From Gemmatimonadales bacterium (GTDB lineage Bacteria > Gemmatimonadota > Glassbacteria > GWA2-58-10), in contig JAJRTS010000087.1 in assembly GCA_024278175.1 (NCBI GenBank), forward strand, positions 1 through 64,000: a stretch of DNA of 64,000 bases. The letters are read 5' to 3'. Below, one piece after another: positions 1-64,000 of the stretch (positions within the stretch are counted from its first letter, which is position 1; each line of letters opens with the position of its first letter). Below the pieces are notes generated by a model. It searched no databases, was not told where the DNA came from, and saw only the letters and a list, made by a program, of their open reading frames with translations. Position numbers and translations under genes: made by a program.

Positions 1-1422
1 GTAGAATTTTCGCAGGTCGGGAGTATCGTCCGGCCAGCCGAGCGTGGAGAACGGCCAGAGCTGGCTGGAGAACCAGGTATCCAGCACGTCCTCGTCCTGA
101 CGGATATCCGCGCTGCCGCAATGGGCGCACTTATCGGGGTCGGTCTCGCTGACGGTCATCTCCGCGCAACTCTCGCAGTACCAGACAGGCACCTGATGGC
201 CCCACCAGATCTGGCGGCTGATGCACCAGTCGCGGATATTCTCAAGCCAGTCGTAGTAGATTTTGGTCCAGCGCCCGGGATGAAATTTCACTTTCCCGCT
301 ACGCACCACTTCCAGCGCGGGCCCGGCAAGGGGCTTCATCCTGACGAACCACTGTGTGGACAGGTACGGTTCCACTATCGTGTCGCAACGGTAGCAGTGG
401 CTCACCGGGTGGGCATGGTCCTCTATTTTTTCCAGCAGGCCTTCGGCCTCCAGTTGCGCCACCAGTTTTTTGCGGGCCTCAAAACGGTCCATGCCGGCGT
501 ACGGGCCCGCCAGCTCGTTCATCGTCCCGTCCCCGGCCATCACCTGCACCTGCTCCAGCCCATGACGGCGGCCGATCTCGAAATCGTTCGGGTCGTGGGC
601 CGGAGTCACTTTGACCAGTCCGGTGCCGAACCCGGGGTCCACGTGGCTGTCGGCGATAATAGCTATCTCGCGGCCCACCACGGGCAGACGCAGCTTGCGG
701 CCGATCAGCTCCCTGTAGCGCTCATCCTCCGGGTTAACCGCCACGGCCGTGTCGCCCAGCATGGTCTCGGGACGGGTTGTGGCCACGGTGATCGAACCCC
801 CGTCGCCATCGGCGAACGGATAGCGGATATGGTAGAGCTTTCCGTTGAGGTCCAGGTGGTCCACTTCCTCGTCGGCCAGGGCGGTCTGGCAGCGCGGGCA
901 CCAGTTGATGATATACTTGCCGCGGTAGATCAGCCCCTTGTCGTAGAGCGAGACGAACACGCGGCGCACGGCTCGGCTCAGGCCCTCGTCCATCGTAAAG
1001 CGGTAGCGGCTCCAGTCGCAGGCGCAGCCCATCTTCTTGAGCTGCTCGACAATTGTCCGCTCGCGGTCGTCCTTCCATTGCCTGATCTTGCCGATCAGCG
1101 CCTCGCGGCCAATCTGGTGACGGTTCTGGCCCTGGCCCCGGAGCTGCTTTTCCACCACGTTCTGGGTGGCGATTCCGGCATGATCCACTCCCGGCACCCA
1201 GAGGGTCTCGAAACCGCGCAGGCGGCGGCTGCGGATCAGGATGTCCTGGATAGTTTCGTTGAGCGCGTGGCCCATATGCAGTACGCCGGTTACGTTCGGC
1301 GGCGGGATGACTATCGTGAACGTCGGCTTGTCCGAGCCGGCATCGGCCTTGAAATATTCCTGCTCTTCCCAGTATTTATACCATCTTTTTTCGACCACCT
1401 TGGGGTCGTACTGTTTGTCCAT
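1..1422 (-). CDS. valS: Valyl-tRNA synthetase, N-terminal part (runs off window start)
   Basis: Minus-strand translation reads [24 protein letters not shown]...[59 protein letters not shown], containing the HIGH-type motif of ValRS. Not in the ORF track, which shows only antisense ORFs here. An in-frame TTG at 1434 is an alternative start. Confidence 0.95.
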
Positions 1423-1718
1423 CTCCGCGGACAAGCTGCCTCCCTTTATCTCGAAATCATGTTATTTTTGGTACTCGGGTCTCGCTTAATGCGAATAAGC
1501 TTGTAAAGTATGCAAATAGGGGTTTGAGGTCAAACCTTTTGCATCCGGGCCAACCGGGGTTATAATGATAGCCGGGCATGGCTTGTTTCCTGATTATCAT
1601 TGAATATTTCTCTGCCCGATTGCACTTTATAGCGGAAATGTAACACAAGCGGACAACTGCAACGTACTATTCTTCCGGGACGACAATCAGTAAACAAAAT
1701 TATTTAGTGGAGGCCACG

Positions 1719-3416
1719 ATGGCTGAGAGCGGAACCGAAAGGACCAGAGTACCCAGCGATATCGAGATCGCCCAGAGCGCAAATATCCGCCCCATACAGG
1801 AAATCGCCGCCCAGGTCGGTATCGGCGATGACCAGCTCGAACACTACGGCCACTACAAGGCCAAGGTGGGCCTGGACGTGCTGAAAAACAACAAGAAGCA
1901 GAAAGGGAAGCTGGTGCTGGTAACCGCTATCAGCGCCACCAGCAGCGGCGTGGGCAAATCGACCGTGAGCGTGGGCCTGGCCCAGGCGCTCAAGCGGCGG
2001 GAGAAAAACGTGATGCTCTGCCTGCGCGAGCCCTCGCTCGGTCCCTGCATGGGGATCAAAGGCGGGGCGGCGGGCGGCGGCTACAGCCAGGTGATTCCGA
2101 TGGAGGATATCAACCTCCACTTTACCGGCGACATCCACGCGGTGTCGGCCGCGCACAACCTGCTCAGCGCGATGGTGGACAACAGCCTGCATCAGGGCAA
2201 CTCCAACGGGATCGATCCCCGCCGGGTGGTCTGGCCGCGGGCGCTGGACATGAATGACCGCAGCCTGCGCCGGATCGTGGTGGGGCTGGCCGGGCCGCTC
2301 AACGGCGTACCCCGCGAGGAGCGCTTCCTGATCACGGTGGCCAGCGAGGTGATGGCGATCCTGTGTCTGGCCACGGACCTCAAGGACCTTGAGAAAAAAC
2401 TGGGCCGGATCATCGTGGGCTACGACATGGGTCGTGAACCGGTGTTCGCCGGGCAGGTAAAAGCCCCCGGAGCGATGACCGCGCTGCTGCGCGATGCGTT
2501 CAAGCCCAACCTGGTGCAAACCCTGGAGGGCGGCCCGGCGCTGGTCCACGGCGGCCCGTTCGCCAATATCGCCCACGGCTGCAACAGCCTGGCCGCCACG
2601 CGGCTGGCCCTGGGACTCTGCGATTACGTGGTCACCGAGGCCGGGTTCGGCGCGGACCTGGGCGCGGAGAAATTTTTCAACATCAAGTGCCGCTACGGCA
2701 ACCTTCACCCGGACTGCGTGGTGCTGGTAGCCAGCGCCCGGGCGATCAAGTTCCAGGGCGGAGCCGCCCCAAAAGAGCTGGACGAGGAGAACCTGGAGGC
2801 GCTGATCCGCGGGATGGGCAACCTGGATAAACACGTGGAGAATATCCGCAAATACGGCGTACCCGTGGTGGTGGCGCTCAACAGCTACATCACCGACAGC
2901 CGGGGCGAAACCGAGCTGCTGGCTAAGCACTGCCAGAAGCTGGGCGTGCCGTGGTCGATTACCGACGTCTGGGAAAAAGGCGGCGAGGGCGGCCTGGACC
3001 TGGCCGACAAGGTGGATGAGCAGATAAGCTCCGGCAAGGCGGACTTCCGCTTTCTCTACGACGCCGAGGAGCCGGTGCAGCAGAAGATCGAGACGATTGC
3101 GCGGGAGATGTACGGGGCCGGCAGCGTGGAGTACAGCACCACCGCCCGGCGCAACATCCAGGCGATCGAGAAATCCGGGCTGGACAACCTGCCGATCTGC
3201 ATGGCCAAAACCCAGTACTCGCTATCCGACAACCCGGCCCTGCTGGGACGGCCCAGCGGGTTCAACATCACCGTGCGCGAGGTGATCCCCTCGGCCGGCG
3301 CGGGATTCCTGGTGGCCCTTACCGGGGATATCATGACCATGCCGGGCCTGCCCAAAAGGCCCGCGGCGGAGAATATCGGCGTGGACAAGGACGGCAAGAT
3401 TTACGGGTTGTTTTAG
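1719..3416 (+). CDS. fhs: Formate--tetrahydrofolate ligase
   Basis: MAESGTERTRVPSDIEIAQSANIRPIQEIAAQVGI...YGHYKAKV...VTAISATSSGVGKSTVSVGLAQAL...REPSLGPCMGIKGGAAGGGYSQVIPMEDINLHFTGD. GGAGG upstream of ATG 1719, so the track start at 1707 is probably too early. Confidence 0.97.
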   Translation: MAESGTERTRVPSDIEIAQSANIRPIQEIAAQVGIGDDQLEHYGHYKAKVGLDVLKNNKKQKGKLVLVTAISATSSGVGKSTVSVGLAQALKRREKNVMLCLREPSLGPCMGIKGGAAGGGYSQVIPMEDINLHFTGDIHAVSAAHNLLSAMVDNSLHQGNSNGIDPRRVVWPRALDMNDRSLRRIVVGLAGPLNGVPREERFLITVASEVMAILCLATDLKDLEKKLGRIIVGYDMGREPVFAGQVKAPGAMTALLRDAFKPNLVQTLEGGPALVHGGPFANIAHGCNSLAATRLALGLCDYVVTEAGFGADLGAEKFFNIKCRYGNLHPDCVVLVASARAIKFQGGAAPKELDEENLEALIRGMGNLDKHVENIRKYGVPVVVALNSYITDSRGETELLAKHCQKLGVPWSITDVWEKGGEGGLDLADKVDEQISSGKADFRFLYDAEEPVQQKIETIAREMYGAGSVEYSTTARRNIQAIEKSGLDNLPICMAKTQYSLSDNPALLGRPSGFNITVREVIPSAGAGFLVALTGDIMTMPGLPKRPAAENIGVDKDGKIYGLF

Positions 3417-3440
3417 CAGAAACTGCAAATCCCCCTCAAT

Positions 3441-3458
3441 CCCCTTTTGCCAAAGGGG
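3441..3458. terminator. Stem-loop downstream of fhs
   Basis: CCCCTTT-TGCC-AAAGGGG, 25 nt after the fhs stop. Confidence 0.5.
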
Positions 3459-3571
3459 GAGGCAAAAAGAACACAACAGCCTAACTAATCAACGATAAGT
3501 TGGGCCTTGAAGAACGGCTTTTTGAGGAATATCCATGTCATTATATCAACCAAAATAGTCAAGTTTTATTC

Positions 3572-3600
3572 TTGACATTAACTTATGTAGCTGCTATAAT
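3572..3600 (+). promoter_or_regulatory. Perfect-consensus sigma70-type promoter for the ParB-like/Dam pair
   Basis: TTGACA (3572-3577), 17-bp spacer, TATAAT (3595-3600). Confidence 0.8.
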
Positions 3601-3609
3601 CGTAAGAAT

Positions 3610-3628
3610 CCGTGATTGAAAATCACGG
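3610..3628. promoter_or_regulatory. Perfect inverted repeat at the predicted transcription start
   Basis: CCGTGATT-GAA-AATCACGG, 9 nt after the -10 hexamer; possible operator or 5'-UTR hairpin. Confidence 0.6.
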
Positions 3629-3703
3629 CTATCAAGGATTTATAAGATAACAATTAACAATCTGCCGTATTAATTCAGGTGAAACAGAAGTGGAGGGCCG
3701 ATT

Positions 3704-4957
3704 GTGAAAGACCAAGAAGTAAATTACATACCGATAGCAGACCTTGTATTATGGACTGAAAATCCACGCGATCAAATTGATGAAAATGCAACTGATCAGG
3801 AAATCGCTGATTTGGCTATCAATAGTCATCAATCAAGGTGGAAATTGTCTAAGCTGGCAAGCGAGATGGGTGAATACTATGACTACAGTGAATTGCCAAC
3901 CGTAGTATACCACGGAGAAAAACCCGTTGTGTATGACGGTAACAGAAGGATGATTTTAGGCAAAATCAAACATCAACTTGTTCAAGTTGACAACACGCAA
4001 AATATTACTATTCCAGATTTTCCTACAAACATACCGTGTAATGTCTGCATTGAAAGAATTGCCTTGAAAAACGTTCTAAGAAAACACGGGGATAGTGGAT
4101 CTTGGAATCCTCTGGAAAGAGATATTTTTCTCAATAAGTACATGGGGAAAAGAAAAAGCACATTTATGATAATAGAAGAAAGCACCGGATTAATAAGTGC
4201 GCATCCTCATTTAAATAAGGGGTTTGTTAAGAAGGAAATTTTTTCAAATGAACACCTAATAAGAATGGGATTTGACGTTGCAGATGGATTGTTAAAAACT
4301 AGGCATCAGGATGAAGAAGCCAAAGCCATTCTATCAGATATTTCCAAAAAAATTGAATCAAAGACTATTACCACAAGGAAGCAGCGTGGAAAAATATTAG
4401 AAAATCTCGAACCCTCAAATAGAGAACTGATAGATAACAATAAAAAGCAGAGTATGCACTCGTTTAATTATAATTTTTCACCTGCAGGCAATGAAATAGC
4501 GCTCAAGAAGCCCCGGCAATCAAAAAGGATCAAGAACGTTGGCCATACGTTATTTGGCGGCGAACTCTATCTAAGTGCAGGGTTAACCAATAATTTATAC
4601 AGAGACATTTCTGAACTGCACAAGTTTTATACGGAAAACGATAAAACCCTAGACCCATCGTTTTTTGCTTTGATCAGGATGTCATTACGCTTGTTGTGCG
4701 AAATGGCTGCGAATGATCTTGATCAGAAAATGGAGGAGTATACAAAGGAAAATTTTATTAAAGGCAAGAAGTCCCTTGACCAGAACACAACAACGACCTT
4801 GTCTACCCAAAATGTAACTGAGAAGAGCATTCCTCAATTGCTGCATGTTGGGGCACATAACTATACTACAGCATCAAACAAGGATCAAACTATTGCAATT
4901 TCTATTATTCTTGGTGCAATGCTTACAATAACGCATGGAAAAGATGATATTAAATGA
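3704..4957 (+). CDS. ParB/sulfiredoxin-fold N-terminal domain protein with uncharacterised C-terminal domain
   Basis: N-terminus IPIADLVLWTENPRDQID...LPTVVYHGEKPVVYDGNRRMILGK resembles ParB/Srx domains (LxxNPR and DGNRR-like motifs). GTG start with GGAGGG upstream. AT-rich composition. Confidence 0.75.
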   Translation: MKDQEVNYIPIADLVLWTENPRDQIDENATDQEIADLAINSHQSRWKLSKLASEMGEYYDYSELPTVVYHGEKPVVYDGNRRMILGKIKHQLVQVDNTQNITIPDFPTNIPCNVCIERIALKNVLRKHGDSGSWNPLERDIFLNKYMGKRKSTFMIIEESTGLISAHPHLNKGFVKKEIFSNEHLIRMGFDVADGLLKTRHQDEEAKAILSDISKKIESKTITTRKQRGKILENLEPSNRELIDNNKKQSMHSFNYNFSPAGNEIALKKPRQSKRIKNVGHTLFGGELYLSAGLTNNLYRDISELHKFYTENDKTLDPSFFALIRMSLRLLCEMAANDLDQKMEEYTKENFIKGKKSLDQNTTTTLSTQNVTEKSIPQLLHVGAHNYTTASNKDQTIAISIILGAMLTITHGKDDIK

Positions 4958-5814
4958 GCAACTATTATTCACCGTTAAGGTATCCAGGCGGAAAAAACTG
5001 CATCTTCAATTTTGTATCCAAGCTTTTCTACGAGAATAACTTGGTTGGAATCAACTATGCAGAACCGTATGCAGGTGGTGCTGGATTGGCATTAAGGCTA
5101 TTATTTGAAGAATATGTTAATAGAATTTACATTAATGATTTAGATAGGTCTATTTTTGCTTTCTGGAAAACAGTCGTAGAGAATTCAGATAGATTCTGTG
5201 ATTGGTTATCTGACGTTGACGTTACAATGAACACTTGGTTCAAGTGTAAGGAAATCCAAAGATACAAGAATTCAGAAAACCTTTTCACCTTAGCGAAATC
5301 TACATTTTTCCTCAACAGAACTAATATTTCAGGTGTTATAAAGGGCGGTGTTATAGGAGGCCAAGAGCAAAAGGGGAATTATAAAATCGGAGCTCGATTT
5401 AATAAAAGTGACTTGATAGAGAGAATTCAAAAAATATCAAGATATAAAGATCGAATCATTGTTTCGTCTTTGGACGGATTGAAGTTTGTTAAGAATACAA
5501 ATAAAAGCAAGGAGAAAGTGTTTTTTTATCTAGATCCTCCATATTATAAAAAAGGGGCTGATCTATATATGAATTTTTATACAAATAAGGATCACATAAG
5601 ACTTTCAAAATATGTTAATGAGATGCCCAACATGTGGATGGTTTCTTACGACAATCATGAATTCGTTTTGAAACTTTTTGGAGAGAAGAAAAAAATTATA
5701 TATAAAATTTCTCAAAGCACTTCAAATAGAGTCGGTAATGAAGCCTTGATCTTCTCTGATAAAATTCAATTCGTAGAGTCGATGGAAAGTTTGAATTCAG
5801 CTACTTTGGTTTGA
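4954..5814 (+). CDS. D12-class (Dam-like) DNA adenine N6-methyltransferase
   Basis: SPLRYPGGK N-terminus, AEPYAGGAGLALRLL (SAM motif I), NRTNISGVIKGG, FYLDPPYYKKG (DPPY motif IV). ATGA overlap with the upstream gene. Confidence 0.93.
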   Translation: MSNYYSPLRYPGGKNCIFNFVSKLFYENNLVGINYAEPYAGGAGLALRLLFEEYVNRIYINDLDRSIFAFWKTVVENSDRFCDWLSDVDVTMNTWFKCKEIQRYKNSENLFTLAKSTFFLNRTNISGVIKGGVIGGQEQKGNYKIGARFNKSDLIERIQKISRYKDRIIVSSLDGLKFVKNTNKSKEKVFFYLDPPYYKKGADLYMNFYTNKDHIRLSKYVNEMPNMWMVSYDNHEFVLKLFGEKKKIIYKISQSTSNRVGNEALIFSDKIQFVESMESLNSATLV

Positions 5815-5825
5815 ATGTATAAAAA

Positions 5826-5847
5826 GGGGCACGGCATGCCGTGCCCC
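5826..5847 (-). terminator. Perfect 22-nt palindrome; terminator-like for the minus-strand beta-helix gene
   Basis: GGGGCACGGCATGCCGTGCCCC followed on the minus strand by TTTTT. Confidence 0.7.
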
Positions 5848-5861
5848 TACGCTGTTTTGAA

Positions 5862-7541
5862 TTACCGCACTTCCCACGGGGCAATAACCACCTTGCGCCC
5901 GGCCCTTCGGCCGAACTTGAGCGGCGGGCGTCCCCGCTCGAACGCCCCGATATCCGGCGCCGCGCCCGCGTAGCTGTCGTTGAACCCCGGTATTTCTGCC
6001 CCGGAGTCGATCATCGGATTCGGCACGCGGATCACCTTGTCGGTCTGGGTCCAGTGCTCGCCGCCATGCTCCACCTCTGTGCGTCCCCACTTGATCCTCG
6101 TGGTAGTGACGGCCGGGAACCACTCCAGCCCCTGACTCGGCTCCAAAGCGGGCTTGCCGCCGCCGATCCTGTTTTTAAGCCAGCGCTTCCCGTTAGATAT
6201 CCCGGTAAAAAAATCGTACTGGAAGTCCAGCGGCTCGATGGGATCACGGACTCCGGTCAGCACGCCGGGACAGTCGTAGAGGTTGTTGCGACTGATTACA
6301 TCGGAGAGCTGATGGCCGCTGAACACGCGGAACGCCCCGCGCGGCTGCAGAGCGGTGTTGTGGAACACGTAGCGCCGCCCGCCGCGCCACTGGCGGTCGT
6401 CGCCTCCCACCTTGATCATCGTCCCGCCGATCGGGTCTTTCTGCGTCCTTCGGCTCAGGCCCAGCACGTTGCGGAAAATATAGAGCGGCCCGCGGCTGGT
6501 GGTGGCCGTGGCGATATGGGTGAACGTATGATGGATGTAGTTGCCCCAGATCCTCACGTTCATGTTCGCGCCCTCGGCCTCGATAGCGTCGTCCCACACA
6601 TTGGCCACGATATTGCCGTAGATGTCGCTGTCACGGTTGGGAGCGCCCTGCCAGGAGTAGTTGCTCCCCCCGCCGATAGCGTCGTTGTAGCCGTGGTCTT
6701 CGGTGGAGGTAATCTCGTTGTAACGGATGATGTTGTGGCCCGATGAATTCCAGAGGGTAATGGCCTGGGGGCCGCTGGGATGGCCCGTGTCCCAGTCGTT
6801 GCTCCAGCCGGTGGGGTTCTCGATCAGGTTACGCTGAATCACCAGATCACCCACGCCCGCGCCCGCGCGCACGGCGCTGTCGCCCCAGCCCAGCCAAGCC
6901 ATCCTGCGATCGCCGCGTCCCCACTCGGTGATACGGCAGTCCTCGATAACCACGTGGTGGCTGCCCTTGCGGATCAGGATCGCGTCCTGCCCGGCCATCC
7001 GCAGCTCCAACCCCCGCACGATTATATAACTCCCCTCGATCACGATGTTGTGCGCCTGGGTTTTCTCCGGGTCGATAACGTGTTTGGCCCCGGGCCGCAC
7101 GGTTACCAGATGCCAGCCCTCGGGTGTGCCGCTCCGGGTTATCTCCAGCAGGCCGTCGCTGACGCCGTCGTCAAGGAAGGTGGTCCTGCCCACCGGGAAA
7201 TCCTCGCTCATCGTACTGGCAGTCAGCTTCAAAGTTTTGCCGTTGTGAATCAACTCGACCTCGTACCGGGTGTCCGGCTCCAGCCCGACAATACTGCCAC
7301 GGAACTGGCTGTCGCGCACGTTGTAGAACAGGGGGATTACCTCGCGCCACGCGCCGCCATCGGCCCCGCGGTAGCGCACGGCGCACTGGCTTAGATCGTC
7401 CGAGGGGGGGACGGTGTAATAGAGTCCCAGGCACTCGAACGTGGCTACCGCGTAGGGGTTGGGAAGGTTCTCCTGAGCAAGCGCAAAAGATGCGGCAAAG
7501 AGACAGACTAACACGGCAAAAAAAACTGGCAGCTTGCTCAT
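5862..7541 (-). CDS. Secreted right-handed parallel beta-helix (pectate-lyase-like) protein
   Basis: Signal peptide MSKLPVFFAVLVCLFAASFALA; repeated beta-helix segments (NIVIEGSYIIVRGLELRMAGQDAILIRKGSHHVVIEDCRITEWG). Confidence 0.8.
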   Translation of the reverse strand: MSKLPVFFAVLVCLFAASFALAQENLPNPYAVATFECLGLYYTVPPSDDLSQCAVRYRGADGGAWREVIPLFYNVRDSQFRGSIVGLEPDTRYEVELIHNGKTLKLTASTMSEDFPVGRTTFLDDGVSDGLLEITRSGTPEGWHLVTVRPGAKHVIDPEKTQAHNIVIEGSYIIVRGLELRMAGQDAILIRKGSHHVVIEDCRITEWGRGDRRMAWLGWGDSAVRAGAGVGDLVIQRNLIENPTGWSNDWDTGHPSGPQAITLWNSSGHNIIRYNEITSTEDHGYNDAIGGGSNYSWQGAPNRDSDIYGNIVANVWDDAIEAEGANMNVRIWGNYIHHTFTHIATATTSRGPLYIFRNVLGLSRRTQKDPIGGTMIKVGGDDRQWRGGRRYVFHNTALQPRGAFRVFSGHQLSDVISRNNLYDCPGVLTGVRDPIEPLDFQYDFFTGISNGKRWLKNRIGGGKPALEPSQGLEWFPAVTTTRIKWGRTEVEHGGEHWTQTDKVIRVPNPMIDSGAEIPGFNDSYAGAAPDIGAFERGRPPLKFGRRAGRKVVIAPWEVR

Positions 7542-7696
7542 CGGGGTGCTCCGGGGTGATGGTAACGGGTAAGGGAATTTTGCTCAGGGATCAATGGGAG
7601 AGCGTTTTTCCAACACGCTCCTGGATAAGGCATAAGATAATGGGCAAAATAATCCACGGAAAAAATTCTTCCGCAGTTTATATTATGCTCTTAATT

Positions 7697-7798
7697 ACTC
7701 CACTTCTCCCGTCAGCAGCACCATCGCCACCGCCCGGCGGCCGCGCCCCGTCGCCCCGATACCCCCCCCGCGCCCGCGCAGCTGTCGTTGAAGTCCGG
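7697..7798 (-). pseudogene. Chimeric scar: beta-helix gene 3'-end fragment joined to acpS 3'-end fragment
   Basis: 7697-7738 matches 9542-9583 (acpS tail) at 41/42 positions by eye; about 7752-7798 resembles about 5943-5990 (beta-helix tail, ...GFNDSYAGAAPDIGAF...). Confidence 0.7.
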
Positions 7799-7816
7799 CA
7801 GCACTCGCCATTGTGC

Positions 7817-9418
7817 TTACTCGTTCAGGTCCAGCCTCTGGCCATCGGCCAGCAGCCTTTCGCGAAGCTCATGGTAGTCAAGCTCCTGCACGGCTACACC
7901 CTGCCCGGCGGCCATAATCGCCGCCGTGGCCGCGGACTGGCCAAGTATCATGAACACCGGCTCCATACGGAGGCTGCCAAAAGCGATATGCGAACTGCTC
8001 ATACACACGGGCACGAGCAGGTTGTCGCACTCTCCGGATTTGGGGGTAATGCTGCGGTAGGGTATCTCGTAGCTGATGTGCCCGGCCAGGAAGTTGCCCT
8101 CGTTGATCACCCGACCACTGATCGCCACGCGCTGTACATGGTGCGAGTCCACACCATAGCTGCCCAGACCTACCGGATCATCCTTGAGGCGTTCCCGGCG
8201 GCAGTCCTGCTGGGTCATCACATACGGCCCGGTCATCCTGCGGGCCTCGCGGATGTAAATCTGGTGGCTGAAATGCCCGTTGTCCGGATACTCATCCTTC
8301 GGGTAGCCGTACCGGCCAAACTCCGCGCGGATACGTTCCGGCACGCGCGGGTCGTTCTGCACGAACCACAGCAGGCCCTTCGTGTAGGAGGCATGTTCGC
8401 GCACTATCCGCTCGCGGGTCTCGTAATCTCCTTCCGGATAGTCCCAGTTCGCGCCGATGTAGTCCGTGTTCGCCGGGCAGCCGTCGTTGATGTCGGTTTT
8501 GTTGTTCGGCATGGAACTTATTATGAAGATGCCGTGGTTGTCGCCGCGCCAGACAAGGGCAATATCCGGCCAAGCCTGGATCCACCGGGCCAGCAGCTCG
8601 TAGAGCAACGGATCGTAGTCCGCGGGCTTTTCGAGGGGGATGCGGTTGGAGGGCTCACTGGTAAGACAGACCCGGAAGTTGTAGGCCTGTATCTTGTCAT
8701 CACCCGAGCCGGGAGGCGCGAGCACGGTGTCCTGGATACCCGGCAGCAGACCGCTGGTAGGATCACCGGGTACGATATACGGGTTCACCTCCGGGGGGAA
8801 GAACTGCTTGGGCTGGCGGAACTCACCCTCGCCGGGCTCAAGCACGCCGGCCAGCGACTCGCCATAAGTGTCACGCGACTCACGGCCCACATGGTAGCTC
8901 ACCCCTGCCACGGCCATCAGGTCGCCCTCGTAGGTGGCGTCGATAAAAGAGCGCCCCGGGAAACGCCTGCCACTCTCCATGACAATCTCTTTTATCCGCG
9001 CCCCGTCCTTGTCCACGCCGGTTTCCCGGTCCAGCGCCAGACGCTCGCCGAAAACCACCTCGATAGAGCCGGGGCCGGCCCGCTCGATCATCAGGCCGAA
9101 AGCCTGTTCGGCCACATGGGGCTCGAAATCCCAGGCGATTGTTTTGCCGTATAGCGTTCCCACCGTGCGGTAAAACTCGCGCGAAAGCCCGCCGATTGTT
9201 TGCTCGTGGCCATAGTCCGTCCTTCCCAGCCCGCCCGCGGAGAGTCCTCCCAGGTGAATCCCCGGCTCTATGAGCGCCACCTTCGCCCCCATCCGCGCGC
9301 CCTGCACCGCGGCTGTCACTCCCGCCGATGTGCCGCCGTAAACGACCAGGTCATATCTGCCGTAGGAGAGAGTGATCAAGGTCAGGGCGCATAGAAACTG
9401 GAAAAGGGCTGTTCCCAT
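7817..9418 (-). CDS. FAD-dependent oxidoreductase (FAD_oxidored / xanthan-lyase-associated type), secreted
   Basis: YDLVVYGGTSAGVTAAVQGARMGAKVALIEPGIHLGGLSAGGLGRTDYG, a Rossmann FAD motif; signal-like N-terminus. Confidence 0.85.
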   Translation of the reverse strand: MGTALFQFLCALTLITLSYGRYDLVVYGGTSAGVTAAVQGARMGAKVALIEPGIHLGGLSAGGLGRTDYGHEQTIGGLSREFYRTVGTLYGKTIAWDFEPHVAEQAFGLMIERAGPGSIEVVFGERLALDRETGVDKDGARIKEIVMESGRRFPGRSFIDATYEGDLMAVAGVSYHVGRESRDTYGESLAGVLEPGEGEFRQPKQFFPPEVNPYIVPGDPTSGLLPGIQDTVLAPPGSGDDKIQAYNFRVCLTSEPSNRIPLEKPADYDPLLYELLARWIQAWPDIALVWRGDNHGIFIISSMPNNKTDINDGCPANTDYIGANWDYPEGDYETRERIVREHASYTKGLLWFVQNDPRVPERIRAEFGRYGYPKDEYPDNGHFSHQIYIREARRMTGPYVMTQQDCRRERLKDDPVGLGSYGVDSHHVQRVAISGRVINEGNFLAGHISYEIPYRSITPKSGECDNLLVPVCMSSSHIAFGSLRMEPVFMILGQSAATAAIMAAGQGVAVQELDYHELRERLLADGQRLDLNE

Positions 9419-9539
9419 GGTGCGGTTCCTTCCGGCTGAGTTTACCAGACCGGGCGGGCGCAGAACAGCGCCCGCCCGGCACAGGGTTATTGATGATAAA
9501 AAACCTTTGATTTAATTCCGGAGTGGTTGTGAGAATTAT

Positions 9540-9974
9540 TCACTCCACCTCTCCCGTCAGCAGCACCATCGCCACCGCCCGGCCCTTGTCGTGGCTCAGC
9601 GACACGTGGGCCACTCTCGCGCCCAGCTTTTTTGCCAGCCCGGCTGTTTTGCCATGAAGCCTGATATGCGGCTTGCCACGGCTGTCGCGCACCACCTCGA
9701 TCCCCCCCCAGCTCACCTCCGCGCTCCAGCCCGTGCCGAACGCCTTCATCACCGCTTCCTTGGCCGCGAACCGGGCCGCAAAATGAGGGTACGGATTACT
9801 CATCGAGCGGCAGTACTCTATCTCTCCCGCGGTGAACACGCGCTTTTCGAACCGTGGGCCGCTCCCGCGCCCCAGCGCCTCGGCTATCCGTTCGATCTCG
9901 ATCATGTCCACGCCGATCCCCAGCACCGCCACCGGGAAACGGTCGAACTCCAGCTCCGTCTCGCTCACGTTCAC
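9540..9974 (-). CDS. acpS: Holo-[acyl-carrier-protein] synthase
   Basis: GIGVDMIEIERIAEAL...RVFTAGEIEYC...AARFAAKEAVMKAFGTG...HVSLSHDKGRAVAMVLL. Confidence 0.95.
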   Translation of the reverse strand: MNVSETELEFDRFPVAVLGIGVDMIEIERIAEALGRGSGPRFEKRVFTAGEIEYCRSMSNPYPHFAARFAAKEAVMKAFGTGWSAEVSWGGIEVVRDSRGKPHIRLHGKTAGLAKKLGARVAHVSLSHDKGRAVAMVLLTGEVE

Positions 9975-10118
9975 TATCCTGTTGACTGTCTTGAAAATAA
10001 CCGGAATGAGGTGCTATATTCCAGCGGACCGTAGCGGTCGTTACCAACTATAGATCATTGCGCTAAAAATAGCATCGGCAAAATAATTTGTCCATGAACT
10101 GAAGTGTGAGCCGCGCCC

Positions 10119-11486
10119 GTGGCCGGGAAAAACAAAGACCTGTTCGCCTTGCCCACCGATGAGGGCCGCGCGGGAGAATATTCTCCGCTGGCCGAGAGGA
10201 TGCGTCCGCGTACCTTGAGCGAGTTCGCCGGGCAGGAGCATATCCTGGGCTCAAGCGGCGTGCTGCGGCGGATGATCGAAAGCGACCGGATCAGCTCGAT
10301 GATCCTCTGGGGGCCCCCGGGCAGCGGTAAGACCACGCTGGCCCGGATTATCGCCAGCGGCACCGGCAGCCGGTTTGTCCACCACAGCGCCGTTAGCTGC
10401 GGAGTGCCCCAGGTGCGCCAGACGGTCAAGGAGGCCGCCGAGCAGCTCAAGCTCTACCGCAAGCGTACGATCCTGTTTCTCGATGAGATCCATCGCTTCA
10501 ACAAGGCCCAGCAGGACGCCCTGCTGCCCCACGTGGAAAACGGGACGATCACCCTGGTGGGCGCAACCACCGAAAACCCCTCGTTCGAGGTCAACAGCGC
10601 CCTGCTCAGCCGGGTGCGGGTGTTCGTACTGGAGCGCCTCGGCGAGGACGACCTGGGCGCTCTGGTGGACCGCGCCCTGCGCGATAGCCAGCGGGGCCTG
10701 GGCGGGCGGCATATCCGCCTTGAAGATGAGGCTCGCGCCCTGCTGCTGCGGGCCTCCGACGGCGACGCCCGCGCGGCGCTGACCGGGCTGGAGATGGCCG
10801 CGCTCTATCTTGAGCAGGAGCGGCCAAGCGACGGAGCGCTGGTGATCGAAGAGGAAACCGTGCGCCAGGCCTTGCAACAGCGCCTGCTCCGCTACGACCG
10901 CGACGGCGAGCAGCATTACGACATCATCAGCGCGTTTATCAAATCCATACGCGCCAGCGACCCGGACGCCGCCCTGTACTACATGGCCCGGATGCTGGAG
11001 GCCGGCGAGGACCCGCTGTTCATCCTGCGACGGATGATTATTTTCAGCGCCGAAGACGTGGGCAACGCCGATCCGCAGGCGCTGCAGGTGGCCGTGGCCG
11101 CGCATAAGGCGGTCAGTGTGATCGGCCTGCCGGAGGGAGCAATTCCGCTGAGCCAGGCCGTATGCTACCTGGCCACCGCTCCCAAGAGCAACGCCAGCTA
11201 CAAGGCCCTGCGCGCAGCCCAGACCGCGGCAAAGGAGCACATGAGCGAACCCGTCCCGCTGCACCTTCGCAACGCGCCGACCCGCCTGATGAAGGAACTG
11301 GGTTACGGCGGGGGCTACAAGTATCCCCACGACTTCCCGTATCATTACGCCGGCCAGCAGTGTCTGCCGGAAGCCTTGGCGGGAAAGAAATTCTACGAAC
11401 CGACCAAACTGGGTTTTGAAAAGGAAATCGTCAAGCGGCTTGAATTCTGGAAGCAACTGCGCGCAAAGGAAAAGAACGGCGGTTAA
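10119..11486 (+). CDS. rarA: Replication-associated recombination protein A (RarA/MgsA AAA ATPase)
   Basis: [21 protein letters not shown]...[18 protein letters not shown]...[50 protein letters not shown]. Confidence 0.96.
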
Positions 11487-11505
11487 TTAAGCGGATATTG
11501 ATTAA

Positions 11506-11793
11506 TCAGGTGCTCTCCTGTTCCATAATCTCGAGCAGTTCCCTGCGCTCACTGTCACCGAGCTTGCCCTCGCTGATCATCTTAGAGACCAACAAGTCGG
11601 CCCGGGCAATCGAATCGCCGGCGGGCGCCGTCCGATTCGCCGCGAGCCAGTTCTTCAGCAAACCCGCTTCCATTTTGTTGAGAACGCCGGCGGCAACCAG
11701 TTCCTTGCACAGGCCCAGTAACTGGAAAAGCGGACTCCTGTCGGGGTCCAGAGTACCGTTACCGTTTAGTTTACTGGATATACGTTCTTTCAT
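11506..11793 (-). CDS. Small helical protein of unknown function
   Basis: MKERISSKLNGNGT...LFQLLGLCKELVAAGVLNKMEAGLLKNWLAAN...SEGKLGDSERRELLEIMEQ. Start taken at Met 11793. Confidence 0.55.
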   Translation of the reverse strand: MKERISSKLNGNGTLDPDRSPLFQLLGLCKELVAAGVLNKMEAGLLKNWLAANRTAPAGDSIARADLLVSKMISEGKLGDSERRELLEIMEQEST

Positions 11794-11981
11794 TTGAATC
11801 CTGTTTTGATTAACAGCCTTTGGATAGCAAAAAAGCAAAATAGCATCATTTGACTATATTATCAACTATTCAATGTCGGCCAACCGGCTCTTTTTGTGTA
11901 AATCGGCAGGATGAACACTGAACTTGAACCGTTTCTCCGGTTTTGCCGTAACTTTTTGCACGATATGGATATACCAGACAA

Positions 11982-13946
11982 ATGACAATTGTCAGCTTTA
12001 ACAATATCTGCCGGACAGTTTCCGGAACCAATCTGTTCTCCGGCGTGACCGGGATCATCCGCGAGGGCGACAGGATCGGCGTGGTGGGGCCCAACGGCGC
12101 GGGCAAAACCACCCTCTGCCGGGTGCTCGCCGCCCTCGATCGCCCGGACAGTGGCGAGATCACTCACGTCAAAAACCTGAAGCTTCATTACATGGAGCAG
12201 GAACCCTCGTTGCGCTCGGAGAAAAGTGTACTCGATGAGCTGCTCTCGAGCTGCACGGAGATAGTGGAGCTCGAACGCAGGATCGCCGGCGTGCAGAACC
12301 GCCTGGACGACGGGGAAGCTGTGGAGCAGCGGGAGTTGGACCACTACGGCGAGATGCTCGACAGGTTCGAGCGCCTGGGTGGCTACAGCCTGCGCAGCCG
12401 GGCGGAAAAAATCCTGGCCGGCCTGGGCCTGGGACCGGAAACGTTTTGCCAGAGCGCCGGTTCGCTCTCGGGAGGCCAGAAAAGCAGGCTCTCGCTGGCG
12501 CGGGCGCTGCTCAACCAGCCGGACCTGCTGTTTCTCGATGAGCCGACCAACCATCTCGACCTGCACGCTATCGAGTTTCTCGAGGACCTGCTGGCCGATA
12601 TTTCCTCAACCGTGGTGGTTATCTCCCACGACCGCGCGTTCCTGGACAATGTTACCACCCGCACCCTGGAGGTGATGGGCGGACGGGTGCGCATGCGCCC
12701 GGGTAACTACAGCCGGTTCGCGCAGTGGGCCGCCGCCGAGGCCGAGCGCGCCGAGCGCGAGCGAAAAAACTACGAGCGCAAGGTGGACCAGCTAGAGGAT
12801 TTCATCAAGAAGAACATCTACGGCCAGAAAACCAAACAGGCTCAGAGCCGCCGCAAGATGCTCCAGCGAATGCAGCCGCCCCCTGCGGCCGGTCGCGGCC
12901 CGGCACGCCCGGAGTGGGAAATCCGGATCTCGCAACAATCGGTTTCGCTGGTGATCGAGGCGCGTGAACTGGCGTTTCGCTACGACAGCGGCCCGCTGCT
13001 GTTCGAGAACCTTGACCTGAACCTGATGCGCACAGAGACGCTGGCTGTTATCGGGGCCAACGGCACGGGCAAAAGCACGTTGCTCGACATTCTCGGCGGC
13101 AGGCTGCGGCCCTGCGCCGGAGCTCTCACCCGGGGCCGCGATGTGAGTATTGCAATGCTGCCCCAGCACATCGAGCGGCCTGCCGGAGCCCAGACCGTGC
13201 TGGAATGGATGTACAACCGGGCCGGGGATTTAAGCCTGGGCCAGGCGCGCGGCCTGCTGGGAAGGTTTCTGTTCAGTGGCGATGAGGTCGAGAAAGCTGT
13301 GTCCGTGCTCAGCGAGGGCGAATACCGGCGCCTGCTGCTGGCAGGGCTGATCCACAGCAAGGCCAACCTGCTGCTGCTCGATGAGCCGACCAACCATCTT
13401 GACATCTACAGCCGCCAGGCCCTGCGCGAGGCCCTCGAAAGCTTCCCCGGCACACTGGTGCTGATCACCCACGACCGGATGCTGCTGGAGGGCCTGGCCA
13501 CGCGGATGATCGAGTTCTCCCGGCCCGCTGAAATCGATGGAGGGGCCGATAAAGTGGTTGAATATGACGGTGATTATTCTTATTATAAGCGGGAGCGTGA
13601 CAAGCTGTTACAGCGGCTCGCCCAGCAGATGCAGCAGCGGCGCGGCGCGGGAAAAAACGCCCAGGACCAGCCGCAGGAACATGCCGACGGTGGCGGTGGC
13701 GGCGGAGCGGCCAATGGCGGACTGTCAAAAAACAAGCTGCGCCAGCTTCGTGAACGCAAGGACAGCCTGGAGCAGGAAATCGCCGGGCACGAGCAGCGCA
13801 AATCGCAGCTCCAGCTCCAGCTCGCCGACCCCTCTACTTACAGCCGCCCGGGGCGGGCCGAGGAGTTATCGGCGCAAATCAAGGAACTCGATAACCGCAT
13901 AACGGAAGCTTACGGGGAGTGGGAAGAACTACTTGAATATGATTGA
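11982..13946 (+). CDS. ABC-F family ATPase (Uup-like)
   Basis: Two ABC domains (GPNGAGKTT, LSGGQKSRLSLARALL, DEPTNHLD; GANGTGKSTLL, LSEGEYRRLLLAGLI, DEPTNHLD) and a C-terminal coiled coil; no TM segments. Confidence 0.95.
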   Translation: MTIVSFNNICRTVSGTNLFSGVTGIIREGDRIGVVGPNGAGKTTLCRVLAALDRPDSGEITHVKNLKLHYMEQEPSLRSEKSVLDELLSSCTEIVELERRIAGVQNRLDDGEAVEQRELDHYGEMLDRFERLGGYSLRSRAEKILAGLGLGPETFCQSAGSLSGGQKSRLSLARALLNQPDLLFLDEPTNHLDLHAIEFLEDLLADISSTVVVISHDRAFLDNVTTRTLEVMGGRVRMRPGNYSRFAQWAAAEAERAERERKNYERKVDQLEDFIKKNIYGQKTKQAQSRRKMLQRMQPPPAAGRGPARPEWEIRISQQSVSLVIEARELAFRYDSGPLLFENLDLNLMRTETLAVIGANGTGKSTLLDILGGRLRPCAGALTRGRDVSIAMLPQHIERPAGAQTVLEWMYNRAGDLSLGQARGLLGRFLFSGDEVEKAVSVLSEGEYRRLLLAGLIHSKANLLLLDEPTNHLDIYSRQALREALESFPGTLVLITHDRMLLEGLATRMIEFSRPAEIDGGADKVVEYDGDYSYYKRERDKLLQRLAQQMQQRRGAGKNAQDQPQEHADGGGGGGAANGGLSKNKLRQLRERKDSLEQEIAGHEQRKSQLQLQLADPSTYSRPGRAEELSAQIKELDNRITEAYGEWEELLEYD

Positions 13947-15222
13947 TGTCCAGCAGGCGCCGCAGAAAGCGGTGCTGTTCGGTACGGACCGGCCGGAAAA
14001 CGACCTCTGGGGCGAGTTGCCGCTTGAGGAGCTGGGACGGCTGGCCGAAACCGCGGGCGCACAAGTGATTGACAGGGTGGTGCAGCGGGTCCGCAGGATC
14101 GATCCCGTGACCTATATCGGCAGGGGCAAGGCCGAAGAAATCAAGGAGATAATCCAGGATGAAGAGGCCGACCTTGCCATTTTCGACGACGAGCTTTCCC
14201 CCAGCCAGGCACGCAACCTCAAGGCGCTCTTCGACGTGCAGGTCCTGGACCGCACCGAGTTGATCCTCGACATTTTCGCCCGCCACGCCCGTACCACCGA
14301 AGCACGGCTGCAGGTGGAGTTGGCCCAGCTTGAATACCTGCTGCCCCGGCTTAAGAACATGTGGGTTCACCTTTCGCGCATCCGGGGCGGGATCGGGCTG
14401 CGCGGCCCCGGCGAGACCCAGCTGGAAACCGACCGGCGGCTGATCCAGAAGCAGATAACCCTGCTCAAACGCAAGTTGCGCAAGATCGAGAGCCGGCATC
14501 GCGTGCGGCTGGCCGGGCGCCAGGGCATCCCCACGTTTGCCCTGGTGGGCTACACCAACGCCGGCAAGAGCTCACTGCTACGCGCGCTCAGCGGCAGTGA
14601 TGTGCTCGTGCGCGACCAGTTGTTCTCCACGCTGGATACCACCACGCGCAAGGTGGAAATCGATAGCCACGAGCTGCTTTTCTCCGATACTGTCGGCTTT
14701 ATCAGCCGCCTGCCCCATCGCCTGGTGGCCTCGTTCAAGGCTACGCTCGAAGAGGTGGTCGGCGCGGACCGCCTGCTGCTGGTGGTGGACGTTTCCAACC
14801 CCCATTACGCCGAGCGGATCAGGGTGGTGGAAAACGTGCTCAGCGAGATCGGCGCGGGAAAGATCGAGCGTACGCTGGTGTTCAACAAAACCGACCTGGT
14901 CACCGACCGCCAGTTGCTGTTCCGTGCCGCGGACAGTTATCCCGACGCCACGTTCAGCTCGGCGGTGGATGGGCCGAAGGGGCTGAAACATCTTAAAGCT
15001 CATCTCAGCGGCCTGATCGAGGCCGGCGAAAGCGAGTTTTCCATCAGGCTTGAACCACGGGAGGGCCGCCTGGCCGCCGCGTTCCATCGCCTGGGACGGG
15101 TCCTGGAGCACCGGGTCGAGGAGGGCGTGCTGCTGATGCGGGTACGGATGCCGCGGCCACTGGCCCAGCAACTGGTTAAAAACACGCCGTACGAAAATCA
15201 GCTTAGAGGGGCGTTGAAATAA
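13933..15222 (+). CDS. hflX: GTPase HflX
   Basis: YIGRGKAEEIKEI...SPSQARNL...RGPGETQLETDRR...ALVGYTNAGKSSLLRALSG...DTVGFISRLPHRLVASFKATLEEV. Overlaps the ABC-F gene end. Confidence 0.96.
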   Translation: MNMIDVQQAPQKAVLFGTDRPENDLWGELPLEELGRLAETAGAQVIDRVVQRVRRIDPVTYIGRGKAEEIKEIIQDEEADLAIFDDELSPSQARNLKALFDVQVLDRTELILDIFARHARTTEARLQVELAQLEYLLPRLKNMWVHLSRIRGGIGLRGPGETQLETDRRLIQKQITLLKRKLRKIESRHRVRLAGRQGIPTFALVGYTNAGKSSLLRALSGSDVLVRDQLFSTLDTTTRKVEIDSHELLFSDTVGFISRLPHRLVASFKATLEEVVGADRLLLVVDVSNPHYAERIRVVENVLSEIGAGKIERTLVFNKTDLVTDRQLLFRAADSYPDATFSSAVDGPKGLKHLKAHLSGLIEAGESEFSIRLEPREGRLAAAFHRLGRVLEHRVEEGVLLMRVRMPRPLAQQLVKNTPYENQLRGALK

Positions 15223-15432
15223 AACACTCAACGCCCCGTGATGATAGATTTCGCTTGGGCAGGTTGTCGAGGGCAAGGCAAGCCGTTCTTTTACCGGTTC
15301 TGCTATTCGTTTTATTACAAGCAATGAGATTACTCACGCCAGCTTCAGACAGGATAACGCGAAACGGCCCTTGACAACCGTGCACCCATACTTTCGAATA
15401 TTGCAACACGATTCTAGAGACGGGAGGATTTC

Positions 15433-16149
15433 TTGATCAGACTGGGTGTCAATGTCGACCATGTGGCCACGGTTCGCCAGGCGCGGCGCACCGTGGAGCC
15501 CGACCCGGTGGCCGCCGCGCTGCTGGCCGAGCTGGCCGGGGCCGACCAGATCACGATTCACCTTCGCGAGGACCGCCGCCATATCCAGGACCGCGACCTT
15601 CAGGTGCTGCGCCAAACAGTCCGGACCCAGCTCAACCTGGAAATGGCGCTCAACGAAGAGATTGTCCGGATCGCCCTGGAAACCGGCCCGGAGCAGTGTA
15701 CCCTGGTGCCGGAGAAGCGCGAGGAAGTCACCACCGAGGGCGGCCTTGACGTTGCCGGCCTGCAAAGCAAGCTCACCCCGGCCGTAACGTGCCTGAAACA
15801 GGCCGGAATCAGGGTCAGCCTGTTTGTTGACCCGGAAGCGGAACTGATGAAAGCCTGCGCGGACTCCGGCGCGGACGCGGTGGAACTTCACACCGGGGCC
15901 TATGCCAACGCACGGGGCGAGAAGGCCGTGGAAGCCGAGCTGGATAAGCTGCGAAAAGCATCGGCCGCCGCCGCCGGAGTGGGGCTGAAAGTGTTCGCGG
16001 GCCACGGGCTGAACTACGTCAACACGCCGCCCGTGGTAGCTATCCCCCAGGTGGAGGAAGTCAACATCGGCCACTCGATTATCAGCCGGGCCGTGCTGGT
16101 GGGATTGGAGCGAGCGGTGCGGGAAATGAAAGCGCTGCTTGAAAATTAA
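15433..16149 (+). CDS. pdxJ: Pyridoxine 5'-phosphate synthase
   Basis: [58 protein letters not shown] start. Confidence 0.96.
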
Positions 16150-16160
16150 CGGACCGACCG

Positions 16161-16814
16161 GTGGATAACGGAAAGCAGATGAGGGACTACGAGAAGATTG
16201 TCGAACAGCTTCGCTCGGAAGTCGAAAAGCGCTACGCCGGTAAGCCGCTGGCCAGACACATCCTGTCAGTGGCTGAATTCGCCGTGGAGATCGCCGGCTC
16301 GATAGACTGTAATGATACGCTTCTGTGCCGGAGAGTCCACGTGGCCGCCCTGGCCCACGACCTCTACAAAAAATTTCCGCAGGAAGAGTTGCGTGAGCTG
16401 ATCCGGCGGGAGGCTATTCCAATCGACGAGTTCTCCCGGCAGGCCGGCGGCGGGCTGCTGCATGCCCCCCCTGCCGCCCATTACCTTCGTACCCGCTGCG
16501 GTGTGCGCGACGAGGAAACGCTCTGCGCGGTTTACTACCACACCACCGGCCGCCCCGGGGCCGGCCTGGCCGAGAAAATACTCTTCTGCGCGGATTACCT
16601 GGACCCATCGCGGGAGAACCATGCCAGCGAACCGGATCTGAGCATCTTGAGTAAAAAGGCCAAAACCGACCTTGACGCGGTGTATCGCGAGGTGCTCGGA
16701 CGAAAACTCGTATATACGATCGGCAAGGGCAAACCTTTGCACCCCAGCGGGATCGCCGCCTGGAACGAGGTAACCGGCAGGAATCAATCATCGCCCGGCG
16801 CAGGCAATCTTTGA
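16161..16814 (+). CDS. yqeK: HD-domain hydrolase, YqeK-like
   Basis: RHILSVAEFAVEIA...VHVAALAHDLYKKF...AVYYHTTGRPGAGLAEKILFCADYLDPSRE. Met 16179 is an alternative start. Confidence 0.85.
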   Translation: MDNGKQMRDYEKIVEQLRSEVEKRYAGKPLARHILSVAEFAVEIAGSIDCNDTLLCRRVHVAALAHDLYKKFPQEELRELIRREAIPIDEFSRQAGGGLLHAPPAAHYLRTRCGVRDEETLCAVYYHTTGRPGAGLAEKILFCADYLDPSRENHASEPDLSILSKKAKTDLDAVYREVLGRKLVYTIGKGKPLHPSGIAAWNEVTGRNQSSPGAGNL

Positions 16815-16840
16815 CAAACCCACTGCCCGCTGTGTATCTT
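16811..16840 (+). promoter_or_regulatory. Candidate sigma70 promoter for the LytR_C gene
   Basis: TTGACA, 18-bp spacer, TATCTT, overlapping the yqeK stop. Suggests that the track start at 16811 is not real. Confidence 0.4.
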
Positions 16841-16936
16841 GACTGTCGAGACGAATCCCGACGACCTGAGCACAAAACTACCCGGTCTTACTCCCGGCAA
16901 CCGTTCCGGGACATTTTTTCTCAACTTAGGAACCTG

Positions 16937-17584
16937 ATGACGGACAAGCCCGTAAAAAGACAACGGCGGCAGCACCTGAAAAACGTACGCCGCGCCAGCA
17001 AGGAGCACAAGCCGGTACAACGTAAGCAGGCCAACGCGCAGGCCGCGGTCCTTGCAGGCGGCAATATCATGGTTACTCTGGGGCTGATTGTCACTTCCGC
17101 TGCGCTGCTGTTGTTCCTGGCCTCCGCGTTTATGCAGTACGGTTTCAATTACTCCGGCGGCTCCGGCCCCTCAGCGGCCGAAATCGGTCAGGCCGCGGCC
17201 CTTCCGCCGGTGGAACGCTCCACAATCGAGGTGCGGATCCTTAACGGCTGCGGCGCCCCCGGCGCCAGCCGTCAGATGACCACCCGCATTCGTGACCTGG
17301 GTTTCGACGTTGTGATCGCCGATAACGCCGACCATTTCGGCTACGAGCGTACGCTGGTCGTGGACCACACCGACCGTCCCGAGGTGGGCCGCTCAGTGGC
17401 GGCCGCCCTGGGATGCGGACAGCTCAGCGCCCGGCATGACGAGATGGCGATGGCCCATGTGACCGTGATCCTGGGCAAGGACTGGGAAAACTTCCTCGGC
17501 CGCGCCAGCCAGACAAACGGCAAGCAGGATCAGGACTGGATAGACCGGCTTAACGGCAAGGTGCAGAAGCTGCTGGAGCAGTAA
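16937..17584 (+). CDS. LytR C-terminal domain protein, single TM
   Basis: N-terminal basic region, TM segment MVTLGLIVTSAALLLFLASAFM, then IEVRILNGCGAPGASRQMTTRIRDLGFDV, a LytR_C-like domain. Confidence 0.75.
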   Translation: MTDKPVKRQRRQHLKNVRRASKEHKPVQRKQANAQAAVLAGGNIMVTLGLIVTSAALLLFLASAFMQYGFNYSGGSGPSAAEIGQAAALPPVERSTIEVRILNGCGAPGASRQMTTRIRDLGFDVVIADNADHFGYERTLVVDHTDRPEVGRSVAAALGCGQLSARHDEMAMAHVTVILGKDWENFLGRASQTNGKQDQDWIDRLNGKVQKLLEQ

Positions 17585-17637
17585 TCCCCCACCCGCACCC
17601 ACAAAATATCCGCACGCAGCTACAGGAGCATTCAGTT

Positions 17638-18540
17638 ATGAGCGCGAAACATGTCGTGATAATCGGCAGCTCGAACATGGACCTCGTGATCAAGACCGGC
17701 CACATCCCCCGTCCCGGCGAGACTATCCTGGGTGGTGAGTTCGTGATGGTGGCCGGTGGCAAGGGGGCCAACCAGGCGGTGGCCTCGGCCCGGCTGGGGG
17801 CTGAAACCTGGTTCGTGGCGCGGGTGGGCGATGACCCGTTCGGGAAAAAAATGCTCGAGAATTTTACGGCGGAGGGGATCCGCACCGATCACGTGACGAT
17901 AGATGAGGCCCATGCATCCGGCGTGGCCACGATCACGGTGGACGATAGCGGCGAGAACGCGATAGTGGTGGCCCCCGGAGCCAACGGCCAACTCTGCCCG
18001 GAGGATATCCGCCGGGCCAGCGAGGTTATCCAAAGCGCCGACTCGGTGCTGATGCAACTCGAGGTTCCGCTGGACGCGGTGGCCGAGGCCGCCCGGCTAG
18101 CCGCCGAGGCCGGGGTGCGGGTTATCCTCGACCCTGCCCCGGCTTGTGAACTGCCCGGCGAGTTGCTGAGCAACGTGTCCCTGCTCACTCCCAACGAGAC
18201 CGAGGCCGAACTGCTGACCGGGATCGCCGGAGACACGCTGGAGGCAGCCAGAGCCCAGGCCAGCGCCCTGCGTGGGAAAGGCGTGGCTGCGGTACTGATC
18301 ACACGCGGCAAACATGGTTCATTGCTGGTGGATAGTAATGGTGAGAAAATCTTTTCGGCGGAAAAAGTAAAATCAGTGGACAGCACCGCCGCCGGGGACT
18401 GTTTCAACGGGGCGCTGGCCGCACGGCTGGCCGCAGGAGCCACTCTGGCAGATGCGATAAAATTCGCCTCCCAGGCCGCGGCGATATCCACCACCCGGCT
18501 GGGAGCACAGGACAGTTTGCCGAGGCTGGGGGAGTTTTAG
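17638..18540 (+). CDS. rbsK: Ribokinase (PfkB family)
   Basis: VVIIGSSNMDLVIKTGHIPRPGETILGGEFVMVAGGKGANQAVASARLG...DSTAAGDCFNGALAARLA. Confidence 0.93.
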   Translation: MSAKHVVIIGSSNMDLVIKTGHIPRPGETILGGEFVMVAGGKGANQAVASARLGAETWFVARVGDDPFGKKMLENFTAEGIRTDHVTIDEAHASGVATITVDDSGENAIVVAPGANGQLCPEDIRRASEVIQSADSVLMQLEVPLDAVAEAARLAAEAGVRVILDPAPACELPGELLSNVSLLTPNETEAELLTGIAGDTLEAARAQASALRGKGVAAVLITRGKHGSLLVDSNGEKIFSAEKVKSVDSTAAGDCFNGALAARLAAGATLADAIKFASQAAAISTTRLGAQDSLPRLGEF

Positions 18541-18761
18541 AGCGTTTCTCAAAAAAAATGTCCGCTTGATTACCCTTCGAATGAACGTTCCTTCCCGCGT
18601 AGCGAGGCATGCCTCACCCGTAAAGAATACAGCAGGCGCACAGGTTGATGGGCGAACACGAGGTTCACCCCTACGATTTTCTACAAACAACGGAAGTTTT
18701 TCCGTACTATTCTCAGGATTTTCTTTCCTTTGCAAAAAGACAAAACTTTCGAGAAACACTA
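18540..18761. mobile_element. Candidate MITE with imperfect ~28-bp terminal inverted repeats and flanking TA
   Basis: Left AGCGTTTCTCAAAAAAAATGTCCGCTTG; right end reverse-complement AGTGTTTCTCGAAAGTTTTGTCTTTTTG (20/28 by eye); TA at 18538-18539 and 18762-18763. Confidence 0.5.
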
Positions 18762-18771
18762 TAGAATGAAA

Positions 18772-18795
18772 GGGCCACGGCATGTGCCGTGGCCC
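18772..18795 (-). terminator. Terminator-like hairpin for the minus-strand serine hydrolase
   Basis: GGGCCACGGCA-TG-TGCCGTGGCCC, perfect 11-bp arms; minus-strand downstream is TTTCATTC. Confidence 0.6.
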
Positions 18796-18838
18796 TGGGC
18801 TACTGCAGAATCATTTTGTTACGGAAAACCAAGCCCCC

Positions 18839-19966
18839 CTACTTCGCCAGCTCCGGTTTCCATTGCTGCTCGGCCAGAATGGCGTGGCCGATCCGCGCCA
18901 GATTGAGCTTCTCGGTGGTGAAACTCCAGCCCCGGCTATGGTTGCGCTGGTTGAGGCCCATCACCAGCAGCATGTTCTCGTTGGGCAGCATGGCGCAGAT
19001 AGTGCCGGCGGCCCCGCTGAACACCACCGAGCCAGCTTGCGGGAACAGCCAGAACAACTGTCCGTAGGCCGGTTCCGGCTCGCGGCCTTCCGGCTGACTG
19101 GTCCAGGCGGTGCGCGTGTATGAATCCTCCCACACTTTGCGGCCGTTGGCCGAAGCGCCGCCATCGAGCCAGACCTGGGCGTAGCGGGCAATGTCCCGAA
19201 GGTTACCGTAGAGGCCGCTGCCCGGATACGGCCCTGCCCCGAACGGATCGCTGAAAGTCACCCGCGAGGTATCCAGCCCCACGCCGGTTTCCACGATCTG
19301 GCTCAGGTTGTCGCCGGGGCTGATATAGCCCACGCTCGCAAGGCCCAGCGGCCCGGTTACGTACTCGGTCAGCAGTTGCTCGTAGGGCCGCCCGGCGGCG
19401 GCGGCCATCACCCGGCCCAGCAACCTCATGGCCAACTCGCTGTAGAGAAAAGATGTCCCCGGCTCGAACTCCAGGGTAACGTCGTGGAATGGCTGGCCGC
19501 CGGGCCACGTCCGGGGCGGCTTGTCGTCCTGGGGCACACCGCTGGAATGGCTGGCCAGCTGACGGACGGTCATCCCGCCCCGCTCGAACTCGCCTTCGGG
19601 ACCTGTGCCGGTAAAATACGGCAGGTACTTGCTCACCGGATCGTCGAGCTTGAGCGCTCCCCGGCTGACCAGCGCGGCCAGCACGCCCGCGCCGAACCCC
19701 TTGCTGACAGAGAAAAACGGAAAGCGCGAGGCCGAATCAACCGGCGCGCTGCCCGGCCGGGCGGCCTGAGTACCGAAATATTCCTCGTACACGATTTTCC
19801 CGCCCTGCATCACCACGGCCCCGCCCGCGCTGCAATTGTAGGAGAGCTCCATGCGGCTTTTAACGTGGTCGGCCAGCATCCGGAACTCGCTCCTGTCCGG
19901 TTGACTTTGCCGGCAGGAAACAGTCACCGCTATTACCAACAAAAATGCCAGCCCTGTAAAACGCAT
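18839..19966 (-). CDS. Serine hydrolase, beta-lactamase class C/penicillin-binding type
   Basis: SASRFPFFSVSKGFGAGVLAALVSRGALKLDDPVSKYLP, with an SxxK-type motif, and an N-terminal lipoprotein-like signal (LVIAVTVSC). Confidence 0.85.
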   Translation of the reverse strand: MRFTGLAFLLVIAVTVSCRQSQPDRSEFRMLADHVKSRMELSYNCSAGGAVVMQGGKIVYEEYFGTQAARPGSAPVDSASRFPFFSVSKGFGAGVLAALVSRGALKLDDPVSKYLPYFTGTGPEGEFERGGMTVRQLASHSSGVPQDDKPPRTWPGGQPFHDVTLEFEPGTSFLYSELAMRLLGRVMAAAAGRPYEQLLTEYVTGPLGLASVGYISPGDNLSQIVETGVGLDTSRVTFSDPFGAGPYPGSGLYGNLRDIARYAQVWLDGGASANGRKVWEDSYTRTAWTSQPEGREPEPAYGQLFWLFPQAGSVVFSGAAGTICAMLPNENMLLVMGLNQRNHSRGWSFTTEKLNLARIGHAILAEQQWKPELAK

Positions 19967-20005
19967 TCGATTTCTCCCCGTTCATTAGCGGTTGGGCAAC
20001 GGCCT

Positions 20006-20731
20006 TCAGTTTTTTAAAAGCTTGTTCCTTGTACAAATATATGTGGTTACGAAATCCGTTTCGAGGGTTCTCTGCTGATCGATAGAGAAGCCGGATCGCT
20101 CAAGTATCCCCTCGAGAATCCAGTCGCAGGTGCTATACTCATCGCGGACATGGGTTACGATCTCATCCGACAACTCCTTACCAAGTCTCGTTTCGGTTGA
20201 CGAAACCCACTGGTCGAATGCTTCTGTGTGCTCCGCCGCGCCGAACGGAAACACAACGTCCAACAGGAACATCCGTCCGCCGGGCTTGAGCATCTGCGCA
20301 ACCCGACCGAGTCCGACAAGCTTCCAGAAATAGGGCAGATGGTGCAGCGCAAAGACGGATACAACGGCGTCGACCGGTTCATCCCTGTGCTCGTAGGTCA
20401 GGAAGCCACCCCGGTGGCAATCAATGTTATCCAGCTTGTCCCGGGCCACCTTCTCCTTAAGGTATTGGAGCATTGCCGCTGAAACGTCGACAGCGTAAAT
20501 TTTTTTGCAGCACGGCGCCGCGTGGAGGGTAAAGGCCCCTGTTCCGCAGCCCATGTCGATCACCGTATGCCCGGGCCCTAAACCCAGGGAGGACAGGATT
20601 TTCCCGGCGTCCTTCCTGTAATCGCGAAAGCGAAGGTGGTGCTCGTCGTAGCCGGCGACAACGTCGCAATCAGCGTAATCAACGCCGGTTTGGATCAGTT
20701 CATCGTATTGCCATTTGGGGATATCAGTCAT
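20006..20731 (-). CDS. Class I SAM-dependent methyltransferase
   Basis: GPGHTVIDMGCGTGAFTLHAAP...VDAVVSVFALHHLPYFWKLVGLGRVAQMLKPGGRMFLLDVVF. Confidence 0.9.
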   Translation of the reverse strand: MTDIPKWQYDELIQTGVDYADCDVVAGYDEHHLRFRDYRKDAGKILSSLGLGPGHTVIDMGCGTGAFTLHAAPCCKKIYAVDVSAAMLQYLKEKVARDKLDNIDCHRGGFLTYEHRDEPVDAVVSVFALHHLPYFWKLVGLGRVAQMLKPGGRMFLLDVVFPFGAAEHTEAFDQWVSSTETRLGKELSDEIVTHVRDEYSTCDWILEGILERSGFSIDQQRTLETDFVTTYICTRNKLLKN

Positions 20732-20774
20732 CTGGTTTTCTCTTTTCGTGATTTAACGGGCCGCCTGAAAAAAT

Positions 20775-23075
20775 TCAGCGCCCGATACCGGCCTGAGGCT
20801 GAAGCTGTTCGGTCAGCGGCTGATCGAGAACAACCGCGCCGGCGCTATCGGTGATCGTTATCCGGCCGCCCGCCTGGCCGACGGTATTGAACGTAACGGC
20901 GTAATCATGCTCCCGATAGCTGAAAGAGGCTTGCACCTGCCCGTCGCTCTTTTCCGTCACGACCTCCGGGATCTGCTCCAGCGTGGTGTCGCCAGTCAAC
21001 ATCAGGTGCAGGAAGAAGTGTTCCTCGGCGGGCTGATCGGGAGTGACCTCCAGACGCCAGGCTCCCCATTCCTCACCCTCTTGCAACGAGTAATACGACA
21101 CGGAGGGAGGATAGTTAGTCCCGAACACCTCGAACTCGCGGCCCGCTCCACCCACCTTGCTCATCGTCGCCTGCTCGGGCAGGATCGAGCGCACCAGCAG
21201 CCGTCCCTCACGTTCGGTAATCGTCGCCACCCGGCCATCGATCTCCGGTTCATCCATCGTATGCAGCAGCCAGTACTTGGCGTAATCCGCGCTGGTCGCC
21301 TCCACCCGGTCGAAAACCAGGAAGGCGTCGGGCTGAAGGTGGACGAACTGGCGCAGGAACAGCTTCATCTTACTCGCACTGTAGGCGTTGGTGGCGTCCC
21401 CGCACGCATAGCTGTACCACTGGTTCGTCTCAAAAGAAGTGATGTCTCCCCGGTCCCAGCGCGTATCCTCCAGGTCCTGGTAGAAAGGCGGCATCTCGAC
21501 CGGGAACGTCTGACCGCCATCATTGGAGTAGCCCCCGAAGCTCTCGTCGGGGTCGTAGAGCAGCATCGTGTTATGGGCGATCGTGCGGGCCATGTAGTTG
21601 GAGCGGTGATCCGAGCCCCACTCGTAACGGCCGGAGTCGATAGCCAGGCTGCCCTTCTTGAAGATTACAAAAGAATTCTCATCGGCATGTTGATGGCCGT
21701 AATAGAAGTTACCCGACTTAAAAATCGCATGAGTGGCGTCCTCGTCCCAGCCGCTGCGCATCGCCACCCAACCGATACCCTCGAAATGCCGCGCCAGCGG
21801 CCAGGTGCTGTCAGGCCCCTCGGCCTCGAACGGCAGATCACTGGTATCCCAGATCACGTCCCAGCAGCGGGTATAGGCCATCGGCTCCAGCTTTTCCGCC
21901 AGCCATTTACTTTCCGGGCTGTTGTAGCGATTGGCAATGTACTTGAAATGCCAGGGCCAGATTTTCTGGGTCACGGACTGCAGGTCATCGATTTTACTCA
22001 GCTCGCCGTTGGGGCGAAGGCTGTACATCCAGTAAATCGTGAAATACTTGAGATATGTGTTGTCCTGGAGCAGATCATTGCCGGTGGCCGAGCGCCAGCT
22101 CTCGAACACGAACAGCGGGGCGCGGATGTAGTTGTACAGGGCATAGCTCATCCCCGACTGCACGCCACCGTCATCGGCGGCCACCTGCAACTGGACGTTT
22201 TTCCATTTTACCATGTCTCTCTGGGCTGCTTCAAACCAGTACTTCGCCGACTTGTCATTCACGCCATCGCACACCAGCGCCAGCGCCGGATAGAACCTGG
22301 CTTCCATCCAGCCGTAGCCGCCCCCGTTGTAGGGGGACGCGCCGCTCACCACCGAGGCCACGCCAGCCTTGTAAATATCCCGCCCGATATAATAACGCTC
22401 CAGGGTGGTCATGCCGTTGTAGAGCCAGTCGTAGGCGAAAGCCACGTTGCGGCGGTAGGCGACAACTTCCCAGTTGGCGACGTCAACACTGCCGGCGAGC
22501 TGATTGTAGTAGCTGGCGGCCTCCTGAAGGTACGTTTTGCCCACATCGAGGTAAGTGCTGTCTCCTGTCATCAGGTAGGCGAACGCCACTTTTCTTACGC
22601 GCACGTTGAGGGAGTTCTTGTTGATGGTGTTTACATCGCCGGCCGCGTAAGTATCCACATTCTCCAGCAGTTTATCAAATATCTCCTTGCGCGTCGTGCG
22701 TACTCTGGCCCGCATGTCCTCAAGCTCGGCGCCCGCGAGAATCAAGCGGGGATGGTCCCGGATTTCAAGGCAGAAGGCATCGCCGGGCACGGCGGTCAGG
22801 TTTCCGTTGATGATATTGGTTACCAGGTCCACAACGTCCAGAGCCGAAAAGCGGCCGTCCCCGTTGTAATCCGCCCGGGGACTGAGCAGGTTGCCCCGGC
22901 CGTTAATCAGCAGATGAATGGCGTCGGCAAGAGTAACCCGGCCGTCTCCATTTATGTCTTCCCTGTAGAGTACTCCGTCATCGGCTTTAACTGTAACAGG
23001 CAGGAAAGTAAGCAGACCCAGCAGCAAAATAACAGTAATGAGATGATATTTCCCGTGATTGAACAGGGACATCAA
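20775..23075 (-). CDS. Secreted heparinase II/III-like protein with N-terminal dockerin-type repeat pair
   Basis: Signal peptide, then DINGDGRVTLADAIHLLING and DYNGDGRFSALDVVDLVTNIINGN (dockerin-like), then heparinase II/III-like body (SGNFYYGHQHADENSFVIFKKGSLAIDSGRYEWGSDHRSNYMARTIAHNTMLLYDP). Confidence 0.85.
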   Translation of the reverse strand: MMSLFNHGKYHLITVILLLGLLTFLPVTVKADDGVLYREDINGDGRVTLADAIHLLINGRGNLLSPRADYNGDGRFSALDVVDLVTNIINGNLTAVPGDAFCLEIRDHPRLILAGAELEDMRARVRTTRKEIFDKLLENVDTYAAGDVNTINKNSLNVRVRKVAFAYLMTGDSTYLDVGKTYLQEAASYYNQLAGSVDVANWEVVAYRRNVAFAYDWLYNGMTTLERYYIGRDIYKAGVASVVSGASPYNGGGYGWMEARFYPALALVCDGVNDKSAKYWFEAAQRDMVKWKNVQLQVAADDGGVQSGMSYALYNYIRAPLFVFESWRSATGNDLLQDNTYLKYFTIYWMYSLRPNGELSKIDDLQSVTQKIWPWHFKYIANRYNSPESKWLAEKLEPMAYTRCWDVIWDTSDLPFEAEGPDSTWPLARHFEGIGWVAMRSGWDEDATHAIFKSGNFYYGHQHADENSFVIFKKGSLAIDSGRYEWGSDHRSNYMARTIAHNTMLLYDPDESFGGYSNDGGQTFPVEMPPFYQDLEDTRWDRGDITSFETNQWYSYACGDATNAYSASKMKLFLRQFVHLQPDAFLVFDRVEATSADYAKYWLLHTMDEPEIDGRVATITEREGRLLVRSILPEQATMSKVGGAGREFEVFGTNYPPSVSYYSLQEGEEWGAWRLEVTPDQPAEEHFFLHLMLTGDTTLEQIPEVVTEKSDGQVQASFSYREHDYAVTFNTVGQAGGRITITDSAGAVVLDQPLTEQLQPQAGIGR

Positions 23076-23336
23076 GCCTCCTGACCATTACTATCAATAC
23101 AGTTACGAGTTAAGGAATCCTGAGAGAGTCATTGTCCCGCCGGATTTTTTTGTGATAAAATTTTAACATACAAAAAAAATGGCTCGTCAGAAAGGAGTTT
23201 CTACTTTTTTCGTAACGTTTTCAAAGGAAAGGCGGATGAAAAATATCAGGAGGGGTTGGCCCGTTATTGCTACAGAATACGCCGAAGAGCGCGGTGATGA
23301 CGCAAATTTCCGGAGGCGGGAAACAGCGCCGGCCAG

Positions 23337-24098
23337 CTAACGATTCTGCTTTTCTTCCAGGACGAACAGTACTTCCTCGGCGAACAGGTTATCGTCCTCG
23401 CGAATGGGACGCACCTCATTCTCGGCCAGCACGTGGCCCTCGATTATGACCACACCGGCGCCGGTGGTCCAGTTGATAAAATCCTCGATAGTGCAGAGAC
23501 GGATATTGGGGGTATCGTGCCAACGGTACGGCAGCGAGGCGTTGACCGGCATCTTACCGCCCAGTGCCAGTTCCAGCCGGATATGCCAGTGGGCGAAATT
23601 GGGGAAGCTCACTATCCCGCGCCGTCCCACGCGCAGCATCTCGGAGAGCACCCTGACCGGATTGTAGACAGTCTGCAGGGTTTCTTCCAGAATAACGTAG
23701 TCGAACAGGTTTTCGGTCCAGCCCTCGAGACCCGCATCCAGATCGGACTGGAACACGCTCACACCGCGGCCCACGCACTCATATACTTTTTCCGGGTCGA
23801 GCTCGATCCCCTGGCCGCGGACATTCTTATCGGCGCTAAGGCGGGCCAGCAGTTCTCCGCCGCCGCATCCCAGGTCCAGCACACGCGAATCAGGTGGGAT
23901 AGTGTGCTCGATAACCTCATGGTCCCAGCGCTTGCGGGAGTCGGGACGACGGCGCCTGACCGCGCCGTTTTCCTCGGTCAGGAAGCGCTCGATCAGTGCC
24001 ACCAGCTTGTCCGTGCTCAGGTTCTCAATCGGAGCACTATAGCGGCTGGCCCACAGGCGCAGCATTTCCGTCAGCTTGTCGTTACCGCCCGCCATCAC
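23337..24098 (-). CDS. metW: Methionine biosynthesis protein MetW-like methyltransferase
   Basis: PPDSRVLDLGCGGGELLARLSADKNVRGQGIELDPEKVYECVGRGVSVFQSDLDAGLEGWTENLFDYVILEETLQTVYNP; ATGA overlap with metX. Confidence 0.9.
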   Translation of the reverse strand: MMAGGNDKLTEMLRLWASRYSAPIENLSTDKLVALIERFLTEENGAVRRRRPDSRKRWDHEVIEHTIPPDSRVLDLGCGGGELLARLSADKNVRGQGIELDPEKVYECVGRGVSVFQSDLDAGLEGWTENLFDYVILEETLQTVYNPVRVLSEMLRVGRRGIVSFPNFAHWHIRLELALGGKMPVNASLPYRWHDTPNIRLCTIEDFINWTTGAGVVIIEGHVLAENEVRPIREDDNLFAEEVLFVLEEKQNR

Positions 24099-25333
24099 GC
24101 CCCTCCCTCCTGCCGGCTCTCCAGAAAGTCCCGCAGCAGTCCGCCGAGCTGGTCGTGCTCGACCAGAAACGCATCGTGGCCGTAGTTGCTGAGGATATTG
24201 ACATAGGTAACCGGGTGACTGTTACGGCTGATCGCCAGGGCCAGCTCGCGGCACTCTCGTGGCGGATAGAGCCAGTCCGTGCTGAAACTGACCATCAGCA
24301 TCTTGCTCATAATCCGCTTGCAGGCGACTGTCAGGTCGCCGTCACCCCAGTTGTGGGCCGCGTCGTAGTAGTCCATCGCACGGGTAACGTAGAGGTAGGC
24401 GTTGGCGTCGAACCGCTCGGCAAAACTGCGTCCCTGATACGCCAGGTAGCTCTCAACCTCGAACTCGATTCCGAAACTGAATTCCGGGGCGCTCTTGCCC
24501 TGCAGCCTGCGGCCGAACTTCTGGTACATCGCCTCATCGCTGAGGTAAGTGATATGGCCCAGCATCCGGGCGGCGGCCAATCCCTTGTCGGGGAGGCTTT
24601 TACCGTAATAATCACCGCCACAGAAATTGGGGTCCGAGAGGATCGAGTGGCGCGCCACGGCGTTGAACGCAAGCCCCTGGGGACTGAGCCTGGCGCTGGA
24701 GGCCAGGATGATACAACGCTCCACCCGCTCAGGAAAAGCCAGCGCCCATTCCAGTGCCTGCTGGCCGCCCAGCGAACCGCCGATTACCGCGTAAAGCTTG
24801 CCGATTCCAAGATGATCGAGCAGCCGGGCCTGCAGACGAACCCAGTCGCTGATCGTGACCAGCGGGAAGCGCAGGCCGTAGGGCTCGCCGGTCGAGGGAT
24901 CGGGATCCATCGGGCCGGTGGTGCCGTAGCAGGAGCCCAGTACGTTGGCGCAGATAAAATAGAAGCGAGCCGTGTCGAGCGGAAGGCCGGGGCCGATCTG
25001 CTCGTCCCACCAGCCGGGCTTGCGGGTACGCCACTTGCGGTTGCCCTCGCCCGCCTCCTCGTCCCAACCCGCCGCGTGGGCATCGCCCGAGAGGGCGTGG
25101 ACGATCAGGATCACGTTATCGCCGGCCTCGTTGAGCTGCCCGTAAGTCTCGTATTCAACTGTTACCGGGGCGACAGCTCCACCCGCCTCCAGGCGAAAGG
25201 GCTCATCGTCCGGTCCCACCAACTCAACGCGCCGGGGCCGGGTCCGGCCCACCGATTGAGGATGCTCCGGACCCTTGACCCCCTTGCGATTTTCCGGCTG
25301 CCGGGCGCCCCCCTTTTGCGGGCGATCGGTCAT
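24095..25333 (-). CDS. metX: Homoserine O-acetyltransferase
   Basis: VTVEYETYGQLNEAGDNVILIVHALSGDAHAAG...GGSLGGQQALEWALAFPERVERCIILASSARLSPQGLAFNAVARHSILSDPNFCGGDYY. Confidence 0.94.
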   Translation of the reverse strand: MTDRPQKGGARQPENRKGVKGPEHPQSVGRTRPRRVELVGPDDEPFRLEAGGAVAPVTVEYETYGQLNEAGDNVILIVHALSGDAHAAGWDEEAGEGNRKWRTRKPGWWDEQIGPGLPLDTARFYFICANVLGSCYGTTGPMDPDPSTGEPYGLRFPLVTISDWVRLQARLLDHLGIGKLYAVIGGSLGGQQALEWALAFPERVERCIILASSARLSPQGLAFNAVARHSILSDPNFCGGDYYGKSLPDKGLAAARMLGHITYLSDEAMYQKFGRRLQGKSAPEFSFGIEFEVESYLAYQGRSFAERFDANAYLYVTRAMDYYDAAHNWGDGDLTVACKRIMSKMLMVSFSTDWLYPPRECRELALAISRNSHPVTYVNILSNYGHDAFLVEHDQLGGLLRDFLESRQEGGA

Positions 25334-25338
25334 ACCTG

Positions 25339-26652
25339 CTACTCCTGACTTTTCTTCAGCGCCTGACTGAGATCGGCGGTAATATCATCGATATCCTCGA
25401 TACCGACCGAGAGGCGGACGTAGTCGTCGCTGACGCCGGTTGATTTCTGCTCCTCGGGCGTCAACTGCTGGTGCGTGGTGGTGGCCGGATGAATGATCAG
25501 GCTCTTGGCGTCACCGATATTGGCCAGGTGGCTGAACAGCGTCACGCTTTCGATCAGCTTGCGGCCGGCATCCGCTCCGCCCTTGATCCCGAAACCGATA
25601 ATCGCGCCGAAGCCGTTCTTGAGGTACTCGACGGCCCGCTGATGGTCCTTGTGGCTCTCCAGACCCGGATAGTTGACCCAGGTAACGGCCGGGTGGTTCT
25701 CCAGGAATTTAGCCACCGCCAGCGCATTTTCGCAATGTTTTTTCATCCGCAGCGGCAAAGTTTGCAGCCCCTGCAAAATCTGGAACGCGTTGAACGGGCT
25801 GATCGCCGGGCCGAGGTCGCGCAGCAACTGTACCCTGGCCTTGATGATGTAGGCGATACCCGGCACCACGGCCTCATCGTGGTTGCCGAAAAACTTCCAG
25901 TAGCTCACGCCGTGGTAGCTGGGATCGGGCTCCACCAGCTCCGGGAACTTGCCGTTGTTCCAGTCGAACCTGCCGCCGTCGATAATCGCCCCGCCGATCG
26001 AGGTGCCTTGACCACCGATAAACTTGGTCAGCGAGTGCATGACAATATCGATCCCCAGCTCAAAGGGCATCAGCAGCGGAGGCGGCGCAACAGTGGCGTC
26101 GACAATGAACGGAATACCGTGCTTGTGGGCGACTTCCGCGATTCCCCGGTAGTCGTCGACATTGTTCGCCGGATTGCCGATAATCTCCGTGAACACCGCG
26201 CGGGTGTTATCATCGATAGCGGCTTCGAAATTCTGCGGATCGCTGCTGTCGACAAAGCGGACCTCGATACCCAGCTTGGGCAGGGTGTAGTGGAACAGGT
26301 TATACGTTCCGCCGTAGAGGTAGCTGGTGGAGACAATGTTCTGCCCCGCGCTGGCGATATTGAGAATCGCGATGGTGCAGGCCGCCTGCCCACTGGCCAC
26401 GGCCAGGGCGGCGCTGCCACCGTTGACAGCCGCCAGGGCCTGTTCCAGAGCATCCTGGGTGGGATTCATGATCCGGGTGTAGATAAACCCGAATTCCTTA
26501 AGCGCGAACAGGTTGGCCGCGTGCTCGGTGTCCTTGAACTGGTAGCTGGTAGTCTGGTAGATCGGCACGGCGCGGGCGCCGGTGGTCGGATCGGGATGCT
26601 GGCCGGCGTGCAACGCCTTGGTTACGATTCCCCTGATGAACTCGTCACTCAT
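25339..26652 (-). CDS. metY: O-acetylhomoserine sulfhydrylase (Cys/Met metabolism PLP enzyme)
   Basis: [69 protein letters not shown]...[16 protein letters not shown]. Confidence 0.95.
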
Positions 26653-26745
26653 TAGCGGGTACTCCTTTTATAAATGGTAAGGACATCTGTAACAATTTAA
26701 CAATTTCGCGAATAACCATGCCTAGATTACCCCTCCGGGCGAACA

Positions 26746-26813
26746 GTCATCGTGCCCCGGCATGGACCGAACCCGCACGAAAGCGGCGCGGCAACGCACC
26801 ATCCGCACGAGAC
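26746..26813 (-). other. Candidate structured RNA leader segment upstream of metY
   Basis: Plus-strand arms GTCATCGTGC (26746-26755) with GCACGAGAC (26805-26813), CCGGCATGG (26757-26765) with CCATCC (26799-26804), internal CCGC/GCGG hairpin (26773-26786). Confidence 0.3.
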
Positions 26814-26894
26814 CCGGGACCAGGCCACTGCCCTCCAGTTCTCATTCATATCGTTTCCCTTCGTTTTATCCGCAGCCCTGCCGCTCGCGGCTGC

Positions 26895-27380
26895 TCAGAT
26901 ATCGTAGCTCAGGTTCCGTCCGGCGTTGCGGCGTTCCCAGTCCTCGAGAATATTACGCAGCGAGGTCCCATGGTAAATCTCGTCCATCCGGCGGCCGACC
27001 ATACCCCAGAAATCATAGTATGGGCTGTTGCCCTTCAGAGAACCCGAATTTTTTCCATCACTGGTGCACACACCGTCCGTCGGCGCCAGGTTACCGTCGA
27101 CAAAGCAAATTATCTCACCCACGGAGATAGCTTCCGGCTCACGGGCCAGCACGTAGCCGCCATTGACTCCGCGGTGGCTCTCGACAAAGCCTCCCTGGCG
27201 AAGTTCGTTGAGGATCACCTCGAGGAAGCGCTTGGGGATCGACTGGGCGGTGGCGATATTGCCGATTTTAACCGGACGTTGAACGCAATGGCAGCGGGCC
27301 AGTTCGAACAGCGCCCGAAGGGCGTAGTAGCATTTGTTTGAAATCTGCACGCTTACGCTGCCTGGCCAATAGTTCATCAT
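26895..27380 (-). CDS. Rrf2 family transcriptional regulator
   Basis: VQISNKCYYALRALFELARCHCVQRPVKIGNIATAQSIPKRFLEVILNELRQGGFVESHRGVNGGYVLAREPEAISVGEIICFVDG. The track start at 27467 is probably too early; plausible starts lie at 27350-27380. Confidence 0.88.
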   Translation of the reverse strand: MMNYWPGSVSVQISNKCYYALRALFELARCHCVQRPVKIGNIATAQSIPKRFLEVILNELRQGGFVESHRGVNGGYVLAREPEAISVGEIICFVDGNLAPTDGVCTSDGKNSGSLKGNSPYYDFWGMVGRRMDEIYHGTSLRNILEDWERRNAGRNLSYDI

Positions 27381-27518
27381 CTCAATCGAATTAATGTACA
27401 AAATAAAACAAAAAAAAAGCCCTGTCAAGAGCGTACGCCCGTAAAGAATATCGCAACGTACGGTCACTAGCGCCAGAACTTTGCCATGTATTAATTGAAA
27501 GAACCCGGCCGGCGATTG

Positions 27519-28586
<1,068 letters not shown>

Positions 28587-29048
28587 TTAAATGTAAACAG
28601 CCGCAACCATCTGGTAGCCCTCGGCATCGATCACCACGGATTGCTCATCCTGCGCCAGTTCGGTCCATTGTTCGGTGTCGATCGTGGTTACACCGGGCAC
28701 GGTCAGATCGAACACCTGCTCCTCGCCCCAGCGGCTGGTAAGGTACTGCCCGCAGGTCATGTTCAGGATTTCCCGCAAAGCATCTTCCAGACTGCTCTGA
28801 TCGACATCATCGTGGTCGATGCCGAGTATGTTCTCCGCGATTTCCGCGCACAGATCACTCTGGGCGGCCAGGACCGCCTTGCCGCTGCGCGAGCCGCTGA
28901 ATTCCATCTCGGCCCGCAGCAGGTCCACGGCCCCGGTATCGAGTTCATCGTCATCGAGCGCATCGGTGATCATGAACACCATTTTTTCGATAACCGACTG
29001 GAGGCTCTCGGCTAAAAACTCGCAGTCCCTACGCTGGACATCAGGCAT
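28587..29048 (-). CDS. CheC/CheX-like chemotaxis phosphatase-family protein
   Basis: CEFLAESLQSVIEKM...GSRSGKAVLAAQSDLCAEIAENILGID...EDALREILNMTCGQYLT. Confidence 0.75.
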   Translation of the reverse strand: MPDVQRRDCEFLAESLQSVIEKMVFMITDALDDDELDTGAVDLLRAEMEFSGSRSGKAVLAAQSDLCAEIAENILGIDHDDVDQSSLEDALREILNMTCGQYLTSRWGEEQVFDLTVPGVTTIDTEQWTELAQDEQSVVIDAEGYQMVAAVYI

Positions 29049-29436
29049 GATTGGTCTCCAGGATTTCCATGATTACGCCTTTAAGATCTTCAGGCGCGAA
29101 CGGTTTACGCAGGTACGCCCTGACGCCCTTGGCGAGAAGTTCTTCAATCCTCTTGCGGCTGCCCTCGGTGGAAACTATCACCACAGGCACACTGTCGAGC
29201 ATCCCCTCGGTGCTCATCTGCTCCACCAGTTCGATACCGTTCATTTCCGGCATGTTTATATCGGCGAAAACAATATCGACCCATTCCTTGCGCAGAATTT
29301 CCATCGCCTCCAGACCGTTGCCGGCTTCCCATACATTGCCGGTGGGCACATCGGCGATCTCCAACGTCTTGCTGATCACTGCCCTGATCGTCCTGGAATC
29401 GTCAACTATCAGTATATTATACATTCTCAGCCCCAT
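29041..29436 (-). CDS. CheY-like single-domain response regulator
   Basis: YNILIVDDSRTIRAVISKTLE...VDIVFADINMPEMNGIELVEQM...VPVVIVSTEGSRKRIEELLAKGVRAYLRKPFAPEDLK. Confidence 0.93.
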   Translation of the reverse strand: MGLRMYNILIVDDSRTIRAVISKTLEIADVPTGNVWEAGNGLEAMEILRKEWVDIVFADINMPEMNGIELVEQMSTEGMLDSVPVVIVSTEGSRKRIEELLAKGVRAYLRKPFAPEDLKGVIMEILETNHA

Positions 29437-30286
29437 CGGCTTTCAGGTTGAACATGGCGATAATGCCATCCATGTCGCTCAGAGTTTCCACCGCCACTTC
29501 CTGCAGCATTTTTTCGGTTGCACCCAGGCGAGCGAAAGCTTCACTGCTGAGCTTGTAGCACAACCCATCGTTACCGAGCCCGAGCCCCAGACTCATGCAC
29601 ACTGAATCGGCCAGGTGCACGACATCCACCAGATGCCGGTCCCGCTCGGCGATATCAGGGTCGTGGTGCCAGAGAGCCACGGACACAAATTCCTCCGGAA
29701 GTCCCCATTGCCGCAACAGGCGGGCGCCGGCCTCGTTGTGGTTGATACCCAGCAGTTCGGTTTCCTGGTGCTCGAACGGGCTCTTGCCGCAATGGGCGCC
29801 CTGGGAGAGCGGACCGGATTCCCGCAGGACAAACGAATCCATGACCAGCTTGCCGATATCGTGAAGAATCGCCGCGGTAAAAATCGTTTCCCGCTGGCTC
29901 CCCCCCAGTTTGGCTTCGAGCGCCTCGGCAGCGGCAGCCGTGACAATGCTTTTACGCCACATTTCGCCGTCGGTAAGACCGTAACCATCGAGCGAGTTGT
30001 TCATCATCGGCTGAACCGAAGTGGAGACCACGAACATGTAGACCTGCTTGGTGCCCAGCCGCACCAGCGCCTCCTTGAGGCTGGTAATACTGCCGGCGCC
30101 GCCCAGATAGGCCGAGTTTGACATCACAATCAGCCGGGCGGTGAGGCCGGGATCGTACTTGACCGTATCGACCAGATCGTTGACATCCACTTCGGGGTCG
30201 TTGAGCAGCACGCTCAATTTCATGGCCACGTGAGGTATCGGCGGCAGAAGGTTAACCTGCTCGATTATTTCTTCCCTGTAACTCAT
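29417..30286 (-). CDS. HDOD domain protein
   Basis: LPPIPHVAMKLSVLLNDPEVDVNDLVDTVKYDPGLTARLIVMSNSAYLGG...ALVRLGTKQVYMFVVS...AAILHDIGKLVMDSFV. Confidence 0.92.
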   Translation of the reverse strand: MSYREEIIEQVNLLPPIPHVAMKLSVLLNDPEVDVNDLVDTVKYDPGLTARLIVMSNSAYLGGAGSITSLKEALVRLGTKQVYMFVVSTSVQPMMNNSLDGYGLTDGEMWRKSIVTAAAAEALEAKLGGSQRETIFTAAILHDIGKLVMDSFVLRESGPLSQGAHCGKSPFEHQETELLGINHNEAGARLLRQWGLPEEFVSVALWHHDPDIAERDRHLVDVVHLADSVCMSLGLGLGNDGLCYKLSSEAFARLGATEKMLQEVAVETLSDMDGIIAMFNLKADGAENV

Positions 30287-30801
30287 AGCTCAGTCTCCTT
30301 CCCACCAGTGGTCACCGATACTTCCCAGGTGGACATGTACAAGCGCAAAGTACGGCTGATAGTCCCGCCTATTGATTCCGAGGTGAGTAAGAGATTATTT
30401 TTCCAGAGTAATTTCCTGAGTACGGCGTTGTTCCTCTCTCCGATGCGAAACATATTTTTGGTATAGAGCAGCTTGGAACACCCTGCCGCCTTAAGCACAA
30501 GGTTTTGCTTGGTGGCCCCCATTCTGAACATGGTGTCGAGCAGAGTCGGCACACCGGTATCGACAAACATACCGGGTTTGCTTTTGGCCTTTTCCCTGTC
30601 AATTTTGGACATCGGCAACATGCAGTGCACCATGCCTCCCACTCCCGCCACCGGGTCGTAGCCCACCAGCGCCAGACACGAACCGAGCGAGTAGGTTACG
30701 ATCACTTTTTCCGGGTCGTCGCTGATCTCGATTCCCGAAATATCGACAACCAGGTTTCTCATCCCCGACCTGGCAATCTTGGTTTCGATACCTGTCATCA
30801 T
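30283..30801 (-). CDS. cheD: Chemoreceptor glutamine deamidase CheD
   Basis: VIVTYSLGSCLALVGYDPVAGVGGMVHCMLP...VDTGVPTLLDTMFRMGATKQNLVLKAAGCSKLL; GSC and downstream His of the CheD active site. Confidence 0.88.
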   Translation of the reverse strand: MMTGIETKIARSGMRNLVVDISGIEISDDPEKVIVTYSLGSCLALVGYDPVAGVGGMVHCMLPMSKIDREKAKSKPGMFVDTGVPTLLDTMFRMGATKQNLVLKAAGCSKLLYTKNMFRIGERNNAVLRKLLWKNNLLLTSESIGGTISRTLRLYMSTWEVSVTTGGKETEL

Positions 30802-31071
30802 CCGCCCCTACCATTATGATTCCAGTTGACCGCCGAAATGTGCCGGGCGCCCTGCCCTGGGCTCCAACGCCTTAACGTCCACTGTTCGGATGCAAAGCTT
30901 TCAGCTTTTATCCCGCATTATTCATAAAATAATAGCGCCTTATCTCTATCCCTTTTAGCAATGAAGCGGGTTAGTGTTGCGCCCTGGAAGTTCGTTGAAT
31001 TAAATTCATGCCCCCGAAACAGCGGATAACTATTTTGGTGTTGATCATGAAACACCAGTCCAGTAAAGATC

Positions 31072-31125
31072 GTAGGGGCTTTCCCCATGTGTCTGCCCGC
31101 GGGCGCACACATGGGTGCGCCCCTC
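31072..31125. repeat. Compound inverted repeat (GTAGGGGC...GCGCCCCT)
   Basis: CCCATGTGT (31084-31092) with ACACATGGG (31107-31115), enclosing GCCCGCGGGC; outer GTAGGGGC / GCGCCCCT. Confidence 0.6.
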
Positions 31126-31503
31126 CCAAAAAGTGAACTTATTTCTGGGACACGACACTAACACAGAACTGCTTTGTCCGTGGAAGACGGGGATTCTTTT
31201 TTTGCCGAAGACAAACAAGCCGGCGCTATTTTGACCTTCGGCCTCGCCTGCTTCCTCAGCAATAGCCGCCTCAATGATGTGGATTGCGCCAGCGGGCAGT
31301 ACGACCGCGCCACCGCTTCCCTGCTTCCGCCGGCAAATCAGGCGTCGTGAATATTACTGTTTATTCGACCAATGCATATCCCGTGCCTTCAACTTTGAAA
31401 CCTGTAAGTCTCTTTTTATCAAGGCAGTTGAAAGCCGACCGTTTTTAAGCCCTTGCCGCCACTGGGGGAATCCGCGCATTTTCTTATCAACAGTGTTCGG
31501 AAA

Positions 31504-31692
31504 TCAACACTTGTCATCCATAATTGCGGGCAGGCGACAGCCTGGTGCCGCCACGATAAAATACACGTTTCCATAGCCGCGTGCTTGCACCTTTCGTTGC
31601 AATCCGTTCACTTTTTTGATAACTTCATAGCTGACCGGATCCTCCCCCCGGCGGAACCAACTGAGTAACTCTCGTCTCCCAATAACTTCTAG
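31504..31692 (-). pseudogene. Possible gene relic with protein-like composition
   Basis: Minus-strand EVIGRRELLSWFRRGEDPVSYEVIKKVNGLQRKVQARGYGNVYFIVAAPGCRLPAIMDDKC looks protein-like rather than random, but no family was recognised. Confidence 0.25.
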
Positions 31693-31707
31693 CCAGCGAC
31701 CGGAGCC

Positions 31708-33099
31708 ATGGACAACCATAAACAACATCTGCTTGACCGCCGCGCGTTCCTGCGCGCAGGCGCTGCGGCGGCCGCCGCCCTGGCCGTTTCACCACTGGGC
31801 CTTGCAGCACGGGCCGACCAGAGGGCCAAACCGAATATCATCCTGATTATCGCCGACGACACGGGCTGGAACGACGTGGGCTACCACGGTTCGGAGATAG
31901 TCACGCCCAATATCGACCGGCTGGCCGCCCAGGGAGCGGAACTGGATCAGTTCTACGCCTGTCCCACCTGCTCGCCCACCAGGGCCGCGATCATGATGGG
32001 CCGGCCGCCCAGCCGCTACGGAATCCTGGGGCCGATCGCCGGCCGCAGCACTCTGGCCATCCCCAGCGACCGCGGTACGCTGGCCTCTGTGCTGGGCAAG
32101 GCTGGTTACAGCACCCACCAGATAGGTAAGTGGCACCTGGGCCTGCGGCCCGAGGTCGGGCCCACCAGCTACGGGTTCGACACCAGCTACGGCTACCTTC
32201 ACGGCCAGATCGACCAGTACACCCATGCCTACAAGAACGGTGACATAAGCTGGCATCGCAACGGGCAGTTTATTCAGGAGGAGGGCCACGCCACGGACCT
32301 GCTGGCCGCTGAAGCGGTCAAGCTGGTGGAAAACAGCACGGCTGACAAGCCGTTTTTCCTCTACACCGCGTTCAGCGTGCCCCACTACCCTGTCCAGGAA
32401 CCGGAGGAGTGGACCGCGCCCTACAAAGGTAAAATCGCCAACCACGACAGGCTGATCTACGCCGCGTCGATGACCCACATGGACCATGCGATCGGCAGGA
32501 TTATCAAGGCCGTGGAGAACAAGGGGATCTCGGAAGAAACCCTGATCGTTTTTATCAGCGATAACGGCGCCCAGGACGACTGGATCGCCAGGCACAACGA
32601 GTACGAAAACCGCCACGGACCCTACGAGGTCCTGGGTGACAACCGTCCGCTGCGCGACTGGAAGGGCAGCCTGTACGAGGGCGGCATCCGGGTCCCGGCA
32701 GCCGCGTTCTGGCCGGGCAAAATCGGACGCTCAAAGGTGCGCCAGGCCGCCCACGCGATGGACCTGATGCCCACCTTGGCCGCCGTGGGCGGAGCATCGA
32801 TTCCCGCGGCGATGGAGGTGGAGGGAATTGACCTGCTGCCGTTTATAATCGATGGCCATGAGCCGGTGGAGCGCACGATCTACTGGAACACCGGCAGGCA
32901 GTTGGCCGTGCGCCGCGGCGACTGGAAGTTGATCCGGAACAGCGGCAGGCCGGACCAGGGCGAGAGCGAGTTGTACAACGTGATCGACGATCCCCTGGAG
33001 CGCAACGAGCTCTCGGCTGAGAAAATAACTCTCACCACTCAGCTGCGCGAATTACTGGCCAACCAGTTCGCCAGGGATACACTGCCGCCACCGGAGTGA
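31708..33099 (+). CDS. Tat-exported sulfatase (arylsulfatase type)
   Basis: LLDRRAFLRAGAAAAAALAVSPLGLAARA (Tat-like signal), KPNIILIIADDTGWNDVGYHGSEIVTPNIDRLAAQGAELDQFYACPTCSPTRAAIMMGR (CxPxR formylglycine motif). Confidence 0.93.
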   Translation: MDNHKQHLLDRRAFLRAGAAAAAALAVSPLGLAARADQRAKPNIILIIADDTGWNDVGYHGSEIVTPNIDRLAAQGAELDQFYACPTCSPTRAAIMMGRPPSRYGILGPIAGRSTLAIPSDRGTLASVLGKAGYSTHQIGKWHLGLRPEVGPTSYGFDTSYGYLHGQIDQYTHAYKNGDISWHRNGQFIQEEGHATDLLAAEAVKLVENSTADKPFFLYTAFSVPHYPVQEPEEWTAPYKGKIANHDRLIYAASMTHMDHAIGRIIKAVENKGISEETLIVFISDNGAQDDWIARHNEYENRHGPYEVLGDNRPLRDWKGSLYEGGIRVPAAAFWPGKIGRSKVRQAAHAMDLMPTLAAVGGASIPAAMEVEGIDLLPFIIDGHEPVERTIYWNTGRQLAVRRGDWKLIRNSGRPDQGESELYNVIDDPLERNELSAEKITLTTQLRELLANQFARDTLPPPE

Positions 33100-33419
33100 A
33101 ATCCACCGGGACGGCGGGTCGCGATGTCGTGCCCTCATCCCACCACAGCCTTGGAACCGCCGGCTCTTACAAAGGCAAAATCTTGTTGCATGGAACGTAA
33201 AATAGCGGAGCAAACCGGATAGGCGGAGGACTGGTGGTCTTTGGAGCGGAGCTTGTTACTATTTCCGGACTGGTGTTCTATCCACCGCCCGCTGCTACCA
33301 TGTTCTGCTTGGCGAGCGGGTGACAGTTTCAGCTTCCTGATTACATGGCTTCCATTAAATTCTCTCTGCCAAAATAAAACGGCCCGCCATTGGAGGCGGG
33401 CCGTTCGCGTAGCGGGAGG

Positions 33420-33469
33420 TGTGGAAAAGCCCGACATGGGCAATAGTTCCCTTGTCAGGCTTTTCACCT
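33420..33469 (-). terminator. Hairpin downstream of tRNA-Cys
   Basis: Minus strand AAAAGCCTGACAAGGG...CCCATGTCGGGCTTTT. Confidence 0.5.
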
Positions 33470-33470
33470 C

Positions 33471-33546
33471 TGGAGGCGGCGGGCGGAATCGAACCGCCGA
33501 ATAAAGGTTTTGCAGACCTCTCCCTTAGCCACTTGGGCACGCCGCC
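33471..33546 (-). tRNA. tRNA-Cys (GCA)
   Basis: GGCGGCGTGCCCAAGTGGCTAAGGGAGAGGTCTGCAAAACCTTTATTCGGCGGTTCGATTCCGCCCGCCGCCTCCA; 7-bp acceptor stem, encoded CCA. Confidence 0.93.
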
Positions 33547-33558
33547 GCTACAAAAAAA

Positions 33559-33633
33559 TGGAGCGGGAAACGGGACTTGAACCCGCGACATCCACCTTGG
33601 CAAGGTGGCGCTCTACCACTGAGCTATTCCCGC
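33559..33633 (-). tRNA. tRNA-Gly (GCC)
   Basis: GCGGGAATAGCTCAGTGGTAGAGCGCCACCTTGCCAAGGTGGATGTCGCGGGTTCAAGTCCCGTTTCCCGCTCCA; encoded CCA. Confidence 0.95.
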
Positions 33634-33844
33634 CCGGATAACTTAAATAATCATAATTGGGCTTGGATAATACAAAACGCCGCCTTGTTTGTCAAGAGTT
33701 CGCGCCCTGAAATTTCACTCCTCCCCCCCATTGGCAGCCGTTTAAGAACCCGCGCTAAAACAGTGGAATAATCCCGCGAAGTTAGTTATCTTAGAAATCT
33801 GTAATTTATGCATTCTATTCCTTCAGCTCCAAGTCTGCACATCC

Positions 33845-35917
33845 ATGCAAAAAAAAATCAGCGGCATGTTATCCTCGCTTCTCGCCCATCCGGGTTGGTC
33901 GCACACGAATATGATCATGATCCTGGCCGTGGGTATCGGTGTGCTGGGCGGCTACGGCGCGGTTGGTTTCCGCAAGTTGATCGATCTGCTGAAGCTGCTG
34001 TTTTTCCAGGGCGGCGCCGGCGGCGACCTGCTCAGCTACGCCTGGACGCTCCCCTGGTGGCAGCGGATGCTGATACCGGCCGCAGGTGGACTGGTGCTGG
34101 CGCCGCTGATCAAGTATTTCGCCAAGGAAACCAAGGGTCACGGAGTCCCCGAGGTTATGGAGGCTATCGCGCTTAAGGGCGGTAAGCTTACTCCACGTAC
34201 GATGCTGACAAGGTCGCTGGCCAGCGCGATCACCCTGGGCAGCGGCGGAAGCGTGGGCCGTGAGGGACCGATCATCCAGATCGGCAGCGCGCTGGGATCA
34301 AGCGTAGGACAGCTCCTTCACTTCAATGAAGACAGAATGAAAACCCTGGTCGGCTGCGGGGCCGCGGCGGGAATGGCGGCCACGTTCAACGCTCCGCTGG
34401 GCGGGGCGCTCTTTGCGATCGAGGTGATTTTAGGCGATTTCGGCCTGGCCCAGGTTACTCCGATTATTATCTCCAGCGTGGCCGCAACGGCTGTCAGCCG
34501 TCACTACCTGGGAGATTTCCCATCGTTTGAGTTTCACCCGCCCCCGATGTCCAGCCCTTATGAATACCTTTTTTACGCGGTTCTGGGTCTGGCCGCCGGA
34601 GTGCTCGCCTGGTTTTTTGTCTCCACGCTTTACCGCTCGGAGGATGTATTTGAAAAAATTCCGCTTCCGGAGTGGATTAAACCGGTTTTCGGCGGGCTGG
34701 CTGTAGGAATTATCGCCATCTGGCTTCCCTATGTATTCAGTTCCGGCTACGGGTCAATCAACCTGGCGCTTAACGGCCAGTTGACACTGGCAATGCTGGC
34801 CACGCTGATATTCGTCAAGGTTATCGCTACTTCGATCACAATCGCTTCCGGTGGTTCCGGCGGCGTGTTTGCTCCCGCGCTGTTCATGGGCGCGATGCTC
34901 GGCGGAGCCGTGGGCGCACTGTTCAATATGGCGTTTCCCGAGCTCACGGCCCCCTACGGCTCATACGCACTGGCCGGGATGGGCGCGATGATCGCCGGGA
35001 CGATGCAAGCTCCGATAACCGTGATCCTGATTATTTTCGAACTCACCGGCGATTATATGATTATCCTGCCGGTGATGGCGGGGTGTATCCTGAGCACGAT
35101 GGTCAGTCACCGGCTGCTGGGTGGCGAATCGATATACACGCGCAAGCTGGTGCGCCTGGGGATCAACCTGTTCCGGGGCCGCGACCTGAACGTGCTGCGG
35201 GGCCTGAAGGTGGGCGACGTGATGAACAGGGACGTGTCCGCTATCGGCGAGGGAGAACCTCTCTCGCTCCTGGTCCGCCGGGCGATAGCCCATCCTCACG
35301 GTACCTATGTCCAGTTGGACGAAAACGGAAAAATTTCGGGCCTGATCCCGTTGCGGAAAATCCTGGAGTTGATGCGTGACGAAGACCTGCTCAATATTCT
35401 GGTGGCCCAGGACGTGGCCCAGTTGGAGTTCCCCGTGCTCAACCCGGAAGAATCGCTCGATGAGGTGGTCCGCAAGTTCGACGGGCATCCGCTGGAGGAA
35501 ATGCCCGTAACCGATCCGGCCAACCCCGGAGTACCGATCGGCGTGGTGCGGGACTACGACGTGATGCAGGCCTACCGCAGCGCCGTAATCCATCAGGACA
35601 TGAGCGAGGTCGTGGCGCACAACCTGGTCCGCGACCCGGAACGTAAAACCGTGGAGCTGGTGGACGGCTACCGGATGATCGAGGTCAAAGCTCCCTGGGA
35701 CTTCCGCGGCAAGACTATCCGGGAACTCGATATCAGCCACCGCTACGGTGTGCAGGTGATCCTGATCCGCAAAAAAGGCAACAACGGCGAAAAAGGCAAA
35801 AAAACAAACGGCACGGAGATACATTTCGTGCCCCGCGGCGATGATGTGATCGAGGAAGATGACGTGCTGGTGCTGGTGGGAGACAACAAACACCTGCGCA
35901 GGTTCATGGATATCTGA
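33845..35917 (+). CDS. ClC family chloride channel/transporter with C-terminal CBS and TrkA-C-like domains
   Basis: GHGVPEVMEAIA...GSGGSVGREGPIIQIGSALGS...GCGAAAGMAATFNAPLGGALFAIEVI...GGVFAPALFMGAMLGG; CBS pair; C-terminal region with VILIRKKG and DDVLVLVGDNKHLRRF. Confidence 0.93.
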   Translation: MQKKISGMLSSLLAHPGWSHTNMIMILAVGIGVLGGYGAVGFRKLIDLLKLLFFQGGAGGDLLSYAWTLPWWQRMLIPAAGGLVLAPLIKYFAKETKGHGVPEVMEAIALKGGKLTPRTMLTRSLASAITLGSGGSVGREGPIIQIGSALGSSVGQLLHFNEDRMKTLVGCGAAAGMAATFNAPLGGALFAIEVILGDFGLAQVTPIIISSVAATAVSRHYLGDFPSFEFHPPPMSSPYEYLFYAVLGLAAGVLAWFFVSTLYRSEDVFEKIPLPEWIKPVFGGLAVGIIAIWLPYVFSSGYGSINLALNGQLTLAMLATLIFVKVIATSITIASGGSGGVFAPALFMGAMLGGAVGALFNMAFPELTAPYGSYALAGMGAMIAGTMQAPITVILIIFELTGDYMIILPVMAGCILSTMVSHRLLGGESIYTRKLVRLGINLFRGRDLNVLRGLKVGDVMNRDVSAIGEGEPLSLLVRRAIAHPHGTYVQLDENGKISGLIPLRKILELMRDEDLLNILVAQDVAQLEFPVLNPEESLDEVVRKFDGHPLEEMPVTDPANPGVPIGVVRDYDVMQAYRSAVIHQDMSEVVAHNLVRDPERKTVELVDGYRMIEVKAPWDFRGKTIRELDISHRYGVQVILIRKKGNNGEKGKKTNGTEIHFVPRGDDVIEEDDVLVLVGDNKHLRRFMDI

Positions 35918-35994
35918 GCCGGGCTTGATGACCACACCCGCTTGTGTGAAAATTGAATGGTTGCCTTCGTACATTCAATGGAAGGAGATCAACG

Positions 35995-37065
35995 ATGACA
36001 AGCCTCCGCTTACCGGCACTCACGCTTCTTATAGCGTGCGTTACCCCGGCACTGGCCGCTTCCGCTACGGGTAGCACGGCGAAAATCGCTGTTATCCAGG
36101 CCACGAGTTCCCCGCGCCAGGACCCGTTTGTGGCCGCTTACGATTCAACGCAAGTACGGCCGATGAGCGAGGCACACCTGGACAAGCTCCTCGGCCTGTT
36201 CGAGCGCGCGGGCGAGCTGGGGGCCGACCTTGTCTGCGGCCCCGAGGACATGCAGGGTATCGGAGGCTATGGCCTTCACGTAAATCGCAAAGACCCGGCC
36301 ACGGGTGAAATCCTGTTCAGTTCGCTGGCCGTGGAAGTTCCCGGCCCGCTGAGCGAAAGGATCGCGTCGATAGCGCGTAGGTACTCGATGTACGTGGTTG
36401 CACCGATCTACGAAAAAGAGGACGGCAAGGTCTACAACTCCTCCCTTGTTTTCAATCGTAAGGGCGAACTGATCGGTAAACACCGCAAGACGGTGCTGCC
36501 GATAATGGAAACCTGGCTGGTGAGTACTGGCACGCAATACGAAATTTTCCAGACCGATTTCTCCCCGATAGCCATCTCCACCTGCTGGGAGATAACCTAT
36601 CCAGAGATCAACCGCATCTACGCGCTGGGCGGCGCACGGCTGATTCTCCATCCCACGATGGGCCGGGAGAACCGCGACGGGGGCCTGGCCAGCGCCCATC
36701 GCTACCTGACCCGCGCCACCGACGACCGGGTGTGGCTGGCCCCGGTGATTCTCGGCACCGACGGTAACGGGATAATCTCGCCCACCGGCGAGGTGCTGGC
36801 CGAGGCCGTGGGAGCCAGGGACACGGTGATTATCGCCGAGATTGATTTCAGTGAGCGCTTCCTCTCCGAGAGCGACTGGTGGAACACGATCAACGGCTCC
36901 GCCGACGGGCGTGCGATTCATTTCCTCAGCCGCCGCCCGGAGCTCTGGGGCGCACTGATCGAGAAGCGCTGTCCGCCGGACTCCCAGCTTGCCGATACCA
37001 GGCTTACAACCGGAGACAGGAAGGCTCAGTTGAAGGCCGTGCGCGCGGTGAACTACGGCCCCTAG
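35995..37065 (+). CDS. Secreted carbon-nitrogen hydrolase (nitrilase superfamily)
   Basis: Signal peptide MTSLRLPALTLLIACVTPALAA; LVCGPED...YNSSLVFNRKGELIGKHRKTVLP...ISTCWEITYPEINRIYALGGARLILHPT (E-K-C arrangement). Confidence 0.85.
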   Translation: MTSLRLPALTLLIACVTPALAASATGSTAKIAVIQATSSPRQDPFVAAYDSTQVRPMSEAHLDKLLGLFERAGELGADLVCGPEDMQGIGGYGLHVNRKDPATGEILFSSLAVEVPGPLSERIASIARRYSMYVVAPIYEKEDGKVYNSSLVFNRKGELIGKHRKTVLPIMETWLVSTGTQYEIFQTDFSPIAISTCWEITYPEINRIYALGGARLILHPTMGRENRDGGLASAHRYLTRATDDRVWLAPVILGTDGNGIISPTGEVLAEAVGARDTVIIAEIDFSERFLSESDWWNTINGSADGRAIHFLSRRPELWGALIEKRCPPDSQLADTRLTTGDRKAQLKAVRAVNYGP

Positions 37066-37273
37066 GGCGGAACCCGCGACCGCTATGCGCCGGCGCCGGA
37101 ATTCAGGCATTAAAACACTTGACACTTATCTCTCACGCAGGCATGTTAACAATGCCGTGCGCAGGGCGATGTTGGCCGTTTGCGTTGCATCGCCCCGCCG
37201 TACCATAAACAGCCCCGGCCAATCCGGCCCGGGCTTGTTCGGAACACTATCAACCAATTCGGAGCAAGAAAAG

Positions 37274-37726
37274 ATGGAACTCAAGGAACTGTTCAATTCC
37301 TCCAATGTCAAGCTGGCACTGGGGTCCGAGGAAAAAGACGATGTACTGCTGGAGTTGATCAGCCTGCTTAAGCTTGACGAGAAGGCCAAGGAAATGCTGT
37401 TCAAGATGCTGAAGAAGCGCGAGAACCTTGGCTCCACCGGTATCGGCAAGGGGTTTGCCATTCCCCACTGCCGCTCGCTGGTTGTCGATAAGCTTAACGT
37501 GGCGTTCGGCAGGCACACCAAGGGTGTTGATTTCAATTCGATCGATGGTAAGCCGGCTAACTACTTTTTTCTGATCGTGGCTCCGCCGGTTGAAATTTCC
37601 AATTATTATCTTCCGGTGCTGGGTAAAGTGGCCCAGTTCTGTAAATCCACGGATATCACGGCCAAGCTGGACAAGCTGGAAAAGGTCGAGGATTTCCTGG
37701 CGTTGCTGGAAGAAGCAGGCAATTGA
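37274..37726 (+). CDS. PTS EIIA (PtsN/fructose type) domain protein
   Basis: ELFNSSNVKLALGSEEKDDVLLELISLL...RENLGSTGIGKGFAIPHCRSLVVDKLNVAFGRHTKGVDFNSIDGKPANYFFLIVAPP, including the GIAIPH-type His. Confidence 0.88.
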   Translation: MELKELFNSSNVKLALGSEEKDDVLLELISLLKLDEKAKEMLFKMLKKRENLGSTGIGKGFAIPHCRSLVVDKLNVAFGRHTKGVDFNSIDGKPANYFFLIVAPPVEISNYYLPVLGKVAQFCKSTDITAKLDKLEKVEDFLALLEEAGN

Positions 37727-37750
37727 CGAATATTTTCCGGGGGCTTGTAG

Positions 37751-38110
37751 ATGCAGGACAATCAGCTCAGATTGCTGATGTTCCTTCAGGACCTGCTGAT
37801 GCTGAAGAAGGAAATGGAGGATTTCCAGGTAGTAGAGAAATACGAGGAGATGGGTTTCGACCTTGAGAAGAAAGAGAAGATAGAGGAGGCGATCAGGGAA
37901 GTGACCGGACAGCTCGACGCTGAACTTCACCACCGATTTCAGATGATCGCCAATAAATACGACCGGCCGCTGGCGCCGGTGAAGAACGGGATCTGCTACG
38001 GTTGCTTCGTATCCGCACCCACCGGCAGCGAGCTGATCACACAGAGGAAGGATGTGATCGAATTCTGCAACCATTGTGGCCGGATTCTCTATCAGCCCGG
38101 TACGCTCTAG
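37751..38110 (+). CDS. C4-type zinc-ribbon coiled-coil protein
   Basis: Coiled-coil N-terminus and C-terminal ICYGCFVSAP...IEFCNHCGRILY (two CxxC). Confidence 0.75.
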   Translation: MQDNQLRLLMFLQDLLMLKKEMEDFQVVEKYEEMGFDLEKKEKIEEAIREVTGQLDAELHHRFQMIANKYDRPLAPVKNGICYGCFVSAPTGSELITQRKDVIEFCNHCGRILYQPGTL

Positions 38111-38135
38111 GACATTGAGCCAAAATTGCAAGAAA

Positions 38136-38164
38136 AAGCCCGGCGCTCCCTTGTGGAGTTCCGG
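38136..38164. terminator. Hairpin between convergent genes
   Basis: AAAAAGCCCGG...CCGGGCATATTTATTT. Confidence 0.5.
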
Positions 38165-38206
38165 GCATATTTATTTCTCTGCGGGGCCGCGTGATAGCCG
38201 GTGTGT

Positions 38207-39400
38207 TCAGCGCCTGGGCGCGAACTTGAGCCGTCTGGCGGCCTTGCGCTGCATCTGGTAGATGAAGCGCATAATTGTATCCTGCGCGGACTCGTTGATA
38301 TTGAAGGATTTCGCCCGGATAATATAGCACTTGCGCTCATTGTCAGTACCCTGGTAGACAACCTCGGAGAGCACCGGCTCACTGTGCTCCTCGCTGAGTT
38401 GCTGAAAATTGAGATACAGGAAGTCGCCTTTTTTGATGTAGTGTCGGGTGAAAAACGCCAGACCTCCGCCGCTGATATCTATACTTTCACCCATGAACAC
38501 GGGCCGGTTTGCGCAACGCTCCAGGTTCGTGTCGATCTCTATTGAATTGAATTGGTTTCTCGGGATATGGTAGTAACTGAAAGCGAAATGGACCTCCATC
38601 CGGCTGAAACTGCGGGCCTGGTCTCTGATCAGTTTGCCCGGATGCCTGAGGTAGAGTTCCTTTTTTTCCTTGTCGGGCGCTTCTGAAAGGGTTGCGGTGA
38701 ATCTGTAGCCTGCGTCATTCTCGCGGTAAAACTGGACATCCACGGTTGTCCCGGCCGGCTTGATCGTATCCAGGTCAATCGAACCGGCGTCAAACGTCAT
38801 GCGCTCATCGGTATTGAACAGCAGCGAGGAGGCGTATTGATATTGCTGGCCGCCGCGCGTAAGGGTCAGGCTGACACGCTGGCCCTTGCGGATTTCCTTG
38901 CTTGACTGCAACTGGACCGTTTCCTCGATCTTGTTGTAGCCCAGCACTTTCTTGATCTCATCGAGTTGCTGATGAAAAAGCTTGTGCTCTTGTTCGCTGA
39001 ATTTCTGTTGATCGTGGTAGGTTTCGATCAGGTGCTGTAAAACATCGTATGATTCCAGCGCGCGGTATGGCTGTTGGATCGATACCTGCTTGACCATCCT
39101 GGTCAACAGGTCGATATGTCTGCGGTCCAGATCCTTGTCCACTGCCTTGCGGTCAAAATAGAGCAACTCACGCTCATGGCGTTTCTTTTTCTCGCGGCGG
39201 CTTTGCACGATAGCGAACAACAATCCGAATACAACCACTATCCCCAGCCCCCAGGCCACATAAGAGGAGGACTCGCGGGACGACTCCGCCCAGCCGCCCT
39301 GGATTTCCTTCCAGCGCTGTGCGCGCGGCAGCAGGTACTCGTAAACGCCGTCCCGCAACCGGAAAACAATCCAGGTGGCAAGCTGCTGCAAAGTATCCAT
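38207..39400 (-). CDS. Membrane-anchored PilZ-type protein
   Basis: N-terminal TM (YVAWGLGIVVVFGLLFAIV), RKGQRVSLTL..., C-terminal domain with GESIDISGGGLAFFTRHYIKKGDFLYLNF typical of PilZ. Confidence 0.75.
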   Translation of the reverse strand: MDTLQQLATWIVFRLRDGVYEYLLPRAQRWKEIQGGWAESSRESSSYVAWGLGIVVVFGLLFAIVQSRREKKKRHERELLYFDRKAVDKDLDRRHIDLLTRMVKQVSIQQPYRALESYDVLQHLIETYHDQQKFSEQEHKLFHQQLDEIKKVLGYNKIEETVQLQSSKEIRKGQRVSLTLTRGGQQYQYASSLLFNTDERMTFDAGSIDLDTIKPAGTTVDVQFYRENDAGYRFTATLSEAPDKEKKELYLRHPGKLIRDQARSFSRMEVHFAFSYYHIPRNQFNSIEIDTNLERCANRPVFMGESIDISGGGLAFFTRHYIKKGDFLYLNFQQLSEEHSEPVLSEVVYQGTDNERKCYIIRAKSFNINESAQDTIMRFIYQMQRKAARRLKFAPRR

Positions 39401-39457
39401 CGCGGCCTCCCGAAATCGTTAAATGACCAGCCGGCCGTCACCGCCTGAAAGACTCAC

Positions 39458-41644
39458 TTAAGGAGATTGCAGAGCCTCGCTTGAAAATGACTCCTTACGC
39501 TGCACCCTGTCAATGCCCTTGATTTTTTTCAGTACCGTGATAACGCGCTTGAGTTGCTTGAGATCTTTGACTTCCACCAGGAAAGTGGCCGTGAAATCAA
39601 ACTCGCCGCTCTTCGTGCTGGCTCCGCGTATATTGGTGCCACTGTCCGTAATCGCGCTGGTCATTTCCGCCAGCACACCCTTGCGGTCCGTACCGGAGAT
39701 CAGCAGCCGGACAATAAACTCGTCGCCCTTGCCAGACTCCCATTCGATCGGCATGCGGCGGTCGGGGTCGCCGCCCATGCGCAGCAGGTTCGGGCAGTCC
39801 GTGCGGTGGATCGTAATCCCCCGGCCGCGGGTGATATAGCCCTCCACTTTGTCGCCCGGTACGGGCTGGCAGCAACCCGCGTAGGTTACCATCAGGTTGC
39901 CGATTCCCTGCAGCTTGATTCCCGAACCCCCGCTCTTGCGAACCCTGTCCATCAGGCGGTCCATGACCGAGCTTGCAGGGGAAGCGGTGTCTTTCTCCAC
40001 CTCTTCGGGGTAGATGATGTGTATCACCTGACCCGGCGACACATTGCCCTGGCCCAGGGCCTCGTACAATTTGGCGGCCGAGGGGCTGACATTGAGCTGC
40101 CCGGCGGCCTGGCTCAGTTTATGCTCGTCCACCCTGGGCAAACGCTGTTTTTTCAGCTCGCGCTCCAGCATTTCACGGCCCAGCTTTACGCTGTCGGCAT
40201 ACTCCTGCTCCCGGACCCACGAACGTACTTTACTGCGAGCCTTGGCGGTCCGGACAAACTTTAGCCAGTCCTTGCTGGGTTTGGCATTGGCTTTTGTAAT
40301 AATTTCTACTGTCTGTCCGCTTTTGATTCGGGTACGTAACGGCATTATTTTCCCATCGATTTTGCCCCCCGAGCACTGCAATCCAACCTCGGTGTGAACC
40401 GCGAACGCGAAATCGACCAGGGTGGATCCGGCCGGAAGTTTAATCAGCTTGCCGCGGGGTGTAAACACGAACACCTCGTCGTGAAACAGATCGACCTTGA
40501 GAAACTCCATAAACTCCCTGGGGTCCTTGGTCTCGTCCTGCCACTCCAGGACCTCGCTCAACCAGGTAATCCTGTTATCACTTTCATCGGCCCGAACCTT
40601 GTTTTCCTTGTATTTCCAATGTGCCGCTATCCCATATTCAGCAGTTCTGTGCATTTCCTTGGTTCTGATCTGGATCTCTATTTTATTGCCTTCCTGGCTG
40701 TTTACTTTCGTATGTAACGATTGGTACATATTGGATTTAGGAGTTGCAATATAGTCCGCGAAAAGTTCCGGTATAGGCACCCAGAGCGAATGCACCAAAC
40801 CGAGCACCCGATAACAATCACTAACCGATTCACAGAGAACCCTTATCCCAATCAAATCATAAATTTCCGTAAACTGCTTTGAATACCGCAACATCTTTTT
40901 ATAGATACTGTAGAGATGTTTCGGCCTTCCTTTAACCTCCACGTTAATACAGGAATCGCCGATTTTCTCCACGAGCATCTTACTGTATTTTAAAACAACC
41001 CTTTCTCTTTCTTTCCGTTTCAGGCTTACGTTTTTCGCCAGCTCGTGATACTTGTCCGGTTCAAGATATTTAAAAGCTAGATCTTCCAGCTCCCACTTAA
41101 TAAAAGCGATTCCGAACCGATGAGCCAGCGGAGCATATATTTCCAGAGTTTCCTTTGCTATTTTCTTCTGCCGCTCCACATCCAAAGCGTCCAGGGTGCG
41201 CATATTATGAAGACGATCCGCCAATTTAATTATTACGATACGAATGTCCTTGGACATCGAAAGGATCAGCTTGCGCAAGTTCTCTGATTGCTTTTCCTCT
41301 ATCGATTTGAAATAAAAACCATCTATTTTGCCGATTTTCGTCAGACCATCGACAACTTGAGCGATCTCCTCCCCCAATTCTTCTCTGATTTCTTCCATGG
41401 TTGTACTGGTATCTTCAACCACGTCGTGGATCAAGGCGCTGGAGATTGAAACCGTGTCTATCAATCTCAACCCGGTGAGAATCTTCACCACTTCTATCCC
41501 ATGGGTAATGAACGCCTCGCCGCTGTGACGTTTCTGGTTCTCATGGGCTTTTGCGCTCAGGTCGTACGCGCGCTCGATAACGTCCATATCGAGGCCGTCG
41601 TACTGCTTGATTATCTTGAATATTCCTTTGCGTAACTCCGGCAT
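39458..41644 (-). CDS. Bifunctional (p)ppGpp synthetase/hydrolase, RelA/SpoT family
   Basis: HSGEAFITHGIEVVKILTGLRLIDTVSISSALIHDVVEDT (HD), RPKHLYSIYKKM...YDLIGIRVL (synthetase), TGS, and C-terminal ACT domain. Confidence 0.96.
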   Translation of the reverse strand: MPELRKGIFKIIKQYDGLDMDVIERAYDLSAKAHENQKRHSGEAFITHGIEVVKILTGLRLIDTVSISSALIHDVVEDTSTTMEEIREELGEEIAQVVDGLTKIGKIDGFYFKSIEEKQSENLRKLILSMSKDIRIVIIKLADRLHNMRTLDALDVERQKKIAKETLEIYAPLAHRFGIAFIKWELEDLAFKYLEPDKYHELAKNVSLKRKERERVVLKYSKMLVEKIGDSCINVEVKGRPKHLYSIYKKMLRYSKQFTEIYDLIGIRVLCESVSDCYRVLGLVHSLWVPIPELFADYIATPKSNMYQSLHTKVNSQEGNKIEIQIRTKEMHRTAEYGIAAHWKYKENKVRADESDNRITWLSEVLEWQDETKDPREFMEFLKVDLFHDEVFVFTPRGKLIKLPAGSTLVDFAFAVHTEVGLQCSGGKIDGKIMPLRTRIKSGQTVEIITKANAKPSKDWLKFVRTAKARSKVRSWVREQEYADSVKLGREMLERELKKQRLPRVDEHKLSQAAGQLNVSPSAAKLYEALGQGNVSPGQVIHIIYPEEVEKDTASPASSVMDRLMDRVRKSGGSGIKLQGIGNLMVTYAGCCQPVPGDKVEGYITRGRGITIHRTDCPNLLRMGGDPDRRMPIEWESGKGDEFIVRLLISGTDRKGVLAEMTSAITDSGTNIRGASTKSGEFDFTATFLVEVKDLKQLKRVITVLKKIKGIDRVQRKESFSSEALQSP

Positions 41645-41911
41645 CTACATCCTCGTACATGTTTTGTATGTTGCTCAGGCGCTGTCAAAAAATCAGGGGT
41701 GCAAAACACTATCGCCGTTAAAATCATTCATTTTCTACTAATTTCTCTCCGGCAAGGGGTCATTATTAGTTACCTGACGGAAAGCAATAAGTTCTCATAA
41801 ATCACCCCCCCTGCATGTTTTCCATCACATTCAATAACTAAACCCCTGGCCGTTACCTGGTAATCCGGCCCGGGGTATCGACGCGCGCTCCCGCTACGGG
41901 AAAAAGCGGAA

Positions 41912-42754
41912 TTACTGTTTGCTGATATAGATCAATTCGCGCCTGACGTTACAGGCGAGCCTCAACCGCCCACTCTCTCCGGGGTCGATCAGGCCCAGGC
42001 CAATCAGTAATTGCTTGATCGAATCCGAGAAAAATATCGGCTCCAGGTCAGCGAGCACCTCGTCGACTGTCCTGTTCTTGCCGAACACGAGCGAGGTCTT
42101 GCTGTAGCCGATCAGCTTGCGCTCGTAGAGTAGCTTGCGAAGGGCGCTGCTGATCTGGTTGAGCGCCTCCGCGTTGGCCGGATCGGTCAGGCACATGCCC
42201 TCGAACACCAGCTTCAGGGAAATCTCTCCGCCGGCCTCCGAGCCGTCGCTCAACTTTTCGCCCTCACCGCCGATCAGTGCATGTTTTTGGGCCGGCTTGC
42301 CCTTTGCAGGGGCTTTAGCCCGGGCCGCGGGCTCGCTATCGCCTTGGTCCTCTTTTGCCTGTCCGGTTTTTTTATCCTGGGCCGCGGCAGCAGGTTCGGT
42401 ATCCGCCGGGGGGGCGGGCTCTTTAGGGTGCGCCGTCGCCCCGGGTTTACTCTGCAACTGGCGCTGAATCTCCAGCATCCGGGTCTTAAGTTCACCCGCG
42501 CCCGCACTCATGTCGGCCGCCAGGGATTCCAGCTTGCTCTGGATCGTCACAATTTCGCGGAGGTTCTCCACCTGCTCGTCGATATAACCGTTTTCGCGGT
42601 TAAAATAGTGACGGTTCAGTACACCGAGAAACTCGTCAACGCAGTTGTGCAACTGGCTCTCAACCTCGGCAAACCTGGCCTGAAACCGCTCGACCTCGTG
42701 CAGTTGCTCCCTGCTAAGCAGGGTATCCGGCTGGCTCGATCTGATTTCCACCAT
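41912..42754 (-). CDS. Hypothetical coiled-coil protein with Ala/Pro/Lys-rich linker
   Basis: MVEIRSSQPDTLLSREQLHEVERFQARFAEVESQLH...PADTEPAAAAQDKKTGQAKEDQ...; immediately downstream of secA. Confidence 0.6.
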   Translation of the reverse strand: MVEIRSSQPDTLLSREQLHEVERFQARFAEVESQLHNCVDEFLGVLNRHYFNRENGYIDEQVENLREIVTIQSKLESLAADMSAGAGELKTRMLEIQRQLQSKPGATAHPKEPAPPADTEPAAAAQDKKTGQAKEDQGDSEPAARAKAPAKGKPAQKHALIGGEGEKLSDGSEAGGEISLKLVFEGMCLTDPANAEALNQISSALRKLLYERKLIGYSKTSLVFGKNRTVDEVLADLEPIFFSDSIKQLLIGLGLIDPGESGRLRLACNVRRELIYISKQ

Positions 42755-42789
42755 GGGGGTATCACTCCCCCTGAACCCGGACTCCGGGC

Positions 42790-45771
42790 TCAGGCGTTTC
42801 GTCCGCAACAGTGTTTGTATTTCTTGCCGCTGCCACAGGGGCAGGGGTCGTTACGGCCAACCTTGGGTGTATCGTGACGGACCGTTTGCTGACGAGGGGG
42901 CTGCTGGGGCGCAAGAGCTGCTTCATCGCCCCCGCTGAACGCGGACACCGTGGCATGGTGCACGGCCATCTGCGTTGGCTTGGGGGCGCGATTGCGGCGC
43001 TCCAGCTCGTTCTCGTCGATAAACTGGGCCTTGAAAAACAGGCTGGCCACATCCTCCTTGATCTTTTCCAGCAGCACAACAAAAGCGCTGAACGCTTCCT
43101 TTTTATATTCGATCAGCGGGTCTTTCTGGCCGTAGGCGCGGAAGTTGATTCCGCTCTTGAGATGGTCCAGCATGTAAAGATGCTCGCGCCAGCTCTCGTC
43201 GATCACGCGCATCATCACGTGCTGCATCAGAAAAGCACGGCGTTCCTCGCCCAGCTGCTCGCATTTGATAGCGAACAACTGGTCCACCAGCTTCATGATT
43301 TTCTCGCGGATGTCGTCGGCCCGCAGCTCTTCCGGATTGCTCTGATCAAAACTGATATTAAGCAGGAAACTGCGCAGCAGGTCCGTGCTCAGGCCCTCCA
43401 GGTTCCATTGCTCCGGCGGCGTACCCTCGACCACATAGAGGTTGAGTTTGTTCTCCACCGCCTCATCGAGCATGGTCTTGAAGTCCTCGTCCATGTCCTT
43501 GCCCTCAAGGGCGAACAGGCGCATGTCGTAGATCACCTCGCGCTGCTGGTTCATCACGTCGTCATACTCCAGCAGGTGCTTACGAATCTGGAAGTTGTTG
43601 CCCTCCACCTTTTTCTGCGCCCGCTCGATAGAGCGGGAAACCATCGGGTGGGCGATCACCTCTCCATCCTCCAGGCCCAGGCGATCCATTACCCCGGCCA
43701 CGCGGTCACTGAGGAACAGCCGCATCAGCGAATCTTCCAGCGAGAGAAAAAACTCGCTGCTGCCGGGGTCGCCCTGACGGCCGCTTCGTCCGCGCAACTG
43801 CCTGTCGATCCGGCGCGCCTCGTGGCGCTCGGTGCCGATTATCGCCAGACCGCCGATATCGCACACGCCCTCGCCGAGCTTGATATCCGTGCCCCGGCCG
43901 GCCATGTTGGTGGCGATCGTAACCGCGCCCTTATGGCCGGCCCGGGCGACAATCTCGGCCTCCTGCTGATGGTGCTTGGCGTTGAGCACGTGATGACGGA
44001 CACCTGCGCGCTTGAGCATCCGCGAGAGCGTCTCGGAGATTTCCACGCTTACCGTCCCGACCAGCACCGGGCGTTGCTGCTCGTAGAGCCGGGAAATCTC
44101 CTCGATAATCGCGTTGAACTTCTCGCGCCTGGTACGATAGATTCTGTCGTCCCTGTCATCGCGTACAATCGTCCTGTGGGTGGGAATCACCACCACGTCC
44201 AGCTTGTAGATCTCGTAAAACTCATCGCTCTCGGTCTCCGCCGTACCGGTCATCCCGGCCAGCTTGTCGTAGAGGCGGAAGTAGTTCTGCAACGTAATCG
44301 TGGCCAGGGTCTGGGTCTCGTTTTCGATCCTGACCCCTTCCTTGGCTTCCAGGGCCTGGTGCAGTCCCTCGCTGAACCGCCGGCCGGGCATCAGACGGCC
44401 GGTGAACTCATCGACAATCATCACCTTGCCATCCTGCACCACGTACTCCACGTCCTTCTCGAACAGGATATAGGCCTTGAGCAACTGCTGGATCGTGTGA
44501 ATCTTGTCGCTCTTGTCCAGGTATTCCCGCTCGAGTTGCTGTACTTTTTGCTGTTTCACGTCCGGGGTCAGCGTGGAATCGTTTTCGATTTCGCTGATCC
44601 CGGTGGCAAGATCGGGGATGACGAACATGTTGGGGTCGGAGGGGCTGAGCTGGTCGTGCCCTTTTTCGGTGAACAGCACCTGGTTGCCCCGCTCATCCAT
44701 CGAGAAATAAAGCCCCTCGTCCAACTCCTGCAGCTTTTTCTCGCGCATGTAGTCGGCCTCGACCCGCTTAATCAGCTTCTTGATTCCGTGCTCCTGCAAC
44801 AGCTTCATCAGACGCTTGTTCCTGGGCATTCCCCGCTGGGCCTGCAGCAACTTTCTGCCCGCCTCGTAATTGAATTCCTGCGCCTTTTTCTCGTTCTCTT
44901 CCTTGTCGGCCTGACCGAGCAGCTGCGCGCCCTCGCCCACGATCTGATTGACTTTCTTGACCTGGACCCGCACCAGATCCTCCACCATCGACTTGAACTC
45001 CTTGAACTTGCCCTCGCTGCCCTGCACCGGCCCGGAAATGATCAGCGGGGTACGGGCCTCGTCGATCAGCACGCTGTCCACCTCGTCGACAATCGCGTAA
45101 TGATGCCTGCGCTGGACGCGGTCCTCCAGGCGCAGGGCCATGTTGTCGCGAAGGTAGTCGAAACCGAACTCGTTGTTGGTGCCGTAGGTGATATCGCAGT
45201 CGTAAGCCAGCTTGCGCTGTGAGGGGTCCATGTCGTGCTGGATACAGCCCACGGTGAGGCCGAGGAACTTATAGATCGTCCCCATCCACTCGGCATCGCG
45301 GCTGGCCAGGTAGTCGTTGACTGTCACCAGGTGAGCACCCTTGCCCTTGAGCGCGTTGAGATACATCGGCATCACCGCCACCAGCGTCTTGCCCTCGCCG
45401 GTGGCCATCTCGGCAATCTTGCCCCTGTGCAGCACCACCGCGCCGATCAACTGTACGTCGTAGGGGATCATGTCCCAGACCGCATCCTGGCCGCAGAGCG
45501 TTATCTCGCGGCCCATGTTACGGCGGCAGGCGTCCCTGACAATCGCGAACGCCTCGGGCAATGCCTCCTCGCAAGCCCGTTCCTGCTCGTCGGGATCGGA
45601 GATAGCGCGAATGCGCTCCATCAGCGCCAGGCTTTTTTCCTGCAACTGCTCGTCGGTAAGCTCTTCCAACTCCTTGTAAATCCGGTTGATCTGCTCAACC
45701 AGCGGTTGGATAGTTTTGATTTCGCGCGCGTGCTTATCGCCAAGAAAGAGCTTGAGTATCTTTGTAATCAT
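42790..45771 (-). CDS. secA: Preprotein translocase subunit SecA
   Basis: [31 protein letters not shown]...[20 protein letters not shown]...[20 protein letters not shown]. Start 45771 chosen because the track start at 45816 lies inside a repeat element. Confidence 0.97.
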
Positions 45772-45794
45772 TGTCGGATTCCAGTGCCTTTCAT

Positions 45795-45949
45795 GATGGC
45801 TTTGTAAAAAGTCCATCTACTTCGTTGCGCTGCATATCTCGTCAGTTGCGGAGTACCTTTGAGTACGCCTCATTCCTCGATCCTTGCGCGCCTCGTAGCT
45901 GGTGCTTTTTACTTTGCCATCGGCAAATATGACTTTTTACGAAATCGTC
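45795..45949. mobile_element. MITE-like element (about 155 bp) upstream of secA
   Basis: TIRs GATGGCTTTGTAAAAAGTC (45795-45813) and GACTTTTTACGAAATCGTC (45931-45949), 15/19 by eye; interior ACTTCGTTGCGCTGC...CGCCTCATTCCTCG...GCGCCTCG resembles a repeat type I recall from many bacterial genomes. Confidence 0.75.
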
Positions 45950-46016
45950 TTTCGTCCTGCCTGATTAATTCGGAACTATATAGCTTTATTGAATTTAAGC
46001 CGCTATTTACAAGAAA

Positions 46017-46622
46017 TCAACTCGCGGGGCCGGCGTAAAGACCGTTGGCGAGGATATAGCGCTCCACCTCCGCGCTCACCAGCCAGCGTATCGAACAGCC
46101 GGCGGCTCGGGAGCGGCGGATCTGGGTGGCCGATACGCCGATCAACGGCATATCGATCCAGCAGACGTCGAGCTCGGGGAACTGACGCTCGAACTCGGCC
46201 GGATCTGTGTCGAATCCCTGACGGTTGAGCGCGGCGATCCGGGCCAGCTTGCAGATTTCCCGCCAGTCCTTCCAGGTGTCGAACTCGGCCAGGTTGTCCG
46301 TGCCCATGATGAAAAACAACTCGTCGCCTTCGCTCAGGCGGCTGCCGCGGTATTGGCGAAGAGTATCCACCGTAAAAGAGCTACCCGGGCGTTCGATTTC
46401 ATTCAGATACAACTCGAAACGGGGATCGCCATCCACGGCCAGTTCCAACATCGCCACCCTGTGCCGTGCCGCGCCGATAGAACGCTCCAGCTTGTGCGGA
46501 GCTCTGGCGGCGGGCACCAGCAGCAGCTTGTCCAGCTTCAACTGTTCCCAGGCGGCCTGCGCCCCGATCAGATGCCCGATATGCACGGGATCGAACGTGC
46601 CGCCCAACATCGCTACCCTCAC
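46017..46622 (-). CDS. nadD: Nicotinate-nucleotide adenylyltransferase
   Basis: MRVAMLGGTFDPVHIGHLIGAQAAWEQLKLDKLLLVPAARAPHK...FIMGTDNLAEFDTWKDWREI...GVSATQIRRSRAAG. Confidence 0.95.
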   Translation of the reverse strand: MRVAMLGGTFDPVHIGHLIGAQAAWEQLKLDKLLLVPAARAPHKLERSIGAARHRVAMLELAVDGDPRFELYLNEIERPGSSFTVDTLRQYRGSRLSEGDELFFIMGTDNLAEFDTWKDWREICKLARIAALNRQGFDTDPAEFERQFPELDVCWIDMPLIGVSATQIRRSRAAGCSIRWLVSAEVERYILANGLYAGPAS

Positions 46623-46664
46623 ACTACGCCTCCTCTGGCTACAACCCCGCCGAACCGTCCGCGT

Positions 46665-47471
46665 TCACTGGCGCGAACCATCTTTCCTCGCCGGCTCACC
46701 GGTAAGCGATTGTTCCTTCTCCTGCCCGGCGCCGCACAGTTCCCTGGCCTGTTCGCTCTGCGGGTAATCCCGGCAGAGCCATGCCAGCGCATCCCGCGCA
46801 TCATCGGGGTAACCCATGCTGCGGCTGGCCTTGTAGAGCAGGTACAGGGTTGCAGGCAACACTGTGGATTCCGAATAATTACTGATAATGCTTTTGAGGT
46901 AAATAATCGCGGAATCGTACATCTGCGCTTCGTAATAAAACAGCGCGGTTCTGTATTCCTTTTGCGCCATCTTGTCCCTGAGCAGACCCAGATGATCCCG
47001 CACCGTGTCGGCATACTCGGTGTTCGGATACTTTGTCAGCAGGTTCTGAAACGTGTCCATCGCCTTTTTCGTCTCACTCTGATCGCGTTCAACCCGGCGG
47101 CTCATCGAGGCGTAGGCCAGCCCGGCCTTGAACAGGGCGATATCGGCGAACTGCCCCTGGGGGAACTCGCGGTTAAGCAGTTCGAACTCGCTGGATGCCA
47201 GGATGTAGTCCCGGCTTAAGTAGTAGGAGTCTGCCAGGTAATAACGCGACTGTTCAACCAGCTCGCTACCCGGGTACTTGTAGATCAGGTCCTTGAACTT
47301 TTCGATAGCCTTGGCGTATTCGCCCTTTTCGTAGTAGTAGAACGCTTCCTCAAACTCACCCTCGGGAGTTGGATCGAACCGCCGGACGCTGCTGCATCCC
47401 GCTCCTCCCAGCACAATCAACACCGTGCACAGGGCCAGGATAGATTTTATTGTCCACTGAAAATGATTCAA
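46665..47471 (-). CDS. bamD: Outer membrane assembly lipoprotein BamD-like
   Basis: Lipoprotein-like signal ...VLGGAGCSS, then FEEAFYYYEKGEYAKAIEKFKDLIYKYPGSELVEQSRYYLADSYYLSRDYILASSEFELLNREFPQ (TPR). Confidence 0.85.
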   Translation of the reverse strand: MNHFQWTIKSILALCTVLIVLGGAGCSSVRRFDPTPEGEFEEAFYYYEKGEYAKAIEKFKDLIYKYPGSELVEQSRYYLADSYYLSRDYILASSEFELLNREFPQGQFADIALFKAGLAYASMSRRVERDQSETKKAMDTFQNLLTKYPNTEYADTVRDHLGLLRDKMAQKEYRTALFYYEAQMYDSAIIYLKSIISNYSESTVLPATLYLLYKASRSMGYPDDARDALAWLCRDYPQSEQARELCGAGQEKEQSLTGEPARKDGSRQ

Positions 47472-47498
47472 CTTTCCTCCATTTTTCCGGCGAGCCCG

Positions 47499-48437
47499 TT
47501 AGAGAGACTGCTTGCCGCTGAACTCGATTTCCTCGATCCGCTTACGGGCCTGCTCGGCGATTTTTTTCTTGTAGTAGTAACGATTCAACTTCAGTACCCG
47601 CTCGAAAGCCTGCCTGGCCTCGGCGGGCCGCTTGTCGTCGAGCAGAATCTCTCCGCGCAGGTACCAGGCGTCGTCCACCAGGTGCTGCGGCTGCTTGCTG
47701 GAGATAATCTGCTCGAGATAGAAAAAAGCCTGCTCCAGGTCGCCTTCCTCACGCATTTGCACGGCCAGCGGATAGCCACAGCTTCCGCGGTGCCAGAGCG
47801 CCTGCTCAGCCATGGCCTGGCCGGGATAGAGGTTGACGAACTGGTCGTAGTACAGATAGGCGTTAAAAAAGTCCTCGAGCTTTTCGTAGCTCTCGGCCAG
47901 GTTGAACATACAATCGCCGGCGCGCTGCTCGTCCTCGGCCAGGGGCAGCCCGCGAATGTAGAACGCTATTGCCCGGCGGTAGTCGGGAAGCGCGAAATAG
48001 TAATCGCCCAGCACGAAATAGTACGAGCCCAGGCTGAACGAGGGGTCGATGGCCAGGATTTCCTCCAGCGCGTTGACCATCGTGGTGGTATCCCCCGACC
48101 TGCCGCGCTCCACGGCGATCTGGAGATAATCGAGCAGAACACCCTCGTCGGGCACCGAGTCCCGGGCGCTGAAATAGCGGTCGAAATAGCTCTTGGCCTG
48201 AAAAAAATCGCCCTGCATCACGTAGACCTTGCCGATCTTGCGCAATAGTCCGGCGCTGGCCCCGCTGGTTTTTTCCGCCATCAGGTACTCGGCCAGCGAA
48301 TCGTCGTACTGGCCGTTGCGGTAATAGTAATCCCCACGCTGCTCGTAGTTGCTGCGCTGGTCGCCGCATCCGGCCGCCAGAGCTGCTACAAGGATAAGCA
48401 AGGCCAGCGTTGGCCAGATGTTACCGACTCTGTCCAT
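47499..48437 (-). CDS. TPR-repeat lipoprotein
   Basis: LILVAALAAGCGDQRSN lipobox and repeated TPR-like segments. Confidence 0.75.
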   Translation of the reverse strand: MDRVGNIWPTLALLILVAALAAGCGDQRSNYEQRGDYYYRNGQYDDSLAEYLMAEKTSGASAGLLRKIGKVYVMQGDFFQAKSYFDRYFSARDSVPDEGVLLDYLQIAVERGRSGDTTTMVNALEEILAIDPSFSLGSYYFVLGDYYFALPDYRRAIAFYIRGLPLAEDEQRAGDCMFNLAESYEKLEDFFNAYLYYDQFVNLYPGQAMAEQALWHRGSCGYPLAVQMREEGDLEQAFFYLEQIISSKQPQHLVDDAWYLRGEILLDDKRPAEARQAFERVLKLNRYYYKKKIAEQARKRIEEIEFSGKQSL

Positions 48438-48714
48438 ATTAGTTTCCTGTCCACGCGCCCCCCCGGCCTGTCAAAAGCCGGCCCGGGCGGCGGCCGGTTA
48501 TTAATTCCCACGTTTTCAGGTATTAAAATAAGTTAGACCCGGCGCGCCCAACTGTCAACGGTTTCGGCTTTTGCAGCCGGTGAGCAGCCCCTGTCAACCA
48601 CCCGCTTCCCCGGCGCTTCGGCCTGCTTGACACGGAAGCGGTTATCGTCCATAATTAGTCCGTCCCATCCACGGGCCGGCTCCTTCCCGCCGGCTCTCAT
48701 GCACGGAGAATACA

Positions 48715-49860
48715 ATGGATTGTCCAGAACTGAAAACGATTCTCGCCTCGCTGGACGACGATCTGATCCCGGACCATCTCCACTGCCGGCTCGAGGAGCA
48801 TTTTGCCCAGTGCCGCGCCTGCCGGGCGGGCATGGCCAATTTCCGCCAGATCGGCAAGATCATCGAAAAAACAGTCTACGGAGTCCGCAGCGAAGACGAC
48901 TTGCTGCGCTATATCCGTCATCTCACCGGCCGCAACTTGCGCTGGGCAACCGCGGACGACCGGCCTCGCGGCTGCAAAAAAACCGGGTTATTCAGGCTGC
49001 TGATCAAGGTTGCCGCCGGGTTCGCCGCCGCGGCCGGCCTGGGGGCCAGCCTGGCGCTGATCCTGGGCTACTTTGGCCTGATCGGCAACGCCGGCGGCCC
49101 GCCGGTGGAAATCGTTTTCGACCCCTCGGCCAGCGAACCGGTCCTGGTCGGCAACACTCCCGCGCCCGTCAATACTGTCGCCGCAAACCAAGACTCCGGC
49201 CTGGCGGTTGTCGTACCCAAAGGTGGACTGAACCCGGACGCGGTGTACGACTACCTCAACGCCGTCCCGCCGTCGCCGGTGGACAGCACTCCCGGATCGC
49301 CATCGCTGACCCCGGATGACAGCTCGAACCTGCGCAACATGGAAGCCGAGCTGGCGGCGCTTCGCGACGCCCTGGCGCGCGACCCCAGTGACATCTCCGT
49401 TCGCCGCCGGATGATGGACAAGTATCGCCTGGTAATCGAAGAACGCAAGCGGCTGCAGCGGATGCTGCGCGTGCAGGATTACTACAACCTGGGCTACCTT
49501 TACTATACCGCCGGCGAGTACCCTCAGACCGCGATTGTCACCGGCGAGGGCCTGCGGCTGGTGCGGATGGGCCCCACGCAGTACCTGCACTACCTCAAGG
49601 CGATGAGCCACTACCAGATTGCGCTGCGCGCCTCGGCTCCCCTGCCGGCCGATACCACGGCCGACAGCGCCGCGCGAGTGCGTGGGGCCAGGATGCGCAC
49701 CGAGCTGGACCGCGAGGGCAGCCGCCGCGCGGTGGCGGAGCTGCGCAAGGCGATCACCGGGTTCAGCCACCTGCTCTCCAGCCCCGAGCTGGAAGGCCCG
49801 GCCCGCGAGTGGATCCTGCGTTGCAACGAGCAGATCGGCGCTCTCACCGCGGGAAACTGA
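48715..49860 (+). CDS. Putative anti-sigma-factor-like protein (zf-HC2 N-terminus, one TM, large C-terminal domain)
   Basis: MDCPELKTILASLDDDLIPDHLHCRLEEHFAQCRACRAGMANF (C-HxxxCxxC zinc finger), TM AAGFAAAAGLGASLALILGYFGLIG. Confidence 0.65.
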   Translation: MDCPELKTILASLDDDLIPDHLHCRLEEHFAQCRACRAGMANFRQIGKIIEKTVYGVRSEDDLLRYIRHLTGRNLRWATADDRPRGCKKTGLFRLLIKVAAGFAAAAGLGASLALILGYFGLIGNAGGPPVEIVFDPSASEPVLVGNTPAPVNTVAANQDSGLAVVVPKGGLNPDAVYDYLNAVPPSPVDSTPGSPSLTPDDSSNLRNMEAELAALRDALARDPSDISVRRRMMDKYRLVIEERKRLQRMLRVQDYYNLGYLYYTAGEYPQTAIVTGEGLRLVRMGPTQYLHYLKAMSHYQIALRASAPLPADTTADSAARVRGARMRTELDREGSRRAVAELRKAITGFSHLLSSPELEGPAREWILRCNEQIGALTAGN

Positions 49861-49969
49861 CAAAAGCCCTTCCCCCCCAAGATACCTACCGGACACTTGC
49901 GCAAAATGTTCCCCCCGGCTTATCTTAGTGCCCTGCCTGATAACTCTTGAATCATTTTCAGGATTACCG

Positions 49970-50632
49970 ATGACTGACGATAAAATATTCGATCGCTGGC
50001 AGAATCGTATCGAGCGCGGGCTGGCCCGGCTGATTTCCTCCGACCGGTCGATCGCCGGGGCCGGGCGCTACGCCGAGGCCCTGGAGCACAGCAGGAGCCT
50101 GGGCAAGCTCAACGCCCCGGCCGCGCGGCTGTTCAACGCCCTGGCGGAAATCAGCCTGCGCACCGGTTTCTCACTGCTGGCGATAGTCCTGCTGCGCCGC
50201 GCCAGCCGGATCGCCCCCTCGGACCCGCTGCTGAAATTGAACATGAGCCGCGCCCAACTCAGCCTGGCCACTCGCTTCCTGTTGCGCGCTCCAGCCAGTG
50301 GCGGGGCGGCCTACAACCTTGACGACGGGCGGCGGCGGCTCGAGAAGCTGATCGCCTCCGGCAAGCTGCCCGAGGCCACGAAGACCGAGGCCACGCTGCT
50401 GCTGCGGCGCATCGAGGACCGGCGGGAGATGTGGCAGGATATCCGCGGAGGAGACCTGGACGCCTCGCGGATCAGGGAGCTGGTGGCCGCGGAGGACCGC
50501 GAGGTGCGTGAACTGCGCAGGAAAAAAATCCCCACAGTGGAAGAACTGGAAAAATATGAGCCGAAGCGCACAGGGTTCTATTACCGAGAATACCGTGAAC
50601 AGCAACGCGCACAAGGCCGGCGCAAACGCTGA
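49970..50632 (+). CDS. Hypothetical protein
   Basis: MTDDKIFDRWQNRIERGLARLISSDRSIAGAGRYAEALEHSR...; helical, TPR-like; co-directional with the zf-HC2 gene. Confidence 0.65.
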   Translation: MTDDKIFDRWQNRIERGLARLISSDRSIAGAGRYAEALEHSRSLGKLNAPAARLFNALAEISLRTGFSLLAIVLLRRASRIAPSDPLLKLNMSRAQLSLATRFLLRAPASGGAAYNLDDGRRRLEKLIASGKLPEATKTEATLLLRRIEDRREMWQDIRGGDLDASRIRELVAAEDREVRELRRKKIPTVEELEKYEPKRTGFYYREYREQQRAQGRRKR

Positions 50633-51105
50633 TTTGTTGCGGCCCCGACAACGTTTACCCTGCCTTGTTGCAGAGTTTTCACCGGGTTTTTCAGCCCCGC
50701 CCTCCACCCGAAAGCGGCAAACCTCACCCTTACGCGCGGTTCAATATCGAAAATCCTTGAATACTCGCGGGAAAATCGATATAATATTAGGCTCCTTCAG
50801 TAGAGCGAGAAGGTTTGTTCGGGGCCTGAGATTATCCTGCCTTCGTGCGGGCGGCAGGCTTCCTCCCGGACATCACCCTGAGTGTTACCGCGTGCGTGAT
50901 CAGGTAACAATTCATCTTGCGATTAATCTGGCAACATTAACTTTACATTAACTTTAATCGATATGAATGTTATAGACGATTAAGCAGGCGCTGACAAATC
51001 AAAACGCTGTCGTAAAAGTACGCCCGGCGTTTGCTTTGATCACCAGAGTTGAATACATCGATAACGAGTCAGGTTACTTTACTCAATCAGCCAGGAGGCT
51101 CTGTA

Positions 51106-52917
51106 ATGAACCCACCCGCTGGTCCGAAAAAGCTGCTAGACTGGGTAGATGAGGTTGCGGCCCTTACCAGGCCGGACACCGTTCAATGGTGCGACGGCAC
51201 CACGGAAGAATATGACCGTCTGATGCAATTGATGGTCGACGATGGAATCGCTATCAGGCTCAACGGGAAAAAACGCCCGAACAGTTTCCTGTTCCGCTCA
51301 TCACCTTCAGATGTGGCGCGCGTGGAAAAACGCACGTATATCGCCTCACGCACAAAAGAGGCCGCAGGCCCGACCAACAACTGGATCGACCCGGACCAAT
51401 TGAAAGAAACGATGAAGGGCCTCTACGACGGTTGCATGAGGGGCCGCACCATGTACGTTATCCCCTTCTCGATGGGACCGGTGGGCTCGAATATCGCCAA
51501 AATCGGGATCGAGATCACCGACTCTCCCTACGTGGTTGTCAACATGCATATCATGACCCGCGTGGGCCAAAAGGTTCTGGATGTGCTGGCCCGGGACGAA
51601 GAGTTCATTCCCACGTTGCATTCGGTGGGCAAACCACTGGCCGAGGGCGAGGCCGATAACGGTCAGTGGCCCTGCGCCCCTATCGAGGAAAAATACATCT
51701 CCCACTTTCCCGAGGAGAGGATGATCTGGTCCTACGGCTCGGGATACGGCGGCAACGCTCTGCTGGGGAAAAAGTGCCTGGCGCTGCGGATCGCCTCCGT
51801 GGCCGCCCGCGACGAGGGCTGGCTGGCCGAGCACATGCTGATCCTGGGGATCACGAATCCCGAGGGCGTTAAAAAATACGTGGCCGCCGCGTTCCCCTCG
51901 GCCTGCGGCAAAACCAACCTGGCCATGCTTGTCCCCACGGTGCCGGGCTGGAAAGTGGAGACCGTGGGCGACGATATCGCGTGGATGAAGTTCGGCCAGG
52001 ACGGCCGCCTGTACGCGATCAACCCCGAGGCCGGCTTTTTCGGTGTGGCCCCGGGCACCTCGATGGACTCCAATCCCAACGCGATGAAGTCGGTTGAAAG
52101 AGACTCTATTTTCACCAACGTGGCCCTGACCGACGACGGTGACATCTGGTGGGAGGAAATCGGCTATGATGCGCCGGGCAAGCTGATCGACTGGCACGGC
52201 AACGAGTGGGATGCCGCCACCGCCGACAAGCCCGCCGCCCATCCCAACGCCCGTTTCACCGCGCCGGCGGCCAGTTGTCCCGCCATGGCTCCCGAATGGG
52301 AGGACCCGGCGGGCGTGCCAATCAGCGCGATCCTGTTCGGCGGACGGCGCCCCGGCACGATCCCGCTAGTACACCAGGCGCGCAACTGGAACCACGGCGT
52401 GTTCATGGGCTCGATAGTGGGCAGCGAGATTACCTCCGCGGCCCTGGACCTCAAGGCCGGCACCATCCGCCGCGACCCGTTCGCCATGCTGCCGTTCTGC
52501 GGCTACAACATGGGTGAATACTTCCAGCATTGGATCAAGCTGGGGCAGAAGGCGGACCAGAGCAAGCTGCCGGAGATTTTCTTCGTAAACTGGTTCCGCA
52601 AGACAGCCGACGGCAAGTGGCTCTGGCCCGGCTACGGCGAGAACAGCCGCGTGCTCAAATGGGTTTTCGAGCGCTGCATCGGCGAGGGCGAGGCCACTGA
52701 TTCCCCGATCGGCTGGATGCCGGCCCAGGGCGCGATAGGCCGGCCGGAGGGCGTGAGCGAGCAAGACATGGCCGAGTTGCTGGCCGTGGACCGGGAAGGC
52801 TGGCTGCGGGAAATAAAGTCCGTGCGCGAAGAGCACTATCCCAAGTTCGGCGATAAACTGCCCGCGGAGCTTTCCGCCGAGCTGAACACTCTGGAGCAGC
52901 GGCTTAATCAGAGCTAG
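51106..52917 (+). CDS. pckG: Phosphoenolpyruvate carboxykinase (GTP)
   Basis: [40 protein letters not shown]...[32 protein letters not shown]...[18 protein letters not shown] upstream of ATG 51106. Confidence 0.97.
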
Positions 52918-52951
52918 GCGACTTGCCCGGCGTCAGATATCCTTAGGTTGA

Positions 52952-52984
52952 AAGCGGCTTCCCAAGGGAAGCCGCTTTTTTCTT
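52952..52984 (+). terminator. Rho-independent terminator after pckG
   Basis: AAGCGGCTTCCC-AA-GGGAAGCCGCTT followed by a T run. Confidence 0.9.
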
Positions 52985-53072
52985 TACAGCCCATCAGCCG
53001 CGGAATATATTGCAAACGACCCCGGTACGGCATGCAACCGGGGATAATCTCACGATAGCTCAGGAGGCGACC

Positions 53073-53432
53073 TTGTTCGGTTGGTCATGGTGGGTAATCG
53101 GCCTTAACGCGGTTTCGATAAGCTGGGGTGCGATTCACTTGTACCACCGCGCCTCAGGCCGTCACGACTCCCGGAAAGTTCACCAGGAGTGGTCAACCGA
53201 TGACCTGGTGGCCTGCGTGTTGTCGGCCCTGATCTATTTCAACGGCCTGGCCGCCACGGTGCTGGTACTGATCAACAACACGACCGGCTGGATCCTGGCC
53301 GCGGAGACCGTGATCGAGCTGGTGCTGATGTACCGGATTATCGACCCCAAGCTGAAGTCCGTCAGCAGCAGTTTCGAGAAGAAACAGAAGCAGTACCTGG
53401 AAGAGCTGGACCGTATCGTGGAATGGGAGTAA
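53073..53432 (+). CDS. Small membrane protein of unknown function
   Basis: TTG start preceded by AGGAGG; FGWSWWVIGLNAVSISWGAIHLYHRA...LVACVLSALIYFNGLAATVLVLI. Confidence 0.6.
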   Translation: MFGWSWWVIGLNAVSISWGAIHLYHRASGRHDSRKVHQEWSTDDLVACVLSALIYFNGLAATVLVLINNTTGWILAAETVIELVLMYRIIDPKLKSVSSSFEKKQKQYLEELDRIVEWE

Positions 53433-53464
53433 CGCTCACCCGCTTGCTACTTAAAGGACGTTCA

Positions 53465-53593
53465 ATGGACCTCGAACTGCTGCAGCCTATCGGTAGTCCC
53501 GTCCTGGGAGTGGTAATTCCGCTGGCCGTGTTCATTTTCGCCAGCCTGCTCACCTGGTGGCTCTACCGCCACTTCTCCCGTGAAAGCAAGTAG
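53465..53593 (+). CDS. 42-aa single-TM small protein
   Basis: MDLELLQPIGSPVLGVVIPLAVFIFASLLTWWLYRHFSRESK; not in the ORF track (too short); co-directional 32 bp after the previous gene. Confidence 0.5.
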   Translation: MDLELLQPIGSPVLGVVIPLAVFIFASLLTWWLYRHFSRESK

Positions 53594-53649
53594 CCACGCG
53601 GCAACGGTTGCCACTTGCGCTTGCTCCCCGTCCTTCCCTGTACCTGTCC

Positions 53650-54429
53650 TTACCGCTTCTCTATCAAATCCGCCACGCAATCAAAATGGCGAGGATGGGC
53701 GAACAGCAGTTGCCCCGGGTTTTTGCCCTGCAGTTCCCAGTCCTCCGGGCCGCACTCCCGCCCCGCAAGGTCGCCGACCCTGACACCCCACGCGGCGGCA
53801 ATGGCCAGAGCGGCGGCCGCGTCCCAGAGATAGATTTGACCGTGCAACGCCCCGGCTGTGCGCCCCCGCCCGGCCAGCAGACCGTGGTAGACCGCGCTAC
53901 CCAGTGAGCGCACCTTGCCCGGAAACTCGATCCGGTAACTCCGGTGGCTGTCGCTAGGCACGTAGAGCACCGACTCGCTGTCGATCTCCAGCGGCTCCTC
54001 CAGCGGGTGTTCCCTACCGTTGAGATAAACCTTTCGCCCTTGCGGGTCCGTGTAAAATGTCTCGCCGGTCATCGGCAACTCGATCACCCCGAACCGGGCG
54101 CGGCCCCCTGCTATCAGCCCCAGGCTGAAACACCAGCAGGGCAGCCCGCAGATAAACGAGCTGGTCCCGTCGATGGGGTCCACCACCCAGAACGGCCTGG
54201 AGCGGTCCAGCGGCTCGCCCCCCTCCCCCTCCTCCTCGCCCAGCACGGGCCAGCCGGGCGTGATTTCCGCCAGCCGCCGCCTGACCAGTCTTTCTACCTC
54301 GCGGTCGGCCACCGTAACCAGCGTGCTGTCCGCCTTACGGCTGGCGCTCACCTTGCCGAAATAGCTTCTGGCCAGTTGCCCGGCCTCCCTTGCCAGCCCG
54401 ATAACCTCTTCCAGCTCGAAATCCGCCAT
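53650..54429 (-). CDS. Inositol monophosphatase family protein
   Basis: TPGWPVLGEEEGEGGEPLDRSRPFWVVDPIDGTSSFICGLPCWCFSLGLI...LGSAVYHGLLAGRG...YLWDAAAALAIAAAWG (GEE, DPIDGT and WD motifs). Confidence 0.88.
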   Translation of the reverse strand: MADFELEEVIGLAREAGQLARSYFGKVSASRKADSTLVTVADREVERLVRRRLAEITPGWPVLGEEEGEGGEPLDRSRPFWVVDPIDGTSSFICGLPCWCFSLGLIAGGRARFGVIELPMTGETFYTDPQGRKVYLNGREHPLEEPLEIDSESVLYVPSDSHRSYRIEFPGKVRSLGSAVYHGLLAGRGRTAGALHGQIYLWDAAAALAIAAAWGVRVGDLAGRECGPEDWELQGKNPGQLLFAHPRHFDCVADLIEKR

Positions 54430-54565
54430 CGTCCGCTCTCCGCCCGGTTAATTATCAGTTACAGTCTACTCGGCGAAGGTTGAATATAACCAGCGCGCAC
54501 GCTATTTTCCAACTCGATTAACGAACAATGACCAGCGACGAAAACGCCCCGGAGACAGCAAAAAA

Positions 54566-55552
54566 ATGCCGAAAGTTAAAATCCCGCGGCTGCGCGAACG
54601 CCTGGAAAGCCTGTACCGCGAGGCCGGGCTGAACCAGCGTGACGCCGCCGTGCTGAGCGAGATCATTATCGACGCCGAAGCAGCGGGCAAACCAACCCAC
54701 GGGTTGATCCGCGTGGCCCCTCAGCTCAAGCGGCTGCGCGACCGGGCGCATCGTGACGGAGTGTGGCTGATCGATGAGCCGGGGCGGGCGCTCTACGATG
54801 GCCGCGACGGGTTGGGCTACCTGGTGGCCCATGCCGTGGCCGAAAAGGCGCTGGCGATGCTGGAGCGCTCCGCCGTGGCCATAATCGGCTGCCGGGGCGC
54901 CACTCACACCGGCCAGATCGGTTATTTCGCCCGCAAGGTGGCCCTGGCAGGCCATCTCAGCCTCTGGTTCGCCAACTGCTCGCCGCTGGCCGCGCCGTAC
55001 GGTGCAACCGAGCCGGTGCTGGGCACCAATCCCGTTGCCGCCGGGCTGCCCCACGAGCCGGAACCGATAGTGGCCGACCTGGCCACAACGGCCACCACCC
55101 ACGGAGACTGCCGGGTGGCGATGGACGCGGGGGGGCAAATCCCGGAAGGCACGGCCCTGGACAGTTCAGGAAAGCCCACGACCGACCCGGAGGCCGCCCT
55201 GAAGGGCGGCTGCCTGCTGCCGTTCGGCGGCCACAAGGGTTATGCGCTTGCGGTAGTGGTCCAGTTGCTGGCCACCGCGCTGACCGGGGCGACCGCCGTG
55301 CCCGGCTCGCTCAGCGACTACGGGCTGAGCGTGATCGCCATGCGGCGCGATATTCTGGTGGACTCCGCCGCGTACGACTCCATTACCAGTGAACTGACCG
55401 GGGCCATCAAGGCCGCGAAACCGGCCGTGGCGGGGCAGCCGCCCCTGCTGCCGGGCGAGCGCTCGGCGGCCAACCGGACTCGCTCATCGCATGAGGGAAT
55501 CGAGATCACCCGGCGGCTTTACGCTCAGATCTTTGGCGATCAACCTGACTGA
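54566..55552 (+). CDS. Malate/L-lactate dehydrogenase family (Ldh_2) oxidoreductase
   Basis: IIDAEAAGKPTHGLIRVAPQLKRLRDRA...AVAIIGCRGATHTGQIGYFARKVA...PYGATEPVLGTNPVAAGLP...LLPFGGHKGYALAVVVQLLA. Confidence 0.9.
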   Translation: MPKVKIPRLRERLESLYREAGLNQRDAAVLSEIIIDAEAAGKPTHGLIRVAPQLKRLRDRAHRDGVWLIDEPGRALYDGRDGLGYLVAHAVAEKALAMLERSAVAIIGCRGATHTGQIGYFARKVALAGHLSLWFANCSPLAAPYGATEPVLGTNPVAAGLPHEPEPIVADLATTATTHGDCRVAMDAGGQIPEGTALDSSGKPTTDPEAALKGGCLLPFGGHKGYALAVVVQLLATALTGATAVPGSLSDYGLSVIAMRRDILVDSAAYDSITSELTGAIKAAKPAVAGQPPLLPGERSAANRTRSSHEGIEITRRLYAQIFGDQPD

Positions 55553-55632
55553 CACGGCTGGTTTTACTTGACAGCGCGGGCAGCCATAAATATGTTATAC
55601 GCTTCTTAAGCTCGGACACGGAAAACAGAGCC

Positions 55633-55708
55633 GTCCCCATCGTCTAGTGGCCTAGGACTCCGCCCTTTCACGGCGGCAACAGGGGTTCGAGTCCCCTTGG
55701 GGACGCCA
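55633..55708 (+). tRNA. tRNA-Glu (TTC)
   Basis: GTCCCCATCGTCTAGTGGCCTAGGACTCCGCCCTTTCACGGCGGCAACAGGGGTTCGAGTCCCCTTGGGGACGCCA; acceptor stem GTCCCCA/TGGGGAC, encoded CCA. Confidence 0.96.
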
Positions 55709-55713
55709 GCATA

Positions 55714-55749
55714 AAAGGGCCTTCCATCGATCGCGATGGAAGGCCCTTT
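55714..55749. terminator. Perfect 16-bp stem terminator-like hairpin after tRNA-Glu
   Basis: AAAGGGCCTTCCATCG-ATCG-CGATGGAAGGCCCTTT. Confidence 0.85.
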
Positions 55750-55805
55750 GCCGTTTATAGTCACAGGGCGCGGGCTTTGGTTGTCAAGCGCGGATGTTTT
55801 TCCCT

Positions 55806-57971
55806 TCACTCCACCAGCTTGAAGTCTCTTTCCGCGCTGGCGCGGCTGCCACTGGACTTATCCCTGATCTCGATTTTCAGCCGGTAGACACCGGGGATAA
55901 GTTCGCTGGCGTTAATCGAGAAACGCTCCGTCACCACGGAATCCTCAGTCGGGGGAAACCGCTCGAATTTCATTGTCAACTCGCTGCCGCGTTCCTGTCC
56001 AAGCAGCCTGGATTTTTCCAGCAGCTTGCCAACCTGGTTCCTGTCCTGCTCGATCAGTTTTATTGTCGCGCTCACCACATATTCGCGCCTGTCGTCGCGG
56101 CCGAGGCGAAGGTTGTAGACTTCCATAAACGTATCAATCAGCTCATCGAGCGTAAACTCCAGCGACGGCCGGGGCAGCAGTTCCCCCTGGCCACGGCGAT
56201 AAAGGCCTTGCCCTTCCTCTGCCCGGACACCCATCACGATCCCACTCAGACTCAATTCCCGGCTGTCAATCGGTTCCAGACGGATATTGCTCTTCACTGC
56301 CGAGCGCACTTCGGGCAGGGCGAGGCTGAGCGCGAACGAACAGAGGTCCGGTTTAACCGGTACGCTTGTCACCGCCAGCCAAACATCGCCGTCCGGGGAG
56401 CCGGCGGCAACGGATATGCTGCTGTCGCGGGCCAGCTCGTTCAGGGAGCGGTCGTAGAGTGCCATCCGGGCCTCGGGGGGCTCCGCAACCTTGGAGACGG
56501 ATACCGGCACGGACTGGTAGAACTCCAGGTCAAGCCTGCCGTCGGCGCGATGAAAAGCGGCGCTGTAATAATCCTGCGGCTTTATCGGCAGGGGGTCCTT
56601 GAAAGTTTGGGTGTTCATTGCGCGTTCGATATCGGCTGTCTCAGGGCGTACCGAGAGATAATACAGGTATCCGCCCGTGCCCATTCCGCTCTTGAAAATC
56701 ATTATGCTTCTCCCGTACCGCCACACATATGAATTAGTTATGTCTAAACCACCACCTCCCTTGCCCAGATTCTCCACGAAACCATCTCTGCTATCCTTGA
56801 TGTAAATATCCTCGATTACATCCGGAGGCCCGTGCCTTACAAAAAGAAGGCCTCTGTGATCCAGATTAAAGTCAGGAGCACGCCCGCTGAAGACCTTAGC
56901 CGGATCATATTCGTACTCCGCGGTTCCGATGTCAGCGGCAAACTCGGTCGTTCTTGACATCAGCCGCAAATAATTGTCCGAACTGCCGACCAGGCCGTCC
57001 GGCGTCAATACCCGATAATTCCGCTCCGCTTCCCGCAAGCGCTCGTAATGCTCCACCAGCCGCTCGTTGTGGAAAGTTACCGGGTCCGGGTCCTTGTTGC
57101 GCCAGAATACGCGGAAAAATGTGGCTACCTGGCCCTTTGATTTCAGCCTTTGCAGGCTGCCGGCCTCGGCAGGAGTGAATATCAGCCCCGCTTCGGCAAT
57201 CAGACGGCTGAAATCTCCCTCGCGCTCGGCTGCCCGCAGCGCCTGGCGGTAATAGTACTCAAACCCCGGCGCATCTCCCAGGGCCAGCAGACAGCGGGCG
57301 CGCAGCAGCAGGCGCTCCTGCGGCTTATACCTCGGCGCCGATTCGAGCAGGCTGTCCAGCGCGGCCAGGCAGTTTTCGGTCTTGAAAAGTTCGAACCAAT
57401 CGTAGGCGATATCCAGCCAGAGATGGCTCAGTTCTGGGTTGCGTGCGATATGCGCGGGCAGGCATTCGGCCACTTTCTCCATGTTTTCCAGCGAGCGGCC
57501 ACGGATTTTGCCATGCCAGAGCGCATAGGCGTCGCGGTAGCCGGGGTCCTGACAGATTATTTCCGTCAGGGCATTGTCGGCGATCATGGCTCCGCTGCTT
57601 TCCTTTAGCTCGAAACCGGTCAGGGCAATCTCATAGAGAATCTCCGGGTTGTCAGGCTCCATTTCCCGCGCCTTCCGCAACTGGCGAAAAGATTCCATCC
57701 GCTTGCCCGGAATCCGCCGGTATACCCTGCCCAGACCGATCAATCCGGCCAGCCTGGTCGGCCGGTCGCGGGAAACCGACGCAGCCATGTATTTGCCCCG
57801 TGCAGCTTGAAGGTCACCCGTCTCCGGCAGTTGAGCCGCATCAGCCAGCAGACCCTGCGGCCGGGCAGCGCATATTTCCGCGGGCTGGATTGTAAGAGAG
57901 AGCAATAACAGCAGAGCAGGCAGGTAAAAGACGAAACGGACCGGTGAGGTGGAGCATGGGGATATTCTCAT
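55806..57971 (-). CDS. Secreted GWxTD-domain protein with TPR-like N-terminus
   Basis: FFRVFWRNKDPDPVTFHNERLVEHYERLREAERNYRV...FNLDHRGLLFVRHGPPDVIEDIYIKD...VWRYGRSIMIF, typical of GWxTD domains; signal peptide near start. Met 57971 chosen. Confidence 0.8.
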   Translation of the reverse strand: MRISPCSTSPVRFVFYLPALLLLLSLTIQPAEICAARPQGLLADAAQLPETGDLQAARGKYMAASVSRDRPTRLAGLIGLGRVYRRIPGKRMESFRQLRKAREMEPDNPEILYEIALTGFELKESSGAMIADNALTEIICQDPGYRDAYALWHGKIRGRSLENMEKVAECLPAHIARNPELSHLWLDIAYDWFELFKTENCLAALDSLLESAPRYKPQERLLLRARCLLALGDAPGFEYYYRQALRAAEREGDFSRLIAEAGLIFTPAEAGSLQRLKSKGQVATFFRVFWRNKDPDPVTFHNERLVEHYERLREAERNYRVLTPDGLVGSSDNYLRLMSRTTEFAADIGTAEYEYDPAKVFSGRAPDFNLDHRGLLFVRHGPPDVIEDIYIKDSRDGFVENLGKGGGGLDITNSYVWRYGRSIMIFKSGMGTGGYLYYLSVRPETADIERAMNTQTFKDPLPIKPQDYYSAAFHRADGRLDLEFYQSVPVSVSKVAEPPEARMALYDRSLNELARDSSISVAAGSPDGDVWLAVTSVPVKPDLCSFALSLALPEVRSAVKSNIRLEPIDSRELSLSGIVMGVRAEEGQGLYRRGQGELLPRPSLEFTLDELIDTFMEVYNLRLGRDDRREYVVSATIKLIEQDRNQVGKLLEKSRLLGQERGSELTMKFERFPPTEDSVVTERFSINASELIPGVYRLKIEIRDKSSGSRASAERDFKLVE

Positions 57972-58021
57972 CTCATGCCTCCGGTTTAGATGCGAATGCC
58001 TCAATATGATAATTATAACTC

Positions 58022-59037
58022 GAGACCTTTGAAATATACGGATATTTTCGATTGGGTTTATTTTTCAGATTTTTTTGAGAATTTCAGTCTATTTGGTCAG
58101 AAGCGCACCTTTGTTTAAACGTGCATTGGCCTTTAACGGGACCGGATTGGCCGGTTAATCCGGCAGTTTCAGCCCTGAAACCGTTCTTTGTCCTTTGATT
58201 TACTGCTCGAATGCTTTGATGGTTATACCTCGCTGAATATTGTGGATAATGCAGAGGAAAGTGAAATGAAGCTCGTTGCGCTTAAGATTGACATACCTTA
58301 CAACCCGGTAACCGAGGATTCTCTTGAAATAGGCGAAGGGTCTTTCCACGGCATTGCGCACGCCGCTTTTTTTGCGGTTGGCTTTCTTCTGCTTTTTGCT
58401 CAGAGGACGGTTTCTTCTGCCCTTGTCCAGCACTCCGCAATAGACCATTATCCTGCTTGCGGGGCTTGCGGGCAGCTTGAACCAAAGTGGCATTTATCAG
58501 GGTGCCTTTGCGAAGGATAATTGCCTTCTTTTCAAGGTCCTGCAAAACAGCTGCGAATATCTTATCCAGAAGCTCAGCCTTGATCAGCCGCTCCCTGAAA
58601 CGCCAATGAGTCGTAAAGTCAGGAATCTCCTCGTCAAAGCTTATGCCCAGAAAACGCTGAAAGCTAAAACGGTCAATAAGAGCATCCTCCAACTCCGGGT
58701 CGCTCAAGTTATACAAATATTGAAGGATAAGGCACTTCAAAGAAACCTTTATCGGAATTGTCGGTCTGCCGCGCCTGGTACCGCTATAAGCTTCCTTGCA
58801 GATCGCTTCAAGCTTAGTCCAGTCAACAAATGCATCTATCTTTTTCAGTCGTTCGTCACTACGGCTACGCTTTTTCCTCTTACTGAAGGCACTGTCAAGC
58901 AGCGAAATCTGGCTCTTTTGTTTGCCGATCATAGATAAAACCCTCTCGTTGCAGGTTAACTTGCTTGCCTACAATAAGTTAATAGGTTCTATCACAATTT
59001 TCGAGAAAAATCAACCAGCGATTATTTCAAAGGTCTC
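58022..59037 (-). mobile_element. Internally deleted IS5-like insertion sequence
   Basis: 15-bp perfect TIR GAGACCTTTGAAATA (58022-58036) / TATTTCAAAGGTCTC (59023-59037), flanked by AACTC on both sides (58017-58021 and 59038-59042). Confidence 0.85.
58200..58932 (-). pseudogene. IS5-like transposase, frameshifted and lacking its middle portion
   Basis: Frame 1 (58932 onward): RRGRPTIPIKVSLKCLILQYLYNLSDPELEDALIDRFSFQRFLGISFDEEIPDFTTHWRFRERL...GTLINATLVQAARKP. Frame 2 (to 58200): GVLDKGRRNRPLSKKQKKANRKKSGVRNAVERPFAYFKRILGYRVVRYVNLKRN. Confidence 0.85.
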
Positions 59038-59099
59038 AACTCATAATATACACACGATCAAACACATGGTTTGGCCTTAAATAACTGTCAATAAAAAAA

Positions 59100-59124
59100 C
59101 CGCGGGTCAGATATCGACCCGCGG
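59100..59124 (-). terminator. Terminator downstream of nrdJ
   Basis: CCGCGGGTC-AGATATC-GACCCGCGG, followed on the minus strand by TTTTTTTATT. Confidence 0.85.
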
Positions 59125-59244
59125 CTCCTGAAATGGAATATGATTCCATGCAAATAGCACACTTAGCTAAACCGAATCAGATACGGTTCTTTCACGGTTT
59201 TTCACGACAAAAAATCTAGTCCTTCCTGCCTGCAAGTCTCCCTG

Positions 59245-62094
59245 TTAACTACAGCCTGTCGTGTCTCCGCACGAGGGGCACACGTAGCAGCTCCCCCGCC
59301 GCTCCATCATCACGCCGCAGTTGTCACAACTGGGCGCGTCGCCCATCAGGTCGAACACCGGTTTGCCGCCGGACTGGCCGCCGGCAGCTCCCCCCCCCTT
59401 GCGCTCACCCGCGGGCCCGCCCGGTTGCTGGCCGGTCTCCACGGTGCTCTGCGATCCCCTGATATTCTTGATCCCCAGCGATTCCTGCTTCTGCTCGTCC
59501 ATGAACTCGGTGGCCAGCCAGCGAAAAAGATAGTCCACCAGCGACTTGGCGATCGGGATCTGCTTGTTCTTGGTCATCCCATACGGCTCGAACCGCATAT
59601 GGGTCATCTTATCCACCAGCACCTCCAGCGGCGCTCCGTACTGCAGGGCGATACTGGCGACTATCCCGAACGCGTCGAGCAGACCCGAGAGGATCGAGCC
59701 CTCCTTGTGCATCAGGATAAAAATCTCGCCCAGCGTGCCGTCCTCGTACGTCCCGGCGGTCACATAACCCTCGTGGCCGGCGATGTCGAACTTGTGCGTG
59801 ATCGCCTGCCTGGTGGTGGGCAGACGTTTACGCCTGGGCACGATGGCCACCTCGGTGGGACTGTCCTTTTTGGCTCCCTTACCCTCCAGCGGCTGGCTGT
59901 GCTTGCAACCATCGCGGTAGATCGCGATTGATTTGAGGCCCATCTTCCAGGCGTCGAAATAAACCTTCTCGATGTCTTCAACCGTGGAGTCGCCGGACAT
60001 GTTGACAGTCTTGCTGATCGCGCCGGAGAGGAACGGCTGCGTGGCCGCCATCATCCGCACGTGGGCCTCGGGGGGGAGCGTGGTCAGCTTGCCCGGCTGG
60101 CCCAGGCTGGTAGCGAATACTTTCTTTTGCTCGTCCGTGAGTTCCCCGAACTCCTCCAGGTTTCCATGCTCCTCGATATGCCGCTCCGCCCGCTCGACCA
60201 CCTCCGGTTCGATCCCCATATACTCCAGGCTTCTGCGCACCAGCGGATTGACAATCGTCAGCACGGACCCGTCCACCAGGTTCTTGTACTTAATCAGGCT
60301 CAGCTCCGGCTCCACGCCGGTAGTGACAGCGTCCATGAAAAAACTGATCGTGCCGGTGGGAGCAAGCAGGGTAACCTGGGCGTTACGGTATCCCTGGTCA
60401 TAGAGTTTCCGGCAGCAGAGCCTTTCCCAACTGGCCTCGGCCTGACGGAAAGCCTCGCGGTAGAGCGGAGGCACCTGCCGGTCCTCGCGCGGAGCGATAG
60501 TTGTCAGCGCGGCCCGGTGCTTGTCCAGCACCCGGCTCATGGGCTGTTCGTTGACCTTGTAGCCGGCGAACGGCCCCACCCGCTTTGCCAGCCAGCCGCT
60601 GGACTCGTTGGCCAGCCCGTGCATCAGCGCGGTGATCGCACCGGCCACCTGACGGCCGGCGTCGGAATCGTAGGCCAGCCCGTGGGTCATCAGCAGCGCG
60701 CCCAGGTTGGTGTAGCCCAGGCCCAGGGGCCGGAAATCGAGGCTGTTGCGAGTGATCTCCGGGGTCGGGTACTCGGCGAACCCGCAGAGAATTTCCTGGG
60801 CGGTAATCATCACGCGCACCGTGTGGGCGAACTCCCCGGTCCGCAACCCACCTTCATCGACATACTTGAGCAGGTTGATCGACGACAGGTTGCAGGCGCT
60901 GTCGTCGAGAAACACATACTCGCTGCAGGGGTTGGAACTGCTGATCCGGCCCGAGTTGGGACAGGTGTGCCAGTCGTTGGTGGTAGTGTCGAACTGGATG
61001 CCTGGATCGCCGGTGATCCAGGCGGCCTCGGCCATCCGGCGGAACATCTTGCGGGCCTCCACCTGGCGCACTACCTTGCCGCCCACCACCTCCTTGAGTT
61101 CCCATTTTCCATCCTGCTCCACGGCCTTCATGAACTCATCGGTCACCCGCACGCTGTTGTTGGCGTTCTGATAGGCGACCGTGCTGTAGGCCTCGCCGGC
61201 GATCGAGCCATCGTAACCGGCCTCGATCAGCGCCCGGGCCTTCTTCTCCTCCAGCACCTTGCAGTCGATAAAGCGCTCCACGTCCGGGTGGTCGGCGTTG
61301 AGCACGCACATCTTGGCCGCCCGGCGGCTCTTGCAGCCGCTCTTGATCGCCCCCGCGTTGGCGTCGAGCACCTTCATGAAACTCAGCGGTCCGCTGGCTG
61401 TGCCTCCCGTGGAGAGCGCCTCGCCCTCGGAGCGCAGCGTACTGTAATTGACTCCGGAACCGCTACCCCACTTGAATATCTGGCCTTCGTTGACAATCAG
61501 GCGGCTGATATCGGCCATGTCATCCTTTACCGAGTTGATAAAACAGGCGCTGGCCTGGGGCCTTTCGCCGGGCACGCCGACATTGAACAGCACCGGGCTG
61601 TTGAAACAGGCGCGCTGATCGAGCATGATAAATTTCAGCTCGGCCCGGAATGTTTCCTGCTCGTCGGTATCGGTAAAGTAGCCCGCTTTGCCTCCCTCGG
61701 CGGCAATCGTATCGACAATCCGGTCGATCACCTGGCGGAGGCTGGTTTCCGTGCACTTGCTCGACTTCTTGAAATACTTGCTGGCTGAGATTTTGCAGGC
61801 GTTCTCGCTCCAGGAAGAGGGGAATTCCAGATCGTCGGCCTCAAAAACCACCTTGCCCTTGCCGTGGTCCACCATTTTCAGCGAACGGCGCGACCAGTTC
61901 ACCAGCGAGTAAACGTCCCGCTCCTTTTGGGTAAATACCCGTTCGATCCGTTCCGTATACTCGAAAACAGCGTTGCCGGAGGGCGGGGCAGCCGGCTTAC
62001 TATCCTTTACCGGCTTCTGCTGTGGCAAGCGGTTTGTCGCATCCGTGGGCACTATCCGGCCGGCGTTCTTTTTCCTGGTCTTATCAACTTGCAT
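59245..62094 (-). CDS. nrdJ: Vitamin B12-dependent ribonucleotide reductase
   Basis: NSPVLFNVGVPGERPQASACFINSVKDDMADISRLIVNEGQIFKWGSGSGVNYSTLRSEGEALS...RISSSNPCSEYVFLDDSACNLSSINLLKYV...C-terminal CDNCGVMMERRGSCYVCPSCGDTTGCS. Confidence 0.95.
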   Translation of the reverse strand: MQVDKTRKKNAGRIVPTDATNRLPQQKPVKDSKPAAPPSGNAVFEYTERIERVFTQKERDVYSLVNWSRRSLKMVDHGKGKVVFEADDLEFPSSWSENACKISASKYFKKSSKCTETSLRQVIDRIVDTIAAEGGKAGYFTDTDEQETFRAELKFIMLDQRACFNSPVLFNVGVPGERPQASACFINSVKDDMADISRLIVNEGQIFKWGSGSGVNYSTLRSEGEALSTGGTASGPLSFMKVLDANAGAIKSGCKSRRAAKMCVLNADHPDVERFIDCKVLEEKKARALIEAGYDGSIAGEAYSTVAYQNANNSVRVTDEFMKAVEQDGKWELKEVVGGKVVRQVEARKMFRRMAEAAWITGDPGIQFDTTTNDWHTCPNSGRISSSNPCSEYVFLDDSACNLSSINLLKYVDEGGLRTGEFAHTVRVMITAQEILCGFAEYPTPEITRNSLDFRPLGLGYTNLGALLMTHGLAYDSDAGRQVAGAITALMHGLANESSGWLAKRVGPFAGYKVNEQPMSRVLDKHRAALTTIAPREDRQVPPLYREAFRQAEASWERLCCRKLYDQGYRNAQVTLLAPTGTISFFMDAVTTGVEPELSLIKYKNLVDGSVLTIVNPLVRRSLEYMGIEPEVVERAERHIEEHGNLEEFGELTDEQKKVFATSLGQPGKLTTLPPEAHVRMMAATQPFLSGAISKTVNMSGDSTVEDIEKVYFDAWKMGLKSIAIYRDGCKHSQPLEGKGAKKDSPTEVAIVPRRKRLPTTRQAITHKFDIAGHEGYVTAGTYEDGTLGEIFILMHKEGSILSGLLDAFGIVASIALQYGAPLEVLVDKMTHMRFEPYGMTKNKQIPIAKSLVDYLFRWLATEFMDEQKQESLGIKNIRGSQSTVETGQQPGGPAGERKGGGAAGGQSGGKPVFDLMGDAPSCDNCGVMMERRGSCYVCPSCGDTTGCS

Positions 62095-62151
62095 CTGCAA
62101 TCCCCTCATGAGCCAGAATTATGGGTATCTTGTACCATTTGAACCTCGCAT

Positions 62152-62167
62152 ATACTATATATTGTAT
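62152..62167. promoter_or_regulatory. NrdR-box-like palindrome upstream of nrdJ
   Basis: ATACTATATATTGTAT, close to the NrdR consensus ACACWATATATWGTGT as I know it. Confidence 0.55.
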
Positions 62168-62329
62168 TGTGGACGAAAAATCAACTTTTTTATCCATTTT
62201 TTTCTTGACGACATTCCCGGCTAAAAATGAGCTCGCAGATCGGTGAAAAAACTCTGCTTCTTCGCCAGGAAACCTGAATGGAAAAAGCCTCCTCTGACGG
62301 CGGAGCGCAATCCGTTCCCGGGCCAAAAG

Positions 62330-63274
62330 TCAAAGCAAGCCGTGGCGCTCCATCCAATCAGATATTGCGGTTGTCAGCTGCTCTATCAACTCGCTGTTGC
62401 TGGGGTGGATGTGCCCGCCTTTGATCCACAACTGTTCTTTCGGCTCCCTGGCCGAGCGGGATAACATTCCGGCCGATTCCAGCGGTATTTTCGTGTCGTC
62501 GCTGCCGCCTACCAGCAACAGGGGCCGGGGAGCGAAACGGGCCAGGTAGCGCGAGGGCTCGTAGGGGGAGGCAAAAGTACCGAGCAGATAACTGGCCGCT
62601 CCTCTGAGCGGGCCGGACTTGATTTTGTGGCGCAGGTTCCACTCGATAATCCGCTCCATGTCCGCGCCGCCATAGATCAGCGCCATGCCGTCGACCCGGC
62701 TGTCCAGCCCGGCGATAACCGCGAACGGCACGCCGAAACTGGCCCCCAGCACGGTCAGCCTGTCCGGGTCCACCTCCGGGCGGGTGAGCAGATAATCGAT
62801 CGCGGCAAAGGCCATCGCCACGGCATCGGTAACAAGGCTGTCGAGAGAGAAAAGAAGGGAGGGGATTTTCAGCGGATGAACCCTGTACTGGGGGATATCC
62901 GGGTAGTCCATGCCGCACAGCACCGCGGGAGGTTCAAGCTGCACAAGCTCCACCGCCCGCGCACCGGTACCGTGCCCGCCGAGAATCAATACCGCCGGCA
63001 TCGGCTCCCTGGCCGTGGCGGGCATACTTAGATAGCCGCTGCTCACCCGGCCCAGGTTATCGGTCAGCGTAAAAGCCACGGTCCGGCGGCCAGCGACCTC
63101 GCCCAGTTCGCGCTCCACAGCCTCGAACTTATCGCCGCGCGCGGCCAGCAGCTTATCGGTGTGATCGGCCGCCCGGTACCATTGGGCACAAAGGACCAAT
63201 CCAGCCAAAAGCAGCAGCGGCAATCCAACCAGCCACGGGAGCAATCGCAATAATATTTTTACCGGTCGCGCCAT
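62330..63274 (-). CDS. Alpha/beta hydrolase, membrane-anchored or secreted
   Basis: N-terminal hydrophobic segment LPWLVGLPLLLLAGLVLCA; MPAVLILGGHGTGARAVEL...LTVLGASFGVPFAVIAGLD (GxSxG-type GASFG)...GGSDDTKIPLESAG. Confidence 0.75.
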   Translation of the reverse strand: MARPVKILLRLLPWLVGLPLLLLAGLVLCAQWYRAADHTDKLLAARGDKFEAVERELGEVAGRRTVAFTLTDNLGRVSSGYLSMPATAREPMPAVLILGGHGTGARAVELVQLEPPAVLCGMDYPDIPQYRVHPLKIPSLLFSLDSLVTDAVAMAFAAIDYLLTRPEVDPDRLTVLGASFGVPFAVIAGLDSRVDGMALIYGGADMERIIEWNLRHKIKSGPLRGAASYLLGTFASPYEPSRYLARFAPRPLLLVGGSDDTKIPLESAGMLSRSAREPKEQLWIKGGHIHPSNSELIEQLTTAISDWMERHGLL

Positions 63275-63356
63275 CGCTGCCAGCCGTTGCTGAGGTGTGG
63301 GCTACCGTATCTATTTTATAATACGCTCCGAACCTCCGGTGGGCAAGCCACGCCCG

Positions 63357-64000
63357 CTAGCCACTCCAGTCGTTGAGCACGCACAGCTTGAGCTCCGTCA
63401 TCTCCTGAACGGCGAATTGGGGCCCCTCGCGGCCCGTGCCGCTGCCCTTCACTCCGCCGTAGGGCATCTGGTCCACGCGGTAGGTGGGAAAATCGTTGAT
63501 TATCACCCCGCCCACCTCCAGCCGTCTGAACGCTTCCATCGCCCTGGAGAGCGAAGAGGTATAGACTCCGGCCTGAAGGCCGTAGCCGCTGTCGTTGACC
63601 ATCGCCAGCGCCTCGTCGAACTCGTCGTAGTACTCGATGCACACCACCGGTGCGAACACTTCATCGGAAACCACTTTCATCCCACGGTGTACGTTGTCCA
63701 GCACAGTGGGGCTGTAGAGCGCACCCTGGCGGCGGCCGCCGGTGAGCAGGCGCGCCCCCTGCTCCAGCGCTTCCGCTACCCATTGCCCGGCCCGGATCGC
63801 CTCCTGCTCCTCGATCATCGGACCCAATTCGGTGGCCTCATCGGCCGGATCGCCGATCCTGATTTTCTCAACCAACGGGATAAAGCGCTCCAGAAAGCTG
63901 TCGGCCAGCGAAGAGCGCAGCAGAATCCGCTGGATGGAGATACAGACCTGCCCGCTGTAGGCGAACGCGCCCACAACGCAACGCGAGAGGGCCTGCTCCA
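63357..64000 (-). CDS. Aldehyde dehydrogenase family protein, C-terminal part (runs off window end)
   Basis: GAFAYSGQVCISIQRILLRSSLADSFLERFIPLVEKIRIGDPADEATELGPMIEE...DEVFAPVVCIEYYDEFDEALAMVNDSGYGLQAGVYTSSLSRAMEAFRRLEVGGVIIND; catalytic GQVC. Confidence 0.95.
   Translation of the reverse strand, partial: EQALSRCVVGAFAYSGQVCISIQRILLRSSLADSFLERFIPLVEKIRIGDPADEATELGPMIEEQEAIRAGQWVAEALEQGARLLTGGRRQGALYSPTVLDNVHRGMKVVSDEVFAPVVCIEYYDEFDEALAMVNDSGYGLQAGVYTSSLSRAMEAFRRLEVGGVIINDFPTYRVDQMPYGGVKGSGTGREGPQFAVQEMTELKLCVLNDWSG

Follow-up and report, generated by a model that had tools for sequence, protein, structure and literature searches.

A low-GC ParB-fold and adenine methylase gene pair, a probable divergent form of PD-λ-5, and the exchange of methylase partners among its relatives

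The window, which is the whole 64-kb stretch of DNA analysed here, contains two adjacent genes (ORF A and ORF B) in an insert of about 2.4 kb with a GC content of 36%, as compared with 59% in the rest of the window. The features observed at this locus are as follows:

3424..5833, no strand: laterally acquired segment; homology with G003, a genome of the same genus, stops at 3423 and resumes at 5834; GC 0.36
3432..3459, no strand: left-edge copy of a dispersed genomic repeat, palindromic in part; it occurs once in the window and again on other contigs of the source genome (G000) and in relatives (query 628-664)
3572..3600, + strand: sigma-70-type promoter TTGACA-17-TATAAT
3610..3628, no strand: inverted repeat CCGTGATT-GAA-AATCACGG directly 3' of the -10 element, a possible operator
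3704..4957, + strand: ORF A, PD-Lambda-5_A-like, with a ParB/Srx N-domain (ENPRD, DGNRR), a helical middle and a C-terminal helical bundle (PADLOC, hhalign, AF2, Foldseek)
4954..5814, + strand: ORF B, D12-class N6-adenine DNA methyltransferase, PD-Lambda-5_B (PADLOC, Pfam, alignment)
5825..5850, no strand: dispersed perfect palindrome or terminator-like repeat at the right edge; copies elsewhere in the genome and in relatives

ORF A encodes 417 amino acids from a GTG start, and ORF B encodes 286 amino acids from an ATG start and overlaps ORF A by ATGA at 4954-4957. The GC content is 0.37 in ORF A and 0.33 in ORF B versus 0.59 in the remaining window, the GC3 values are 0.36 and 0.34 versus 0.87 and 0.82 in the two flanking genes, and the A-B island has a lower GC content than any other 2.4-kb segment of the 64 kb. 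The initial annotation, which described two low-GC genes with this overlap, is thus confirmed in coordinates and composition, and the promoter that it assigned to the pair matches the consensus at 12/12 positions. The flanking genes, recognised by eye as fhs on one side and a beta-helix gene on the other, likewise agree with the housekeeping and carbohydrate genes named there. As already annotated, the island shows no recognisable integrase or restriction endonuclease, and it contains no further long ORF; no defence gene was recognised by eye near the pair in the 64-kb window, and the flanks of the window copy contain no recognisable phage gene.

Comparison with related genomes exposed different contents at the same genomic site. 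Both flanks are present in G003 (87% and 85% identity), where the match ends at window position 3423, restarts at 5834 and is interrupted by 1.3 kb of other DNA with a different AT-rich ORF, whereas G005, from the same family, carries a GC-rich gene at the equivalent position, and no homologue of ORF A was found in the 60 relatives searched. Since the contents differ in G003 and G005 and ORF A is absent from these relatives, the site is variable, possibly a variable cargo site, and the A-B pair is most simply explained as a lateral acquisition, which bears out the horizontal origin proposed earlier. The palindromic repeats bordering the insert at both edges (3432-3459 and 5825-5850) are dispersed across the genome and its relatives. 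The ORF of G003 at this site (L052:3165-3995) encodes 276 amino acids with a likely membrane helix and has no PADLOC match.

Of the two proteins, B alone is recognised by Pfam and NCBIfam, as a D12/Dam methylase (PF02086, 3.4e-14), so that the D12 adenine methylase originally annotated holds, and it matches the PADLOC model PD-Lambda-5_B (PDLC04018) over 279/286 residues with an E-value of 1.6e-109. The EPYAGGAG and DPPY motifs are both intact in the alignment, and from these D12 motifs B is predicted to methylate adenine. An orphan Dam was also considered as the identity of B and was dropped because the partner gene is conserved.

ORF A exhibited nothing credible in Pfam or NCBIfam, no match to a nuclease family and no PDB sequence match, and its HMMER match to the PADLOC model PD-Lambda-5_A (PDLC04007; E 2.9e-10) is confined to the N-terminal ~80 residues (9-84). 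The ENPR and GNRR motifs are invariant among the A homologues aligned. The AF2 model, built from 29 sequences, has a pLDDT of 85.8 and a pTM of 0.57, and its Foldseek matches include the ParB proteins of M. xanthus and B. subtilis, at a probability of 0.94-1.00 with a best E-value of 1.5e-3, and sulfiredoxin, at a probability of 0.92. As all PDB matches fall short of E 0.001, the ParB/Srx assignment relies on the match probability, the conservation of the motifs and overall consistency. The model thus supports a ParB/Srx fold for the N-domain, grouping with ParB CTPases and sulfiredoxin, and the fold suggested initially is upheld by AlphaFold and Foldseek. Among viral models, the best structural match comes from Vibrio phage ValB1MD-2, which likewise encodes a B-family methylase. 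DGNRR can be read as corresponding to the ParB P-motif, the arginine of which is required for nucleotide binding in the ParB-fold members tested (PMC12704722), and by analogy A may bind a nucleotide. Like the ParB/Srx-fold NTPases (ParB CTPase, DndB, GmrS), A combines NPR and GNRR motifs with a Foldseek match to ParB; unlike them, it has no ParA, carries a C-terminal helical bundle where ParB has its dimerisation domain, and lies in an operon with a methylase. A parABS system was considered as well, and no ParA-like ORF was recognised by eye in the island, where A is coupled to the methylase.

The C-terminal bundle modelled alone reached a pLDDT of 85.8 and a pTM of 0.81, and the structure search with it returned generic helical bundles only; structure searches with A yielded no nuclease motif and no known effector fold. 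Sub-threshold Pfam matches to HEPN families were observed in the C-termini of a few A members and give a weak hint of a HEPN identity, whereas no HEPN fold occurs among the PDB matches listed for the bundle and the R preceding the conserved H of the HEPN Rx4-6H motif is missing in A.

The pair was compared with PD-λ-5, an anti-phage system recovered in E. coli by functional selection (Vassallo et al. 2022, PMC9519451). Models of PD-Lambda-5_A are matched in PADLOC by 26/26 members of the A subfamily, and the subfamily profile is colinear with canonical A over 374 columns (hhalign probability 99.2, E 1.4e-19), and both groups show one order of landmarks, namely NPR, (D/E)GNRR, H, W, R...E and H. 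The C-terminal domains alone gave a probability of 21% and an E-value of 0.001 against canonical A, short of a confident match. Because of the strong B match, the N-terminal A match and the colinear A profile, the window pair is assigned by sequence to a divergent PD-λ-5 subfamily and not to a new kind of system; the defence-type module of the initial annotation is accordingly retained, while its description as a little-described system gives way to a divergent form of PD-λ-5 (PMC9519451). Both are two-gene operons in which a ParB-fold A precedes a D12-type methylase B. Unlike canonical PD-λ-5, the window A belongs to a separate subfamily from which a single-sequence search scarcely finds canonical sequences, its C-terminal bundle is divergent (IRMSLRLLCE ... 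GAHNY), the window copy lies in no recognisable prophage, and some relatives of the pair add or substitute an OLD-type ATPase-TOPRIM. The module is real and laterally acquired, and its anti-phage role would follow by analogy with PD-λ-5.

Single-sequence searches returned nothing for A in genome contigs, phages and plasmids, and nothing for B in viral contigs; relatives were gathered with the B alignment (A1), which recovered 80 loci from genome contigs and 80 from viral contigs. In a quick tree of 146 B proteins, which contains some long branches, the window B falls in a clade of 29 (SH-aLRT 100), whose layouts comprise 20 A-B, 6 ATPase-A-B, 2 ATPase-B and 1 with a chimeric A. A lies upstream of B in 27/29 clade members, if the chimeric A and an A interrupted by an insertion are included. 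Almost throughout the clade, the A homologues share 45-57% identity with the window A, and the A gene mostly runs 4-26 bases into B or ends right next to it. An independent search based on A recovered L236/L237 (the same viral element as L156/L157 of the B-based set), L238 and L244, plus a canonical-type A in L245, each with B directly downstream, so that the close coupling of the two genes claimed at first is borne out from both sides. The divergences of A and B are correlated (Mantel r 0.81, 0/2000 shuffles), and the pair occurs in Bacteroidota, Beta-, Alpha- and Gammaproteobacteria and Omnitrophota, and also in prophages.

Rearrangements of the pair were also observed. L094 (8727-10861) encodes a chimeric A, whose N-terminus is that of canonical PD-λ-5_A (19% to the window) and whose C-terminus is of the window type (49%); the B that follows is clade-type (55%). 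A domains therefore recombine. L130 pairs a window-type A with a B that branches elsewhere in the tree. In L083 (376-3877) an IS256-like transposase gene (recognised by eye) interrupts A, the C-terminal remainder of which is still readable behind the insertion, and B and an upstream ATPase fragment are left.

Relatives located in prophages beside integrases (L006, L238), together with the enrichment of ParB-methyltransferase associations in phages (PMC12704722), would fit a self-modification (anti-restriction) module derived from a phage or plasmid, in which B would shield the DNA of the element and A would aid its maintenance or segregation. The flanks of the window copy, however, are free of recognisable phage genes, bacterial genome contigs supply most clade members, A is not accompanied by ParA here, and PD-λ-5 itself blocks phages (PMC9519451), which leaves such a module improbable, at odds that we regard as rather long. 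The viral contig L238 (1289-5035) encodes a RhuM-like gene (by eye), the A-B pair and then an integrase.

Across the B family, the position of A is usually taken by one of two genes, a ParB-type A or an OLD-type ATPase. An ATPase-TOPRIM gene is in the operon of 10/29 clade members, including L100 and L156, which were coded as A-B and have the ATPase just downstream of B. The alternative partner matches AAA_15/AAA_21 in Pfam and has a TOPRIM signature in its C-terminus as read by eye, and the partner protein in L077 has an ATPase-Toprim model as its best PADLOC match. The ATPase-B label changed at least six times on well-supported branches of the 146-protein quick tree, in which some branches are long, and an archaeon carries the ATPase-B form. 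Within one methylase family, an OLD-type ATPase-TOPRIM thus repeatedly takes the place of the ParB protein or stands beside it, which is new; no description of this methylase pairing was found in the literature checked. The alternative partner resembles the AriA/GajA-type ATPases of PARIS and Gabija and has a TOPRIM-like C-terminus; it differs in that it is paired with a methylase and not with AriB or GajB, and in that the ATPase is absent from the window. Many prophages, as well as some chromosomes, carry a B-family methylase and an OLD-type ATPase-TOPRIM as a direct pair (L002, L006, L102, L097 and L158-L213).

The carriage or substitution of the ATPase in 10/29 clade members, and its absence from the window, could suggest that the pair is what decay has left of a larger system with three parts (OLD ATPase-TOPRIM, A and B), or an orphan of it, and is now non-functional or only methylates. 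Such a remnant is very unlikely, as the majority of the clade has A and B alone, with frames that are open and invariant motifs that are conserved, and as the promoter and translational overlap are intact. The initial proposal that the ParB-like protein specifies, reads or regulates the mark may hold, but the partner exchange favours an effector role for A over a purely regulatory one, because a nuclease-type gene takes the place of A. In an epigenetic regulator pair, A would act as a DndB-like ParB-fold repressor or as a guide for the methylase, with no effector role, and the ATP-dependent repressor DndB is indeed found among ParB-fold proteins (PMC12704722), while the inverted repeat just 3' of the -10 element could be an operator. 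However, no conserved operator was found 5' of A in the relatives, which do not share the repeat at 3610-3628, PD-λ-5 was selected experimentally as a defence system (PMC9519451), and the substitution by ATPase-TOPRIM in the same clade fits an effector better, so that we consider this pair unlikely. The regulator pair, the self-modification module and the remnant are each less well supported than the defence reading.

On balance, we favour the defence reading with reasonable though incomplete confidence: the pair would constitute a divergent PD-λ-5-type anti-phage system with a logic resembling restriction-modification. B would methylate adenines at a specific site and mark host DNA as self, A would engage DNA through its ParB-type nucleotide-binding domain and may tell unmethylated incoming DNA apart, and the C-terminal bundle probably stops the phage from growing or kills its host cell, as in abortive infection. 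As in Type II restriction-modification, a dedicated adenine methylase could mark self DNA; unlike it, no restriction endonuclease was found in the island and the partner is a ParB-fold protein. The partner exchange supports such a logic, with B providing the self mark and the partner possibly serving as an exchangeable effector. A more specific version, which we put forward only tentatively, has a nucleotide-gated ParB-fold clamp that would load only on unmethylated DNA and serve as the alarm, with the methylase as the universal self mark and the clamp repeatedly swapped for, or joined by, an OLD-type ATPase-TOPRIM nuclease. PD-λ-5 is a broad, experimentally selected phage defence that is named, with its mechanism left unexplained, in the portions of the literature retrieved by full-text search, and the window pair matters because its relatives make this open mechanism testable: the divergent subfamily, the co-divergence of A and B, the natural chimera and the repeated ATPase-TOPRIM exchange lead to the idea that a methylase self mark guards interchangeable effectors.

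The neighbours of the clade members include other defence families and phage integrases, recorded as presence only. In L090 (2552-3658) and L096 (2401-3510), the gene directly 3' of B codes for another ParB-like protein that differs from A, and a further gene follows it.
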